Shown here piece after piece: positions 1 through 46,723 of a DNA stretch of 46,723 nt. The position numbers and the translations under genes were made by a program. Source of the DNA: an uncultured Aquimarina sp. (GTDB lineage: Bacteria; Bacteroidota; Bacteroidia; Flavobacteriales; Flavobacteriaceae). The notes under the pieces are model-generated. The model did not search any database and had not been told where the DNA came from. It was given only the letters and a program-made list of their open reading frames with translations. The DNA is taken from contig CALFCI010000022.1 in NCBI GenBank assembly GCA_937951135.1, positions 1 through 46,723 of the forward strand. The letters run 5' to 3'. Position 1 is the first letter of the stretch, and every line of letters begins with the position of its first letter.

Positions 1-310
1 GTATTTAGAATCTAATAAATTTTTCGCTAGTTAGAGGCATAAAATCAAAGAATAGCCGTAGCTATTGTTTAATTTTATAACGAATAAATAGTAGAAAAAG
101 AATAGGATTATATACGAAATTATTATTCGCAAATCGTATAAGATAGAAATCATCATAGATTCAAACATTCGGTCTGTATTAAAGAGGCTTTCTGAAAAGT
201 AATTTTCGATAAAATTTCATTGAATTATTATCAACAGCTAGTCAAAAAACATACAATTATTTTATAAAAAAGTTTATTTTTAAGCTGTTTTTTTAAAAGA
301 TTCAAAATAA
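1..310. other. Intergenic left edge, no gene seen
   Basis: Very AT-rich sequence with no open frame of useful length and no recognisable RNA. It lies downstream of the minus-strand metalloprotease, beyond that gene's terminator. I see nothing specific in it. Confidence 0.6.
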
Positions 311-313
311 AAA

Positions 314-345
314 AAGAGGGTGCTTGACTTTTCAGACACCCTCTT
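314..345 (-). terminator. Intrinsic terminator of the metalloprotease gene
   Basis: The arms AAGAGGGTG (314-322) and CACCCTCTT (337-345) are perfect 9-bp complements around a 14-nt loop. Read on the minus strand, the hairpin follows the stop codon of the gene at 371 by about 25 nt and is followed directly by a T run, as in a Rho-independent terminator. Confidence 0.85.
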
Positions 346-370
346 ATTAATTAATATATTTAGATATACA

Positions 371-3202
371 TTAACACTCATCTTCCATTTTGATCTCAAT
401 GACTATACTCTTAACCCGTATGGAATCCACTTTTTGATCCTTTGCTTTCAAGCATTCAATAATATTCTTTACATCTGACAAGCAATCTTCACGATCATCA
501 GGAAGTTCTAAGAATCGTTTCTTAAGGTTTGGATCAATTAAATACGTCATACCTCCAACTGCTATATGATCAATCAGGGTATGAATATCAATCGCTTCTC
601 CATTTGAAGACAAATCAGATCGATTAAATTTTTCACCTGGAATCAAGCTAAAGGTTACTTTTTTATCGGCTCTTGGCGCCAATGTAAACCTATTAGCATT
701 CACCGTATTGAACTTTATTTTCCAACCCAGTTTCTTCAAAACATTGGGCAGGTTGACATCGATTTCAATATTCACCACTCGCTTATATGGATTATTAACC
801 CAGAAACTGCGATTGGTAAGCGATTCAACTAAACCATCTGCATCGGGCACTTCAGGAGAAACGTTTCGCTGAGCAATATTGTTATCGAAGGGTACAAGTC
901 TCCAATGTGGAATATCACCATTCACTGTGTCTGCATTACTTTCATCTCCATCGGCCGAAACACTAGCCAAAATACACTCATGTCCTTCCGTAGTTGGTGT
1001 CCATTCGAATGGTCCAACAACCGTTTCAGCTCCAGCAGCTAAAGAGCCAACCAGGATTTCTGGTGTATCCATTGGCACCCAATCCACAGGCCAAATCAGT
1101 CCGGTACTCGGACGACATTGATACGCTTTTACGACTACGTTTTCTGCCTGGTTTTGTCCACGGTTCTTTACCCGTGCAAAAAAGTAGTTTGTTCTACCCA
1201 CTAATGGTGTTTGATGTCCAACAGTGCTATCATCCACTTGTGCACTCCAAATATCGGTTGTATTCCAGAAATTTTGACGCCATACATATTCACCATCTCT
1301 TCCATCGTTTATATAAACATCGACTTCAGGTGGTGAGCCTGGTCCATCGGCTACATCTGTAGCGATTTTAAAGGCACCTTGTTTTTCAAAAGCCCACCGT
1401 ATGACCTTATGAAAAGCACCTCCGGGATGTCCTTCAAAATCGGCATTAGTTTGATCAAAATCCATAATAGCAATAGCAAAATCTTGGACACTCGACGGTG
1501 GTGATGTTGATGTCATAGATCCAACAGCTCCAATCATCAAAAATGACAAGTAACGTGCCGCGAATTCTCTTCGTGCAAGCTGTCTAGCGGCATTACCACT
1601 ATTATCATCACCACCAGTACTTTGATAGGCTCTAAATACAGATGTTGATAAGATTTGACGTCGTCTTAAATTACCAGAAGCATCAAAGGTACCTCCCCAA
1701 GCCCAACCTAATAATGGATCTCTATCATGTCGGCGTAATCCTGCACCTGTATTTAAATAGGGGGAACGCACAAAGCGATCTGGTGCCTGTGAGCCAGGAT
1801 CACACATTACTACTCCCAAAGCATCTCCAAAATTATGACACCATGAAAAAACCCCATCTGAAATATTATTTTGCAAACATGAATGCGCAAATTCATGAAT
1901 ATTTGCTGCTCGATCTGTAGCATAATTCACATTACCTACCTGACTAAAGCCATAACCAACAGTAGCAGCATTAGCATCGTCTCCTCTATGGAATGCATTT
2001 GTTGTATTTGCGCGGTGGTCAGTTGGGATAGGGAAGGTCGTTCCTGCAAAATAAGTACTGATCGTAAATCCTAAGTCTTCAACATAGCGATACATTCTAT
2101 CTAAATGATAATACGCGTTTACCGCTCCAAAATCATCGGTTATTGAAGAATAATCAAAATCATCACCAACCGGCTCGGTTGGTGATGCTACACTTGCTCC
2201 TTCGAAATCAGATAAGGTAATATACTCACCATCCAACGCTTGTTCATCTCCAGCTGCAGGTGCATTAAGTCCTAAAAGTATTTCACTAGACCGTTGAGGG
2301 TTTAAATTGGCTGCCGTGGAAGCCGCTGTTAATGCAACATTACCAGATTGACGTACTGGATCATCAGGAAAAACAAGACCATCAAGATTATGGTAGGCTG
2401 CTCTGGCATATAAAACGTCCCTAGTCGTAAGGTCAATGATAAACCTCCAATTAATTTCTCCGAAAACAGGCATTTCCAAGGCAAAGAATATTTCAGTGCA
2501 TAAACGGTGAGCCCCGTCTTCAATACCTTTAACAGATCCAATATTCAAATGTGGACTATGAACTTCATGCTTTTTACTTAAACCAGCATGTTCATTGTCA
2601 AGACGCTCGTCTTTATCATATCGATAAATCACTAAATGCTGTTTATCGATCCTGATAAACTTGCATTTATTCTTTTCAGCATATTCCCTAATATAGGCTG
2701 CACTCTCCTTTTCGGATTTGAGAGTACGCTCTTTTAAACGCTTGAATACCGCATCATTTTTTTTAGTTAAGGCCCCTTGATAATCCAATTCTAAGTATGG
2801 CAAACTCACATTTTTATGTATGGTACTTGACGAACTAATGATCGAACGTTTATCCTTATACATTCGAATATTAACACCACCTCTCCAAACAGGAATTCCC
2901 AGATACGTCTGCTGATACGCAACCGTACGTGTATTCATTACTGTTTTTGAAAACGCATATTTCAACAGCGATTGTTCCAGAGTTAATTCTGGTTTAAACA
3001 ATTCATTAGTCTTTGAAATGAATGCTTTAGTAAATGCATAATGATCCTTAACATCATTAATGTAAGCTTCAGAAATTCGCTTAAAGGAATTGCTAGTTAC
3101 TTCAGCATCTTGCTTTTTATAAGGGTTTTGATGATGGCGTAAAGAAATAGCTTTTCCGTCCGTAAGACTGAACTTTTTAAAGGTTTTGATTAATTTTTTC
3201 AT
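371..3202 (-). CDS. HExxH zinc metalloprotease, gluzincin-like with possible His third ligand
   Basis: A 943-aa protein with HEFAH at about residues 436-440, the zinc-binding and catalytic signature of metallopeptidases. About 16 residues later comes CHNFGDALG, which lines up with the NExxxDxxG helix of thermolysin (M4) and fungalysin (M36) enzymes, but His sits where the zinc-ligand Glu normally is. The N-terminal third, with the stretch RTVAYQQTYLGIPVWRGG, resembles the FTP-type propeptide of these families. The region after the catalytic part (about residues 660-760) looks like a CARDB-type adhesion domain. The N-terminus is basic but not hydrophobic, so no signal peptide is visible, which is odd for such an enzyme. 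The gene is monocistronic with its own terminator. The protease call is good; the exact family is uncertain, and substrate and location are unknown. Confidence 0.7.
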   Translation of the reverse strand: MKKLIKTFKKFSLTDGKAISLRHHQNPYKKQDAEVTSNSFKRISEAYINDVKDHYAFTKAFISKTNELFKPELTLEQSLLKYAFSKTVMNTRTVAYQQTYLGIPVWRGGVNIRMYKDKRSIISSSSTIHKNVSLPYLELDYQGALTKKNDAVFKRLKERTLKSEKESAAYIREYAEKNKCKFIRIDKQHLVIYRYDKDERLDNEHAGLSKKHEVHSPHLNIGSVKGIEDGAHRLCTEIFFALEMPVFGEINWRFIIDLTTRDVLYARAAYHNLDGLVFPDDPVRQSGNVALTAASTAANLNPQRSSEILLGLNAPAAGDEQALDGEYITLSDFEGASVASPTEPVGDDFDYSSITDDFGAVNAYYHLDRMYRYVEDLGFTISTYFAGTTFPIPTDHRANTTNAFHRGDDANAATVGYGFSQVGNVNYATDRAANIHEFAHSCLQNNISDGVFSWCHNFGDALGVVMCDPGSQAPDRFVRSPYLNTGAGLRRHDRDPLLGWAWGGTFDASGNLRRRQILSTSVFRAYQSTGGDDNSGNAARQLARREFAARYLSFLMIGAVGSMTSTSPPSSVQDFAIAIMDFDQTNADFEGHPGGAFHKVIRWAFEKQGAFKIATDVADGPGSPPEVDVYINDGRDGEYVWRQNFWNTTDIWSAQVDDSTVGHQTPLVGRTNYFFARVKNRGQNQAENVVVKAYQCRPSTGLIWPVDWVPMDTPEILVGSLAAGAETVVGPFEWTPTTEGHECILASVSADGDESNADTVNGDIPHWRLVPFDNNIAQRNVSPEVPDADGLVESLTNRSFWVNNPYKRVVNIEIDVNLPNVLKKLGWKIKFNTVNANRFTLAPRADKKVTFSLIPGEKFNRSDLSSNGEAIDIHTLIDHIAVGGMTYLIDPNLKKRFLELPDDREDCLSDVKNIIECLKAKDQKVDSIRVKSIVIEIKMEDEC

Positions 3203-3872
3203 CCTTTTTAAATTTATTTTATTTGAATAATTGAATACTGCTCAACGGCATTTTAGAATATCAGAAAGAATCGGTCTTCATCATCTGGATGCTAAAAGAA
3301 GTAAATTGAAGAACTGATTCCTTAGGTATTGATCTCAAAAGAAATTCATGTATTTCTCTATATATTCTTTCCATAATAAAATACTTTTTACAACTATTTC
3401 ATTGATATATCTAACCAGAGGTTAACAGTCAACTACCTCGCAGAATTAAACTCCACAATGTGGATTAAAAACCACCTACTTCTAATTAGCGTAGAATACA
3501 GATATAAATTTCAGGGATAAACAAATAATTATCAAGAGTTTTACCCCCCTTAATCAAAAGGAGATTACCCCCTTTTTTCTTAATCTCACTTTAGATATAA
3601 TGGTATGAATTAGGAGTATTATCATGCCTCACCTGAACGTGCTACATTTTATGACTCCTTACAAAGGCAGTTGGTAATCATAACAGTGCGTGTCTCAATG
3701 AAACACAATAAAGAAAAGCGAAGAAAGGTAAAAGAGGTACTACTTAAAACCAATGAGAAAGTGATCATTATATAAAGATGGCCGTATCGAAAAAAGGCTT
3801 TGGATTCATTAATTCCAGTATTCGGTTATGATTGGAAGTTGTATATTTCCTAAAATTCAATTTCAGTTCCAC
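3203..3872. other. 670-bp intergenic region with repeat copy A and a C-rich direct repeat
   Basis: It holds one copy of a dispersed repeat (3427-3470) and two TTACCCCC words at 3541 and 3565, 24 bp apart, each followed by TTAATC. A 25-codon frame at 3698-3775, rich in Lys and Arg, has no recognisable homology and may be chance or a gene fragment. No convincing gene was found. Confidence 0.5.
3427..3470. repeat. Dispersed intergenic repeat, copy A (short form)
   Basis: It contains GTCAACTACCTCG followed at once by GAATTAAACTCC and ACAATGTGGATTAAA. The same two blocks occur at 5134-5237 (long form) and 44524-44569. The second block is an imperfect palindrome centred on CCACAATGTGG. Confidence 0.75.
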
Positions 3873-4898
3873 TTATACGTTCAGCGTATTGAAATATTTT
3901 TTTACTTGTAAAATATGTTTTTCTTTACCTTCAGGAGACAACCAACTGGCTTCAAAAGCATTCATTGCCAATTGCATCAATTGATCTTTAGTTAAGTTTA
4001 GGGCTTTAGCCGTTTCATAATAATTCTCATTCATATACCCTCCAAAATAAGCAGGGTCGTCGGAGTGAATAGTAGCTAAAATTCCTTTATCAAGCATTTT
4101 TAACACGGGATGATCCTCCATATTCTGGATGACTTTAAGTGCTACATTACTTAGCGGACACAAGGTTAGGGGTATCTTATGCTCTCGTAATTTTTGCACC
4201 AAAGCCTCATCGTCTAAACACCGATTTCCATGGTCTATTCGTACCACGTTCAAAAGGTCGAGTGCTTCCCAAATATAATCTACTGGGCCTTCTTCTCCAG
4301 CATGAGCTACCAATTTATACCCATGATTTGCTGAGGCTTCAAAAACCTTAACAAACTTACTAGGAGGGTTACCCATCTCAGAAGAGTCTAATCCCACTCC
4401 ATCAATCCAATGCTTAAATGGTAGAGAGGATTCCAATGTTTTAAATGCTGCTGCTTCGCTTAAATGCCGCAAATAAGACATGATGAGCTTATAAGAAATA
4501 TTGAATTCCTGTTTCGCTTTTTCAAGCGCTTTATAAATACCATTAATAACAACATCAAATCCAATACCCCTATCGGTATGCGTTTGTGGATCAAAAAACA
4601 CCTCTACATGAACAACATTTTGACGGTGTACTTTGCATAGGTAAGCCCAAGTCAAGTCGTAAAAATCTCGCTCATGGATCAGCACTTGAGCGCCTAAGTA
4701 ATAAATGTCTAAAAATTCTTGAAGATTACTAAACGTATATGCTTTCTTTAATGATTCAACAGAATCATACTCCAAGGCTATAGCATTTCTATTGGCGATT
4801 TCGAACATGAGTTCAGGCTCAAAACTTCCTTCGATATGCAAGTGAAGTTCTGCTTTGGGAATGCCTTGAATAACTCTTTTTAAGTCAGATAATTCCAT
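3873..4898 (-). CDS. Adenine deaminase (adenosine deaminase superfamily)
   Basis: A 341-aa enzyme expected to deaminate adenine to hypoxanthine in cytosolic purine salvage. The N-terminal metal-binding motif reads AELHLHIEGSFEPEL. Further on are VAHAGEEGP (metal His and catalytic Glu), IDHGNR, LCPLSN and HSDDPAYFGGY, the metal-binding Asp region. The wording around these motifs (IEGSFEPEL, FDPQTHTDRG, VGLDSSEMGNPPSKF) matches the bacterial and fungal adenine deaminase subgroup better than true adenosine deaminases, as I recall the Pseudomonas enzyme of this type. Length is normal and all key residues are present. The gene stands alone; the next gene on this strand is far upstream. Superfamily is near certain, adenine over adenosine likely. 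Confidence 0.88.
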   Translation of the reverse strand: MELSDLKRVIQGIPKAELHLHIEGSFEPELMFEIANRNAIALEYDSVESLKKAYTFSNLQEFLDIYYLGAQVLIHERDFYDLTWAYLCKVHRQNVVHVEVFFDPQTHTDRGIGFDVVINGIYKALEKAKQEFNISYKLIMSYLRHLSEAAAFKTLESSLPFKHWIDGVGLDSSEMGNPPSKFVKVFEASANHGYKLVAHAGEEGPVDYIWEALDLLNVVRIDHGNRCLDDEALVQKLREHKIPLTLCPLSNVALKVIQNMEDHPVLKMLDKGILATIHSDDPAYFGGYMNENYYETAKALNLTKDQLMQLAMNAFEASWLSPEGKEKHILQVKKYFNTLNV

Positions 4899-5353
4899 AG
4901 AATATATAGCATTTGAAAATTAGATATAAGAAACGCAGAACAAGTGATCAACCATGTACTTCAGATGGGTACTAATATAAATATTTTACTTTTATAATTT
5001 TTTGTAAATGCCATATTTTATAGTTGACGACTTTGCAAATCAACCCAAACCTTCCAATTAAAGGATCAAATCCTTTAATACATCACAAAAATTACAACCA
5101 TCTACCCTCCCGGTAAGTATATCTAAAATCGCTAAGTCAACTACCTCGGAGCAAGGTCACGAGACATCTAGCGAATATCTATTTTTTTACATTTCAAGGC
5201 AAGCCTAGAAGAATTAAACTCCACAATGTGGATTAAACAACTTCCGTACAGCCCTGATACTTCGTGAAACATTTTTTTAGTTTTTAATTACGTATCCGCA
5301 GCAATACAGACGTCTTAATGATAAGAAACGAACATATTTAGCGCACCTTTTAA
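4899..5353. other. 455-bp intergenic region with repeat copy B
   Basis: Upstream of the adenine deaminase gene on one side and the esterase remnant on the other, so promoters for both should lie here; I could not assign either with confidence. The main recognisable content is the long-form dispersed repeat at 5134-5237. Confidence 0.5.
5134..5237. repeat. Dispersed intergenic repeat, copy B (long form)
   Basis: It begins AAGTCAACTACCTCGGAGCA, continues for about 60 bp that include GCCTAGAA, and ends with GAATTAAACTCC plus ACAATGTGGATTAAA. Copies A and C join the two end blocks directly and lack the 60-bp middle. Copy C still has GAGCCTAGAA about 45 bp further on, so copies differ by internal rearrangement. 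It contains no coding sequence and the mechanism of spread is unknown. Confidence 0.75.
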
Positions 5354-5848
5354 ATAAAAATCATCAAAATCAAACTAACAGCTATACTATGGAGCATCCT
5401 TATACTCATAACTATGGGGTGTGACTTGGATGATGAGAATACACAACCTAATCCAAATACCGAAACTGTCGAAATTTCAGTACCAGAATCAATCCAAATA
5501 TTTGAGAAAGGAAGTACTCCAACTGAATATGGTTTCCATCTTTATATCCCACCAGAATACGATCAAAATACAGCTGTAAAATACCCTTTACTCATTTATC
5601 TTCATGGAGGTGGTGGAAGAGGAAATGGAACAGCAAATAGTTTACCTGGATTAGTACAAGATGGGGTTCCCCGTTTAATCGTTGATAACCGCTGGAATCC
5701 AACGAACCCTATGATTGTAATCATCCCGCAATCTCCAGGATTATGGAATGCAGATCACTTACATGACTTAATAGCTTATGCGATGGACACATATCCTGTA
5801 GTACGCAATAGAGTCTATATGACAGGTTTATACACTTTCAAAAAATGA
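5354..5848 (+). pseudogene. Remnant of an esterase/peptidase-like alpha/beta-hydrolase lipoprotein
   Basis: The frame is open from 5354 and reads a clean lipoprotein signal peptide (basic start, then LTAILWSILILITMGC), but its first codon is ATA where ATG is expected. The first ATG, at 5414, falls just before the lipobox Cys, too late for export. The mature part matches the N-terminal half of the predicted-peptidase/PHB-depolymerase type of alpha/beta-hydrolases: LLIYLHGGGGRGNG (oxyanion region) and IVIIPQSPG. In this family the strand VYMTG leads into GLSMGG with the nucleophile Ser. Here it stops at VYMTGL, followed by YTFKK and a stop. The catalytic Ser, Asp and His are therefore missing. 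A 10-bp word at the break (5831-5840) is repeated at 5851-5860 inside the end of mfd. Confidence 0.8.
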
Positions 5849-5849
5849 T

Positions 5850-8800
5850 TTACACTTTCACTTCCGATTCAAAAGACAAAGGTTGTAGTACTGCTAATGC
5901 TTTGTCGATTGTTGTGATGTTTTCAAACGTAAGCAGTAATCGCAATCCATTACGTGTTTTCTTTTCTTTCATCTTCACCTGTCGCGGATGTGATTGTACA
6001 AATTGTAACACTTTAGAAAAGGATTCACTTTGGTAAAATTCAGATTGCTGATCCTGTATAAAATACCCGATCAACTTATGTTGTTTTAGAATTACCTTCT
6101 CTACTCCGATTTGGGTAGCAATCCATTTCATACGCACCGAATTTAACAAATCTGTTGCCGCATCAGGAAGTGCTCCAAATCGATCTACCAAACGTTGTTC
6201 ATAGGCTTGTAGTTCGTCTTCTGTTTTGATGGTATTTAGCTCTGTATATAAACTTAACCGCTCTGTAATATTATTGATATAATCATCTGGAAATAGCAAT
6301 TCAAAATCCGAATCGATTTGAGTATCTTTCAAAAACACTTTGCTTTTGTTTTTGTTTTCTGAAGCATAGAGTTCAGCAAATTCATTTTCTTTTAATTCTT
6401 CTATCGCTTCGTTTAGGATTTTTTGATAGGTATCAAAACCAATTTCATTAATAAATCCACTTTGTTCTCCGCCTAGTAAATCTCCTGCACCTCGAATTTC
6501 TAAATCTTTCATTGCAATATTAAAACCACTCCCCAATTCAGAAAACTGAGCCAATGCTGTGATTCGTTTTCGAGCATCATCGGTCATCATATCGTATGGA
6601 GGGGTAATAAAATAACAGAATGCCTTTTTATTACTTCGCCCTACACGACCTCGCATTTGGTGTAAATCTGACAACCCAAAATTATTGGCATTATTGATAA
6701 AAATCGTATTGGCATTGGGCACATCCAATCCACTTTCTACAATCGTTGTGGAAACTAACACATCAAAAGCACCATTCATAAACGAAAGCATTAGATCTTC
6801 CAGTTTTTTGCCCTCCATCTGCCCATGCCCTACTGCAACTTTAGCATCTGGAACTAACCGCTGTATCATTCCGGCAACTTCTTTAATATTTTCAATACGA
6901 TTATGAATAAAAAACACTTGTCCGCCCCGCTGTATCTCATAACTTATCGCATCTCGAATGGTTTCTTCTGTAAATCGAACGATATTGGTTTCTATAGGAT
7001 ATCGGTTGGGTGGTGGCGTAGTAATCGTAGATAAATCGCGAGCAGCCATCAAACTAAATTGTAAAGTTCTCGGTATTGGAGTTGCCGTAAGGGTCAGCGT
7101 ATCTACATTCTCCTTAATCGTTTTGAGTTTATCTTTTACCGAGACCCCAAACTTTTGCTCCTCATCAATAATTAATAATCCAAGGTCTTTAAATTGTACT
7201 TTTTTACTCACCAATTGGTGTGTACCGATAATAATATCAACTTTACCTGCCGCAAGACCTTCTAAGGTTTCCTTTTTTTGTTTTGCTGTTCGAAATCGGT
7301 TGACATAATCTACGGTTACAGGAAAATCTTTTAATCGTTCTTTTAATGTTCTAGCATGTTGAAACGCTAATATAGTAGTCGGCACCAATATCGCTACTTG
7401 CTTGCCGTTATCTACCGCTTTAAACGCTGCACGTATGGCTACTTCTGTTTTTCCAAATCCTACATCTCCACACACCAATCGATCCATCGGTCTTTCACTT
7501 TCCATATCGGCTTTGATATCCGCAGTAGCGGTACTTTGATCTGGAGTATCTTCATAGATAAAAGAAGCTTCTAGCTCATGCTGTAAGTAACTGTCTGGAG
7601 CATACTGGAATCCTTTTTGTAACCTTCGTTTGGCGTAGAGTTGAATAAGATTAAACGCAACATGCCGTACTCTCGCTTTCGTTTTTTGCTTTAAAGTTTT
7701 CCAGGCTTTAGATCCTAATTTGTATACTTGAGGGGCTTTACCATCTTTACCATTAAATTTTGATATTTTATGTAGGGAATGGATGCTTAAATATAAGATA
7801 TCTCGTTCGCCATAAATCAATTTAATGGCTTCTTGTTTTTTGCCCTCTACCTCTATTTTTTGAAGCCCTCCAAATTTTCCGATCCCATGATCGATATGGG
7901 TCACATAATCTCCAATTTCGAGATTGGTTAACTCTTTAAGGGTGATGGCTTGTTTTTTGGCATAGCCATTTTTTAAGGTAAACTTATGGTAGCGTTCAAA
8001 AATTTGGTGATCTGTATAACACGCAATCTTTTGATCGGCACTAACAAACCCTTGATAGGCAGAAAACACGATAGTTTCGTATTGTTTTATATCCAGTTCG
8101 GCATCCGTAAAAATATCATGAAATCGCTTGGCTTGTTGTTCACTAACACAAAAAATATAATTCGTAATCCCTTGCTCATAGTTCTCATTTAAATTTTCAA
8201 TTAACAAATTGAATTGTTTATTAAATGAGGGTTGTGGTTTGGTATCACATCGCATTGCATAGTCCACTTTATACCGCGGAGTATCGGCGAGTTCTACCAA
8301 TGTAAATTTCTCTAATTGCTCTTGAAGTACTGCTGCGGTACAAAAAAGTTCTGAAGGTGTACTGTGCTTGATAGTTTCTGATAGCGTTGCAAACGCTGCT
8401 GTAGCCATCGCAAAATTTTTATCAATTCGAGCCTCAAAAACAGTAAGGTCTTTACTAAAAATTATCGTTTTTTTGGAGATGTATTTCAGGAAACTCTCGC
8501 GAGTTTCTTGCATGGCTTTATTCTCCATATTAGGAATAATCGTGATCTTCTTGACGGTTGTTGTCGACAATTGTGTCGCAACATCGAAGGTACGAATGCT
8601 ATCAATTTCGTCTCCAAAAAATTCGATACGGTAGGGTTGGTCATTGCTAAATGAAAACACATCTACAATCCCTCCACGTACAGAAAACTCACCGGGTTCT
8701 GAAACAAAATCTACTCTTTTAAACTGATATTCAAACAATACTTCGTTTACAAAATCGATAGATAGGGTATCCCCTAATGCTAATTTTAAGGTATTTTTTT

Positions 8801-9272
8801 CGAGTTCTTTTCGGGTGACTACCTTCTCAAATAACGCATCTGGATACGTAATGATCACTGCTGGTTTTTTGCGCGAGTTAATACGATTGAGCACTTCCGC
8901 TCTTAACAGCACATTTGCGTTATCCGTTTCTTCAATTTGATATGGCCTACGATAACTCCCAGGATAAAAAAGCACATCGGTTTCCCCTAACAATTGTTGT
9001 AGATCATTAAAGTAATATGCGGCTTCTTCCTTATCATCAAAAACACATAAAAAAGGAGCTTCAGTATTTAAAAACACATCTGCAATACTAAACGATAATC
9101 CAGAGCCTATCGCACCTTGAAAATGGATTCTTACAGGAGTATCAGCACCCTTTGCTAGGGCTTCTTTAAGTTGCTTTGTATGCTTTGCCTTTGCAAAACG
9201 TTGCGAGATCAGGTGTGTCTGCACAGGATTGGTTTTAAGACAAAGATACAGTGTGCAGTGCTGTCTTTCCAA
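5850..9272 (-). CDS. mfd: Transcription-repair coupling factor Mfd
   Basis: A 1140-aa ATP-dependent translocase that removes RNA polymerase stalled at DNA lesions and recruits UvrA. In order it has a UvrB-like N-terminal module, a CarD-like RNA-polymerase-interacting domain at about 447-510 (IGDYVTHIDHGIGKFGG), and helicase motifs: GDVGFGKTE at about 602 (Walker A), DEEQ at about 702, TLTATPIPRTL, TIVESGLDVP and QMRGRVGRS. The C-terminal TRCF domain lies at about 990-1100. Length fits flavobacterial Mfd and all motifs are intact. The start is odd: the codon at 9272 is TTG, an in-frame TAA lies shortly upstream, and the next Met is about 250 residues in, so translation must begin at TTG or a nearby GTG. 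Its 3' end abuts the esterase remnant. Confidence 0.97.
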   Translation of the reverse strand: MERQHCTLYLCLKTNPVQTHLISQRFAKAKHTKQLKEALAKGADTPVRIHFQGAIGSGLSFSIADVFLNTEAPFLCVFDDKEEAAYYFNDLQQLLGETDVLFYPGSYRRPYQIEETDNANVLLRAEVLNRINSRKKPAVIITYPDALFEKVVTRKELEKNTLKLALGDTLSIDFVNEVLFEYQFKRVDFVSEPGEFSVRGGIVDVFSFSNDQPYRIEFFGDEIDSIRTFDVATQLSTTTVKKITIIPNMENKAMQETRESFLKYISKKTIIFSKDLTVFEARIDKNFAMATAAFATLSETIKHSTPSELFCTAAVLQEQLEKFTLVELADTPRYKVDYAMRCDTKPQPSFNKQFNLLIENLNENYEQGITNYIFCVSEQQAKRFHDIFTDAELDIKQYETIVFSAYQGFVSADQKIACYTDHQIFERYHKFTLKNGYAKKQAITLKELTNLEIGDYVTHIDHGIGKFGGLQKIEVEGKKQEAIKLIYGERDILYLSIHSLHKISKFNGKDGKAPQVYKLGSKAWKTLKQKTKARVRHVAFNLIQLYAKRRLQKGFQYAPDSYLQHELEASFIYEDTPDQSTATADIKADMESERPMDRLVCGDVGFGKTEVAIRAAFKAVDNGKQVAILVPTTILAFQHARTLKERLKDFPVTVDYVNRFRTAKQKKETLEGLAAGKVDIIIGTHQLVSKKVQFKDLGLLIIDEEQKFGVSVKDKLKTIKENVDTLTLTATPIPRTLQFSLMAARDLSTITTPPPNRYPIETNIVRFTEETIRDAISYEIQRGGQVFFIHNRIENIKEVAGMIQRLVPDAKVAVGHGQMEGKKLEDLMLSFMNGAFDVLVSTTIVESGLDVPNANTIFINNANNFGLSDLHQMRGRVGRSNKKAFCYFITPPYDMMTDDARKRITALAQFSELGSGFNIAMKDLEIRGAGDLLGGEQSGFINEIGFDTYQKILNEAIEELKENEFAELYASENKNKSKVFLKDTQIDSDFELLFPDDYINNITERLSLYTELNTIKTEDELQAYEQRLVDRFGALPDAATDLLNSVRMKWIATQIGVEKVILKQHKLIGYFIQDQQSEFYQSESFSKVLQFVQSHPRQVKMKEKKTRNGLRLLLTFENITTIDKALAVLQPLSFESEVKV

Positions 9273-9481
9273 AAAGGGAACGAAATTTTATCGGCATACG
9301 GGTTCTTTATTGAATTTACACCTTTTATCGTTTGAATGTACTGGAATAGAATACTAGTTTTTGTGCTACTTGTATTAAAAACTCAGCCTTATTATCAACA
9401 CATCCAATCTTATACTATTGATTTTCAGATAGGTAAACTATTTACAGGCGGAGCGATACATCGCCCTTATTCTTAAACGAA

Positions 9482-9730
9482 TGTCAAATTGAGCTTATCA
9501 AAATCTCTTTAGTACATGACAAAAATTAGTTGCTATATTTTAGATTTCTGATAATCAACATTTTATAGACAATTGTTCTATTAGACCTACTAGGTTTTGA
9601 AAACCTAGTAGGTCTGAATTACAAAGTGATGATGCAACTTTACATAGAGAATAACTATTTTTTGTCATGTACTCAGTGAAATCTCTTTAAAAATCAAGGG
9701 ATTGAGAACTTCGAAAAGCTCAGTTTGACA
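9482..9730. repeat. Nested inverted-repeat (MITE/REP-like) element
   Basis: Three inverted repeats share one centre. The outer pair is TGTCAAATTGAGCTT (9482-9496) and AAGCTCAGTTTGACA (9716-9730), with one mismatch. The middle pair begins with AGTACATGACAAAAA (9511-9531) and its complement lies at 9653-9673. The inner pair is AGACCTACTAGGTTTT (9583-9598) and AAAACCTAGTAGGTCT (9600-9615), a perfect 16-bp palindrome. The direct repeat AAATCTCTTT occurs at 9501-9510 and 9679-9688. No coding sequence is present. From memory, palindromes of this wording are common between genes in Flavobacteriaceae; the copy number here is not known. Confidence 0.8.
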
Positions 9731-9767
9731 AAAGATATACTAGAAAATTAAAACTTCCGAAGTAGTG

Positions 9768-9799
9768 TTTTTGTGCTATACCTAGATTACTTATATTTG
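9768..9799 (+). promoter_or_regulatory. Bacteroidota-type promoter of the TerB-like gene
   Basis: TTTTTG (9768-9773) is followed 18 nt later by TATATTTG (9792-9799), close to the Bacteroidota consensus of TTTG and TAnnTTTG. The expected start point is near 9806, just before the ATG at 9820. Confidence 0.65.
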
Positions 9800-9819
9800 C
9801 GGCAAATAAAAAAAACAGT

Positions 9820-10254
9820 ATGTCGTCAATATCAGATTTGTTTGATAGTGGATTTCAAAAACGAAATCAAGGCCATTTTGCAGCCATTGTAAAAGTAGCA
9901 ATGAGTGATTCTGTGATCACCGATGCAGAACAAGATTTTTTAAACCGTTTAGCACGTAGACTTGATATTTCAGATCATGATTACCAAGAAATCGTAAAAA
10001 ATTATAAAAACTACCCTATCAATCCTCCATCTGGATACGATGCTAGATTAGATCGTTTATATGATTTATCTAGAATGGTATATGCTGATGATATCAAAGG
10101 AGAAGATCAGGTTGTATTACTAGAAAAATTAGGTATTGGATTAGGTTTTAAATCTGATAATGTTAAATACGTAATTGATAAGGCACTTCATCTTGCATCT
10201 CAAGGTGTAGACAGAGACGATTTTATAGACGAAATTAAAAACATGAATAGATAG
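9820..10254 (+). CDS. TerB-like (tellurite resistance B fold) protein
   Basis: A 144-aa, all-helical, soluble and acidic protein. The region FAAIVKVAMSDSVITDAEQ and the following helices match the TerB-like family, in which a pair of short helical repeats carries conserved acidic residues (here AMSDSVITDAE) near the start of the domain. TerB proteins bind metal ions and occur in stress and envelope-associated complexes, but stand-alone flavobacterial members have no proven role, and tellurite resistance should not be assumed. It has its own promoter and is monocistronic. Its stop codon lies inside the long hairpin shared with the convergent kinase gene. Confidence 0.7.
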   Translation: MSSISDLFDSGFQKRNQGHFAAIVKVAMSDSVITDAEQDFLNRLARRLDISDHDYQEIVKNYKNYPINPPSGYDARLDRLYDLSRMVYADDIKGEDQVVLLEKLGIGLGFKSDNVKYVIDKALHLASQGVDRDDFIDEIKNMNR

Positions 10255-10283
10255 ATACACAAGATTTTGTGTATCTATCTATT
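10246..10283. terminator. Bidirectional hairpin between convergent genes
   Basis: A perfect 17-bp stem: AATAGATAGATACACAA (10246-10262) pairs with TTGTGTATCTATCTATT (10267-10283) around a 4-nt loop. It covers the stop codons of both the TerB-like gene (10252) and the histidine kinase gene (10281). There is no long T run, so its function as a terminator is inferred from its position. Confidence 0.65.
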
Positions 10284-11811
10284 GTTGATGTTTGGCAATT
10301 TGTTTTGTGATTTTATACAAAAAGTCTTCTTGTTCAAAAGGTTTCGGGATAAAATCATCCATTCCCGATTTCAAACACTTTTCTCGTTCTGACTCTGTTG
10401 CATTTGCTGTAAACCCAATGATTGGAGTTTCACAAATCATAATATCTCCATAATTATTTCGAATCATTTGAGTCACCTTATACCCATCTAGTTCAGGCAC
10501 CTTCAAATCCATTAAAACCAAGTCATAATTACGGCGCTCAATAGCATTAATCGCTTCTTGTCCGTTTACTGCTACATCCACAAAAAAGCGCCCATGCGTA
10601 ATCAATATTTTCATCACGAGGTATTGTGTGCTTTCTTCATCTTCTACCACTAAAACTCTAAATTTCTTTTTTGTGGTAGGCAGGTCGTACTTCTTCTTTT
10701 TTCGTGTTACACTCTTTTTAGTCACTGGAATAAAGAATGGCATTTTTAAATTAAAAGCACTGCCCTCTTCAGGTGTACTCGTTACCTTAATCTCACCTTT
10801 CAACAGGTCTACTAAATTTTTAACAATGGCTAAACCTAAGCCTGTACCTAAAATCTGTTTATCTTGATTAAAACGTGTAAAACGATCAAAGATATGCTCG
10901 AGATCTTCTGTAACGATACCTGTTCCAGTATCTTCAATTTTAAAATTAATACTCGTTTTATTACTTCGCTGATAATTTTTTGTTACGATAAGGCTAATCT
11001 TTCCTTCGGTAGTAAATTTAAAAGCATTATTTAATAAATTATGTAGAATTTGATACATCCGAGTACGGTCTCCTATCAGATATTCAGGAATACTCTCATC
11101 TATATGGGTTTCAAAAACGAGTCCTCTCTTTTCGGATTCTACTGCGTAAGATGCTGCAAAACCATTAATCAAGTCATGAAATAAAAATTCTTCTTGAACA
11201 ATAGTGAGTTGCCCCGCTTCAATTTGAGACATGTCGACCAGATCATTAATGAGCGTATTCAAATGCATACTTTCTCTTTTAATGATCCGACTAAGCTCTG
11301 ATTGTTCAAAATCTAGTTTTGTATTTTCAAGCACTTCTATAAAACCTAAAATACTGGTTAAAGGAGTTCTAATCTCGTGATTAATATTGGCAATAAAACT
11401 ATTTTTAAATTCTTCTTTCTGTAATAAGAATTTATTTTTCAACACTAGTTCTTTTCCCTTTAATATCGATTCATTTCGTTGTTGCGCTATCGCATTAAGC
11501 TCATGATACTTTATTGTATAATCAAAAATAGAAAGTGTAACTTCTATTTTTGAAAATTGAATAGCAATATCACATATCTTTTCGATACCATCATAATCAA
11601 GATGAATACATGGAAAATTTAGGGTTTCATCTACCAATCCATCTTCAATAAATCCGCGTAACATTTCAAAAAACGGATGTGCCTCATAAATAGACGATTC
11701 TTTTTTCCAATCAAAAACAACACCATCAGTTGCTTTGATCGTACCATCCAATGCAATGGTAAGGTGTTGCATTTTTGGATAATACGAAGTGTTTTTTGTT
11801 GTCATTCCCAT
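10279..11811 (-). CDS. Soluble hybrid histidine kinase with receiver domain
   Basis: A 510-aa protein without membrane segments. Residues 1-110 look like a PAS-type sensor fold, followed by a helical linker. The HisKA domain has NHEIRTP with phospho-accepting His145. The ATPase domain follows with its N box (LHNLLNNAFKF), DTGTGI and GTGLGLAIV. The C-terminal receiver domain spans about 385-505, with VVEDEE, phospho-accepting Asp in LMDLK (about 435), FTAN and the Lys of PKPF. All catalytic residues are present. It is the last gene of a four-gene minus-strand run and starts 5 nt after the stop of the GTPase gene, so the two are almost certainly cotranscribed. Lacking a DNA-binding output, it probably signals through phosphotransfer or direct contact with the GTPase module (inference). 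Confidence 0.9.
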   Translation of the reverse strand: MGMTTKNTSYYPKMQHLTIALDGTIKATDGVVFDWKKESSIYEAHPFFEMLRGFIEDGLVDETLNFPCIHLDYDGIEKICDIAIQFSKIEVTLSIFDYTIKYHELNAIAQQRNESILKGKELVLKNKFLLQKEEFKNSFIANINHEIRTPLTSILGFIEVLENTKLDFEQSELSRIIKRESMHLNTLINDLVDMSQIEAGQLTIVQEEFLFHDLINGFAASYAVESEKRGLVFETHIDESIPEYLIGDRTRMYQILHNLLNNAFKFTTEGKISLIVTKNYQRSNKTSINFKIEDTGTGIVTEDLEHIFDRFTRFNQDKQILGTGLGLAIVKNLVDLLKGEIKVTSTPEEGSAFNLKMPFFIPVTKKSVTRKKKKYDLPTTKKKFRVLVVEDEESTQYLVMKILITHGRFFVDVAVNGQEAINAIERRNYDLVLMDLKVPELDGYKVTQMIRNNYGDIMICETPIIGFTANATESEREKCLKSGMDDFIPKPFEQEDFLYKITKQIAKHQQ

Positions 11812-11816
11812 ACCGA

Positions 11817-12308
11817 TTATCTTGTAATTTCAACCCCTAGATCTACAAAGAAATCTTGAACATTTTTATTCGTTTTAGCACTAGTCAAGCAATCTGGAAC
11901 AATGTTAAGCTCCGTTAACCTATTTCGTATGGTCTGCTCCTTCACCAAATCCAATTTATTTCCAATGATCTTAACCATAACTTTAGGATGATTCGCATTT
12001 AGGTATGCAATATCGCTTTCTAAATTTCGATAGGTTTCAGGCCTAGCAACATCAAACACATAGATGAATGCATGTGATCCTAAAAGGTAAGACTTTCGAG
12101 TATCCTCGATTTGTGTATGCCCTTCAGTATCCCATATAATCATTGATAATGTATTCCCTTCAGGAGTTTGAATTTCTTTTTTCTGAATTTGTACACCTAA
12201 TGTTACTTTATAGTCTTCAGAAAAGGCATCGTCTATAAAACGTCTGAATAAGGATGTTTTTCCAACTCCAAAGTGGCCTAAAAGCACTACTTTTTTAGAC
12301 AATTTCAT
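11817..12308 (-). CDS. Ras/Rab/MglA-like small GTPase
   Basis: A 163-aa protein that is one compact Ras-fold GTPase domain. It shows the P-loop GHFGVGKTS (11-19), a switch I Thr near 36, switch II WDTEGH (59-64), NKLD (117-120) for guanine, and TSAK (142-145). In Ras the switch II motif is WDTAGQ, with catalytic Gln61; here that position is His64, so fast hydrolysis probably needs a partner. I place the start at 12308 (MKLSKK), 14 nt inside the previous gene, because 15 more residues from the next upstream ATG (12353) lie within that gene and do not belong to the fold. There is no lipid-modification tail. Bacterial relatives such as MglA work with roadblock-domain partners, and one such candidate is encoded directly upstream. 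Confidence 0.88.
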   Translation of the reverse strand: MKLSKKVVLLGHFGVGKTSLFRRFIDDAFSEDYKVTLGVQIQKKEIQTPEGNTLSMIIWDTEGHTQIEDTRKSYLLGSHAFIYVFDVARPETYRNLESDIAYLNANHPKVMVKIIGNKLDLVKEQTIRNRLTELNIVPDCLTSAKTNKNVQDFFVDLGVEITR

Positions 12309-13119
12309 TTGTAAAATATTTTTTGAGTTTTTGAGTAAAAAGCGCATTATCATCGATATCTTTTTTAGAGATTTGATGTTGCGCGAAATCTAATATTTGA
12401 TTTTCTAATATGTCTTTAACAGTTGTAGTATAAGCTCCAGAGACTACTGCAGCGATATAATACGAATAAAAATTTTGGACATGAATGGTGTAGAGTTCGT
12501 ATTCAATCGACTCTAAATTTTGATCTTTCCCATGAAAAGCATCTTCTACAAAACTTTTAATCGCTGTTAGCATTCCTGCTATCATTTCTTTATCGACAGT
12601 CCCTTCAGATAAAGGGCTGTATTCTGAAATCAGTATTCCAGAATTTTTTTCAATGACAAACAATTGCATTAACCGCGGTGTCGCATAATCAGATAGCGCG
12701 ATATCACCATCACTTACCCCTGTACTTTTTGCTCTTTTTTTACGAAACAAATTTTTAAAAGAAAATGCCTCCTTAGTTTTTTGACTAATCTGATCACTTA
12801 GTAATCGCATTTCATGTGCGATATACTTTTTAATCATCTTTCCTATAATAGGAAACAAAGCCTCCACTACGGCATCTTGTGAATTTTTGATTTCTTCTTT
12901 TAACGTTTGTGTAATGACAGGACCTAAGTCTTGAGGCATATTCTTGATAAACCCTTCTAGTTTATCATCGATAATAGGCCCTACTTTTTGAGATAACTCA
13001 TTTTTTTGATGAAGGATTGCATAAAGCTCTTCTACATCTTTTGTGATGGAAGCTGCAAACTCTTTCTCCTCAGTGAGCAAAAGTTTTTTTAAAATCTGAA
13101 GTTTATCCTCCGCTTCCAT
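12295..13119 (-). CDS. Helical protein with roadblock/MglB-like C-terminal domain
   Basis: A 274-aa soluble protein. Residues 1-125 are helical and amphipathic, with a stretch (about 45-120: VGPIIDD, QDAVVEALFPIIGKMI, then an Arg/Lys-rich end) that recalls, from memory, a conserved region next to OmpA-family genes in cyanobacteria and other phyla. After a basic linker (126-140), residues 148-245 alternate strands and helices like a roadblock/LC7 fold (LMQLFVIEKNSGILISEY, then a long helix, then IEYELYTIHVQNFYSYYIAAVVSG). Roadblock proteins such as MglB regulate small GTPases, and the GTPase gene overlaps its 3' end by 14 nt. The domain call rests on pattern recognition and needs a profile or structure search. 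Confidence 0.55.
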   Translation of the reverse strand: MEAEDKLQILKKLLLTEEKEFAASITKDVEELYAILHQKNELSQKVGPIIDDKLEGFIKNMPQDLGPVITQTLKEEIKNSQDAVVEALFPIIGKMIKKYIAHEMRLLSDQISQKTKEAFSFKNLFRKKRAKSTGVSDGDIALSDYATPRLMQLFVIEKNSGILISEYSPLSEGTVDKEMIAGMLTAIKSFVEDAFHGKDQNLESIEYELYTIHVQNFYSYYIAAVVSGAYTTTVKDILENQILDFAQHQISKKDIDDNALFTQKLKKYFTNEIV

Positions 13120-13137
13120 ATTGATAAAGAACTACAA

Positions 13138-13491
13138 TTACTTTTGAGTGATCTTTTCACCCATAGCAATCAATAAATTACCTAAAGCCTTTTTATCTAC
13201 CTTATTAGTTTCCAAAGTGGCAACTTTATCATCTAACACATCTTCTAATGCTGTAATTCGAATATTGATATCTGTATTCAAATTATCAATAGATTGAAGT
13301 AATTCTTGGCGAGTGCTTTCAATAAACACTTCCAATTCTTTTTTCTGCGCAGTGATTTCTTTTTTTACATTCTCAAACTCAGAATTATATGTCGCAATAT
13401 TCTCTCCAAAGATTAAGTTTTTGATTGCTTCTATTTTTGAAGAAGGGTCGTTATTTTGTACTTCTTCAATAGCTGGGTTTTCTTTAGCCAT
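13138..13491 (-). CDS. Small coiled-coil protein, first gene of the GTPase module
   Basis: A 117-aa, charged protein. The stretch IEAIKNLIFGENI (about 23-35) is followed by a long heptad-patterned helix (about 40-95) and a short hydrophobic end LGNLLIAMGEKI. This order (LxxLLFG-like start, coiled coil, LGxLLxxxG end) resembles small proteins I recall beside OmpA/GTPase genes in other phyla, sometimes misnamed in databases. No enzyme motif, signal peptide or membrane segment is visible. It lies 18 nt upstream of the roadblock-like gene and is probably cotranscribed. It could be an adaptor or oligomerisation partner; function unknown. Confidence 0.6.
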   Translation of the reverse strand: MAKENPAIEEVQNNDPSSKIEAIKNLIFGENIATYNSEFENVKKEITAQKKELEVFIESTRQELLQSIDNLNTDINIRITALEDVLDDKVATLETNKVDKKALGNLLIAMGEKITQK

Positions 13492-13520
13492 TATTCGGTA
13501 AGTTTAATTAGTATTTAACG

Positions 13521-13549
13521 TAAAATTAACTATAAAAATCTAAAAACAA
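13521..13549 (-). promoter_or_regulatory. Possible promoter of the GTPase module
   Basis: On the minus strand a TTG (13547-13549) precedes TAATTTTA (13521-13528) by 18 nt. This is only a partial match to the Bacteroidota consensus, but it is placed correctly 30 nt upstream of the first gene of the module. Confidence 0.3.
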
Positions 13550-13692
13550 CGATCTAAAACGCATTAAAGCAAAGATTCTCTAAAACACAAGGGTGCAACG
13601 TGGTATTTTTAATGTAGTTTTTCGTTTGTTTTCAAATACTAAGGATATGTTCTATCTTTACTTCATTACTAAATAGTATAGCACCTATAGCC

Positions 13693-14172
13693 ATGAAATA
13701 CCATATACGAGAAGCCAATCCCGTCGATATGCCTGCTGTTTTGAAATTAATTCAAGAATTAGCTATTTTCGAAAAAGAGCCTAAAGCGGTAGAATTAACA
13801 CTTGCCGAACTTACAACAGAAGGTTTTGGACCTAATCCTCTTTTTTATTGTTTTGTTGCCGAGATGGATCAGAAAATTGTGGGCACTGCTATATGCTATT
13901 ATCGTTTTTCGACTTGGAAAGGACGTTCTGTCCACCTAGAAGATTTAATTGTTACCAAATCAATGCGTCGCCAAGGCATAGGAAATTCATTATACAAGGA
14001 AGTTTTGGCATTTGCTAATCGCCATGGAGTACGCAGGGTTGAATGGGCAGTGTTGGATTGGAATACCCCTGCAATTGAATTCTATGAACAAAGCGGGGCA
14101 ACCTTACTAAAAGACTGGTTTTTAGCACAAATGGATGCCAAAAAGGTGAAATCATACTTAGCAAATCATTGA
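13693..14172 (+). CDS. GNAT N-acetyltransferase, diamine acetyltransferase-like
   Basis: A 159-aa single-domain GNAT enzyme expected to move an acetyl group from acetyl-CoA to an amine. The acetyl-CoA-binding loop is RRQGIGNSLY, preceded by the strand VHLEDLIVTKSM. The later WAVLDWNTPAIEFYEQSGA is the usual C-terminal strand-helix. The start (IREANPVDMPAVLKLIQELAIFEK) and the DWNTPAI motif are close to the spermidine/spermine or thialysine acetyltransferase subgroup, so a polyamine or amino-acid amine is the best substrate guess. It is monocistronic, divergent from the GTPase module, with a -7-like TATCTTTA about 40 nt upstream. Confidence 0.85.
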   Translation: MKYHIREANPVDMPAVLKLIQELAIFEKEPKAVELTLAELTTEGFGPNPLFYCFVAEMDQKIVGTAICYYRFSTWKGRSVHLEDLIVTKSMRRQGIGNSLYKEVLAFANRHGVRRVEWAVLDWNTPAIEFYEQSGATLLKDWFLAQMDAKKVKSYLANH

Positions 14173-14226
14173 GAACCTAACCATAAATAGTTCTCTATTT
14201 GTAAGAATTTCTATAGTCGATTTTAG

Positions 14227-14234
14227 TATATTTG
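14227..14234 (+). promoter_or_regulatory. -7 element for olsF
   Basis: TATATTTG matches the -7 consensus exactly and lies 22 nt before the olsF ATG. The nearest upstream TTTG (14198-14201) is 25 nt away, longer than usual, so the full promoter is uncertain. Confidence 0.35.
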
Positions 14235-14256
14235 TCGTTAGCACAAATAGGAATGA

Positions 14257-16074
14257 ATGCCAGTAGTCACATCGAAGCAAGTAGCCAAAGGGCTTCAATT
14301 AGATAAATTAGGTTTTATAGGTACTTTTATAGGTTGGATAATTTTAAAAATCACAAGACTATCGAAGATAAACCGCCAATATGATAGCATCAGTCATTTA
14401 AAAGGTTTAGACTTTTTAAATGCGATATTGTCTATGTATGGTGTTACTTTTGAAATTCCCCCTGAAGATTTAAAACGATTACCTAAAGACGGTGCTTTTA
14501 TAACACTTTCCAATCATCCTTTAGGTGGACTTGATGGCATCTTATTATTAAAACTATTACTAGAAAGCCGTCCTGATTATAAAATCATCGCTAACTTTTT
14601 ATTACATAATTTTTTTCCTTTAAAATCTTTTATTTTACCCGTAAATCCATTTGAAGATCGAAAAGATATTAAATCTAGTACAGAAGGAATCCGAAAATCA
14701 ATTGAACACCTTAAAGCTGGAATGCCTTTAGGTATTTTTCCTGCCGGAGAAGTATCTACACATAAAGAAGGAAAAAAAGTTGTCGATCGCCCTTGGGAAA
14801 TAACAGCTATGCGATTGGTAAAGCACGCTAAAGTACCTGTAATTCCTATTTATTTTCATGCCAAAAACAGCAGGATTTTTTATCAATTAGCTTCCATAAG
14901 CGGTACCTTACGGACTGTAGCATTACCTAGAGAAGTTTTTTCTCAAGACAGCAAAGTGATCAAAGTACGTATCGGTAACCCAATTTCTGTAAAGGATCAA
15001 GAAGAGCATAAAGATATTCATGACTTTACTAGTTTTCTTCGTAAGAAGACCTATATGCTAGCCAATCCGTATGAAAAAAAGACATTACGAGAATCGATTC
15101 CTCAAAATCTAAAACTGGTTTCAAAATCTCCTGAAAAAATCGCACTAGAGCGTAATGCTACCACTATTGAACAAGAGTTGGCGTATTGTAGAACTCATGA
15201 CAAACGATTATTAGTGAGTAAAAATTATGAGGTTTTCTTAGCTAAAAAAGAGTACATCCCTAATATTCTACATGAAATCGGTCGTTTACGAGAGATCACG
15301 TTTAGAGCAATTGGTGAAGGCACAAATCAATCTATAGACTTGGATCCTTTTGACAACTATTACCACCATCTATTTTTATGGGACACCGAAGCTAAAAAAT
15401 TAGCAGGTGCCTATCGTATGGGGATGGGATCTGAGATTTATAAAGATTTTGGTATTAATGGGTTTTATCTACAAGATTTATTTCGTTTTGAACCAGAACT
15501 ACACAGCATGATGGGTCAATCCATTGAAATGGGTAGAGCTTTTATTATCAAAGAGTATCAGCAACGTCCTTTACCCTTGTTTTTATTATGGAAAGGTATC
15601 GTGCATTGCACTCTTCGATTTCCTGAGCATAAATACTTGATAGGCGGTGTAAGTATTAGTAATAAGTTTAGTAATTTCTCGAAATCATTAATGATTGAGT
15701 TTATGAAATCACATTACTATGACCCTTACGTAGCTCAATATGTACGCCCTAAAAAAGAATTTAAAGTAAAGCTAAAAGACGCCGATAAAGATTTTGTTTT
15801 TGATGAAAGCCGAAGCGATTTGAATAAGTTTGACAAGATTATTGACGAAATTGAACCCGGAAGTCTTCGCCTACCAGTGCTGTTAAAAAAGTACATCAAA
15901 CAAAATGCAAAGGTAATCGCGTTTAACGTAGACCCTTTATTTAACAATGCCGTAGATGGCTTAATGTACATTCGCATTGCTGACTTGCCTGAAAGCACCG
16001 TAAAACCTGTTATGGAAGAATTTCAAGCAGAATTGGAACGGAAATATTTTAAGCAACCTACAGACATAGCATAA
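14257..16074 (+). CDS. olsF: Bifunctional ornithine-lipid acyltransferase OlsF-like
   Basis: A 605-aa fusion of two acyltransferases. Residues about 70-280 are a PlsC-type glycerophosphate-acyltransferase-like domain with NHPLGGLDG (86-94; catalytic His87 and Asp93) and the later FPAGEVS block. Residues about 320-520 are a GNAT-related N-acyltransferase domain of the OlsB/hemolysin type (LREITFRAIGEG, LAGAYRMG, MGRAFI). In characterised OlsF enzymes, including one I recall from Flavobacterium johnsoniae, the C-terminal half puts a 3-hydroxy fatty acid on ornithine and the N-terminal half adds the second acyl chain, giving the phosphate-free membrane lipid ornithine lipid. Length and domain order fit. 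It is monocistronic, with no membrane helix strong enough to call. Confidence 0.8.
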   Translation: MPVVTSKQVAKGLQLDKLGFIGTFIGWIILKITRLSKINRQYDSISHLKGLDFLNAILSMYGVTFEIPPEDLKRLPKDGAFITLSNHPLGGLDGILLLKLLLESRPDYKIIANFLLHNFFPLKSFILPVNPFEDRKDIKSSTEGIRKSIEHLKAGMPLGIFPAGEVSTHKEGKKVVDRPWEITAMRLVKHAKVPVIPIYFHAKNSRIFYQLASISGTLRTVALPREVFSQDSKVIKVRIGNPISVKDQEEHKDIHDFTSFLRKKTYMLANPYEKKTLRESIPQNLKLVSKSPEKIALERNATTIEQELAYCRTHDKRLLVSKNYEVFLAKKEYIPNILHEIGRLREITFRAIGEGTNQSIDLDPFDNYYHHLFLWDTEAKKLAGAYRMGMGSEIYKDFGINGFYLQDLFRFEPELHSMMGQSIEMGRAFIIKEYQQRPLPLFLLWKGIVHCTLRFPEHKYLIGGVSISNKFSNFSKSLMIEFMKSHYYDPYVAQYVRPKKEFKVKLKDADKDFVFDESRSDLNKFDKIIDEIEPGSLRLPVLLKKYIKQNAKVIAFNVDPLFNNAVDGLMYIRIADLPESTVKPVMEEFQAELERKYFKQPTDIA

Positions 16075-16149
16075 CACTCCTAATAACACATTGAATATCA
16101 CTTTAATCCTCGATGAATAGCCCTTCTTTTAAGCCAACTACCATATTTA

Positions 16150-16181
16150 TTTGTAAAACAATATTTTATCTTTTACTTTAG
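16150..16181 (+). promoter_or_regulatory. Promoter of the DUF805 pseudogene
   Basis: TTTG (16150-16153), 20 nt, then TACTTTAG (16174-16181): a near-consensus Bacteroidota promoter 34 nt before the original ATG. It remains intact although the gene behind it is broken. Confidence 0.5.
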
Positions 16182-16215
16182 ATAGCTAACAAACAACCTT
16201 AAAAACAAATATATC

Positions 16216-16553
16216 ATGGAAATTTTTGATTGGTATGTAAAGTATTAAAAAATTATACTGGCTTCGATGGTAGAGCTAGACGAAAAGAATTTTGGATGTA
16301 TACATTGGTCAATGTTATTATTTCAATTGTACTTGGTATTATTGGAACTATTTTAAACTTTAAATTATTAAGTAATATCTATAGCCTTGCTGTTTTCCTA
16401 CCAGGAATTGCCGTAGCTATCCGTAGAATGCACGATGTTGGTAAAAGTGGCTAGTATTGCTTGATCCCAATTTATAATATTATTTTGGCAGTAACTGAAG
16501 GTGATCCAGAAGATAATGAATATGATCCTGATCCTAAAACAGGAGAAGCATAA
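16216..16553 (+). pseudogene. DUF805 membrane protein, broken by a frameshift and a nonsense codon
   Basis: The original reading frame is easily rebuilt. ATG at 16216 gives MEIFDWYVK, then one base is missing (near 16234), and the frame continues as VLKNYTGFDGRARRKEFW, the conserved start of DUF805 proteins. Two hydrophobic segments follow (VNVIISIVLGIIG, IYSLAVFLPGIAVAI), then MHDVGKSG. There TGG for the invariant Trp has become TAG (16452-16454), after which the frame reads on in phase as YCLIPIYNIILAVTEGD to TAA at 16551. Rebuilt, the product would be about 113 aa, close to the normal size. Promoter and terminator are intact, so decay is probably recent. A sequencing error could explain one lesion but hardly both. 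Confidence 0.85.
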
Positions 16554-16608
16554 TATAAAAAGGGAGTTGGTTCTACTCCAATGTTAAAAACAACCTCCCT
16601 TTTTATAT
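16553..16608. terminator. Bidirectional intrinsic terminator
   Basis: The arm ATATAAAAAGGGAGTTG (16553-16569) pairs with CAACCTCCCTTTTTATAT (16591-16608), with one bulged base. A and T runs on the two sides let it work for both the DUF805 pseudogene and the convergent TM2 gene. Confidence 0.85.
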
Positions 16609-16647
16609 ACCGATGAGCATCATGCACTCATCATAGCTTTTAGTTCA

Positions 16648-16998
16648 CTAGAACCAAGGCTTTTGATTTGCCTGATACGTTTCATAAAATTCTTCATCTG
16701 TCTTAGTCAGGTAGATAATTCCTTCAATTAGACCGATTATGCTTCCTGCTCCACAGGTTACAAAAGTGATAACAAGTTGAATTATTCCTTCTTTTTGATA
16801 TCCTAAAATAAATTTATGGACTCCAAATCCACCTAATAAAATTGCAAGAAGTCCTGCAATCATTTTTTTGTTTTCTTCAGAATTCACTACCGATTTCACA
16901 CCACTAGTTACATCGTCTATTACTTCTTTTGCAGTTTCTGAAACCTCTTCAGCTCCTTTTTTTATATTGTCTTCTAAATTATTGTTTTCTTCACTCAT
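16648..16998 (-). CDS. TM2 domain membrane protein
   Basis: A 116-aa protein. The N-terminal 45 residues are acidic and probably cytoplasmic. Residues about 47-105 form a TM2 domain: a first helix (MIAGLLAILLGGFGVHKFILG, with the typical GGxGxHxFYLG-like turn) and a second helix (IIQLVITFVTCGAGSIIGLIEGI) ending in the short tail of the family. TM2 proteins are widespread two-helix inner-membrane proteins whose role in bacteria is unproven. Convergent with the DUF805 pseudogene and separated from it by a terminator. Confidence 0.85.
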   Translation of the reverse strand: MSEENNNLEDNIKKGAEEVSETAKEVIDDVTSGVKSVVNSEENKKMIAGLLAILLGGFGVHKFILGYQKEGIIQLVITFVTCGAGSIIGLIEGIIYLTKTDEEFYETYQANQKPWF

Positions 16999-17202
16999 GG
17001 TTTATTAGTTTAATTAAATGATGCTGGAAATTACAAAAAAAAATGCGATGTGCAATACGATCTTCAATACAGTGTTCGCTATAGTACTAAATTTTGCTGT
17101 GCTTGTTGTTCAAACTACTCAAAAAAATGAAGGGTTTAAAAATTCGCGGTATAAACTATACAATGGTTCATCCCTTTATGTTCATCCTTTTTATAAAGAC
17201 TA

Positions 17203-18147
17203 TTATTTAACAAAACTCTTTTTGATTTTATCTACAATGGTTTGCGCTAATTTTTCTTTAGAAACTACCGTCCAGCCTGCAATATGAGGACTCAAAATAA
17301 CAGTATCACACTGCAAGAGCTTCTCTAAGGGTTTGGGCATGGTTGCCTTTTCCGAAAATAAGCTTTCAAAAGAAGCATTTTCATATTCCAATACATCTAA
17401 ACCCGCACCCAATACTTTTCCTGAATCAATGGCTGCTACTAGATCTTCTGTAACCACACTTTTACCTCGCGCTGTATTCAACAACCAAAATGGTTTTTGG
17501 AACTTTCCTATAAAACTAGCATTAATCATCTTATCTGTTTCTGGAGTCCACGGTGTATGTAAACTGAGAACATCTGTTTTTTCAAAAATTTCTTCTAGTG
17601 TTACTTGTGTAGCATTACTATCTTCTACATCATCTTTTATATCATAACAGAGCACTTCGACATCAAAACCTCTTAGTTTCCGAGCAAATGAGCGCCCCAT
17701 ATTCCCATATCCAATCATGCTCACTGTTTTACCATCAAGTTCGATACCCCGGTTCTCTTCACGTAACCACTGCCCTTGGCGTACTTGTCGATCTGCTGTG
17801 TTTAATTTATTGAATACCGATAATAACATTCCCAAAGCGTGTTCTCCTACGGCATTTCGATTTCCTTCAGGCGCAGCAAACAATTGAATCCCTCTTGCGA
17901 CGGCGTATTGGGTATCAATACTTTCTAACCCTGCCCCTACACGCCCAATAAACTTCAAATTTTTAGCCTTATCTATAAATGTTGTATCAATAGTAAAACG
18001 ACTACGGATAATAATCCCATCATAGTTGGCAATTTGAGTTTCGATCTCTTCTTTAGAAGCGGTGTATTGCTCATCGTTGGTATATCCCAATGCATTTAAT
18101 TGCGAAATGAGTAAAGGGTGATTCTGATCTATGTGTAGTATATTCAT
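17203..18147 (-). CDS. D-2-hydroxyacid dehydrogenase (phosphoglycerate dehydrogenase-like)
   Basis: A 314-aa NAD-dependent oxidoreductase. The substrate domain shows GRVGAGLESID. The Rossmann motif is GYGNMGRSFA. The catalytic Arg, Glu and His are in NTARGK, GAGLDVLEYE and SPHIAGWT. It lacks the ACT regulatory domain of long SerA enzymes. Whether it makes 3-phosphohydroxypyruvate for serine or reduces another 2-oxoacid cannot be told from sequence. It follows mgtE on the same strand after an 80-bp gap; the order DUF4286, rsmA, mgtE, dehydrogenase is, from memory, commonly conserved in Flavobacteriaceae. Confidence 0.88.
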   Translation of the reverse strand: MNILHIDQNHPLLISQLNALGYTNDEQYTASKEEIETQIANYDGIIIRSRFTIDTTFIDKAKNLKFIGRVGAGLESIDTQYAVARGIQLFAAPEGNRNAVGEHALGMLLSVFNKLNTADRQVRQGQWLREENRGIELDGKTVSMIGYGNMGRSFARKLRGFDVEVLCYDIKDDVEDSNATQVTLEEIFEKTDVLSLHTPWTPETDKMINASFIGKFQKPFWLLNTARGKSVVTEDLVAAIDSGKVLGAGLDVLEYENASFESLFSEKATMPKPLEKLLQCDTVILSPHIAGWTVVSKEKLAQTIVDKIKKSFVK

Positions 18148-18225
18148 AATATAAAGTGTATTCGTACTGCCTAGTACTATCTGTGATGATCTATAACACC
18201 GGAAGTTCGTTGGATATTCGTACTT

Positions 18226-19581
18226 TTAAAAGCCTAAAATTAATTTTGCAAGATAGAAAAACAAGAAGATTCCAAAAATATCGTTGCTAGTAGTGATAAA
18301 TGGTCCCGTAGCAATAGCAGGATCAATCCCTCTTCGATCTAAAATGATAGGCACAAAAGTACCAATTAATGCTGCCACGATGATTACTGCCATTAATGCA
18401 GTAGCTATGGTAAGACTAAATGCGAGTTCATACTGCATGATTGTCCCAAAAATAATGATAAGTATCGCCAATGCTAGACCATTGATTAAACCGAGTCCAA
18501 TCTCTTTAAGTAATCGCTTGGTCAAACTACCCTTCACACTATGATTAGCCAATCCTTGTACTATAATTGCCGAAGACTGTACGCCTACATTTCCTGCCAT
18601 TGCAGCAATAAGTGGCGTGTAAAAAAATAGGTTTCTATATTTTTCATTTAACATGACTTCTTCAAATCCTTCCAAAATAAACACACTACCTAGCCCACCG
18701 AATAATCCTAAAATAAGCCAAGGAAGTCTTGCTCTAGTATGCTCCAAAATACTATCATCTGCCTCTACATCTTGCGAGATTCCGGCAGCAAGTTGGTAAT
18801 CTTTTTCGGCTTCGTCCTTAATAAAATCGACAATATCATCGATGGTAACCCGCCCTACTAGGATGTTGGTCATATCGACTACAGGAATGGCTTCTAAATC
18901 ATATTTTTGCATGATTCTGGCGACCTCTTCATCTTCAGTATCTACGGTAACATAATCTACTTTAGGGATATAAATATCTTTGATATAAGACTTTGCCTCT
19001 GCTGTCAATAAATCTTTTAAAGACAATCTCCCTTTTAACTTTCCATCCATATCTACTACATAGATAGAATGTACTCGAGTTACATTTTTGGCTTGCTGTC
19101 TCATTTCTCGTACACAACCTGCCACCGTCCAGTTTTCTTTGACCTTTACCAGCTCTTTTGCCATTAAAGCGCCCGCAGTATTATCAGCATAAGACAACAG
19201 CTCTACAATGTACTCGGCATGCTGTTCATCTTCAATATTAGAGATCACATTTTCAACACGCTCTTCGGGCAACTCTGCAATAACATCTGCAGCGTCATCG
19301 GTATCCATTTCTTCTAACTCTTCTGCAATTTCTTTGGCAGATAGTTTTTCTAAAATGTCTTCTCTGAAATCCTCTTCCAGCTCCATAAGGGCTTCTGAGG
19401 TTTTTTGACTATCTAATAAACGCACCAAATAGGTGGCTTCTGTAAGTTGTAATTCTTCAAGGATTTCGGCAAGATCGGCAAAGTGGACTTCGGCCAATAC
19501 TGTAGTTAATGCATTATCATCCTTAGTATTGATAAGGAGTGTAACTTTTTTGATAAGTTCACTAGAAACCTGAAATGCCAT
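18226..19581 (-). CDS. mgtE: Magnesium transporter MgtE
   Basis: A 451-aa Mg2+ channel. The N-terminal cytoplasmic MgtE_N superhelix (about 1-125; repeated Leu/Glu-rich units ending ELPEERVENVISNIED) is followed by a pair of CBS domains (about 130-255; VVDMDGKLKGRLSLKDLL, IPVVDMTNILVGRVTIDDIVDFI) and five membrane helices (about 285-450). The pore region carries GNVGVQSSAI and DPAIATGPFITTSND, where a conserved Asp lines the ion path. In the studied homologue the cytoplasmic domains close the channel when Mg2+ is abundant. Complete and of normal length. It sits between rsmA and the dehydrogenase gene. Confidence 0.95.
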   Translation of the reverse strand: MAFQVSSELIKKVTLLINTKDDNALTTVLAEVHFADLAEILEELQLTEATYLVRLLDSQKTSEALMELEEDFREDILEKLSAKEIAEELEEMDTDDAADVIAELPEERVENVISNIEDEQHAEYIVELLSYADNTAGALMAKELVKVKENWTVAGCVREMRQQAKNVTRVHSIYVVDMDGKLKGRLSLKDLLTAEAKSYIKDIYIPKVDYVTVDTEDEEVARIMQKYDLEAIPVVDMTNILVGRVTIDDIVDFIKDEAEKDYQLAAGISQDVEADDSILEHTRARLPWLILGLFGGLGSVFILEGFEEVMLNEKYRNLFFYTPLIAAMAGNVGVQSSAIIVQGLANHSVKGSLTKRLLKEIGLGLINGLALAILIIIFGTIMQYELAFSLTIATALMAVIIVAALIGTFVPIILDRRGIDPAIATGPFITTSNDIFGIFLFFYLAKLILGF

Positions 19582-19690
19582 GTTTTGGATATTGAGTAGT
19601 TACGGTATCACAAACAGCCGCAAAGATACATAAAGAATTGTATTTGATGTATAAATGCTAAATGTTTATTCGCCTTGTATGCGCTAGTAA

Positions 19691-20548
19691 TTACAGCGTT
19701 TTACTGACCATTAATGTGAGTTCTACAAACTCTGCTACATTCAATTGTTCGGGACGTTGGGAGAATATTGCTAATGCCCTAGTCTCTTCGTCCAACTGAA
19801 ATGTTTTTAAACTATTACGCAAGGTTTTACGGCGTTGTCCAAAAGCAGTTTTCACTACGATAAAGAATAATTTTTCATCGCAAGGCAAAGTGCAATCTGA
19901 TTTTCGGATCAATCGTAACACTCCACTATCGACCTTGGGCGGTGGATTAAACACCGTAGGCGGCACCGTAAATAAATATTCAGCAGTATAAAATGCTTGT
20001 GTCAATACCGATAAGATACCATAGGTTTTATTACCTGGGGTACCGCAAATACGCAGTGCTACTTCTTTTTGGAACATTCCTGTAAATTCAGGAATTCGTT
20101 CTTTATTCGCCAACATGGCAAACACAATCTGTGTAGAAATATTGTAAGGAAAGTTACCTGTAATGGCAAAAGGTTCATCTGGAAATAATTGTGACAGGTC
20201 ATATTTTAGAAAATCTCCTTCAATAATCGAAAACATCCCTTTGTGCGCTCTAACTTCAGGATGCTCTAATACAAAACTAGTTTTGAGATAATCAATAGAT
20301 TCTCTATCTACATCCATAGCAACAAGATCTACTTCTTTTTGAAGGATGTACTTGGTAAGCACTCCCATCCCTGGGCCAATTTCTACAACGTTTCTATATC
20401 CTTCTAAGGTAAGCGTATCTCCGATTTGTTTTGCAATACTCTCATCGGTTAAAAAATGTTGCCCTAAATGTTTTTTAGCCCGGACTGCATCTTCTTTATC
20501 AAACTGTTTTGTAAACGTTTTCTTATTTTTTTTGAATTTAGATGCCAT
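19691..20548 (-). CDS. rsmA: 16S rRNA (adenine1518/1519-N6)-dimethyltransferase RsmA (KsgA)
   Basis: A 285-aa methyltransferase that dimethylates two adjacent adenosines in the 3' end loop of 16S rRNA late in small-subunit assembly. [12 protein letters not shown] marks the conserved N-terminus, [12 protein letters not shown] is the SAM-binding motif I, and NFPYNIST is the catalytic N(L/F)PY motif. [14 protein letters not shown] and [13 protein letters not shown] are characteristic of the C-terminal half. The first 25 residues are a Lys-rich extension. It is 54 bp downstream of the DUF4286 gene and probably cotranscribed. Confidence 0.97.
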
Positions 20549-20602
20549 ACGATGTGGATGAAAGACTACTGCCTTAGATGATTACAATGATAATTATATG
20601 TG

Positions 20603-20917
20603 TTATGCCTCCTGTTCACTTATCGTTTTTAATTCGGTAGTGAAGGATAAAAACTGACCTGCAAATCGATTACTCTTCTGGTATAATTGTTCCGCATCTT
20701 CTTGTTCATAACGCTGCAGTGTCGCCTTACTATCTGTGGTATATTGCACAGAATAGGTTACTCCGCCCATTTCTTCCTCCACAATTACTTTGGTCAATAA
20801 TGCTTTACTAAATTTTCCTGTCGCTAACATTGCCGGAATATATTCTTGTTGCATCCAATCCAACCATTGATCATGAATAATTTCTTCTACATTAATCGTT
20901 ACGTTATAGATATACAT
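20603..20917 (-). CDS. DUF4286 family protein
   Basis: A 104-aa protein when started at MYIYNVTINVEE (20917), the usual start of this family; an ATG 15 nt further upstream would add five residues. It is a small alpha/beta protein with a ferredoxin-like pattern (YIYNVTINVEE, WLDWMQQEYIPAMLATGKF, YSVQYTTDSKATLQRY). Function is unknown. Members of the family commonly precede rsmA in Flavobacteriaceae, as here, so a shared transcript is likely, but no link to rRNA methylation has been shown as far as I know. Confidence 0.8.
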   Translation of the reverse strand: MYIYNVTINVEEIIHDQWLDWMQQEYIPAMLATGKFSKALLTKVIVEEEMGGVTYSVQYTTDSKATLQRYEQEDAEQLYQKSNRFAGQFLSFTTELKTISEQEA

Positions 20918-20932
20918 GGTCTTAATCGTCAT

Positions 20933-21533
20933 TAGTTTATAGTAAGGTATCTGGCTATTCTATAAGAGTACACCATACCTCACAAAGATCGTACAAAGCT
21001 ACATAAAGTATTACTACTGGGATAATTTGAAGGTTAGATTTTAGAAATAACGTATCAAGCCTATCCCAAATGTTTTTATGATCCGATAAACTAACTGTTT
21101 TCATTAACCTATAGATTAAATAGAATCCCCTGTATCATATTTATTTTGGAGGCAAATAATCTTGAAATGGCTTATCAAGCCATTCACTAGAGACTTAGTT
21201 GCACAAAAAGGTTCAGCCTAATAAAAGCGACTAAATTAGATCGATACCATTTGTGTTTAGCTCTTACAGATTCCCGTATATAAACAAACGAAAAAGGTTC
21301 TTGACAACTATTTATCTAGCTTACAGCATGATTACACCTTACACATCTATAATCATCTTTCCAATTGATTCCTAAAAAACAATCACTACAAACCTCATCC
21401 ATTTTGAACCCATCAGAAAACTATACGAGGTTTTAACCTTTAAAAAAATCCGTTTAAACACTTGTATATTCAAAATAATATGCTATCTTATCACGCCTTA
21501 TTTACAATAAACTTAACCTTTTCACCCCTTACT
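20933..21533. other. 600-bp intergenic region, no gene seen
   Basis: Divergent upstream region of DUF4286 and the beta-helix lipoprotein. The only structure noted is a small hairpin, AATGGCTT (21166-21173) and AAGCCATT (21177-21184), without a T run. No RNA gene or decayed coding sequence was recognised. Confidence 0.5.
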
Positions 21534-22991
21534 ATGATTAATTTAAAACCCCTAAAATCGCTTAGTTTACTCTTTATTACTTTCCTTTTATTCTCCTGTA
21601 TAACAGACACTGATTCATTAAGTGATCTTGCTTTAATAGATGAAAATGAAAGTATTGACCCCAATGATTCAGAAAATGATGAAAATGATGAAAATGACCC
21701 AAAATTATGCGAAAATGGTTATTTTGTAACTTCTTATGGCACTAGTGATAATGATGGTTCTAGCGAAAATAAGTCATGGAGTATTCAACATGCTATAGCT
21801 GTAGCTCAAGCTGGAGATATTATATATGTAAAAAGTGGAGATTATGGCAATATCGAGTTATTGCAGACTAACAATGGAACCGCTGACAACCCTATAAAAT
21901 TTATTGGATACAACAACACTATTTGTGATATCTCTTCGAACGAAACTTCAAGTTATTCTTATGGAGATTCCTATGATGATTTGCCTTTACCAAAATTTTC
22001 TGGTGATGGAAGTGGAACATCTTTTAACATCACAGGTGAGCATGTTCATATAGAAAATTTTATCTTAAAAAATTTTAATATAGGAATTCTGTCTAGTGGT
22101 GATAACAATATAGTGAAAAATTTTATTGTTCTCAATATGGGAAACCAGAATGAAAATAATTATACCGGTTTTGGCATAAGAGCAATTGGCAGCGATATTA
22201 CAGTTGAAAATTGTTTTGTTCTTAACGCTGGAGCTGAGGGAATAACCATTCAAGAATCTGAAAACGCAAAAGTTTTAAATTGTAGTGTCTATTCAGATAA
22301 CATTATCAATCCTACAGACTACTACATACTATTTAATGGTAATGTTAGAAATTCCTTAATCCAAAACAGTGTTGCGCATCGAGAAAAAGACCTACATCAT
22401 CCCGGTCATGGTTTGATATTCAAAAATGGCCCTCAATACAACACTATAAGAAATAGTAAAGTTGTCAATACCAATATTGAAATGAATTTTGGCAATGTCG
22501 CTTTTAATACTATTGAAAGTACAACCCTAACTGGAAGTTATTATAATTCTGGTGATACGGCTGGAGGAATTGAGCTAAATAACGGAGCTCATCATAATAC
22601 TTATAATGACATTACTGTTTCTGGCACATGGGGTGGAGTACGCTTTAAGGATTATCGCGATGGAACCAATAATCCAAACGACTTAGTAAATGCTGGTCAC
22701 CATAACACCTTTAATAGGATTACAATTTCTAATTGCCAAGAAGCAATTTTAATGGATGACTATGGTCATGAATATGGCGGCGAAACTCATGATAATACAT
22801 TTAATGATTGCGCTATATCTAATTGCCAATCATTATTTCGTGTGCATAGGCCTAATAGCAATTTTAAAATAGCAAATACATCCATTGATAACGTCGATGA
22901 ACTAAAAGATGAAAACAAATCATTTACGCTAAACCCGAACACTATATTTGAAAATTGTACTACGACAAATACTAATTTTAGTTTACCTTAA
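21534..22991 (+). CDS. Right-handed beta-helix repeat lipoprotein
   Basis: A 485-aa protein when started at MINLKPLKS (21534), which gives a clean lipoprotein signal (SLLFITFLLFSC). An ATG 24 codons further upstream would bury that signal. The mature protein begins with a very acidic linker (repeated DEN units, about residues 40-60), typical of surface-exposed Bacteroidota lipoproteins. From about 65 it is a right-handed parallel beta-helix: AIAVAQAGDIIYVKSGDYG starts the fold, and the rungs show repeated short hydrophobic strands with Asn turns. The fold is that of many polysaccharide lyases and hydrolases, but I do not see a specific catalytic signature. A carbohydrate-active or binding role is likely, the substrate unknown. 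Monocistronic. Confidence 0.75.
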   Translation: MINLKPLKSLSLLFITFLLFSCITDTDSLSDLALIDENESIDPNDSENDENDENDPKLCENGYFVTSYGTSDNDGSSENKSWSIQHAIAVAQAGDIIYVKSGDYGNIELLQTNNGTADNPIKFIGYNNTICDISSNETSSYSYGDSYDDLPLPKFSGDGSGTSFNITGEHVHIENFILKNFNIGILSSGDNNIVKNFIVLNMGNQNENNYTGFGIRAIGSDITVENCFVLNAGAEGITIQESENAKVLNCSVYSDNIINPTDYYILFNGNVRNSLIQNSVAHREKDLHHPGHGLIFKNGPQYNTIRNSKVVNTNIEMNFGNVAFNTIESTTLTGSYYNSGDTAGGIELNNGAHHNTYNDITVSGTWGGVRFKDYRDGTNNPNDLVNAGHHNTFNRITISNCQEAILMDDYGHEYGGETHDNTFNDCAISNCQSLFRVHRPNSNFKIANTSIDNVDELKDENKSFTLNPNTIFENCTTTNTNFSLP

Positions 22992-23089
22992 GAGAAAGGT
23001 GTAATTTTCTATTGTACCTCACAAGGGCAAAGACTACTTGAGGCAAAAAATCCCCTTGTTGCTATTAATCGTTTAGAACACTATTGGTA

Positions 23090-23653
23090 TCAAACCTCTT
23101 TTACAGGAGTAGAGATATCCCACTGTTTAGCTGTAGCATTATAACAATGTGTAACTAAATTGATATCAACTATTGGCAACCGCTCTTTTTTTTGTTCTTC
23201 CAATTGATTTACCATAGCTTCTACCACCACATCATAATCTTCCAGATAAAGCTGGTCTATTGGTTTTTCGAAATCTATATTTGCGAATGCTGTTTGTTTT
23301 TTATCTTGATCTGTAATCGATTTAATGATACAATACACGGTCTTATTAGCATTACCATCATACACAAAATCTATATAATAGTGAAATACTTTTGACACAG
23401 AAGATGTGTAATGATCTGAAGTCTTAATCGTTAACCGATCATTAAACACAAATTTTCCATGCTTATCCTTGATTTGAATGTAAGGAGTATCCAAACCTTT
23501 GTTATTACACTTTTTGATATGCTTACATAAATGAGTAATCATAAATTGATACCGGCTATCCGTGTTATAATCAATATCATAGTCTATATTCTCCACAACA
23601 TCGGGGTACCATATCTCATTTACTAAATCGTTTATATCGGTATTATCGGGCAT
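23090..23653 (-). CDS. Hypothetical protein
   Basis: A 187-aa soluble protein that I do not recognise. It is acidic, rich in Asp, Tyr and Lys, and has no signal peptide or membrane segment. The middle alternates strands (KFVFNDRLTIKT, VFHYYIDFVYDG, TVYCIIKSI) like a beta-sheet domain, followed by a helix (VVVEAMVNQLEEQ). It lies 58 bp downstream of the TPR gene on the same strand and may be cotranscribed with it. Codon use looks like that of its neighbours, so it is probably a real gene of narrow distribution. Confidence 0.6.
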   Translation of the reverse strand: MPDNTDINDLVNEIWYPDVVENIDYDIDYNTDSRYQFMITHLCKHIKKCNNKGLDTPYIQIKDKHGKFVFNDRLTIKTSDHYTSSVSKVFHYYIDFVYDGNANKTVYCIIKSITDQDKKQTAFANIDFEKPIDQLYLEDYDVVVEAMVNQLEEQKKERLPIVDINLVTHCYNATAKQWDISTPVKEV

Positions 23654-23711
23654 GGGTTACTGTTTAAGATATTGAGCTTTAATGTTATTAAAAAATAGCT
23701 AAATAAGCATT

Positions 23712-25499
23712 CTAATTAATCGCATCACCTCTAAGGGTTCTGAATTTTTTTCGGGCTGCTACAAAATAAATACTGTCGGCGTAGTTAAATAGTATCTTCT
23801 CATATAATTCTTTCGCTTTTTCAGGCATATTAAATTGCGTTCGATAAAGTTCTGCAAGCCAATAATGGGCATCATCTGCTAAAATGTCTTCCGGGTAAAA
23901 TTCTATGATCTTAAGGTAATTTACTTTTGCATTTTCAAAATTCTGTTCTAGCTCCAATAATTTAGCTTGCCGATATAGGGCTTCATCTTCAATTTTTTCA
24001 CCGCGATGCTCATTAAGAATTTCTTGATAACACGCAATTGCATCACTATTTTTATGCTGAAAAGATAATAAATCTGCCTTTGCAAATATTTTAAGTGCTA
24101 TTTGTGTCGAATCTTCGTGGATATTATCACTAATAATCAAACTTAGCTCCATCGCATCATTAGCAATTAATTGAGAGGTCGAAGATTTCAACACATCCAA
24201 TTGCGTTTGTGCCCACGGAAAATCACCTCTATAATAACTCGTTTTAGCGACTTTAAATCGAGCGTCTTGTGCTAGAAAATTATTTTTCAATGCATTCTGG
24301 ACTTGGGTATAATAAATGAGTGCTTGGTTAAATTTTTGATCCAACACCAAAATATCTCCAATTTCCATTTTAGCTCTAGAGGACTGGAACCTCGACAATT
24401 TTTCTCGCTTCAATAACGCTTTTAAAAATGCAACAGCTGCTTTCTTTTTATCTTGATTGAACGCCAAGAAATGTGCATAATCGATTTGCAACCCTATCGT
24501 CTCTCTAGAAAGCCCGTAATCTTCGAATACTGTATTATACTGTGCATTGATTACATCATACTCTTTTGGTGTAGCATCAATTACTTTAGCATTTAAAATA
24601 ATCTTGTGCGCCGTAAGTTTTAAATCTTTTGATGCTGGAGTTTCCAAAACATAATTCAAAATTTGTGCTGCGGATTTCAACTCCTTTTCTGAAATCGCAA
24701 TTCGAGCAATATCAATTACATCATTCAACCCTTTATTGGTCCGTTTATAAATTGCTTTTTCTTGTGTAAATGCTTTTTTAAACTCTTTCTGCTGTACAAA
24801 AAGCCAACTCAACATTTTATTATATAAAATATCAGGGTCTTGTTGTGATTTTTTGATCAGTAATTTTTTTAAAATAAGATTGGGTTTATGGGCGGGGTCT
24901 TCTGTAATATACTCACTAAAGTTTCGTCGTACTACAGCAGCATAATTAGGTTGTGACTTGACAAGGTTAAGATAACTTTCAAACATTTTTTCAAGCCTCC
25001 CTTGCTCTCCGTAAATTTTGGCTAATTGAATGTTAAAATTGGACATCGGATTGGCTTCCATTCCTTTTTCATATACCAGTGCTGCTTCATCAAGCAGGTT
25101 GTATTTTTCAAAAGTTTGCCCTAGCGAATATGCTGTATTGCTACTATTCGTTTGAAATGCTTCAATAGCTTGGTTATAATATACCCTAGCTTTTTCGTTG
25201 TTTTCTTGTAAATCGTAATGATGTCCTAGTTCTACTAGAAACAAGGCATTGTTGGGTTGCCTTTTGAGGTGTTTTTGTATTATTTTTTCACCTTCCTCAA
25301 ATTGCTCTAATTGTTGATACGCAGCAACGAGTCCGAGAAAATGATTGATGCGGCTTGAATTTTTTTTGTATAGTTTTTGATATACAAATAATGCTTTTTC
25401 ATAAGCTCCTTGCTCCATATAGTTTTTAGCCAATTGCTCAGACTGACCAAACATTGGAATCGTTAATACTAACAAAAGACCTAGAAAAATACAACGCAT
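23712..25499 (-). CDS. Exported tetratricopeptide-repeat protein
   Basis: A 595-aa protein with a signal peptide (CIFLGLLLVLTIPMFGQ) and then TPR-type helical pairs over nearly the whole length, such as AKNYMEQGAYEKALFVYQKLY near the start and AKLLELEQNFENAKVNYLKI near the end. The C-terminal part resembles YbgF/BamD-like periplasmic TPR proteins (YPEDILADDAHYWLAELY). It is probably a periplasmic scaffold in envelope assembly; the partner is unknown. The Gln after the cleavage site is typical of Bacteroidota exported proteins. First gene of a possible pair with the hypothetical gene downstream. Confidence 0.82.
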   Translation of the reverse strand: MRCIFLGLLLVLTIPMFGQSEQLAKNYMEQGAYEKALFVYQKLYKKNSSRINHFLGLVAAYQQLEQFEEGEKIIQKHLKRQPNNALFLVELGHHYDLQENNEKARVYYNQAIEAFQTNSSNTAYSLGQTFEKYNLLDEAALVYEKGMEANPMSNFNIQLAKIYGEQGRLEKMFESYLNLVKSQPNYAAVVRRNFSEYITEDPAHKPNLILKKLLIKKSQQDPDILYNKMLSWLFVQQKEFKKAFTQEKAIYKRTNKGLNDVIDIARIAISEKELKSAAQILNYVLETPASKDLKLTAHKIILNAKVIDATPKEYDVINAQYNTVFEDYGLSRETIGLQIDYAHFLAFNQDKKKAAVAFLKALLKREKLSRFQSSRAKMEIGDILVLDQKFNQALIYYTQVQNALKNNFLAQDARFKVAKTSYYRGDFPWAQTQLDVLKSSTSQLIANDAMELSLIISDNIHEDSTQIALKIFAKADLLSFQHKNSDAIACYQEILNEHRGEKIEDEALYRQAKLLELEQNFENAKVNYLKIIEFYPEDILADDAHYWLAELYRTQFNMPEKAKELYEKILFNYADSIYFVAARKKFRTLRGDAIN

Positions 25500-25613
25500 A
25501 TATCCATTTTTTATGTAAATATAGCGAATTCCGTAGTGTGAAGCTAGCCGTTTACCCGCCTACTTCTTAGGCTCATTATAACATTTTTTAAGCGTTTGAA
25601 ATCACAAAGCATA

Positions 25614-26084
25614 TTACTTATCTCTCCAATGCTGTCCATTTAATTTTAAAGCTGCTTTTAACACATCTTTTTGACTGATCTGTCCTACTAACTTCCCATC
25701 TTCTAGAATCGGAAAACGACGTCTTTTAGAATTTAAAAATTTATCCGCAGCATCAAAGATACTAGCATTACCATCGATCGTATCTACATCTTTAGCCATA
25801 AATTTTTCGACATTATAATTTTCCATTGGCATGTTATAATACCGACTCTCATTAATTTGTTTGATACAGTCTCCTTCGGAAATTATTCCTAACAATTCAT
25901 TGTCTTTACTGACTACAGGCCCTCCAGAAATTTTGTATTTTATTAAGGACTCCATGACCTCCATAACCGATTGATCTGGACTAAAAGTAATTAACTTCTG
26001 CGTCATATAGTCCGACACTTTTATTGGTGTCTCATCCTGCTTCTTCACTTTAGGGCGTGCCCCCTGAAAACTAATTATACCCAT
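25614..26084 (-). CDS. CBS-domain pair protein
   Basis: A 156-aa cytosolic protein made of two CBS domains, about residues 23-82 (VSDYMTQKLITFSPDQSVMEVMESL, GGPVVSKDNELLGIISEGD) and 90-152 (KFMAKDVDTIDG, RRFPILEDGKLVGQISQKDVL). Such stand-alone pairs bind adenine nucleotides and act as energy or second-messenger sensors. No output domain is attached and the target cannot be told from the context. Divergent from the M28 peptidase gene, with which it shares a 230-bp upstream region. Confidence 0.88.
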   Translation of the reverse strand: MGIISFQGARPKVKKQDETPIKVSDYMTQKLITFSPDQSVMEVMESLIKYKISGGPVVSKDNELLGIISEGDCIKQINESRYYNMPMENYNVEKFMAKDVDTIDGNASIFDAADKFLNSKRRRFPILEDGKLVGQISQKDVLKAALKLNGQHWRDK

Positions 26085-26250
26085 AATTTTAAAAATTTTG
26101 TGAATTCTAAATTTACTAAAATTAAAGGACTTTTGTTACACTATTATCATTTAAAATACACATATACATCATTTTACGTTTATACCACACCTTTTTATAC
26201 TTGTAGACAAATACACTATACACTTGCCCCACAGATGTACGTCTTATCGA

Positions 26251-26285
26251 ATACCGACGTAATATTTTACGTCTCTACGGTATTA
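26251..26285. repeat. Inverted repeat in the CBS/M28 divergent region
   Basis: GACGTAA (26256-26262) and TTACGTC (26267-26273) are perfect complements around 4 nt. They are framed by ATACC (26251) and GGTAT (26279), which are also complementary but offset by 5 nt. It lies about 40 nt before the M28 ATG, where an operator or 5'-UTR structure could sit; no regulator is known. Confidence 0.35.
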
Positions 26286-26315
26286 TTTTAATATCTTTAT
26301 GAAAATAATACGGCA

Positions 26316-28643
26316 ATGAAAAAATTCCCTTCATTATTATCATTTACCCTAATTTTATTTGCCTTGTGGTACACTTTTTACAGTGCTATGCCGCAACGCA
26401 TTTCAGATTTGGAAACCCCAAAAGAAGAGTTTTCAACACTTCGTGCTTTAACCCATGTAAAAGCTATTGCAAATACGCCACATTATCTGGGTAGCCCAAA
26501 TCATGAATCGACCAAACAATATATTATTGACGCTTTAAAAGCGCTAGGATTACACCCTGAAATCCAAGAAGGTTTTGCCTTGCATCTGCCAGGAGAACTT
26601 GGTAAACCACAAAATATAATCGCTAAAATAAAAGGCACTACAGACGGTAAAGCACTGCTTTTAATGGCGCATTATGACAGCGCTGGGCATTCTGCTATAG
26701 GCGCTAGTGATAATGGCAGTGGAGTCGCTACGATTCTAGAAGGCATTAGCGCATATTTATCGGCTAAAAAAACACCTAAAAATGATATTATTATCTGTTT
26801 TACTGATGGAGAAGAACTTGGTCATCTAGGTGCTGAACTTTTTATCAAAGAACATCGGTATGCTAAAAACATTGGTATTGCTTTAAATTTTGAGGCTAGA
26901 GGTAGCGGAGGACCTTCCTATATGCTAATGGAAACTAACGGCAAAAACGAAGGGATGATCGCTGCTTTCGGTAACGCGAAAGTTCCATACCCTGTCACCA
27001 ATTCATTGGCGTATAGCATCTACAAACTATTGCCAAATAATACCGATCTCACAGTACTCAACAAAAAGGGAAACATCGAAGGGTATAACTTTGCTTTTAT
27101 TGATGATCATTTTGATTATCACTCGGCAAACGATACTTGGGAAAACCTTGATCTTAATGCGCTCCAACATCAAGGAACTTACCTTATGCCGTTGCTTGAT
27201 TATTTTGCAAACGCTAATCTTTCGAATATAAAATCAGATCAAGATTATGTTTATTTTAACGCACCTATCGTGAACCTTATTAGCTATCCTTTTAATTGGA
27301 TTTATGGGTTATTAGGTATTGCTGTGTTTTTATTTTGTGGGCTATTGTGGTATGGTAAAGTCATGCGCCGTATCTCTTTTAGGGAAGTAGCTAAAGGAAT
27401 TGCAGTTTTATTAGCAGCCTTGTGTATTTCGGCTATACTCACCTTTGGAGGTTGGTTATTGATCCAGTTCTTATACTCAGAATATCCTGAAATACAACAA
27501 GGGTTTCCATATAATGGACATTACTATATTGGTGCTTTTGTATTCTTGTCTTTGGGGGTTTGTTTTCGATTGTTTGCTAGAATCCATACAAAAGATAATC
27601 AGCCTAGTCTAATGACTGCGTCCATAATGATATGGCTAATTATCGCCGCATGTACTGCAGTTTACCTTAAAGGCGCTAGTTATTTCATTATTCTTGTCTT
27701 TTTTGGTCTTATTGCATTATATATTATGATTCGACAGCGCATGCCTAATGCAATATTAATGGTACTCCTTACCTTTCCTGCACTTTATATCATAGCGCCA
27801 TTTATAGAAGCTTTTCCAATTGCTCTAGGATTAAAAATCATAGCAGTTGCTGCCATACTTACCGTTTTATTATTTGGGCTATTAGTGCCAGTAATAGGGT
27901 TCTATCGACGAAAAAAAATATTAGGCCTACTCGCCTTTGGTCTTGCCTTTTTATTTCTAATTATCGCACATTTTAAATCTAATTTTACCACGGAACACCC
28001 CAAACCAAATAGCTTGCTCTATCTATTGGATACCGATCAAAATACCGCTACATGGGCAACTTATGACCATACTTTAGATTCTTGGACTAAAAATTACATC
28101 ACTACTCCTCAGGATAGCATTCTTTTTTATCATAGGTACCCACTGCAAAGCAAATACAGTACTGAATTTACATATACCAGTACTGCGCCAGTAAAAGCAA
28201 TACCTCAACCGGTTACTCATATACAACAGGACACCCTATTAGGAGACCGAAGACAAGTTACATTGCAGATCACTCCAAAACGTACTATCCATCGTATGGA
28301 AGTCTATTTTGAAAACGTAATGCCCTCTGATACCATTTTGGCAAATGGAACTACATTTCCAATACACCCACCCATGAAGAAAGCTGTAAAAAAGGACCGC
28401 ATTACTTACTATGTGAGAGATCGAGAACCTCTAGTCTTACAACTGAACATTAGAAAGGAGCATATTCCAAAAATCACGCTACTAGAATCTTCTGTAGACT
28501 TATTAGAAAATCCAGTATTCTCTATACCTAAACGAGAAGCGTATATGATGACCAAACCTTTTATACTAAATGATGCAATCGTATTAAAAAAGACGATTAC
28601 ACCAGAATATATCGTTAAAGCACCAGACACGACAAGTCTCTAA
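26316..28643 (+). CDS. Membrane-anchored M28 family zinc aminopeptidase
   Basis: A 775-aa protein. An N-terminal anchor helix (about 8-25) leads into an M28 peptidase domain (about 45-310) with a full set of zinc ligands and catalytic acids: MAHYDS (His119), SDNGSG (Asp132), DGEELG (Glu166 and Glu167), NFEARG (Glu193) and the later YHSAND His. Behind it lie seven to eight membrane helices (about 325-545) and a periplasmic C-terminal domain of about 200 residues. This layout matches the Fxna/vacuolar membrane protease type, common in Bacteroidota, and the peptidase should face the periplasm. Substrate unknown, probably small peptides. Monocistronic; convergent with the DUF2867 gene. Confidence 0.87.
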   Translation: MKKFPSLLSFTLILFALWYTFYSAMPQRISDLETPKEEFSTLRALTHVKAIANTPHYLGSPNHESTKQYIIDALKALGLHPEIQEGFALHLPGELGKPQNIIAKIKGTTDGKALLLMAHYDSAGHSAIGASDNGSGVATILEGISAYLSAKKTPKNDIIICFTDGEELGHLGAELFIKEHRYAKNIGIALNFEARGSGGPSYMLMETNGKNEGMIAAFGNAKVPYPVTNSLAYSIYKLLPNNTDLTVLNKKGNIEGYNFAFIDDHFDYHSANDTWENLDLNALQHQGTYLMPLLDYFANANLSNIKSDQDYVYFNAPIVNLISYPFNWIYGLLGIAVFLFCGLLWYGKVMRRISFREVAKGIAVLLAALCISAILTFGGWLLIQFLYSEYPEIQQGFPYNGHYYIGAFVFLSLGVCFRLFARIHTKDNQPSLMTASIMIWLIIAACTAVYLKGASYFIILVFFGLIALYIMIRQRMPNAILMVLLTFPALYIIAPFIEAFPIALGLKIIAVAAILTVLLFGLLVPVIGFYRRKKILGLLAFGLAFLFLIIAHFKSNFTTEHPKPNSLLYLLDTDQNTATWATYDHTLDSWTKNYITTPQDSILFYHRYPLQSKYSTEFTYTSTAPVKAIPQPVTHIQQDTLLGDRRQVTLQITPKRTIHRMEVYFENVMPSDTILANGTTFPIHPPMKKAVKKDRITYYVRDREPLVLQLNIRKEHIPKITLLESSVDLLENPVFSIPKREAYMMTKPFILNDAIVLKKTITPEYIVKAPDTTSL

Positions 28644-28686
28644 TTGACATACATCATTCTTTTACTCAAAAAGAAACAGGTTCTTT

Positions 28687-29187
28687 CTATCTATTTTTTT
28701 GTGAAAAATACGCTTGTCGAAGCATTCTTTTGACTACCATACGATGAAAAGGTGCAATGATAAACATATATGCTTTTCCTGTAAAGTTAGTGTACTGGAC
28801 TAGCGTAGTTACTTTAATATTATATTGCTCTTCTTTGGTATTATGAATGCTTACTCTAAATTTTAAATGGGTATCGTTTGCACCTAATATCATTTCATCT
28901 GTGGCTATCGAATAGATTTCAAAAAAACCAATATACCCTCCAACTTCCAATGCAGTATTTACATTTGTTGGCGGATCTGTCTGTAAACCGATCATTTTTG
29001 CGAAAAAGTTTCGCACCTTAAAGAGTACCGAAACCCAGCCTGGAATAGTTCCAAAAATCAACATCGCTATCTTTGGTAGCGAATCGCTATGATTGGTGGT
29101 CGCAAAAGTATCTTTAAAATCTACTGAAGAGAGGGCATTTGTTATTCCTATGGTTTCTGGAACTTGATCTTCTATAACTATTCTCAT
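28687..29187 (-). CDS. DUF2867 family protein
   Basis: A 166-aa protein matching DUF2867 over its length: the start SSVDFKDTFATTN, the middle strand pairs (LEVGGYIGFFEIYSIATDEMI, LKFRVSIHN) and the conserved end YMFIIAPFHRMVVKRMLRQAY. The fold is a lipid- or ligand-binding START-like beta barrel by analogy with related domains; function unknown. In other organisms the domain is fused or adjacent to NAD-dependent epimerase-like proteins. Here a YeeZ-like dehydrogenase gene lies next door in divergent orientation, a context that fits but does not prove a link. Confidence 0.75.
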   Translation of the reverse strand: MRIVIEDQVPETIGITNALSSVDFKDTFATTNHSDSLPKIAMLIFGTIPGWVSVLFKVRNFFAKMIGLQTDPPTNVNTALEVGGYIGFFEIYSIATDEMILGANDTHLKFRVSIHNTKEEQYNIKVTTLVQYTNFTGKAYMFIIAPFHRMVVKRMLRQAYFSQKNR

Positions 29188-29405
29188 ACTTTTAAGGAGT
29201 TTACAATGGTTACAAGATCAATACTATTAAGGTCTTCAATACTAAACTTTCTGTCCATAAATCGGATGCAACCAATGTCATAAAAATATACACAATCTAT
29301 AGTAAAACAAAAAGAATAAGCCAAAATCACTTAGCCGTGCAATAAAGACTCCCTTTTTAATACTATATAGGATATAAGCGCTATACAAAATAGTATTTTA
29401 GCCTT

Positions 29406-30218
29406 ATGACAACGACAAAAATCTCCATCTTAGGTACTGGTTGGCTGGGATTGCCACTAGCTCAAACCTTAGTAGCACAAGGCAATCGTATTAAAGGAGC
29501 GACAACTTCTGAAAACAAATTAGACACATTACAACAAGAAGGTATTCAACCGTATCAAATAGCACTCACAGAAAAAGATCCAGAAGGCCCCATAGCTTGT
29601 TTTCTAGAAGGGAGTGAGATCTTAATTATCAATATCCCACCCGGATTGCGTCGAAATCCAAATGGTAATTTTATTGCTAAAATTGAAAATCTAATTCCGC
29701 ATATAGAGCAATCTACTATAGAAAGAGTATTGTTTATCAGTTCTACCTCAGTATTTGCTGATCAAGAAGATTTTCCTATAATCACATCTGAGACATTACC
29801 AAATGCAACCTCAAACACAGGAAAACAATTGATTGCCGTAGAACAGTTGTTACACAATAACACAAACTTTGACACTACCGTGCTTCGTTTTGCTGGTTTG
29901 TATGACGAACGTCGACACCCTGCCACAATGTTATCAAAGCGAAAAGGGATTAAGAACCCAAATGCTCCTGTTAATCTAATTCATTTAGACGATTGTCTTG
30001 GAATTATTCAACGCATTATCCAAACTCAAAATTGGAATATTACCTATAATGCTGCTTCTCCTACACATCCACCAAAAGCAGAGTATTACAGTAGTATTTG
30101 TACGCAAATGGGCATTCCAACTCCGGATTATGACTTTAACACCCTCTCTAAAGGCAAGGTTATTGATGCTAACCCTCTAGTAGACCTATTAGCATATACA
30201 TTCACAATACTACTATAG
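29406..30218 (+). CDS. YeeZ-like NAD(P)-binding protein (atypical SDR)
   Basis: A 270-aa single-domain Rossmann protein. The nucleotide-binding loop is GTGWLGLPLA at residues 10-19. VLFISSTSVFAD has the Ser/Thr strand of extended SDRs, but the usual YxxxK catalytic pair is not obvious (NTGKQLIAVEQLL stands in its place), which is typical of the YeeZ subgroup. Substrate unknown. The sequence ATTCACAA (30200-30207) and its complement (30219-30226) form a small hairpin over the stop codon. Monocistronic; convergent with the T9SS gene. Confidence 0.8.
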   Translation: MTTTKISILGTGWLGLPLAQTLVAQGNRIKGATTSENKLDTLQQEGIQPYQIALTEKDPEGPIACFLEGSEILIINIPPGLRRNPNGNFIAKIENLIPHIEQSTIERVLFISSTSVFADQEDFPIITSETLPNATSNTGKQLIAVEQLLHNNTNFDTTVLRFAGLYDERRHPATMLSKRKGIKNPNAPVNLIHLDDCLGIIQRIIQTQNWNITYNAASPTHPPKAEYYSSICTQMGIPTPDYDFNTLSKGKVIDANPLVDLLAYTFTILL

Positions 30219-30228
30219 TTGTGAATCC

Positions 30229-30264
30229 AAAAAAAGCCTCACAGGTATTGAATCCCTGTGAGGC
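30229..30264 (-). terminator. Intrinsic terminator of the T9SS beta-helix gene
   Basis: GCCTCACAGG (30236-30245) pairs perfectly with CCTGTGAGGC (30255-30264). On the minus strand the hairpin is followed by a run of seven T, the complement of 30229-30235, and it lies 28 nt past the stop codon. Confidence 0.9.
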
Positions 30265-30291
30265 ATGAACACTCCAACCAACCAAAATTAA

Positions 30292-33168
30292 TTATTCTAC
30301 TACAAAATGTTTGGTAATCCGTTCCGCTTGTTCCCCTATGACCAACATATATGCTCCAGGAATCAATCCAGAAATATCAATACTGAATGCAGAAGCTCCT
30401 ATACCTTGTATGGTATTATCATAGTGCACATTACCACTCATATCTACAATATGAACTCCCACAGTCTTAGAAATAAGATCTATATCCTCTCCGTTTAAAT
30501 CCACATTTAAAACTGTACTAGCGGGATTTGGATATAGTATCGGATTAGTATCTTCTTCTAGTATATTTGTATCTTCTACTACCGAATTATATGGCACTTC
30601 GGGCAAGTGCCAAAATGCACTTACGAAACCGTTTTTAATATTTTTACTTGCATCGTTATAGAGCACATATTCAGCATCAGTACTCTCTGGAGTGCCTGAT
30701 GGAAACCCATCTACTTTAATCGTATATTGAGGCCCTTTGATACTAAATGCCCTTGCAGAAGTAATTTTAATATTAACACTATTATTTACATCAACCAAAG
30801 CACCTACAATACTCCCTTGTTCCATAGTTTCAATTCGACCTGAGGTATTATGCACTGCTACTGTATTAGAATTAGTAATTCTTAATGGTGTTGATATTCC
30901 TTCTTCACTTCCTGTTCCTCCTCCTGTTTCAGTCTTAAATAGATAGATACTAACATTATTAGAATTTCGTATTTCTGACTGTGCCGATGCAGGAGAACTC
31001 GTACCATATCTTTCGAAATTCATACTATACAAATTCAGATTACTAGCGCCATCTGCAATAAAAGCACGAAAATTATTCTTTTTCGTTAGAAACCTTAATT
31101 GTGTATGGGTGCCATGCACACCATACCATTTTCCTCCTCCTCCAGAGCCTACTCTTACAAAATACTTCTTAAATCGATCTATATGAGTAGCCTTATCCCA
31201 TAGACTATAATCTCCAAAAACTACGTTTGCTACTACAGAACCCTCCCCTTGTTTCCAAAAAAGAAAAGACATATCATTATTATATGTACTCGGGTCATTA
31301 AGTTGGTAATCTGATTTTTGATCTTGCAAAAACACATCAGCTAGTAACGCCTTACCATCAAGCAAAGCCTCTGTGGTAACTAGAGGCGCAGTATACCCTT
31401 TAGTATGCATTTCAGGTTTTGCCCTAATAACACTATTCACTTTACTGGTTCCTAATAGTTTACTTTCTGCTCTAAGAATTAAAGAGTTATCCATGTAATA
31501 TACCCCACGCGGAATAAACACACGTTCTTTTCCTTGATATTGAACTTGATCGGATTCGTTATGAATATTATTCAATACTGTTTGCACATAAGAATGGTCA
31601 GGGTTCTTATCTATCCCCAATGCGGGGTCTAACATAAACACATCATCTGCTAATAATTCAGTATATGCTTTTGTATTCACTTCATTTGTAGAAATAATTG
31701 CTTTAAAAGGGAGTTTTAAGTCTTTTTTAATCGGATTTACATGTTTATTAATGACTTCCCACGGTGCTGAGGGTGGGTTCATTATAGGATTATAAGGAAT
31801 TGTTACATCTTCAGGGCTTTTTTTAGGATCTTTGGATGAATCCCATATCACAAATTGATCATTATTATTTGCCTTGTGATGTGCAAATGCTCCTATAGCA
31901 TAAGGAGATTCATTGGACTCTTTGTCAAGGAAAACCTTTTTATTTCCATTAGTACCTCTTACAATAGCAGTAACTTTTCCTCGAATATGTACATTTTCTA
32001 AATATATATTATTGGATTTATGAATCCAAAATAATGCATCGGCAGGATCATCACCCCCTTCTATATCAATAAGTGCATCAACAATACTAATTCCTTTTTG
32101 ATCTACAAACCCTTCATCTCTACCATAAAGTGTATGATCTGGATTATTACGATCATCAAAAATACGAGGAGTATCTTTTTTGATATACAAACCGATTAAG
32201 GCATGCCCTTTATATGTAGGCCCTGAAAAAACAGCATCTGTTTGATCGATAAAACGCATTCCTACCATAAGCATTTCTTGTGTAATTCTAGGATCCATAC
32301 TTACAAAGCCATGCTTTCCTCCTTCTACAGTACAATTAAAATAGCCCCCTCCAGAACCTAAACCCCCTGTTAAACCGGCATAAGCACCCTCTGCTTTAAT
32401 TAAACAATTTTCCATACTACACCCTTGAGCTCCAGCAAAACGCACACCTACTGCGCTAGAATGATTTCTTACATCAAAAACAACATCTCTTATTACCATG
32501 TTAAAATTAGAAGAAGACGATTCTACATTAATATTTTTCCTCCATGTTTCACTAGAGATTGTACATCCAGAAGCATCATTACACAAACCCATCGAGTTAT
32601 TAGTAGCACTAACTAACTCTGCATAGGCTTGTAATAATGGTGCCATATCCTTATGCTTTGGATCATTTTTATGAAATTTTCCTTCAGTAGAGGCTAATTT
32701 CAATACAGCCCGTTGGTTTCCGTTACGCCCCCCTACAATTTGGATAGAATGTGCTCGGTCATTTCTATACTGCCCAGGTTTATTATTAGGATTTTTAAAG
32801 GATTGTAAACTTGCACTTATTGTTCTAGAAATTTTGTACGTCCCAGCAGGAATATATACTACATAATTCCAATCTCGAGCAAAACGTATCGCATCTTCTA
32901 TAGCGTTGGCATTTGCGTTGGCATTACCACCAGAACTAGCCCCAAAAAGTGTCACTGGTAAATATCCTATCCTAAGTAGCCCATTAGCATCCCAATTTTC
33001 TTGTAATTTATTTTGAATTTGATTATTTGGTATAAACACTTCATAGTTTTGCAAGTGTTTCGGCAATTGAGGATGTTGATATAACGAACCTGTAGGTATC
33101 GTTTGTGCTCTTCCTGAAAGAATACTAACCAGAAAAGCTACCACTAAAAATAAATTATGCTGTTTCAT
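30292..33168 (-). CDS. T9SS-secreted protein with two pectate-lyase-type beta-helices
   Basis: A 958-aa exported protein. The signal peptide (LFLVVAFLVSILSGRAQ) is followed by a first beta-helix domain (about 65-450, starting GASSGG and AIRFARDWNYVVYIPAGTY) and a second (about 500-860, with RVFIPRGVYYMDNSLILRAE). Both starts look like the pectate-lyase-3 fold entry, in which a beta-helix follows a PAGTY strand. The tandem arrangement resembles GH55-type exo-beta-1,3-glucanases, though I cannot confirm an active site. The last 80 residues are a type A T9SS sorting domain: LYPNPASTVLNVDL, VDMSGNV, ISGLIPGAYMLVI and the basic end ITKHFVVE. It is therefore expected at the cell surface or in the medium, probably acting on a glycan. 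Confidence 0.82.
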   Translation of the reverse strand: MKQHNLFLVVAFLVSILSGRAQTIPTGSLYQHPQLPKHLQNYEVFIPNNQIQNKLQENWDANGLLRIGYLPVTLFGASSGGNANANANAIEDAIRFARDWNYVVYIPAGTYKISRTISASLQSFKNPNNKPGQYRNDRAHSIQIVGGRNGNQRAVLKLASTEGKFHKNDPKHKDMAPLLQAYAELVSATNNSMGLCNDASGCTISSETWRKNINVESSSSNFNMVIRDVVFDVRNHSSAVGVRFAGAQGCSMENCLIKAEGAYAGLTGGLGSGGGYFNCTVEGGKHGFVSMDPRITQEMLMVGMRFIDQTDAVFSGPTYKGHALIGLYIKKDTPRIFDDRNNPDHTLYGRDEGFVDQKGISIVDALIDIEGGDDPADALFWIHKSNNIYLENVHIRGKVTAIVRGTNGNKKVFLDKESNESPYAIGAFAHHKANNNDQFVIWDSSKDPKKSPEDVTIPYNPIMNPPSAPWEVINKHVNPIKKDLKLPFKAIISTNEVNTKAYTELLADDVFMLDPALGIDKNPDHSYVQTVLNNIHNESDQVQYQGKERVFIPRGVYYMDNSLILRAESKLLGTSKVNSVIRAKPEMHTKGYTAPLVTTEALLDGKALLADVFLQDQKSDYQLNDPSTYNNDMSFLFWKQGEGSVVANVVFGDYSLWDKATHIDRFKKYFVRVGSGGGGKWYGVHGTHTQLRFLTKKNNFRAFIADGASNLNLYSMNFERYGTSSPASAQSEIRNSNNVSIYLFKTETGGGTGSEEGISTPLRITNSNTVAVHNTSGRIETMEQGSIVGALVDVNNSVNIKITSARAFSIKGPQYTIKVDGFPSGTPESTDAEYVLYNDASKNIKNGFVSAFWHLPEVPYNSVVEDTNILEEDTNPILYPNPASTVLNVDLNGEDIDLISKTVGVHIVDMSGNVHYDNTIQGIGASAFSIDISGLIPGAYMLVIGEQAERITKHFVVE

Positions 33169-33384
33169 CGTGTTTTAAGATTTTGGTGTGAATTAAAAAA
33201 TTTGGTTAACCAATACGTACTCCTAAAGATACTGAGGGCACCTATTACTTTATAAAGTAATGAGTGAATGGTAGTAACCATTATGTAAATGGATAAAAAA
33301 CGAGAGTATATGGTACTTTTGCACCGCTCTTTTTTTAGCATAATTCCCTCACACACAAAAATTAGCTATAGTTGTAAACCAATT
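33169..33384. other. Intergenic upstream region of the T9SS gene
   Basis: A TACTTTTG at 33311-33318 on the plus strand matches a -7 element, but no -33 match lies at the right distance. It points toward the bidirectional terminator at 33385-33429 with no gene between. A minus-strand frame at 33165-33356 has no supporting features. The T9SS promoter should be here but is not clear. Confidence 0.4.
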
Positions 33385-33429
33385 AAAAAACAAAAAACCG
33401 AAGCAGATTGCTTCGGTTTTTTGTTTTTT
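33385..33429. terminator. Bidirectional intrinsic terminator after sdhB
   Basis: A perfect 21-bp stem with a 3-nt loop. The core arms are ACCGAAGCA (ending 33405) and TGCTTCGGT (from 33409), flanked on both sides by A and T runs that extend the stem. It lies 63 nt past the sdhB stop and ends the sdh operon; it would also stop plus-strand transcription. Confidence 0.92.
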
Positions 33430-33492
33430 CAAAAATATTTTATAACGTAAATCTCACTACTTAATACTTCGTACTAAGTACTACATTACATA

Positions 33493-34242
33493 CTATCCCT
33501 TTGCACTTGCTTTTAAGTACTCACGATTCATACGCGCAATATTTTCTAATGAAATTCCTTTAGGACATTCGATCTCACAGGCTCCTGTATTGGTACAGTT
33601 TCCGAACCCTTCTTCATCCATTTGGTTTACCATGGCTAATACACGGTCTGTAGCTTCTACTTGCCCTTGTGGTAATAACGCGTATTGCGATACTTTGGCA
33701 GAAGTAAACAACATGGCAGAAGCATTTTTACAAGCCGCTACACAAGCACCACACCCGATACAGGTTGCTGCTGCAAAAGCATCATCTGCATCATCTTTAT
33801 TAATTGGAATTGCATTGGCATCTATGGTATTTCCAGAAGTATTTACCGAAACATATCCACCCGCATGTTGGATACGATCAAAAGCACTACGATCCACCAT
33901 TAGATCTTTTACTACAGGAAATGCTTTTGCTCTAAAGGGTTCGATATAAATCGTATCGCCATCCTTAAACTTACGCATGTGTAACTGACAGGTTGTTACC
34001 CCACGATCTGGCCCATGTGGTTCTCCATTGATCTGTAATGAACACATCCCACAAATCCCTTCTCTACAATCATGATCAAAGACAACAGGCTCTTCTCCTT
34101 TATGGATTAATTGCTCATTCAATACATCTAACATCTCTAAAAAAGACATGTCTCCTTCAATTCCAGTAACCCTATAGTCTACTATCTTTCCTGTTGCAGT
34201 AGCATCTTGCTGACGCCATATTTTTAATGTAAGATTCATCAT
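33493..34242 (-). CDS. sdhB: Succinate dehydrogenase iron-sulfur subunit
   Basis: A 249-aa electron-transfer subunit that passes electrons from the flavin of SdhA to quinone through three iron-sulfur clusters. The 2Fe-2S ligands are in [12 protein letters not shown] and the later TCQLH. The 4Fe-4S and 3Fe-4S ligands are in [13 protein letters not shown] and [13 protein letters not shown]. All cysteines expected for the Bacteroidota type are present. The start may be either Met of the MM pair (34242 or 34239). Third gene of sdhCAB; a 67-bp gap with a strong hairpin separates it from sdhA, so its level may be set separately. Confidence 0.96.
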
Positions 34243-34264
34243 AGTTTTTAGTTGATGGTTGATG

Positions 34265-34303
34265 GTTGCTAGTTGTTGGTTTCATCAACCAACAACTAGC
34301 AAC
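34265..34303. repeat. Strong hairpin between sdhA and sdhB
   Basis: GTTGCTAGTTGTTGGTT (34265-34281) pairs perfectly with AACCAACAACTAGCAAC (34287-34303) around a 5-nt loop. The left arm is preceded by GTTGATG repeats. It fills almost the whole 67-bp gap and has no following T run, so it looks like an RNA-processing or stabilising element or a REP-like insertion rather than a full terminator. Confidence 0.85.
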
Positions 34304-34309
34304 TGCCAA

Positions 34310-36325
34310 CTATTTATACGATCGTGTTTTTAACTCTATATTATCAAAGACTAAGTCTTCTTTATGCAATTCTGCATTCTTAGGTTCTCCTTTATACTCC
34401 CAGGCAGACACATACTTAAAGTTTACATCATCTCTAAGGGCTTCTCCTTTTTGTTCTCCATCTTGCTCTACAGACTCTTCTCTAAAGTGTCCTCCACAAG
34501 ATTCTTTTCGTTGTAATGCATCCTTAGCAAATAATTCTCCTAGTTCTAAGAAATCAGCTACACGTCCTGCTTTTTCCAATTCTGGATTCATACCACTAGC
34601 AGAACCCGGTATTTTTACATTCGCCCAAAAATCTGCGCGTAATGCTTCAATATCTTCAATGGCTTCTTTTAGTCCTTTTTCATTACGAGACATTCCACAT
34701 TTCTCCCACATGATCTTACCTAATTTTTTATGGTAATAATCTACAGAATGTTGCCCTGCGGCTCCCATTAATTTTTCGATACGATCCTTAACCTCTTTCT
34801 CCGCTTCATCAAACTCTGCCGTATCCGTAGGTATTTTACCGGTACGAATATCACTAGATAAATAATCTCCGATAGTATATGGCAATACAAAATATCCATC
34901 TGCTAATCCCTGCATTAATGCAGAAGCTCCTAAACGGTTTGCTCCGTGATCAGAGAAGTTTGCTTCTCCTGCAGCATAACATCCTGGGATAGTCGTCTGT
35001 AAATTATAATCTACCCATAATCCACCCATCGTATAATGTACTGCTGGATAAATCATCATTGGTGTTTTGTATGGATTCTCATCTACGATCTTCTCATACA
35101 TTTGGAATAAGTTTCCATATTTATTCTCAATCACCGCTTCTCCTAATTCAAGAATTTTAGCAGGTGATGGGTTTTCAATTCCTGAAGTTAATGCTTTTTC
35201 TTTCCCATACCGTTGTATTGCGGCTGCGAAATCAAGATATACAGCTTCTCCTGTCTTATTCACTCCAAAACCAGCATCACAACGCTCTTTTGCAGCTCTA
35301 GAGGCTACATCACGTGGCACTAAGTTTCCAAAGGCTGGATAACGACGCTCTAAATAATAGTCACGTTCTGCTTCGGCCAATTGTGTTGGTTTTAATTTCC
35401 CAGATCGAATGGCTTCTGCATCTTCTATACGTTTAGGCACCCAAATTCGTCCATCATTACGCAATGATTCTGACATCAACGTTAACTTCGATTGATGATC
35501 TCCAGATACTGGAATACAGGTTGGGTGAATTTGTGTATAACAAGGGTTTGAAAAGAATGCTCCTCTACGGTGTGCTCTCCATGATGCCATTACATTACTT
35601 CCCATGGCATTGGTGCTTAAGAAAAATACGTTTCCATATCCTCCGGTAGCCAATACTACAGCATGAGCAGAATGACGCTCAATCTCACCAGTCACTAAGT
35701 TTCTAGCGATAATCCCTCTTGCTTTTCCGTCGACCTTTACTAAATCTAGCATTTCGTGACGGTTAAAGGCTTGTATTTTCCCTCTCTTGATTTGACGATT
35801 CATTGCTGAATACGCTCCCAATAGTAATTGTTGCCCTGTTTGTCCTTTTGCATAAAAAGTACGAGATACCAATACCCCTCCAAAAGAGCGGTTATCTAAC
35901 AATCCACCATATTCTCTAGCAAAAGGTACCCCTTGCGCTACACATTGATCGATAATATTGGTCGATACTTCTGCCAAACGGTGCACATTCGCTTCACGAG
36001 AACGGTAATCTCCTCCTTTTACCGTATCATAAAATAACCGGTAACTAGAATCTCCATCTCCTTGGTAATTTTTTGCGGCATTAATTCCTCCTTGTGCTGC
36101 AATAGAATGCGCACGTCTTGGAGAATCTTGATAACAAAATGTTTTTACGTTATACCCCAACTCGGCTAATGTAGCTGCGGCACTTCCTCCTGCCAATCCG
36201 GTACCTACAACAATAATATCAATATTACGTTTGTTTGCTGGATTAACTAGATCGATTTTATTTTTATGATTCGTCCACTTGTCTGCCAGTGGACCTTCTG
36301 GTATTTTAGCATCTAAAATTGACAT
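34310..36325 (-). CDS. sdhA: Succinate dehydrogenase flavoprotein subunit
   Basis: A 671-aa catalytic subunit that oxidises succinate to fumarate with covalently bound [22 protein letters not shown] is the FAD-binding Rossmann motif, and [16 protein letters not shown] contains the His that attaches FAD. The active-site region appears in [20 protein letters not shown] and GHYTMGG-like [30 protein letters not shown] is the second FAD contact. The length of about 670 aa fits the class with a single cytochrome b subunit. It follows sdhC by 11 nt, so both are one transcript from the promoter at 37027. Confidence 0.97.
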
Positions 36326-36336
36326 CTTGTGGCGAT

Positions 36337-36996
36337 TTAATGATTAAAAAAATGGAATACAGCAACGATAATAAATCCTAAAGGAATTACAATCGAAAAT
36401 GCTTTAGCAAACTTGGTTGCTGCTACAGAAAACTTATTATTGAACCCTACAGATTGAAAAGAGGAAGCAAACCCATGCCATAAGTGTAACCCAAGGAATA
36501 CAAAAGAAATGACATATAATAAAGTACGCACTGGACTTTCAAACTTGTGTGCTAATTCTCCGTAATATCGTGTAGCATCTTCTGGCAGGTGATTGATATA
36601 TTTGTATGCAATCTCTGGCACCCAGAAATCATAGAAATGCAATCCTAAAAATGCTAAAATCACCAATCCCGAAAGAATCATATTTCTAGACATCCAAGAA
36701 GCATTAGCGCCTCCATCATATTTTGCATATTTTACTGATCTTGCGCTTCTGTTTTTTAATTCTAAAATAAACCCCATAATGAAATGGAATACTACTCCAA
36801 AAATTAGTACTGGTTGTAATACAAATTGCACTACTGGATTCCTACCCATAAAATGAGAGATCTCATTAAATACTTCAGCACTAAAAAGCGAAGTAAAGTT
36901 AATGGTAAAATGTTGTAGCAAGAAGAACACTAAGAAAAGTCCTGACAATGCCATAGCAACTTTCCTTGCTATCGAAGAGGTTATCAATCCACCCAT
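36337..36996 (-). CDS. sdhC: Succinate dehydrogenase cytochrome b558 subunit
   Basis: A 219-aa membrane anchor with five predicted helices: [18 protein letters not shown], then [59 protein letters not shown] and [19 protein letters not shown]. Each helix carries a His (QHF, FHF, LHF, LHLWH, FHF), and four of these should bind two b-type hemes. This is the single-subunit diheme type of Bacteroidota and Bacillus, which reduces menaquinone. First gene of sdhCAB. Confidence 0.95.
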
Positions 36997-37026
36997 TATA
37001 TTATAACTATTTTATTATTTGTGTTA

Positions 37027-37058
37027 CAAAAGTAGGTCACAAGCATGGTATTGACAAA
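37027..37058 (-). promoter_or_regulatory. Promoter of the sdhCAB operon
   Basis: On the minus strand TTTG (37055-37058), 20 nt, then TACTTTTG (37027-37034): an almost perfect Bacteroidota promoter. The start point would be near 37020, 24 nt before the sdhC ATG. Confidence 0.75.
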
Positions 37059-37448
37059 CATTACAATTGCTTTATGTCCTTATTTAGAATGAATATAAGA
37101 AAAAATTGGCCTCTTTTTCTTTGCTACGAAAACGGTTGAAAATCAATACTTCAACTTAACATAGGAATAAAGGCAGTTTTTTATACATATCAAATTTTTA
37201 ACCCCTATACAGTACGAATACTTAATTTTTATACGTATTTCTACCTAAGTATTGATTTTCGTGATTTAGAGCTACTCAATTTGCATATCTCTGCTTGTTT
37301 TCAAACTTATTTTGAATTATCCTTCTAATTTCGAGAGCGCCACCTCATCTTTTCGATCTTTTATCATTCCATAAAATAAAGGTTCTATTGTGTTTTATTC
37401 GTAATCGAACTCCATTTTCTAAGTCAATACCCTGCTGCATACCCATAT
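37059..37448. other. 390-bp intergenic region between dinB and sdhC
   Basis: AT-rich. A 33-codon minus-strand frame (37345-37446) starts 3 nt after the dinB stop and could be a leftover or chance. No terminator for dinB and no RNA gene were recognised. Confidence 0.4.
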
Positions 37449-38546
37449 TCAAAAATCGAATTTCAATTGAATAATCTCTACTGCATCATTTTTTTTCTTC
37501 TTTTCCTTCCCCGTATTCAAGTTTGATAAGGAAATACCTAATAACCGAACCGAATTTTTCATTCGCTCTTGATACAACAATTCTTTAGCTGTTTCTAGTA
37601 ATATTGCTGCATTATGCACAAAATAGGGCAAGGTCTTACTTCGAGTTTGTAGGGTAAAATCACTGTATTTTATTTTTAAGGTTACCGTTCTGCCAGATAC
37701 TTTATTACGTTTCAATCGTCTTTCCAATTCTTCAGCAATACTTTGCAAACGTTCTACCATATAAATCTCTGAAGCAATATTTTCTCTAAAGGTTCGCTCT
37801 GCTGCCAATGACTTACGTTCACGATCGGGTTGTACAGGACTATTATGAATCCCACGAACTATAGCATAATAGTACCGCCCTGATTTTCCAAAATTTGTAC
37901 TCAAAAACGCCTCAGACTTCTCTTTAAGATCGGCACCTGTATAAATGCCCAATGCATACATTTTTTTTTTGGTCACCTTCCCTACCCCATAAAAACTCTT
38001 CACATCCAAACCTTCTAAAAACGGCAATACTTCTTCTGGGTTCACCGTTTTTTGCCCATTGGGTTTGTTGTAATCACTAGCTACCTTTGCAATAAACTTA
38101 TTGATCGATATCCCAGCAGAAGCGGTCAACCCGATCTCATCAAAAATACGCTGGCGAATTTCTTGGGCGATCAAACTCGCACTTGGGTTTCCTTTTTTAT
38201 TTTGGGTGACATCAAGATATGCCTCATCTAGCGACAAGGGTTCTACCAAATCGGTATAGTCATAAAATATTTTTCGAATTTGTACTGAAATTTCTTTATA
38301 GCGATCAAAACGTGGCGGTACAAATAGTAAGTCCGGACAATTGCGTTTGGCGGCCATTCCACTCATCGCAGAACGCACACCAAACTTACGTGCTTCATAA
38401 CTTGCAGCACTCACTACACCTCGTTTTTCACTACCCCCAACAGCCAAGGGTTTTCCTTTGAGTTCTGGATGATCCAACTGCTCAACCGAAGCATAAAAGG
38501 CATCCATATCTACATGGATTATTTTTCTATGGGGTGGAATGTTCAT
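37449..38546 (-). CDS. dinB: DNA polymerase IV (translesion, Y family)
   Basis: A 365-aa polymerase when started at MNIPPHRKIIHVDMDAFYAS (38546). A Met 16 codons earlier would add a stretch not seen in the family. It copies past damaged bases at replication forks. HVDMDAFYASVE carries the first catalytic Asp and the steric-gate region, and PLSLDEAYLDVT carries the other two acids. SAGISINKFIAKVASDYNKPNG is the fingers and thumb part, and a helix-hairpin-helix follows (FYGVGKVTKKKMYALGI). The end QLKFDF fits a sliding-clamp-binding motif. Length is normal. No LexA-type operator was seen upstream. Monocistronic. Confidence 0.94.
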   Translation of the reverse strand: MNIPPHRKIIHVDMDAFYASVEQLDHPELKGKPLAVGGSEKRGVVSAASYEARKFGVRSAMSGMAAKRNCPDLLFVPPRFDRYKEISVQIRKIFYDYTDLVEPLSLDEAYLDVTQNKKGNPSASLIAQEIRQRIFDEIGLTASAGISINKFIAKVASDYNKPNGQKTVNPEEVLPFLEGLDVKSFYGVGKVTKKKMYALGIYTGADLKEKSEAFLSTNFGKSGRYYYAIVRGIHNSPVQPDRERKSLAAERTFRENIASEIYMVERLQSIAEELERRLKRNKVSGRTVTLKIKYSDFTLQTRSKTLPYFVHNAAILLETAKELLYQERMKNSVRLLGISLSNLNTGKEKKKKNDAVEIIQLKFDF

Positions 38547-38570
38547 GTGTACTACAAAGATATATATTTT

Positions 38571-38726
38571 AGAAACAAGATCGCTGCGCTGCAAGAAACA
38601 AGAATCAGGAATCAGGAATCTTATTGTGGTTTCAGGTCTTGGGTATCAGGTGTTAACCTACTTCAAAATATTCACCTTACATTCTTTAACTCCATACCTT
38701 CTTAACTTCTTAACTTCTTAACTTCT
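38571..38726. repeat. Word-repeat intergenic region upstream of dinB
   Basis: AGAAACAAGA occurs on both sides of TCGCTGCGCTGC (38581-38592), followed by GAATCAG repeated three times with a slight change. TTCTTAAC is repeated in tandem at 38699-38722 with a half unit to 38726. The CGCTGCGCT core recurs in similar form near 41.2, 43.6 and 44.6 kb. Confidence 0.65.
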
Positions 38727-38784
38727 AAATTATATACTAGCATTTTTCATAAACTACTATCTTTACTTCCTAACTGTTATTGCT

Positions 38785-39240
38785 ATGATCGAAATTGAAC
38801 GTAAGTTTTTAGTCACCTCAACCCAATTCAAAACTGAAGCGGTTCGCAATACTCGTATTGTACAAGGGTACCTTAGTAGTGTCCCAGAGCGCACAGTTCG
38901 CGTACGAATTAGAGGCACTCAGGGGTTTTTAACCATTAAAGGAAAAAGCAATGATTCTGGCACTTCTCGATTTGAATGGGAAAAAGAAATTCCGATAACA
39001 GAAGCTGAAGCCTTACTTGGCTTATGTGAACCGGGCATCATCGAAAAAATTCGTTTTGAAATTCCTTCTGGCCAACATACTATTGAAGTGGATGAATTTT
39101 TTGGAAATCATACAGGGCTAATGATCGCAGAAATCGAACTTCAAGAAGAACAAGAATCCTTTTTAAAACCCGATTGGTTAGGTCAAGAAGTGACTGGAGA
39201 TGCACAGTATTACAATTCGCAATTGAGTAAAAAGGCATAA
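38785..39240 (+). CDS. CYTH domain protein (triphosphate tunnel metalloenzyme)
   Basis: A 151-aa single CYTH domain. The signature ExExK is at residues 3-7 (EIERK), next to the start. The charged strands that line the tunnel follow: RTVRVRIRG, FLTIKGKS, FEWEKEIP, IEKIRFEI, IEVDEFFG and IAEIELQ. Short single-domain members of this family hydrolyse inorganic tripolyphosphate or nucleotide triphosphates with a divalent metal, and adenylate cyclase activity is confined to some other members. All expected charged residues seem present. Monocistronic, with a -7-like TATCTTTA shortly upstream. Confidence 0.88.
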   Translation: MIEIERKFLVTSTQFKTEAVRNTRIVQGYLSSVPERTVRVRIRGTQGFLTIKGKSNDSGTSRFEWEKEIPITEAEALLGLCEPGIIEKIRFEIPSGQHTIEVDEFFGNHTGLMIAEIELQEEQESFLKPDWLGQEVTGDAQYYNSQLSKKA

Positions 39241-39445
39241 CCTACTTTGTGTATATTGTCAAAAAAAATAGCCATTTGTAAGAATTTATCACCTATTAAC
39301 TTGTCACTGATAACAAAAATATATACCTTGTTTAGTAACAGTGTATAAAAACATAGCGCTTTTTATAGACTACGTTGTATCTGTAATACTTATTTAGCAT
39401 AGTTTTTGATCCTATCAAAAAAACCAAAGTAATTTACATTAAAAG

Positions 39446-40660
39446 ATGGTGAACTTAAAAACAATTACAGTAGTAGTAGTAGTAGTAGGGATAGCATTAT
39501 GTAGTATTGGATGTAGCAATGATGACACTTCTTCTACGCCCCCTGTAGCAAATAACGTTGAAATACAAATAGGGGCAACAAAAGCTACGGGTAGTTATAC
39601 CTATTTTGACCAAGAAAGTAATGCCGAAGGCAATAGTAGCTTTACTTGGTACAGAGCAGATGATATCAATGGAACCAAACAAACAATAATTGAAAATGCT
39701 ACGGAAAGAGCATACACCTATACCCTATTTGATCATGGTAAATATCTTGCTTTTGAAGTCACCCCTACGCAAACAGACAATACCGCAGGAGCACCTATAA
39801 AATCTAGTTTTAAAGGAAGTATTACTGCTGGAGCGCTTTCTAAAGACAACATCACCTTATATACTGTTTCTGGTGCTACCATCACTAAAAAAATAGATTT
39901 CAATGTTGTTGAAGACTTAACATCATTACAAGAAAACACCCAAAAACACCAAGAACTTTGGGAACAGGTTTTGAAAGTAGTTCCCGAATCTTATCGTGCT
40001 AAGATTAATGAATTTATGATTTTTGCTGGTGATTTTGATACCACTTCAGAACTCAACGGAACACTGGGATATGTTTTTCCTACCAAAGAAGATCTCAGTA
40101 CTTGGCAATTTGGATTGGCTATAGATATCGCATATCTAAATTCTTTTGATGACCAAGAATCTGGTGTTAATGGAACTATAATCCATGAATTTGGACATAT
40201 TTTAACCTTAAATAACGATCAAGTTAATGCTACCATAAATAGTACAAATTGTACCACATATCATATTGATGAAGGCTGTAGCAAAAATAATTCTTATCTC
40301 TATGAATTTCATACTAATCATTGGGCAAGTATTGCAACCGATAATACGGCTCAGCAAAATTATAGTACCAATCCTAATAGCTATGTAAGTGAATATGCGG
40401 CAACAAATATTGCAGAAGATATGGCAGAAACTTTTAGGTTTTATGTATTATCTAGTATCCCTACTGATAACACTTTTATAAAAAATAAAAAAATAATCGA
40501 ACTCGATGGGCATCAACCGTTACAAAACTTACGTACTGCTATTCGTGAAGATATTGGAAACCCTTCACTTCTTGCAAGAAAAAGCAAGCCCAGTCGGTTA
40601 GGTAATTTTAGAGGTTGCGGAACGCATCGTATGATGAACAAATTAAAAAAACAGAAATGA
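39446..40660 (+). CDS. Lipoprotein with putative HExxH zinc-peptidase domain
   Basis: A 404-aa protein with a lipoprotein signal peptide (VVVVVVGIALCSIGC) whose core is coded by six GTA triplets in a row; slippage there would change only the Val count. Residues about 30-130 look like an Ig-like or adhesion segment (ASYTYFDQES-type strands). The C-terminal half has HEFGH at about 247-251 and AEDMAE at about 323, the layout of putative zinc-binding peptidases in Bacteroidota, in which the later Glu is the third metal ligand. It should be surface- or periplasm-anchored. Substrate unknown. Its stop codon overlaps the start of the next lipoprotein gene (ATGA), so the two are translationally coupled. 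Confidence 0.72.
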   Translation: MVNLKTITVVVVVVGIALCSIGCSNDDTSSTPPVANNVEIQIGATKATGSYTYFDQESNAEGNSSFTWYRADDINGTKQTIIENATERAYTYTLFDHGKYLAFEVTPTQTDNTAGAPIKSSFKGSITAGALSKDNITLYTVSGATITKKIDFNVVEDLTSLQENTQKHQELWEQVLKVVPESYRAKINEFMIFAGDFDTTSELNGTLGYVFPTKEDLSTWQFGLAIDIAYLNSFDDQESGVNGTIIHEFGHILTLNNDQVNATINSTNCTTYHIDEGCSKNNSYLYEFHTNHWASIATDNTAQQNYSTNPNSYVSEYAATNIAEDMAETFRFYVLSSIPTDNTFIKNKKIIELDGHQPLQNLRTAIREDIGNPSLLARKSKPSRLGNFRGCGTHRMMNKLKKQK

Positions 40661-41079
40661 AAACTATTATAGGAATTATCGTATTAACTATGATAACCAG
40701 TTGTGGGACTTCACAAAAAACAAATACTAAAACTCCTATTGTAAAAATTGAACGTACTCCTTGTCTTGGGCAATGTCCTGTATACACTTTAGAACTGTAT
40801 TCTAACAAAACCATTGCATACAATGGGGTGAAAAATGTAAATCGAAAAGGGAAAGAAACACTAACCTTATCTTCAAAAGCATACAACACCCTCATACAAC
40901 AACTGGAGGCACTCCCTTTTTCTGAGTATACCACTGAATATGGCAGAAAAATAAGAGACATTACCTTTATTTACGTCACTTACAACGGAAAAAAAGTTAG
41001 AATGACACAAGGAAAAGGACCAGAGCCTTTACAACAACTTATAAGTGATATTGAGCAACAATTTGATCTTTTAAAATAA
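40657..41079 (+). CDS. Small DUF6438-like lipoprotein
   Basis: A 140-aa protein if started at MKTIIGIIVLTMITSC (40657), which gives a lipoprotein signal with the lipobox ITSC; an ATG 42 nt upstream lies inside the previous gene and would bury the signal. The mature part starts with VKIERTPCLGQCPVYTLELY, the hallmark of DUF6438, with two Cys in a CxxxC spacing, and continues as a small beta-rich domain (KRKGKETLTLSSKAY-like, YVTYNGKKVRM). Function unknown. The ATGA overlap with the peptidase lipoprotein suggests they work together. Confidence 0.72.
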   Translation: MKTIIGIIVLTMITSCGTSQKTNTKTPIVKIERTPCLGQCPVYTLELYSNKTIAYNGVKNVNRKGKETLTLSSKAYNTLIQQLEALPFSEYTTEYGRKIRDITFIYVTYNGKKVRMTQGKGPEPLQQLISDIEQQFDLLK

Positions 41080-41265
41080 CATTTATTAACCTCTGCAAAG
41101 ACGCAAAAAAAGACACTGAAACCTATACTAAACTCGTACAAGTACTAAGGTTGAAATATTTTTTTGTCTTGATTCTTGATTCTAATAGCATAGCGATCTA
41201 ATCTCTAAATAGTGTACGAAGTATGATACTGATGTACTATAATCCTATCATTCTGACAATGAAAG
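41080..41265. repeat. Word-repeat intergenic region downstream of pbpC
   Basis: It contains CTTGATTCTTGATTC, AGCATAGCG (41187-41195, complement of the CGCTnnGCT core), TACGAAGTAT (41215-41224, whose complement occurs at 33464-33473) and related words. No gene. Confidence 0.55.
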
Positions 41266-43527
41266 TTATTTTATTTCAATCGTTCGTTTCAATTCATTTC
41301 CTTTTTCATCTACTACAGTAATTGTATGCATTCCGGGTTTGGGCAGTATTGCCATTTCATGAAATTGTACTGTTGTGCCTATAAATTTAGTGTCCAAATA
41401 CCAAAACACCCGTGTATCGGGATGGGTGTGTGCTATTTTAAAAATCACCTCGTTTACCTTCCCATCAAAACCTTTAGGCAGGTACATACTGCTATTCTTT
41501 TTTGGAAAAATAAAAGCGATGCTCCCTTGTCTTTCTGATGTACAATCGGATCGATATGGTGGTAATGGTGTGTATGTTGCGTTTTTATTTTTATAATAAT
41601 GGGCTTGTAATGGTGGCAACACAAACCAAGGCTGATGCACAATATTTGCTACTGACTCACAAGAAGAATTGACGCGATACGCTTTGGTCGCTTCCAAATG
41701 CACTAACTGATGATAGGGACACGGTCTCGTTTTTGTTCCTGCTATTGGAATATACTGTTGTTTTGTAGGACAATGCATGCCTGCTATATACCCACTTTTA
41801 CGGCATACCGTGGTCTCTACCAAATCATCATAAGGCGCAGGAAACCATGGTGCATTGGGTACTAATGAAAATACATCAAATAATACTGGTGCGGCGGCAT
41901 TAAGTCCCGTAAGTTCGGGTCGTCCTTCTCCATCGGCATTACCAATCCATACCCCTACTACATAATCAGCACTTGCTCCAATTGCCCACGCATCTCTATT
42001 TCCAAAACTTGTTCCTGTTTTCCAAGCAATCTGCCGCGAAGAATCATAAAACTCCCATGCTTCATCTCCTTGTGGACGATTGGCCTTTTTCAAAGCTTCA
42101 AAAGTAAGCCAAATGCTACCTGCGCCAAACACTGGTTTTTGAGCTGTCTTTTTACCAAAATCAACACTATTCTTTGCAAGTAGTATGGGTGCTGTAAACT
42201 CTTTTGTATAATACGCACTAGACGTCTGTTGATAATGGTTTAAAGTACCAGCAAAGCCTGCATAGGTTTTACATAAGTCCCAAAGATTACCCTCTGCACC
42301 CCCTAAAATCAAAGAAAGTCCATAATGATTGGCATTATATGTAATATCTTGAATTTGAAACACATTAATTTCATCTCTAAACCGTTGTAATCCATACTGT
42401 TGTAATAACCGTACCGCTGGAATATTTAAGGAACGTGCTAATGCGCGATTGGCGGGCACTGCACCGCTATAGGTTTCATTGAAATTTTCTGGAGCATATC
42501 CTGCAATTACCGTAGGCACATCAGATACTAGCTGTTCCGGCAACAGTTCTCCTTTATCCATCATTGCTGCATACAGTAGCGGTTTTAAGGTGCTTCCAGT
42601 ACTCCGCGGCGCTTTGATAATGTCTACATCCTTTTGATGTTCTGCATCAGTAGGGCTATTTCCGATATAACTCAATACTTCTCTAGTCTTTACATTCAGT
42701 ACCAAAACTGCCATATTATGTACTTCGTTCTGTTTTTGAATTTGATAATGGCGCGTCACGATGCGATTGACTTGTTGTTGAAGGCCCAAATCTATTGTCG
42801 TTTTTAAGCGTTCCCCTGTATGTTGTATGGCTAACCGATCTAGCACATGAGGAGCATATTGTGGCAGTGCATAAGGCTTTTGGGGTAAGGATTCACTAAT
42901 TGATAATTCGTATGTAAGGCTATCTATGGTTTCTTCTCTCAACAACGTTTGAAGCAGTCTATTTCGTTTCTCTAATAAACGCTGTTGTCGTTTCCCCGGA
43001 TAAATGAGTGCTGGGGCATTTGGCAATACTGCTAGTGTAGCGCTCTCTGCCCATGATAATTGATGTGCGGATACGCCAAAATAACGCCATGCTGCGATAT
43101 CAATCCCCACTACATTACCACCAAATGGGGCATAGGAAGTATATAATTTTAAGATATTTTCTTTAGTGGTACTCAACTCTAATCTAGTCGCTAAGATCAA
43201 TTCAATGCCCTTTTCAAAATAGGTGCGTTGTTGTCCTTTTCGTGCCAGCCGTATGACTTGTTGGGTTAATGTACTTCCACCACGCACTATCTTACCTGAA
43301 TTAATATTATCAATCAGTGCTTTCCCCATTGCCACAGGATTAAACCCAGGATGTCGATAAAATTGTTGATCTTCAAAAGCGATTATACATTCCTTAAACT
43401 TATCGGGTACACTATCAGTTTCTGGGAAACGCCATTGCCCATCTTTTGCAATTTTTGCTCCTAAAAGTACTCCGTCTCTCGTTTCTATTACTGTTGCTGT
43501 AGGATCACTAAACAAAGGCTTAGGCAA
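41266..43527 (-). CDS. pbpC: Penicillin-binding protein 1C (bifunctional peptidoglycan synthase)
   Basis: A 753-aa protein from the TTG at 43527. The N-terminal GT51 glycosyltransferase has EDQQFYRHPGFNPVA and RGGSTLTQQVIRL. The transpeptidase has STGSTLKP (catalytic SxxK) and KTGTSFGNRDAWAIG (KTG box). The end is the PBP1C-type C-terminal domain. The start is a problem: the frame stays open upstream to 43623 and encodes the expected membrane anchor (HPKRFLIGGVLLLWYYFC), but no ATG, GTG or TTG lies in that stretch. The TTG at 43527 would make a protein without an anchor. Start from ATA or ATC, or loss of the start by a repeat insertion, are possible. PbpC commonly pairs with alpha-2-macroglobulin, encoded 1.1 kb upstream. 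Confidence 0.88.
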   Translation of the reverse strand: MPKPLFSDPTATVIETRDGVLLGAKIAKDGQWRFPETDSVPDKFKECIIAFEDQQFYRHPGFNPVAMGKALIDNINSGKIVRGGSTLTQQVIRLARKGQQRTYFEKGIELILATRLELSTTKENILKLYTSYAPFGGNVVGIDIAAWRYFGVSAHQLSWAESATLAVLPNAPALIYPGKRQQRLLEKRNRLLQTLLREETIDSLTYELSISESLPQKPYALPQYAPHVLDRLAIQHTGERLKTTIDLGLQQQVNRIVTRHYQIQKQNEVHNMAVLVLNVKTREVLSYIGNSPTDAEHQKDVDIIKAPRSTGSTLKPLLYAAMMDKGELLPEQLVSDVPTVIAGYAPENFNETYSGAVPANRALARSLNIPAVRLLQQYGLQRFRDEINVFQIQDITYNANHYGLSLILGGAEGNLWDLCKTYAGFAGTLNHYQQTSSAYYTKEFTAPILLAKNSVDFGKKTAQKPVFGAGSIWLTFEALKKANRPQGDEAWEFYDSSRQIAWKTGTSFGNRDAWAIGASADYVVGVWIGNADGEGRPELTGLNAAAPVLFDVFSLVPNAPWFPAPYDDLVETTVCRKSGYIAGMHCPTKQQYIPIAGTKTRPCPYHQLVHLEATKAYRVNSSCESVANIVHQPWFVLPPLQAHYYKNKNATYTPLPPYRSDCTSERQGSIAFIFPKKNSSMYLPKGFDGKVNEVIFKIAHTHPDTRVFWYLDTKFIGTTVQFHEMAILPKPGMHTITVVDEKGNELKRTIEIK

Positions 43528-43593
43528 ACAGAAATAATACCATAATAGTAATACGCCTCCTATAAGAAAACGTTTGGGGTGGGATGTTATGTA

Positions 43594-43700
43594 AGGTAGT
43601 ATTAAGATATTAGTATTGAGTATTTAGACTATTAGACCGCTTTGCTACTAGATACTAGATCGCTACGCTGTTAGATGTTAGAAGACTAATACAGTTTAAA
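43594..43700. repeat. Word-repeat region at the 5' end of pbpC
   Basis: Short words such as TTAGTATT, ACTAGAT and GTTAGA alternate around CGCTTTGCT (43638-43646) and CGCTACGCT (43661-43669). The block reaches into the open frame before pbpC and may have replaced its original start. Confidence 0.6.
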
Positions 43701-43733
43701 ATGCAATTTAGTCTTAGCTCTAGACTCTTCTGC

Positions 43734-44027
43734 TCAAATCAATACAGGCTGATAGTGCTGTACGATTGGAAATGGATCATAAAAATGATGTAATAATGCT
43801 TTCCATTCTTGATACTCTGGAGACTTGCGAAATCCTATTTCATGATCTTCAATGGTTTCCCATTCTACAAGTAAGAGGTATTTATAATCTTCTTCCATGC
43901 ATTTTGATACACTGTGTCGAATATATCCTTTCATAGCTGAGATAATGGTTTGCGCTTTCTGAAACGTTTTTTCAAACGTATCCGCTTCTTCTGGTTTAAT
44001 GTGTAAAACGGCGTGTTCTAAGATCAT
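43734..44027 (-). CDS. Antibiotic-biosynthesis-monooxygenase-type small protein
   Basis: A 97-aa protein of the ABM dimeric alpha/beta-barrel fold: MILEHAVLHIKPEEADTFEKTF starts the first strand and helix, GYIRHSVSKCMEEDYKYLLLVEWET is the central hairpin, and YQEWKALLHHFYDPFP closes it. Members range from quinone monooxygenases to heme-degrading enzymes and proteins of no known activity, so no substrate can be named. It lies between pbpC and the alpha-2-macroglobulin gene, same strand. Confidence 0.78.
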   Translation of the reverse strand: MILEHAVLHIKPEEADTFEKTFQKAQTIISAMKGYIRHSVSKCMEEDYKYLLLVEWETIEDHEIGFRKSPEYQEWKALLHHFYDPFPIVQHYQPVLI

Positions 44028-44095
44028 TTTATAATGCGGTAATTAAAATAGTAATGTATAATGTCTTTTCACAGAATGACACTTCCCTTAAGTCA

Positions 44096-44446
44096 TCAAT
44101 ACCCATATAGCCTAAAACTTTGTACAAGCTCACTAAAAGGAATACAAAAAAGAAGACCAATCAAAACCCATATTAAAATACTACTCCAAATAGACTTCAC
44201 TTTATTTGAAGATAATCGAAGGGTTGCAACTTCCATTTTTGTGCTTTTTTCTTGCATTAAAATATTGGGAACTTGATATATTGGAAATGCCTGTGCTATA
44301 CGAGTGTTTTCTTCTTTTTTTATAAATCGAGAGCTCAACTTGTATATTCCGATAGGAAAAAGAATTAAAAAAACGAAACAAATTATTACTTCTAATATGC
44401 CTATCGATGGAGGTAAATAATATCCTCCTATATTAAGTATCATCAT
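44096..44446 (-). CDS. Hypothetical two-helix membrane protein
   Basis: A 116-aa protein with two hydrophobic segments, about residues 16-36 (IGILEVIICFVFLILFPIGIY) and 85-105 (SIWSSILIWVLIGLLFCIPF), joined by a polar loop of about 50 residues. No family recognised. It is upstream of the ABM gene on the same strand, with a 68-bp gap. Real but unassigned; start at either of the two first Met codons. Confidence 0.55.
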   Translation of the reverse strand: MMILNIGGYYLPPSIGILEVIICFVFLILFPIGIYKLSSRFIKKEENTRIAQAFPIYQVPNILMQEKSTKMEVATLRLSSNKVKSIWSSILIWVLIGLLFCIPFSELVQSFRLYGY

Positions 44447-44523
44447 ATTTTTATTTAATATTAATTAAAAAATTTCATTACTTGCTATTGTTTAAACTAA
44501 TAATACACACACATAAAAACAAT

Positions 44524-44569
44524 AAGTCAACTACCTCGGAGCATTAAACTCCACAATGTGAATTAAAAA
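44524..44569. repeat. Dispersed intergenic repeat, copy C
   Basis: AAGTCAACTACCTCGGAGCA is joined directly to TTAAACTCC and ACAATGTGAATTAAA (one change from copies A and B). GAGCCTAGAA follows at 44591-44600, a word found in the middle of copy B. Just beyond, AGCGCAGCG (44642-44650) is another CGCTnnGCT core. Confidence 0.75.
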
Positions 44570-44671
44570 CTCTCTTGAATCTGCACTAGCGAGCCTAGAA
44601 CATAAATAATTTAGTTATAAACATAGTATTCTTTCCGTCTTAGCGCAGCGTCATCTTGTCTCTTGATTCAA

Positions 44672-46723
44672 TTATTGTATCACCTCTACCCATTTTCCTT
44701 TTGTACGCACCAAATAATTATGATCATACATGGCTTCACTTTGCACTCCTGGCAAGTAATATTTTCCGAGATAAGAAGCATTCAATAACACCGTTACTGT
44801 TTTACTCTCTCTTGGTTTTAAATCAAAATAGAAATGGATGCGATCATCACGAATATCTTCATGAGTAACCGTATTATCTTTAAACGCTCCAAAATCTGTA
44901 AATCGAGTATTCACAATCTCCCATCCCGATGGAAACACTTCGGTTAATGCAATGTTATCTACGGGAGTCCCTGTGGTATTCTTAATCGTTACTTCGGCTA
45001 CAAAATCAGTACCCTGTGCTAATCGATCGATGTTAATGATATTTCCATCTTTATTTTTATAATCCACTACAGCCGTAAAGTTGCGCTGAATTACTTTCTC
45101 TTCGCTCACCGGTAAAATTCCACTGGTTACAATCTGCACAAAAATAGTATTGTCTTTTGTGTTTTTAAGGACCAGTGTATTGTTTTTCCCAATAGTTAAC
45201 GCAGCCGTAGTTGCTACCGTTTTGGCAGTACTAAGCTTCGTTGATTTTCCATTTAAGGCATACTGCACAGCAATCCCTTTTCCACCTACATAACCGGCAT
45301 AAGTCGCCATTGCTTTTAGACCATACGCTGTACTTTGCGTACTGAGCCACTGATCAGAGGATAAGGATTTTGCTAAATCATTAGCGACTTGTTGTGCCTT
45401 TGTTTTTTCTTGTAACAGCACTAAAGTCTCTAATGCCATTGCACGATTACGATCTATCGATCCATACGTATGGCGATCATGATCCCTTACTTTAAAGTCA
45501 ATATTGGAACTACCAAGCAGTGTTTTCGCTGCTTTTTGCTGTCCTGCAAGTGCATAGGCTGCTGCTAATCGCAGTTTAGCATCATTAGATACGCTAGACA
45601 CCTCCCTAAATCTATTCATAGCTGCCAAGTCCGGACTTCCAGCCAAAGCTAATGTATACAATCGATACGCTTGTGCCAAATCATTATTACCCGTATGCCA
45701 ATGCTTGGCTTGTTGCTGTTGGTATTTGATCCAAGCACTTTTAAATCCAATAGGCAGTACATATCCTTTTTTATTAGCTTCTAATAAGAAATGTCCTGCA
45801 TAGGTCGTTCCCCAATCATCAGTATTTCCATTACCTGGCCAATACGACATTCCTCCACTAGGACGTACAAAACGCTTTAAACGGTCAATTGCAGCTTCAA
45901 CATTTTTCTGTATTTTTTGTTTTTTATCGGAAGGCAAATCAAAGACATCACTCAAGTATAACTGTGGAAATGCCGCAGAAGTAGTTTGCTCAATACACCC
46001 ATGTGGGTATCGAATAAGATATTGTAACCTTCCTTCAAAATTCATTTGTGGTAATGATGAAAACTCTAACGTTGCATCGTTTTTACCACTCACTCCAAAG
46101 GAAGCAAAATTGATGGTTTGTTCACTATTGGGTTCTAAAACAATAGCTTGAACTTCTGTAGTTCTTGGATTTGGATTGGTAACATCTACAGGCACCGCAT
46201 AAGATGCTTTTTCTCCATGACCGCTTGCAATCACTTCGATCTCTGCAATATCTGACCCTTCGATAACTTCAATCTCAAAATACACCATCTGTTCATCAGG
46301 CTGCGTAAATGACAGGTTCTTTTCAGTTTTCCCAATAAATCGGAATCCTTTATTAGGTTTCAGGGTTACTTTTACATTCTTGATCTGTTTTTCCATTGCA
46401 AAAACAGTCACTGGTATGGTTACCTTTTCATTGGGTGTGATCTTTCTCGGAATAGACGTTAATACCATTAAAGGTTTACGAACAGGTGTTGCTTTTTCTG
46501 CACTACCATAGGCTCCATTGGTAGGGTCTGAAGCCACAATCATGGTACGCACTGATCCTATATATTTTGGAATGCTAATTTTATGTGTTTCTGTACCCCC
46601 TTTATCCAATGTAAATGGACCTAAGTAGACCACCATTGGTTTAAAACGATTTGCTTTTTTGGATTTTCCACCTCCTGCTTCAGCATCACCACCAATACTA
46701 AAAACTTGATTAATTGCACCTCC
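44672..46723 (-). CDS. Alpha-2-macroglobulin family protein, C-terminal part (runs off the window)
   Basis: At least 683 residues of a larger protein. The frame is open to the right edge, with a Gly-rich linker and RFKPMVVYLGPF near the edge, so the start lies outside the window. It shows macroglobulin-type beta domains (MVLTSIPRKITPNEKVTIPV), then HGCIEQTTS, the CxEQ thioester motif that covalently traps proteases. An alpha/alpha-barrel thioester domain follows (YWPGNGNTDDWGTTYAGHFLLEA), then the receptor-binding-like end (TVLLNASYLGKYYLPG). In bacteria these lipoproteins guard the periplasm and are commonly coded next to pbpC, as here with two small genes between. Confidence 0.9.
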   Translation of the reverse strand, partial: GGAINQVFSIGGDAEAGGGKSKKANRFKPMVVYLGPFTLDKGGTETHKISIPKYIGSVRTMIVASDPTNGAYGSAEKATPVRKPLMVLTSIPRKITPNEKVTIPVTVFAMEKQIKNVKVTLKPNKGFRFIGKTEKNLSFTQPDEQMVYFEIEVIEGSDIAEIEVIASGHGEKASYAVPVDVTNPNPRTTEVQAIVLEPNSEQTINFASFGVSGKNDATLEFSSLPQMNFEGRLQYLIRYPHGCIEQTTSAAFPQLYLSDVFDLPSDKKQKIQKNVEAAIDRLKRFVRPSGGMSYWPGNGNTDDWGTTYAGHFLLEANKKGYVLPIGFKSAWIKYQQQQAKHWHTGNNDLAQAYRLYTLALAGSPDLAAMNRFREVSSVSNDAKLRLAAAYALAGQQKAAKTLLGSSNIDFKVRDHDRHTYGSIDRNRAMALETLVLLQEKTKAQQVANDLAKSLSSDQWLSTQSTAYGLKAMATYAGYVGGKGIAVQYALNGKSTKLSTAKTVATTAALTIGKNNTLVLKNTKDNTIFVQIVTSGILPVSEEKVIQRNFTAVVDYKNKDGNIINIDRLAQGTDFVAEVTIKNTTGTPVDNIALTEVFPSGWEIVNTRFTDFGAFKDNTVTHEDIRDDRIHFYFDLKPRESKTVTVLLNASYLGKYYLPGVQSEAMYDHNYLVRTKGKWVEVIQ

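What the first reader, a model, noticed from the sequence alone, without database searches (positions are those of the whole stretch)
10279..13491. Four-gene module: coiled-coil protein, roadblock-like protein, Ras-like GTPase and hybrid histidine kinase
Seen: four minus-strand genes with gaps of 18 nt, a 14-nt overlap and 5 nt. The GTPase has P-loop, NKLD and SAK motifs but WDTEGH with His in place of the catalytic Gln. The gene before it ends in what looks like a roadblock/LC7 fold. The last gene is a soluble hybrid kinase with a receiver domain and no DNA-binding output. Established: MglA-type bacterial GTPases are controlled by roadblock proteins such as MglB. Inference: this is a GTPase switch tied to two-component signalling, possibly controlling polarity, gliding or envelope processes; I know no characterised example with this order. 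It is the best candidate in the window for an undescribed system.
Basis: partly seen in the sequence, partly recalled or inferred. Interest (0 to 1): 0.78.

Follow-up and report, generated by a model that had tools for sequence, protein, structure and literature searches.

The report
Bacterial Rab-like GTPase and longin operon
This marine bacterium carries a four-gene signalling operon in which a small GTPase resembling those that direct membrane traffic in our own cells is encoded beside a partner predicted to have the longin fold and beside a sensor kinase; the gene set was predicted in 2014 but has no known function, and the predicted partner fold offers a testable idea of how it works.

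Summary
The four genes are real, exactly placed and conserved: CC, RBL, GTPase and kinase occur in that order in 59 of 60 related loci, the 60th being cut by its contig end. The MglA filing is wrong: the GTPase has a Rab/Ras-type DxxG motif without the catalytic Gln and separates from nine roadblock-coupled MglA proteins. The gene set matches the 'Group 1 Rup' system predicted in 2014 (PMC4316618). It recurs in other Bacteroidota, Nostoc and rhizobia, where RBL carries an OmpA domain and the output is a kinase, a sigma-54 activator or a cyclase. One Gln before the output domain is the only column identical in 22 of 22 aligned outputs. New here: the 'unknown' domain models as a longin/roadblock-superfamily fold; the 50 best structural matches shown are all longin-type, though the central helix of the model is of low confidence and sequence alone does not show it. 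The kinase N-domain models as PAS. In Flavobacteriales the OmpA part of RBL is missing. Complex formation and GEF or GAP activity are inferred, not shown.

The parts
13138..13491 (-). CC: 117-aa small protein, first gene; conserved N-terminal motif KIEAIKNLIFGEN, then probably coiled coil
   Evidence: ORF; homologue in 60 of 60 loci and 12 of 13 distant loci; the coiled coil itself was not predicted with a tool
12295..13119 (-). RBL: 274-aa protein, helical N-terminal part plus C-terminal longin-fold domain; ends where relatives go on to OmpA
   Evidence: long relatives are 589-1021 aa, OmpA in 8 of 8 scanned
12298..12675 (-). predicted longin/roadblock-superfamily domain (RBL residues 149-274): beta-beta-alpha-beta-beta-beta-alpha-alpha
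11817..12308 (-). Rup-type Rab-like small GTPase, 163 aa; G1 GHFGVGKT, G3 WDTEGH, G4 GNKLD, G5 TSAK
10279..11811 (-). hybrid histidine kinase: PAS-fold N-domain, helix, HisKA, HATPase_c, receiver
11518..11775 (-). PAS-fold N-domain (kinase residues 13-98), proposed GTPase-responsive input
11482..11484 (-). codon of invariant Gln110 at the start of the helix after the PAS core (IAQQRNES)
   Evidence: 64 of 64 kinases; only identical column in 22 of 22 aligned outputs
10312..10656 (-). receiver domain (residues 386-500); phospho-Asp present here, lost in 6 of 64 kinases
10246..10283 (.). 17-pair hairpin with T-rich tails on both strands, between the kinase and the convergent TerB-like gene: probable shared terminator
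   Evidence: 5 terminator-like sites in the region, two of them this hairpin read on each strand; shuffles 1.6, sd 1.2

Best explanation
The operon is a Flavobacteriales version, without OmpA anchor, of the Group 1 Rup signalling system. RBL, with CC as scaffold, offers a longin-fold platform that binds the Rab-like GTPase and sets its nucleotide state, most likely as a GEF. The GTP-bound GTPase then binds the PAS domain and helix that begin the hybrid kinase and switches its autophosphorylation. The GTPase lacks its own catalytic Gln, so hydrolysis probably needs help in trans; the invariant Gln at the start of the kinase's helix is the candidate (an idea of the 2014 authors), which would make effector binding also end the signal. 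In other bacteria the same platform is joined to a peptidoglycan-binding OmpA domain, so the original input is probably the state of the cell envelope; in Aquimarina that anchor is lost and the input is unknown. Shown: gene order, conservation, domain content, GTPase class, invariant Gln. Predicted by model: longin fold, PAS fold. Inferred: complex formation, GEF role, Gln in trans, effect on the kinase.
For: Order and overlap conserved. Gene set, missing G3 Gln and output Gln match the published description. Same module on Nostoc and rhizobial plasmids. Longin-type fold, with Rab-GEF subunits among the matches: Mon1-Ccz1, TRAPP, Fuzzy-Inturned, BLOC-3 (their GEF role is recalled). PAS fold of the input domain. 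In L111, L113 and L114 a second GTPase gene comes with a stand-alone 200- or 201-aa copy of the kinase's N-domain without kinase parts (no Pfam match for the L113 copy), which argues that this domain, not the kinase core, is the GTPase partner. One front end serves kinases, sigma-54 activators and a cyclase.
Against: No biochemistry. Sequence evidence for the longin assignment is weak: one of 15 distant members hits Fuz_longin_1 at E 0.019, and unrelated families score better (KfrA_N 0.0016, Peptidase_M16_C 0.0057); a profile comparison with bacterial roadblocks gave E 0.011, probability 3.9%, another nothing. The RBL model has mean pLDDT 55.5 and pTM 0.42, and its central helix 42-59. In 4 of 10 distant loci the GTPase lies on the strand opposite to RBL, so co-transcription is not universal. 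Three of 76 GTPases (L108, L110, L116) have their own G3 Gln and their kinases keep Gln110, so Gln110 may be a binding or signalling residue. The receiver Asp is lost in 6 of 64 kinases.
Confidence: 0.58

Rival explanations
1. MglA/MglB-type polarity or motility switch.
For: A protein of the roadblock/longin superfamily is predicted next to a small GTPase.
Against: G3 motif, G1-G2 spacing and tree place the GTPase outside MglA; no Robl_LC7 match in the own genome, 78% complete; the 60 PDB matches shown of 815 are all Rab-family.
Confidence: 0.05
2. The longin-fold domain is only a structural or adaptor scaffold (as in AP-complex subunits or SNAREs) and does not act on the GTPase; the kinase PAS domain alone reads the GTPase.
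Against: RBL and GTPase frames overlap in 57 of 59 loci as measured, and in the other two through the first GTPase copy; CC, RBL and GTPase stay together whatever the output, save in one genus where the GTPase is elsewhere.
Confidence: 0.25
3. An actinobacterial conservon (AGPS) variant.
For: Same logic: histidine kinase, roadblock-like protein, fourth protein, small GTPase (abstract of PMC13343842; passages of PMC4316618).
Against: GTPase not MglA-type; no roadblock and no DUF742 among the Pfam matches to E 1 of the four proteins; the 2014 authors call the Rup system analogous to the conservon.
Confidence: 0.05
4. Gln110 is a binding or packing residue of the PAS-to-helix junction; RBL, not the kinase, is the GAP.
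For: Gln110 is kept in the three loci whose GTPase has its own Gln.
Against: It is the only column identical in all 22 outputs of three classes; no Arg or Gln is invariant or nearly so in the longin domain.
Confidence: 0.3

Closest known systems
Group 1 Rup GTPase neighbourhood (Wuichet and Sogaard-Andersen 2014, PMC4316618; part 2 of 8 of the text and passages read)
   Same: Rup GTPase without G3 Gln, small coiled-coil gene, unknown-domain gene, output module with invariant N-terminal Gln; Bacteroidetes listed among members.
   Different: Here RBL has no OmpA part; three relatives have a second GTPase and a stand-alone PAS protein; sigma-54 activator and cyclase outputs are not among the two typical outputs named there (GGDEF/EAL fusion, histidine kinase); the unknown domain gets a longin fold, which the passages read do not state.
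MglA/MglB of Myxococcus
   Same: Small GTPase plus a partner of the roadblock/longin superfamily.
   Different: Different GTPase clade and G3 motif; partner nearer to longins; output is a hybrid kinase in the same operon.
Actinobacterial conservon / AGPS (PMC13343842, abstract and outline read)
   Same: Four-gene logic of kinase, roadblock, fourth protein, GTPase.
   Different: MglB-type roadblock, DUF protein and MglA-clade GTPase there (the last from PMC4316618); none of these found here.
Mon1-Ccz1, TRAPP, Fuzzy-Inturned (eukaryotic longin Rab GEFs)
   Same: Longin fold beside a Rab-like GTPase; Foldseek best match 5ldd.
   Different: Eukaryotic multi-longin complexes; no significant sequence similarity; GEF activity here untested.

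Membership tests
Group 1 Rup system | single-domain small GTPase with DxxG G3 lacking the Gln | tested here: met
   163 aa, WDTEGH; 73 of 76 aligned GTPases lack the Gln, 3 have it
Group 1 Rup system | neighbouring small coiled-coil protein | tested here: met
   CC homologue in 60 of 60 loci, 12 of 13 distant loci, Nostoc and rhizobia; coiled coil itself not predicted by a tool
Group 1 Rup system | protein with the unknown domain, often followed by a membrane helix and OmpA | tested here: met
   RBL profiles find 589-1021-aa homologues; OmpA in 8 of 8 scanned, 7 over the cut-off. In the window the domain is present, the OmpA part absent, which 'often' allows. Membrane helix not tested. That this is the same unknown domain is inferred from gene context; the published accessions were not obtained
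Group 1 Rup system | output module (HK or GGDEF/EAL) with invariant Gln in its N-terminal region | tested here: met
   hybrid HK; Gln110 in 64 of 64 HKs, only identical column of 22 outputs
Group 1 Rup system | clusters with the published Group 1 sequences | tested here: inconclusive
   Nostoc and Mesorhizobium relatives lie on the non-MglA side with the window GTPase, but published accessions were not obtained
Group 1 Rup system | not coupled to an MglB (Robl_LC7) homologue by sequence | tested here: met
   0 Robl_LC7 matches in the own genome, 78% complete
MglA family | G3 motif TVPGQ or GTPGQ | tested here: not met
   WDTEGH; 9 of 9 extracted roadblock-coupled MglA proteins have TVPGQ or GTPGQ
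MglA family | insertion between G1 and G2 | tested here: not met
   alignments
Conservon / AGPS | MglA-clade GTPase, Robl_LC7 protein and a DUF protein (DUF742 recalled) | tested here: not met
longin domain | longin fold, second C-terminal helix in place of the N-terminal helix | tested here: inconclusive
   two helices follow the last strand and all 50 VIA rows shown are longin-type (rule), but a helix 137-145 precedes the first strand, the central helix has pLDDT 42-59, and coordinates could not be inspected
roadblock domain | roadblock fold and sequence | tested here: inconclusive
   roadblocks in the Foldseek list at E 3e-3 to 9e-3, none in the 50 VIA rows shown; no Pfam Robl_LC7 match
longin domain | significant match to a longin sequence family | tested here: not met
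   best sub-threshold, E 0.019, 1 of 22 and 1 of 15 members
longin Rab GEF | accelerates nucleotide exchange of the partner GTPase | not testable with these tools
   needs purified proteins
PAS domain (kinase N-domain) | PAS fold | tested here: met
PAS domain (kinase N-domain) | match to a Pfam PAS model | tested here: not met
   no PAS family among the Pfam matches to E 1

The most novel reading that the evidence does not exclude
Bacteria possess a longin-domain regulator encoded with a Rab-like GTPase: the Group 1 Rup system is a bacterial, often envelope-linked counterpart of Mon1-Ccz1/TRAPP-type Rab GEFs, wired directly to histidine kinases, sigma-54 activators and cyclases. The longin-Rab partnership would then be older than, or have arisen outside, the Asgard-eukaryote line in which longins are thought to have differentiated.
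Probability: 0.3. Interest if true: 0.88.

Novelty: new variant of a known kind. Interest (0 to 1): 0.62.

Why it matters
The Group 1 Rup system has been known from genomes since 2014, when its authors wrote that no Rup member had been characterised (passage). A search by the Rup names gave 17 papers (16 listed); by titles and counts only PMC4316618 treats the bacterial family at length, and PMC4915359 holds the words once (not read). A longin-type fold for the unknown domain would turn a gene list into a testable switch: GEF or GAP assay, PAS-helix effector, Gln in trans. It would also bear on where the longin-Rab partnership came from: a 2024 paper thinks it likely that roadblock, longin and profilin folds differentiated in ancestors of Asgard archaea (PMC10933270, section 11 read). 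In the library searched, no paper holds 'bacterial longin', 'prokaryotic longin' or 'longin domain(s) in bacteria'; 15 hold 'longin-like domain', of which I saw passages of one (PMC3521125).

Tried and rejected
Viral contigs hold no relative of the RBL domain by the one pattern tried. PDB sequence searches with RBL and with the domain profile A6 found nothing significant. NCBIfam gave no specific name to CC, RBL or GTPase; its HrpE/YscL match to RBL (E 1.7e-4, 21 bits against a cut-off of 220) was set aside. Pfam Gasdermin_C (CC) and FlgN (RBL) lie under their cut-offs and were not followed. Coiled-coil and membrane-helix predictors were not at hand. RBL profile against bacterial roadblocks: A1 nothing useful, A6 weak, E 0.011, probability 3.9%. 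Literature searches by other words gave nothing on the Rup system beyond PMC4316618 in their listings (most papers not opened). Roadblock entries (LAMTOR, Asgard, dynein LC7) appear in the Foldseek list at E 3e-3 to 9e-3 but not among the 50 VIA rows shown, which does not exclude them. The kinase N-domain profile A3 found 2 clear relatives among 296 phylum genomes, own included, plus one marginal match, so it diverges fast.

Rows dropped: 4 of 13 candidate MglA loci (L175, L176, L181, L182) gave no sequence to my extraction and were left out, and 22 of the 76 GTPases were used. In one search the outputs of L142 and L146 were printed but not aligned. In one search L120 (cut contig) was left out of the GTPase set, and L111, L113, L114 stand with one GTPase copy each. 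L092 has a broken or shortened RBL frame. After the one check asked for, I mended the statement of model confidence (central helix) and lowered two odds for it: best explanation 0.60 to 0.58, novel case 0.33 to 0.30; I moved the longin fold rule from met to inconclusive.
Full report
OBSERVATION. Four minus-strand genes lie at 13138-13491 (CC), 12295-13119 (RBL), 11817-12308 (GTPase) and 10279-11811 (hybrid histidine kinase). The longest GTPase ORF starts further up, but 28 of 37 match rows have an in-frame TAA there, so the 163-aa start is likelier. Pfam gives Ras for the GTPase and HisKA, HATPase_c and Response_reg for the kinase; CC and RBL have no match above cut-off. A 17-pair hairpin with T-rich tails on both strands lies at 10246-10283, between the kinase and a convergent TerB-like gene. 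The host is taken to be Aquimarina, because the named relatives are.

CONSERVATION. The genome scan with the GTPase gave 60 loci, most of them Aquimarina, with Algibacter, Aureisphaera and other Flavobacteriaceae. All 60 have CC, RBL and GTPase in order; 59 also have the kinase and the 60th ends inside the GTPase. RBL and GTPase frames overlap by 14 nt in 50 of 59 loci, by 10 nt in 1 and 17 nt in 6; in the remaining two, L113 and L114, the GTPase measured is a second copy and the first copy overlaps RBL. Of 56 genomes searched, 35 carry the GTPase and 35 the RBL: 33 of 33 of the genus and 2 of 23 others. Across the phylum 13 of 296 genomes, own included, carry an RBL. So the module is universal in the Aquimarina genomes searched and patchy elsewhere.

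WHAT IT IS. In 13 distant loci (L134-L146) a CC homologue lies beside RBL in 12, and a GTPase is within the fetched stretch in 10: on the same strand as RBL in 6 (L134-L137, L143, L146), on the other strand in 4 (L140, L141, L142, L145). The three without it belong to one genus and have a GTPase on another contig (3 of 3). L147 and L148, from another family of the order, keep the four genes in order with a short RBL of 275 and 268 aa. The RBL frames of L135-L146 are 589-636 aa; OmpA was found in 8 of 8 long ones scanned (six Bacteroidota, Mesorhizobium, Nostoc), one of them (L145) just under the cut-off. Four of 72,556 plasmid records carry a relative: Mesorhizobium, two Rhizobium, Nostoc. The Mesorhizobium record reads hypothetical protein, OmpA family protein, Rab family GTPase, adenylate/guanylate cyclase. 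Outputs scanned: histidine kinases (L140, L141, L143, L145, hybrid L147 and L170), sigma-54 activators (L135, L137), cyclase (L169). This matches the Group 1 Rup neighbourhood of Wuichet and Sogaard-Andersen 2014 (PMC4316618; part 2 of the text and passages read): coiled-coil gene, unknown-domain gene often with a membrane helix and OmpA, Rup GTPase lacking the G3 Gln, and an output with an invariant Gln in its N-terminal region.

GTPase CLASS. G3 lacks Gln in 73 of 76 GTPases; three (L108, and L110 and L116 from Algibacter) read WDLEGQ. In a tree of 22 of these GTPases and 9 roadblock-coupled MglA proteins the MglA proteins form one clade with support 0.995, and only they have TVPGQ or GTPGQ (coupling). 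The 60 PDB sequence matches shown, of 815, are all Rab-family. The MglA reading is rejected.

KINASE INPUT. The first 135 residues model at mean pLDDT 79.9 as PAS core plus a long helix; the helix around Gln110 is at 65. Gln15, Cys68, Asp81 and Gln110 are invariant in 64 of 64 kinases, and so is the phospho-His; the receiver phospho-Asp is missing in 6. Gln110 is the only column identical in all 22 outputs aligned, across kinases, sigma-54 activators and cyclases from three phyla. In L111, L113 and L114 (Aureisphaera galaxeae) the operon reads CC, RBL, GTPase 1, a 200- or 201-aa protein made of this N-domain without kinase parts, GTPase 2, kinase. The simplest reading is that this PAS-helix unit is the piece that reads the GTPase. 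CC and RBL also share a short N-terminal motif (profile comparison E 3.7e-4, probability 36.6%, 26 columns), perhaps a common docking helix.

MECHANISM. Longin platform sets the GTPase; GTPase-GTP acts on the PAS-helix of the output; the output Gln may complete hydrolysis, as the 2014 authors suggested. The three GTPases that have their own Gln beside kinases that keep Gln110 speak against a purely catalytic role. Activity, direction and input are untested.

NOVELTY. The kind of system is known from genomes; no experimental study of it was found in the searches made. New here are the longin-type fold predicted for its unknown domain, the OmpA-less Flavobacteriales form, the stand-alone PAS protein with second GTPase, and sigma-54 activator and cyclase outputs.

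Noticed in passing
L111:8004-9655, L113:6840-8486, L114:6840-8486: Second Rup GTPase plus a stand-alone PAS-helix protein (200-201 aa) inside the operon.
   Followed up: partly
L108, L110, L116: GTPase has WDLEGQ (own Gln) and the partner kinase's receiver has lost its phospho-Asp in the same three loci.
   Followed up: no
L150:5218-6282: 354-aa protein with an effector-associated domain (EAD11) fused to a Ras-like GTPase in a same-genus genome.
   Followed up: no
window 13138-13491 and 12295-13119: CC and RBL share a short N-terminal helix-like motif around (I/L)(R/K)xLLxGxE.
   Followed up: partly
window 14257-16074: 605-aa fusion of an acyltransferase (PF19576) and a GNAT domain (PF13444), possibly a bifunctional acyl-lipid synthase; a homologue lies near the operon in most of the 60 loci.
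   Followed up: no
window 9820-10254: TerB-like gene convergent to the kinase, conserved beside the operon in most of the 60 loci.
   Followed up: no
window 30292-33168: 958-aa pectate-lyase-like protein with a Por secretion-system sorting tail.
   Followed up: no
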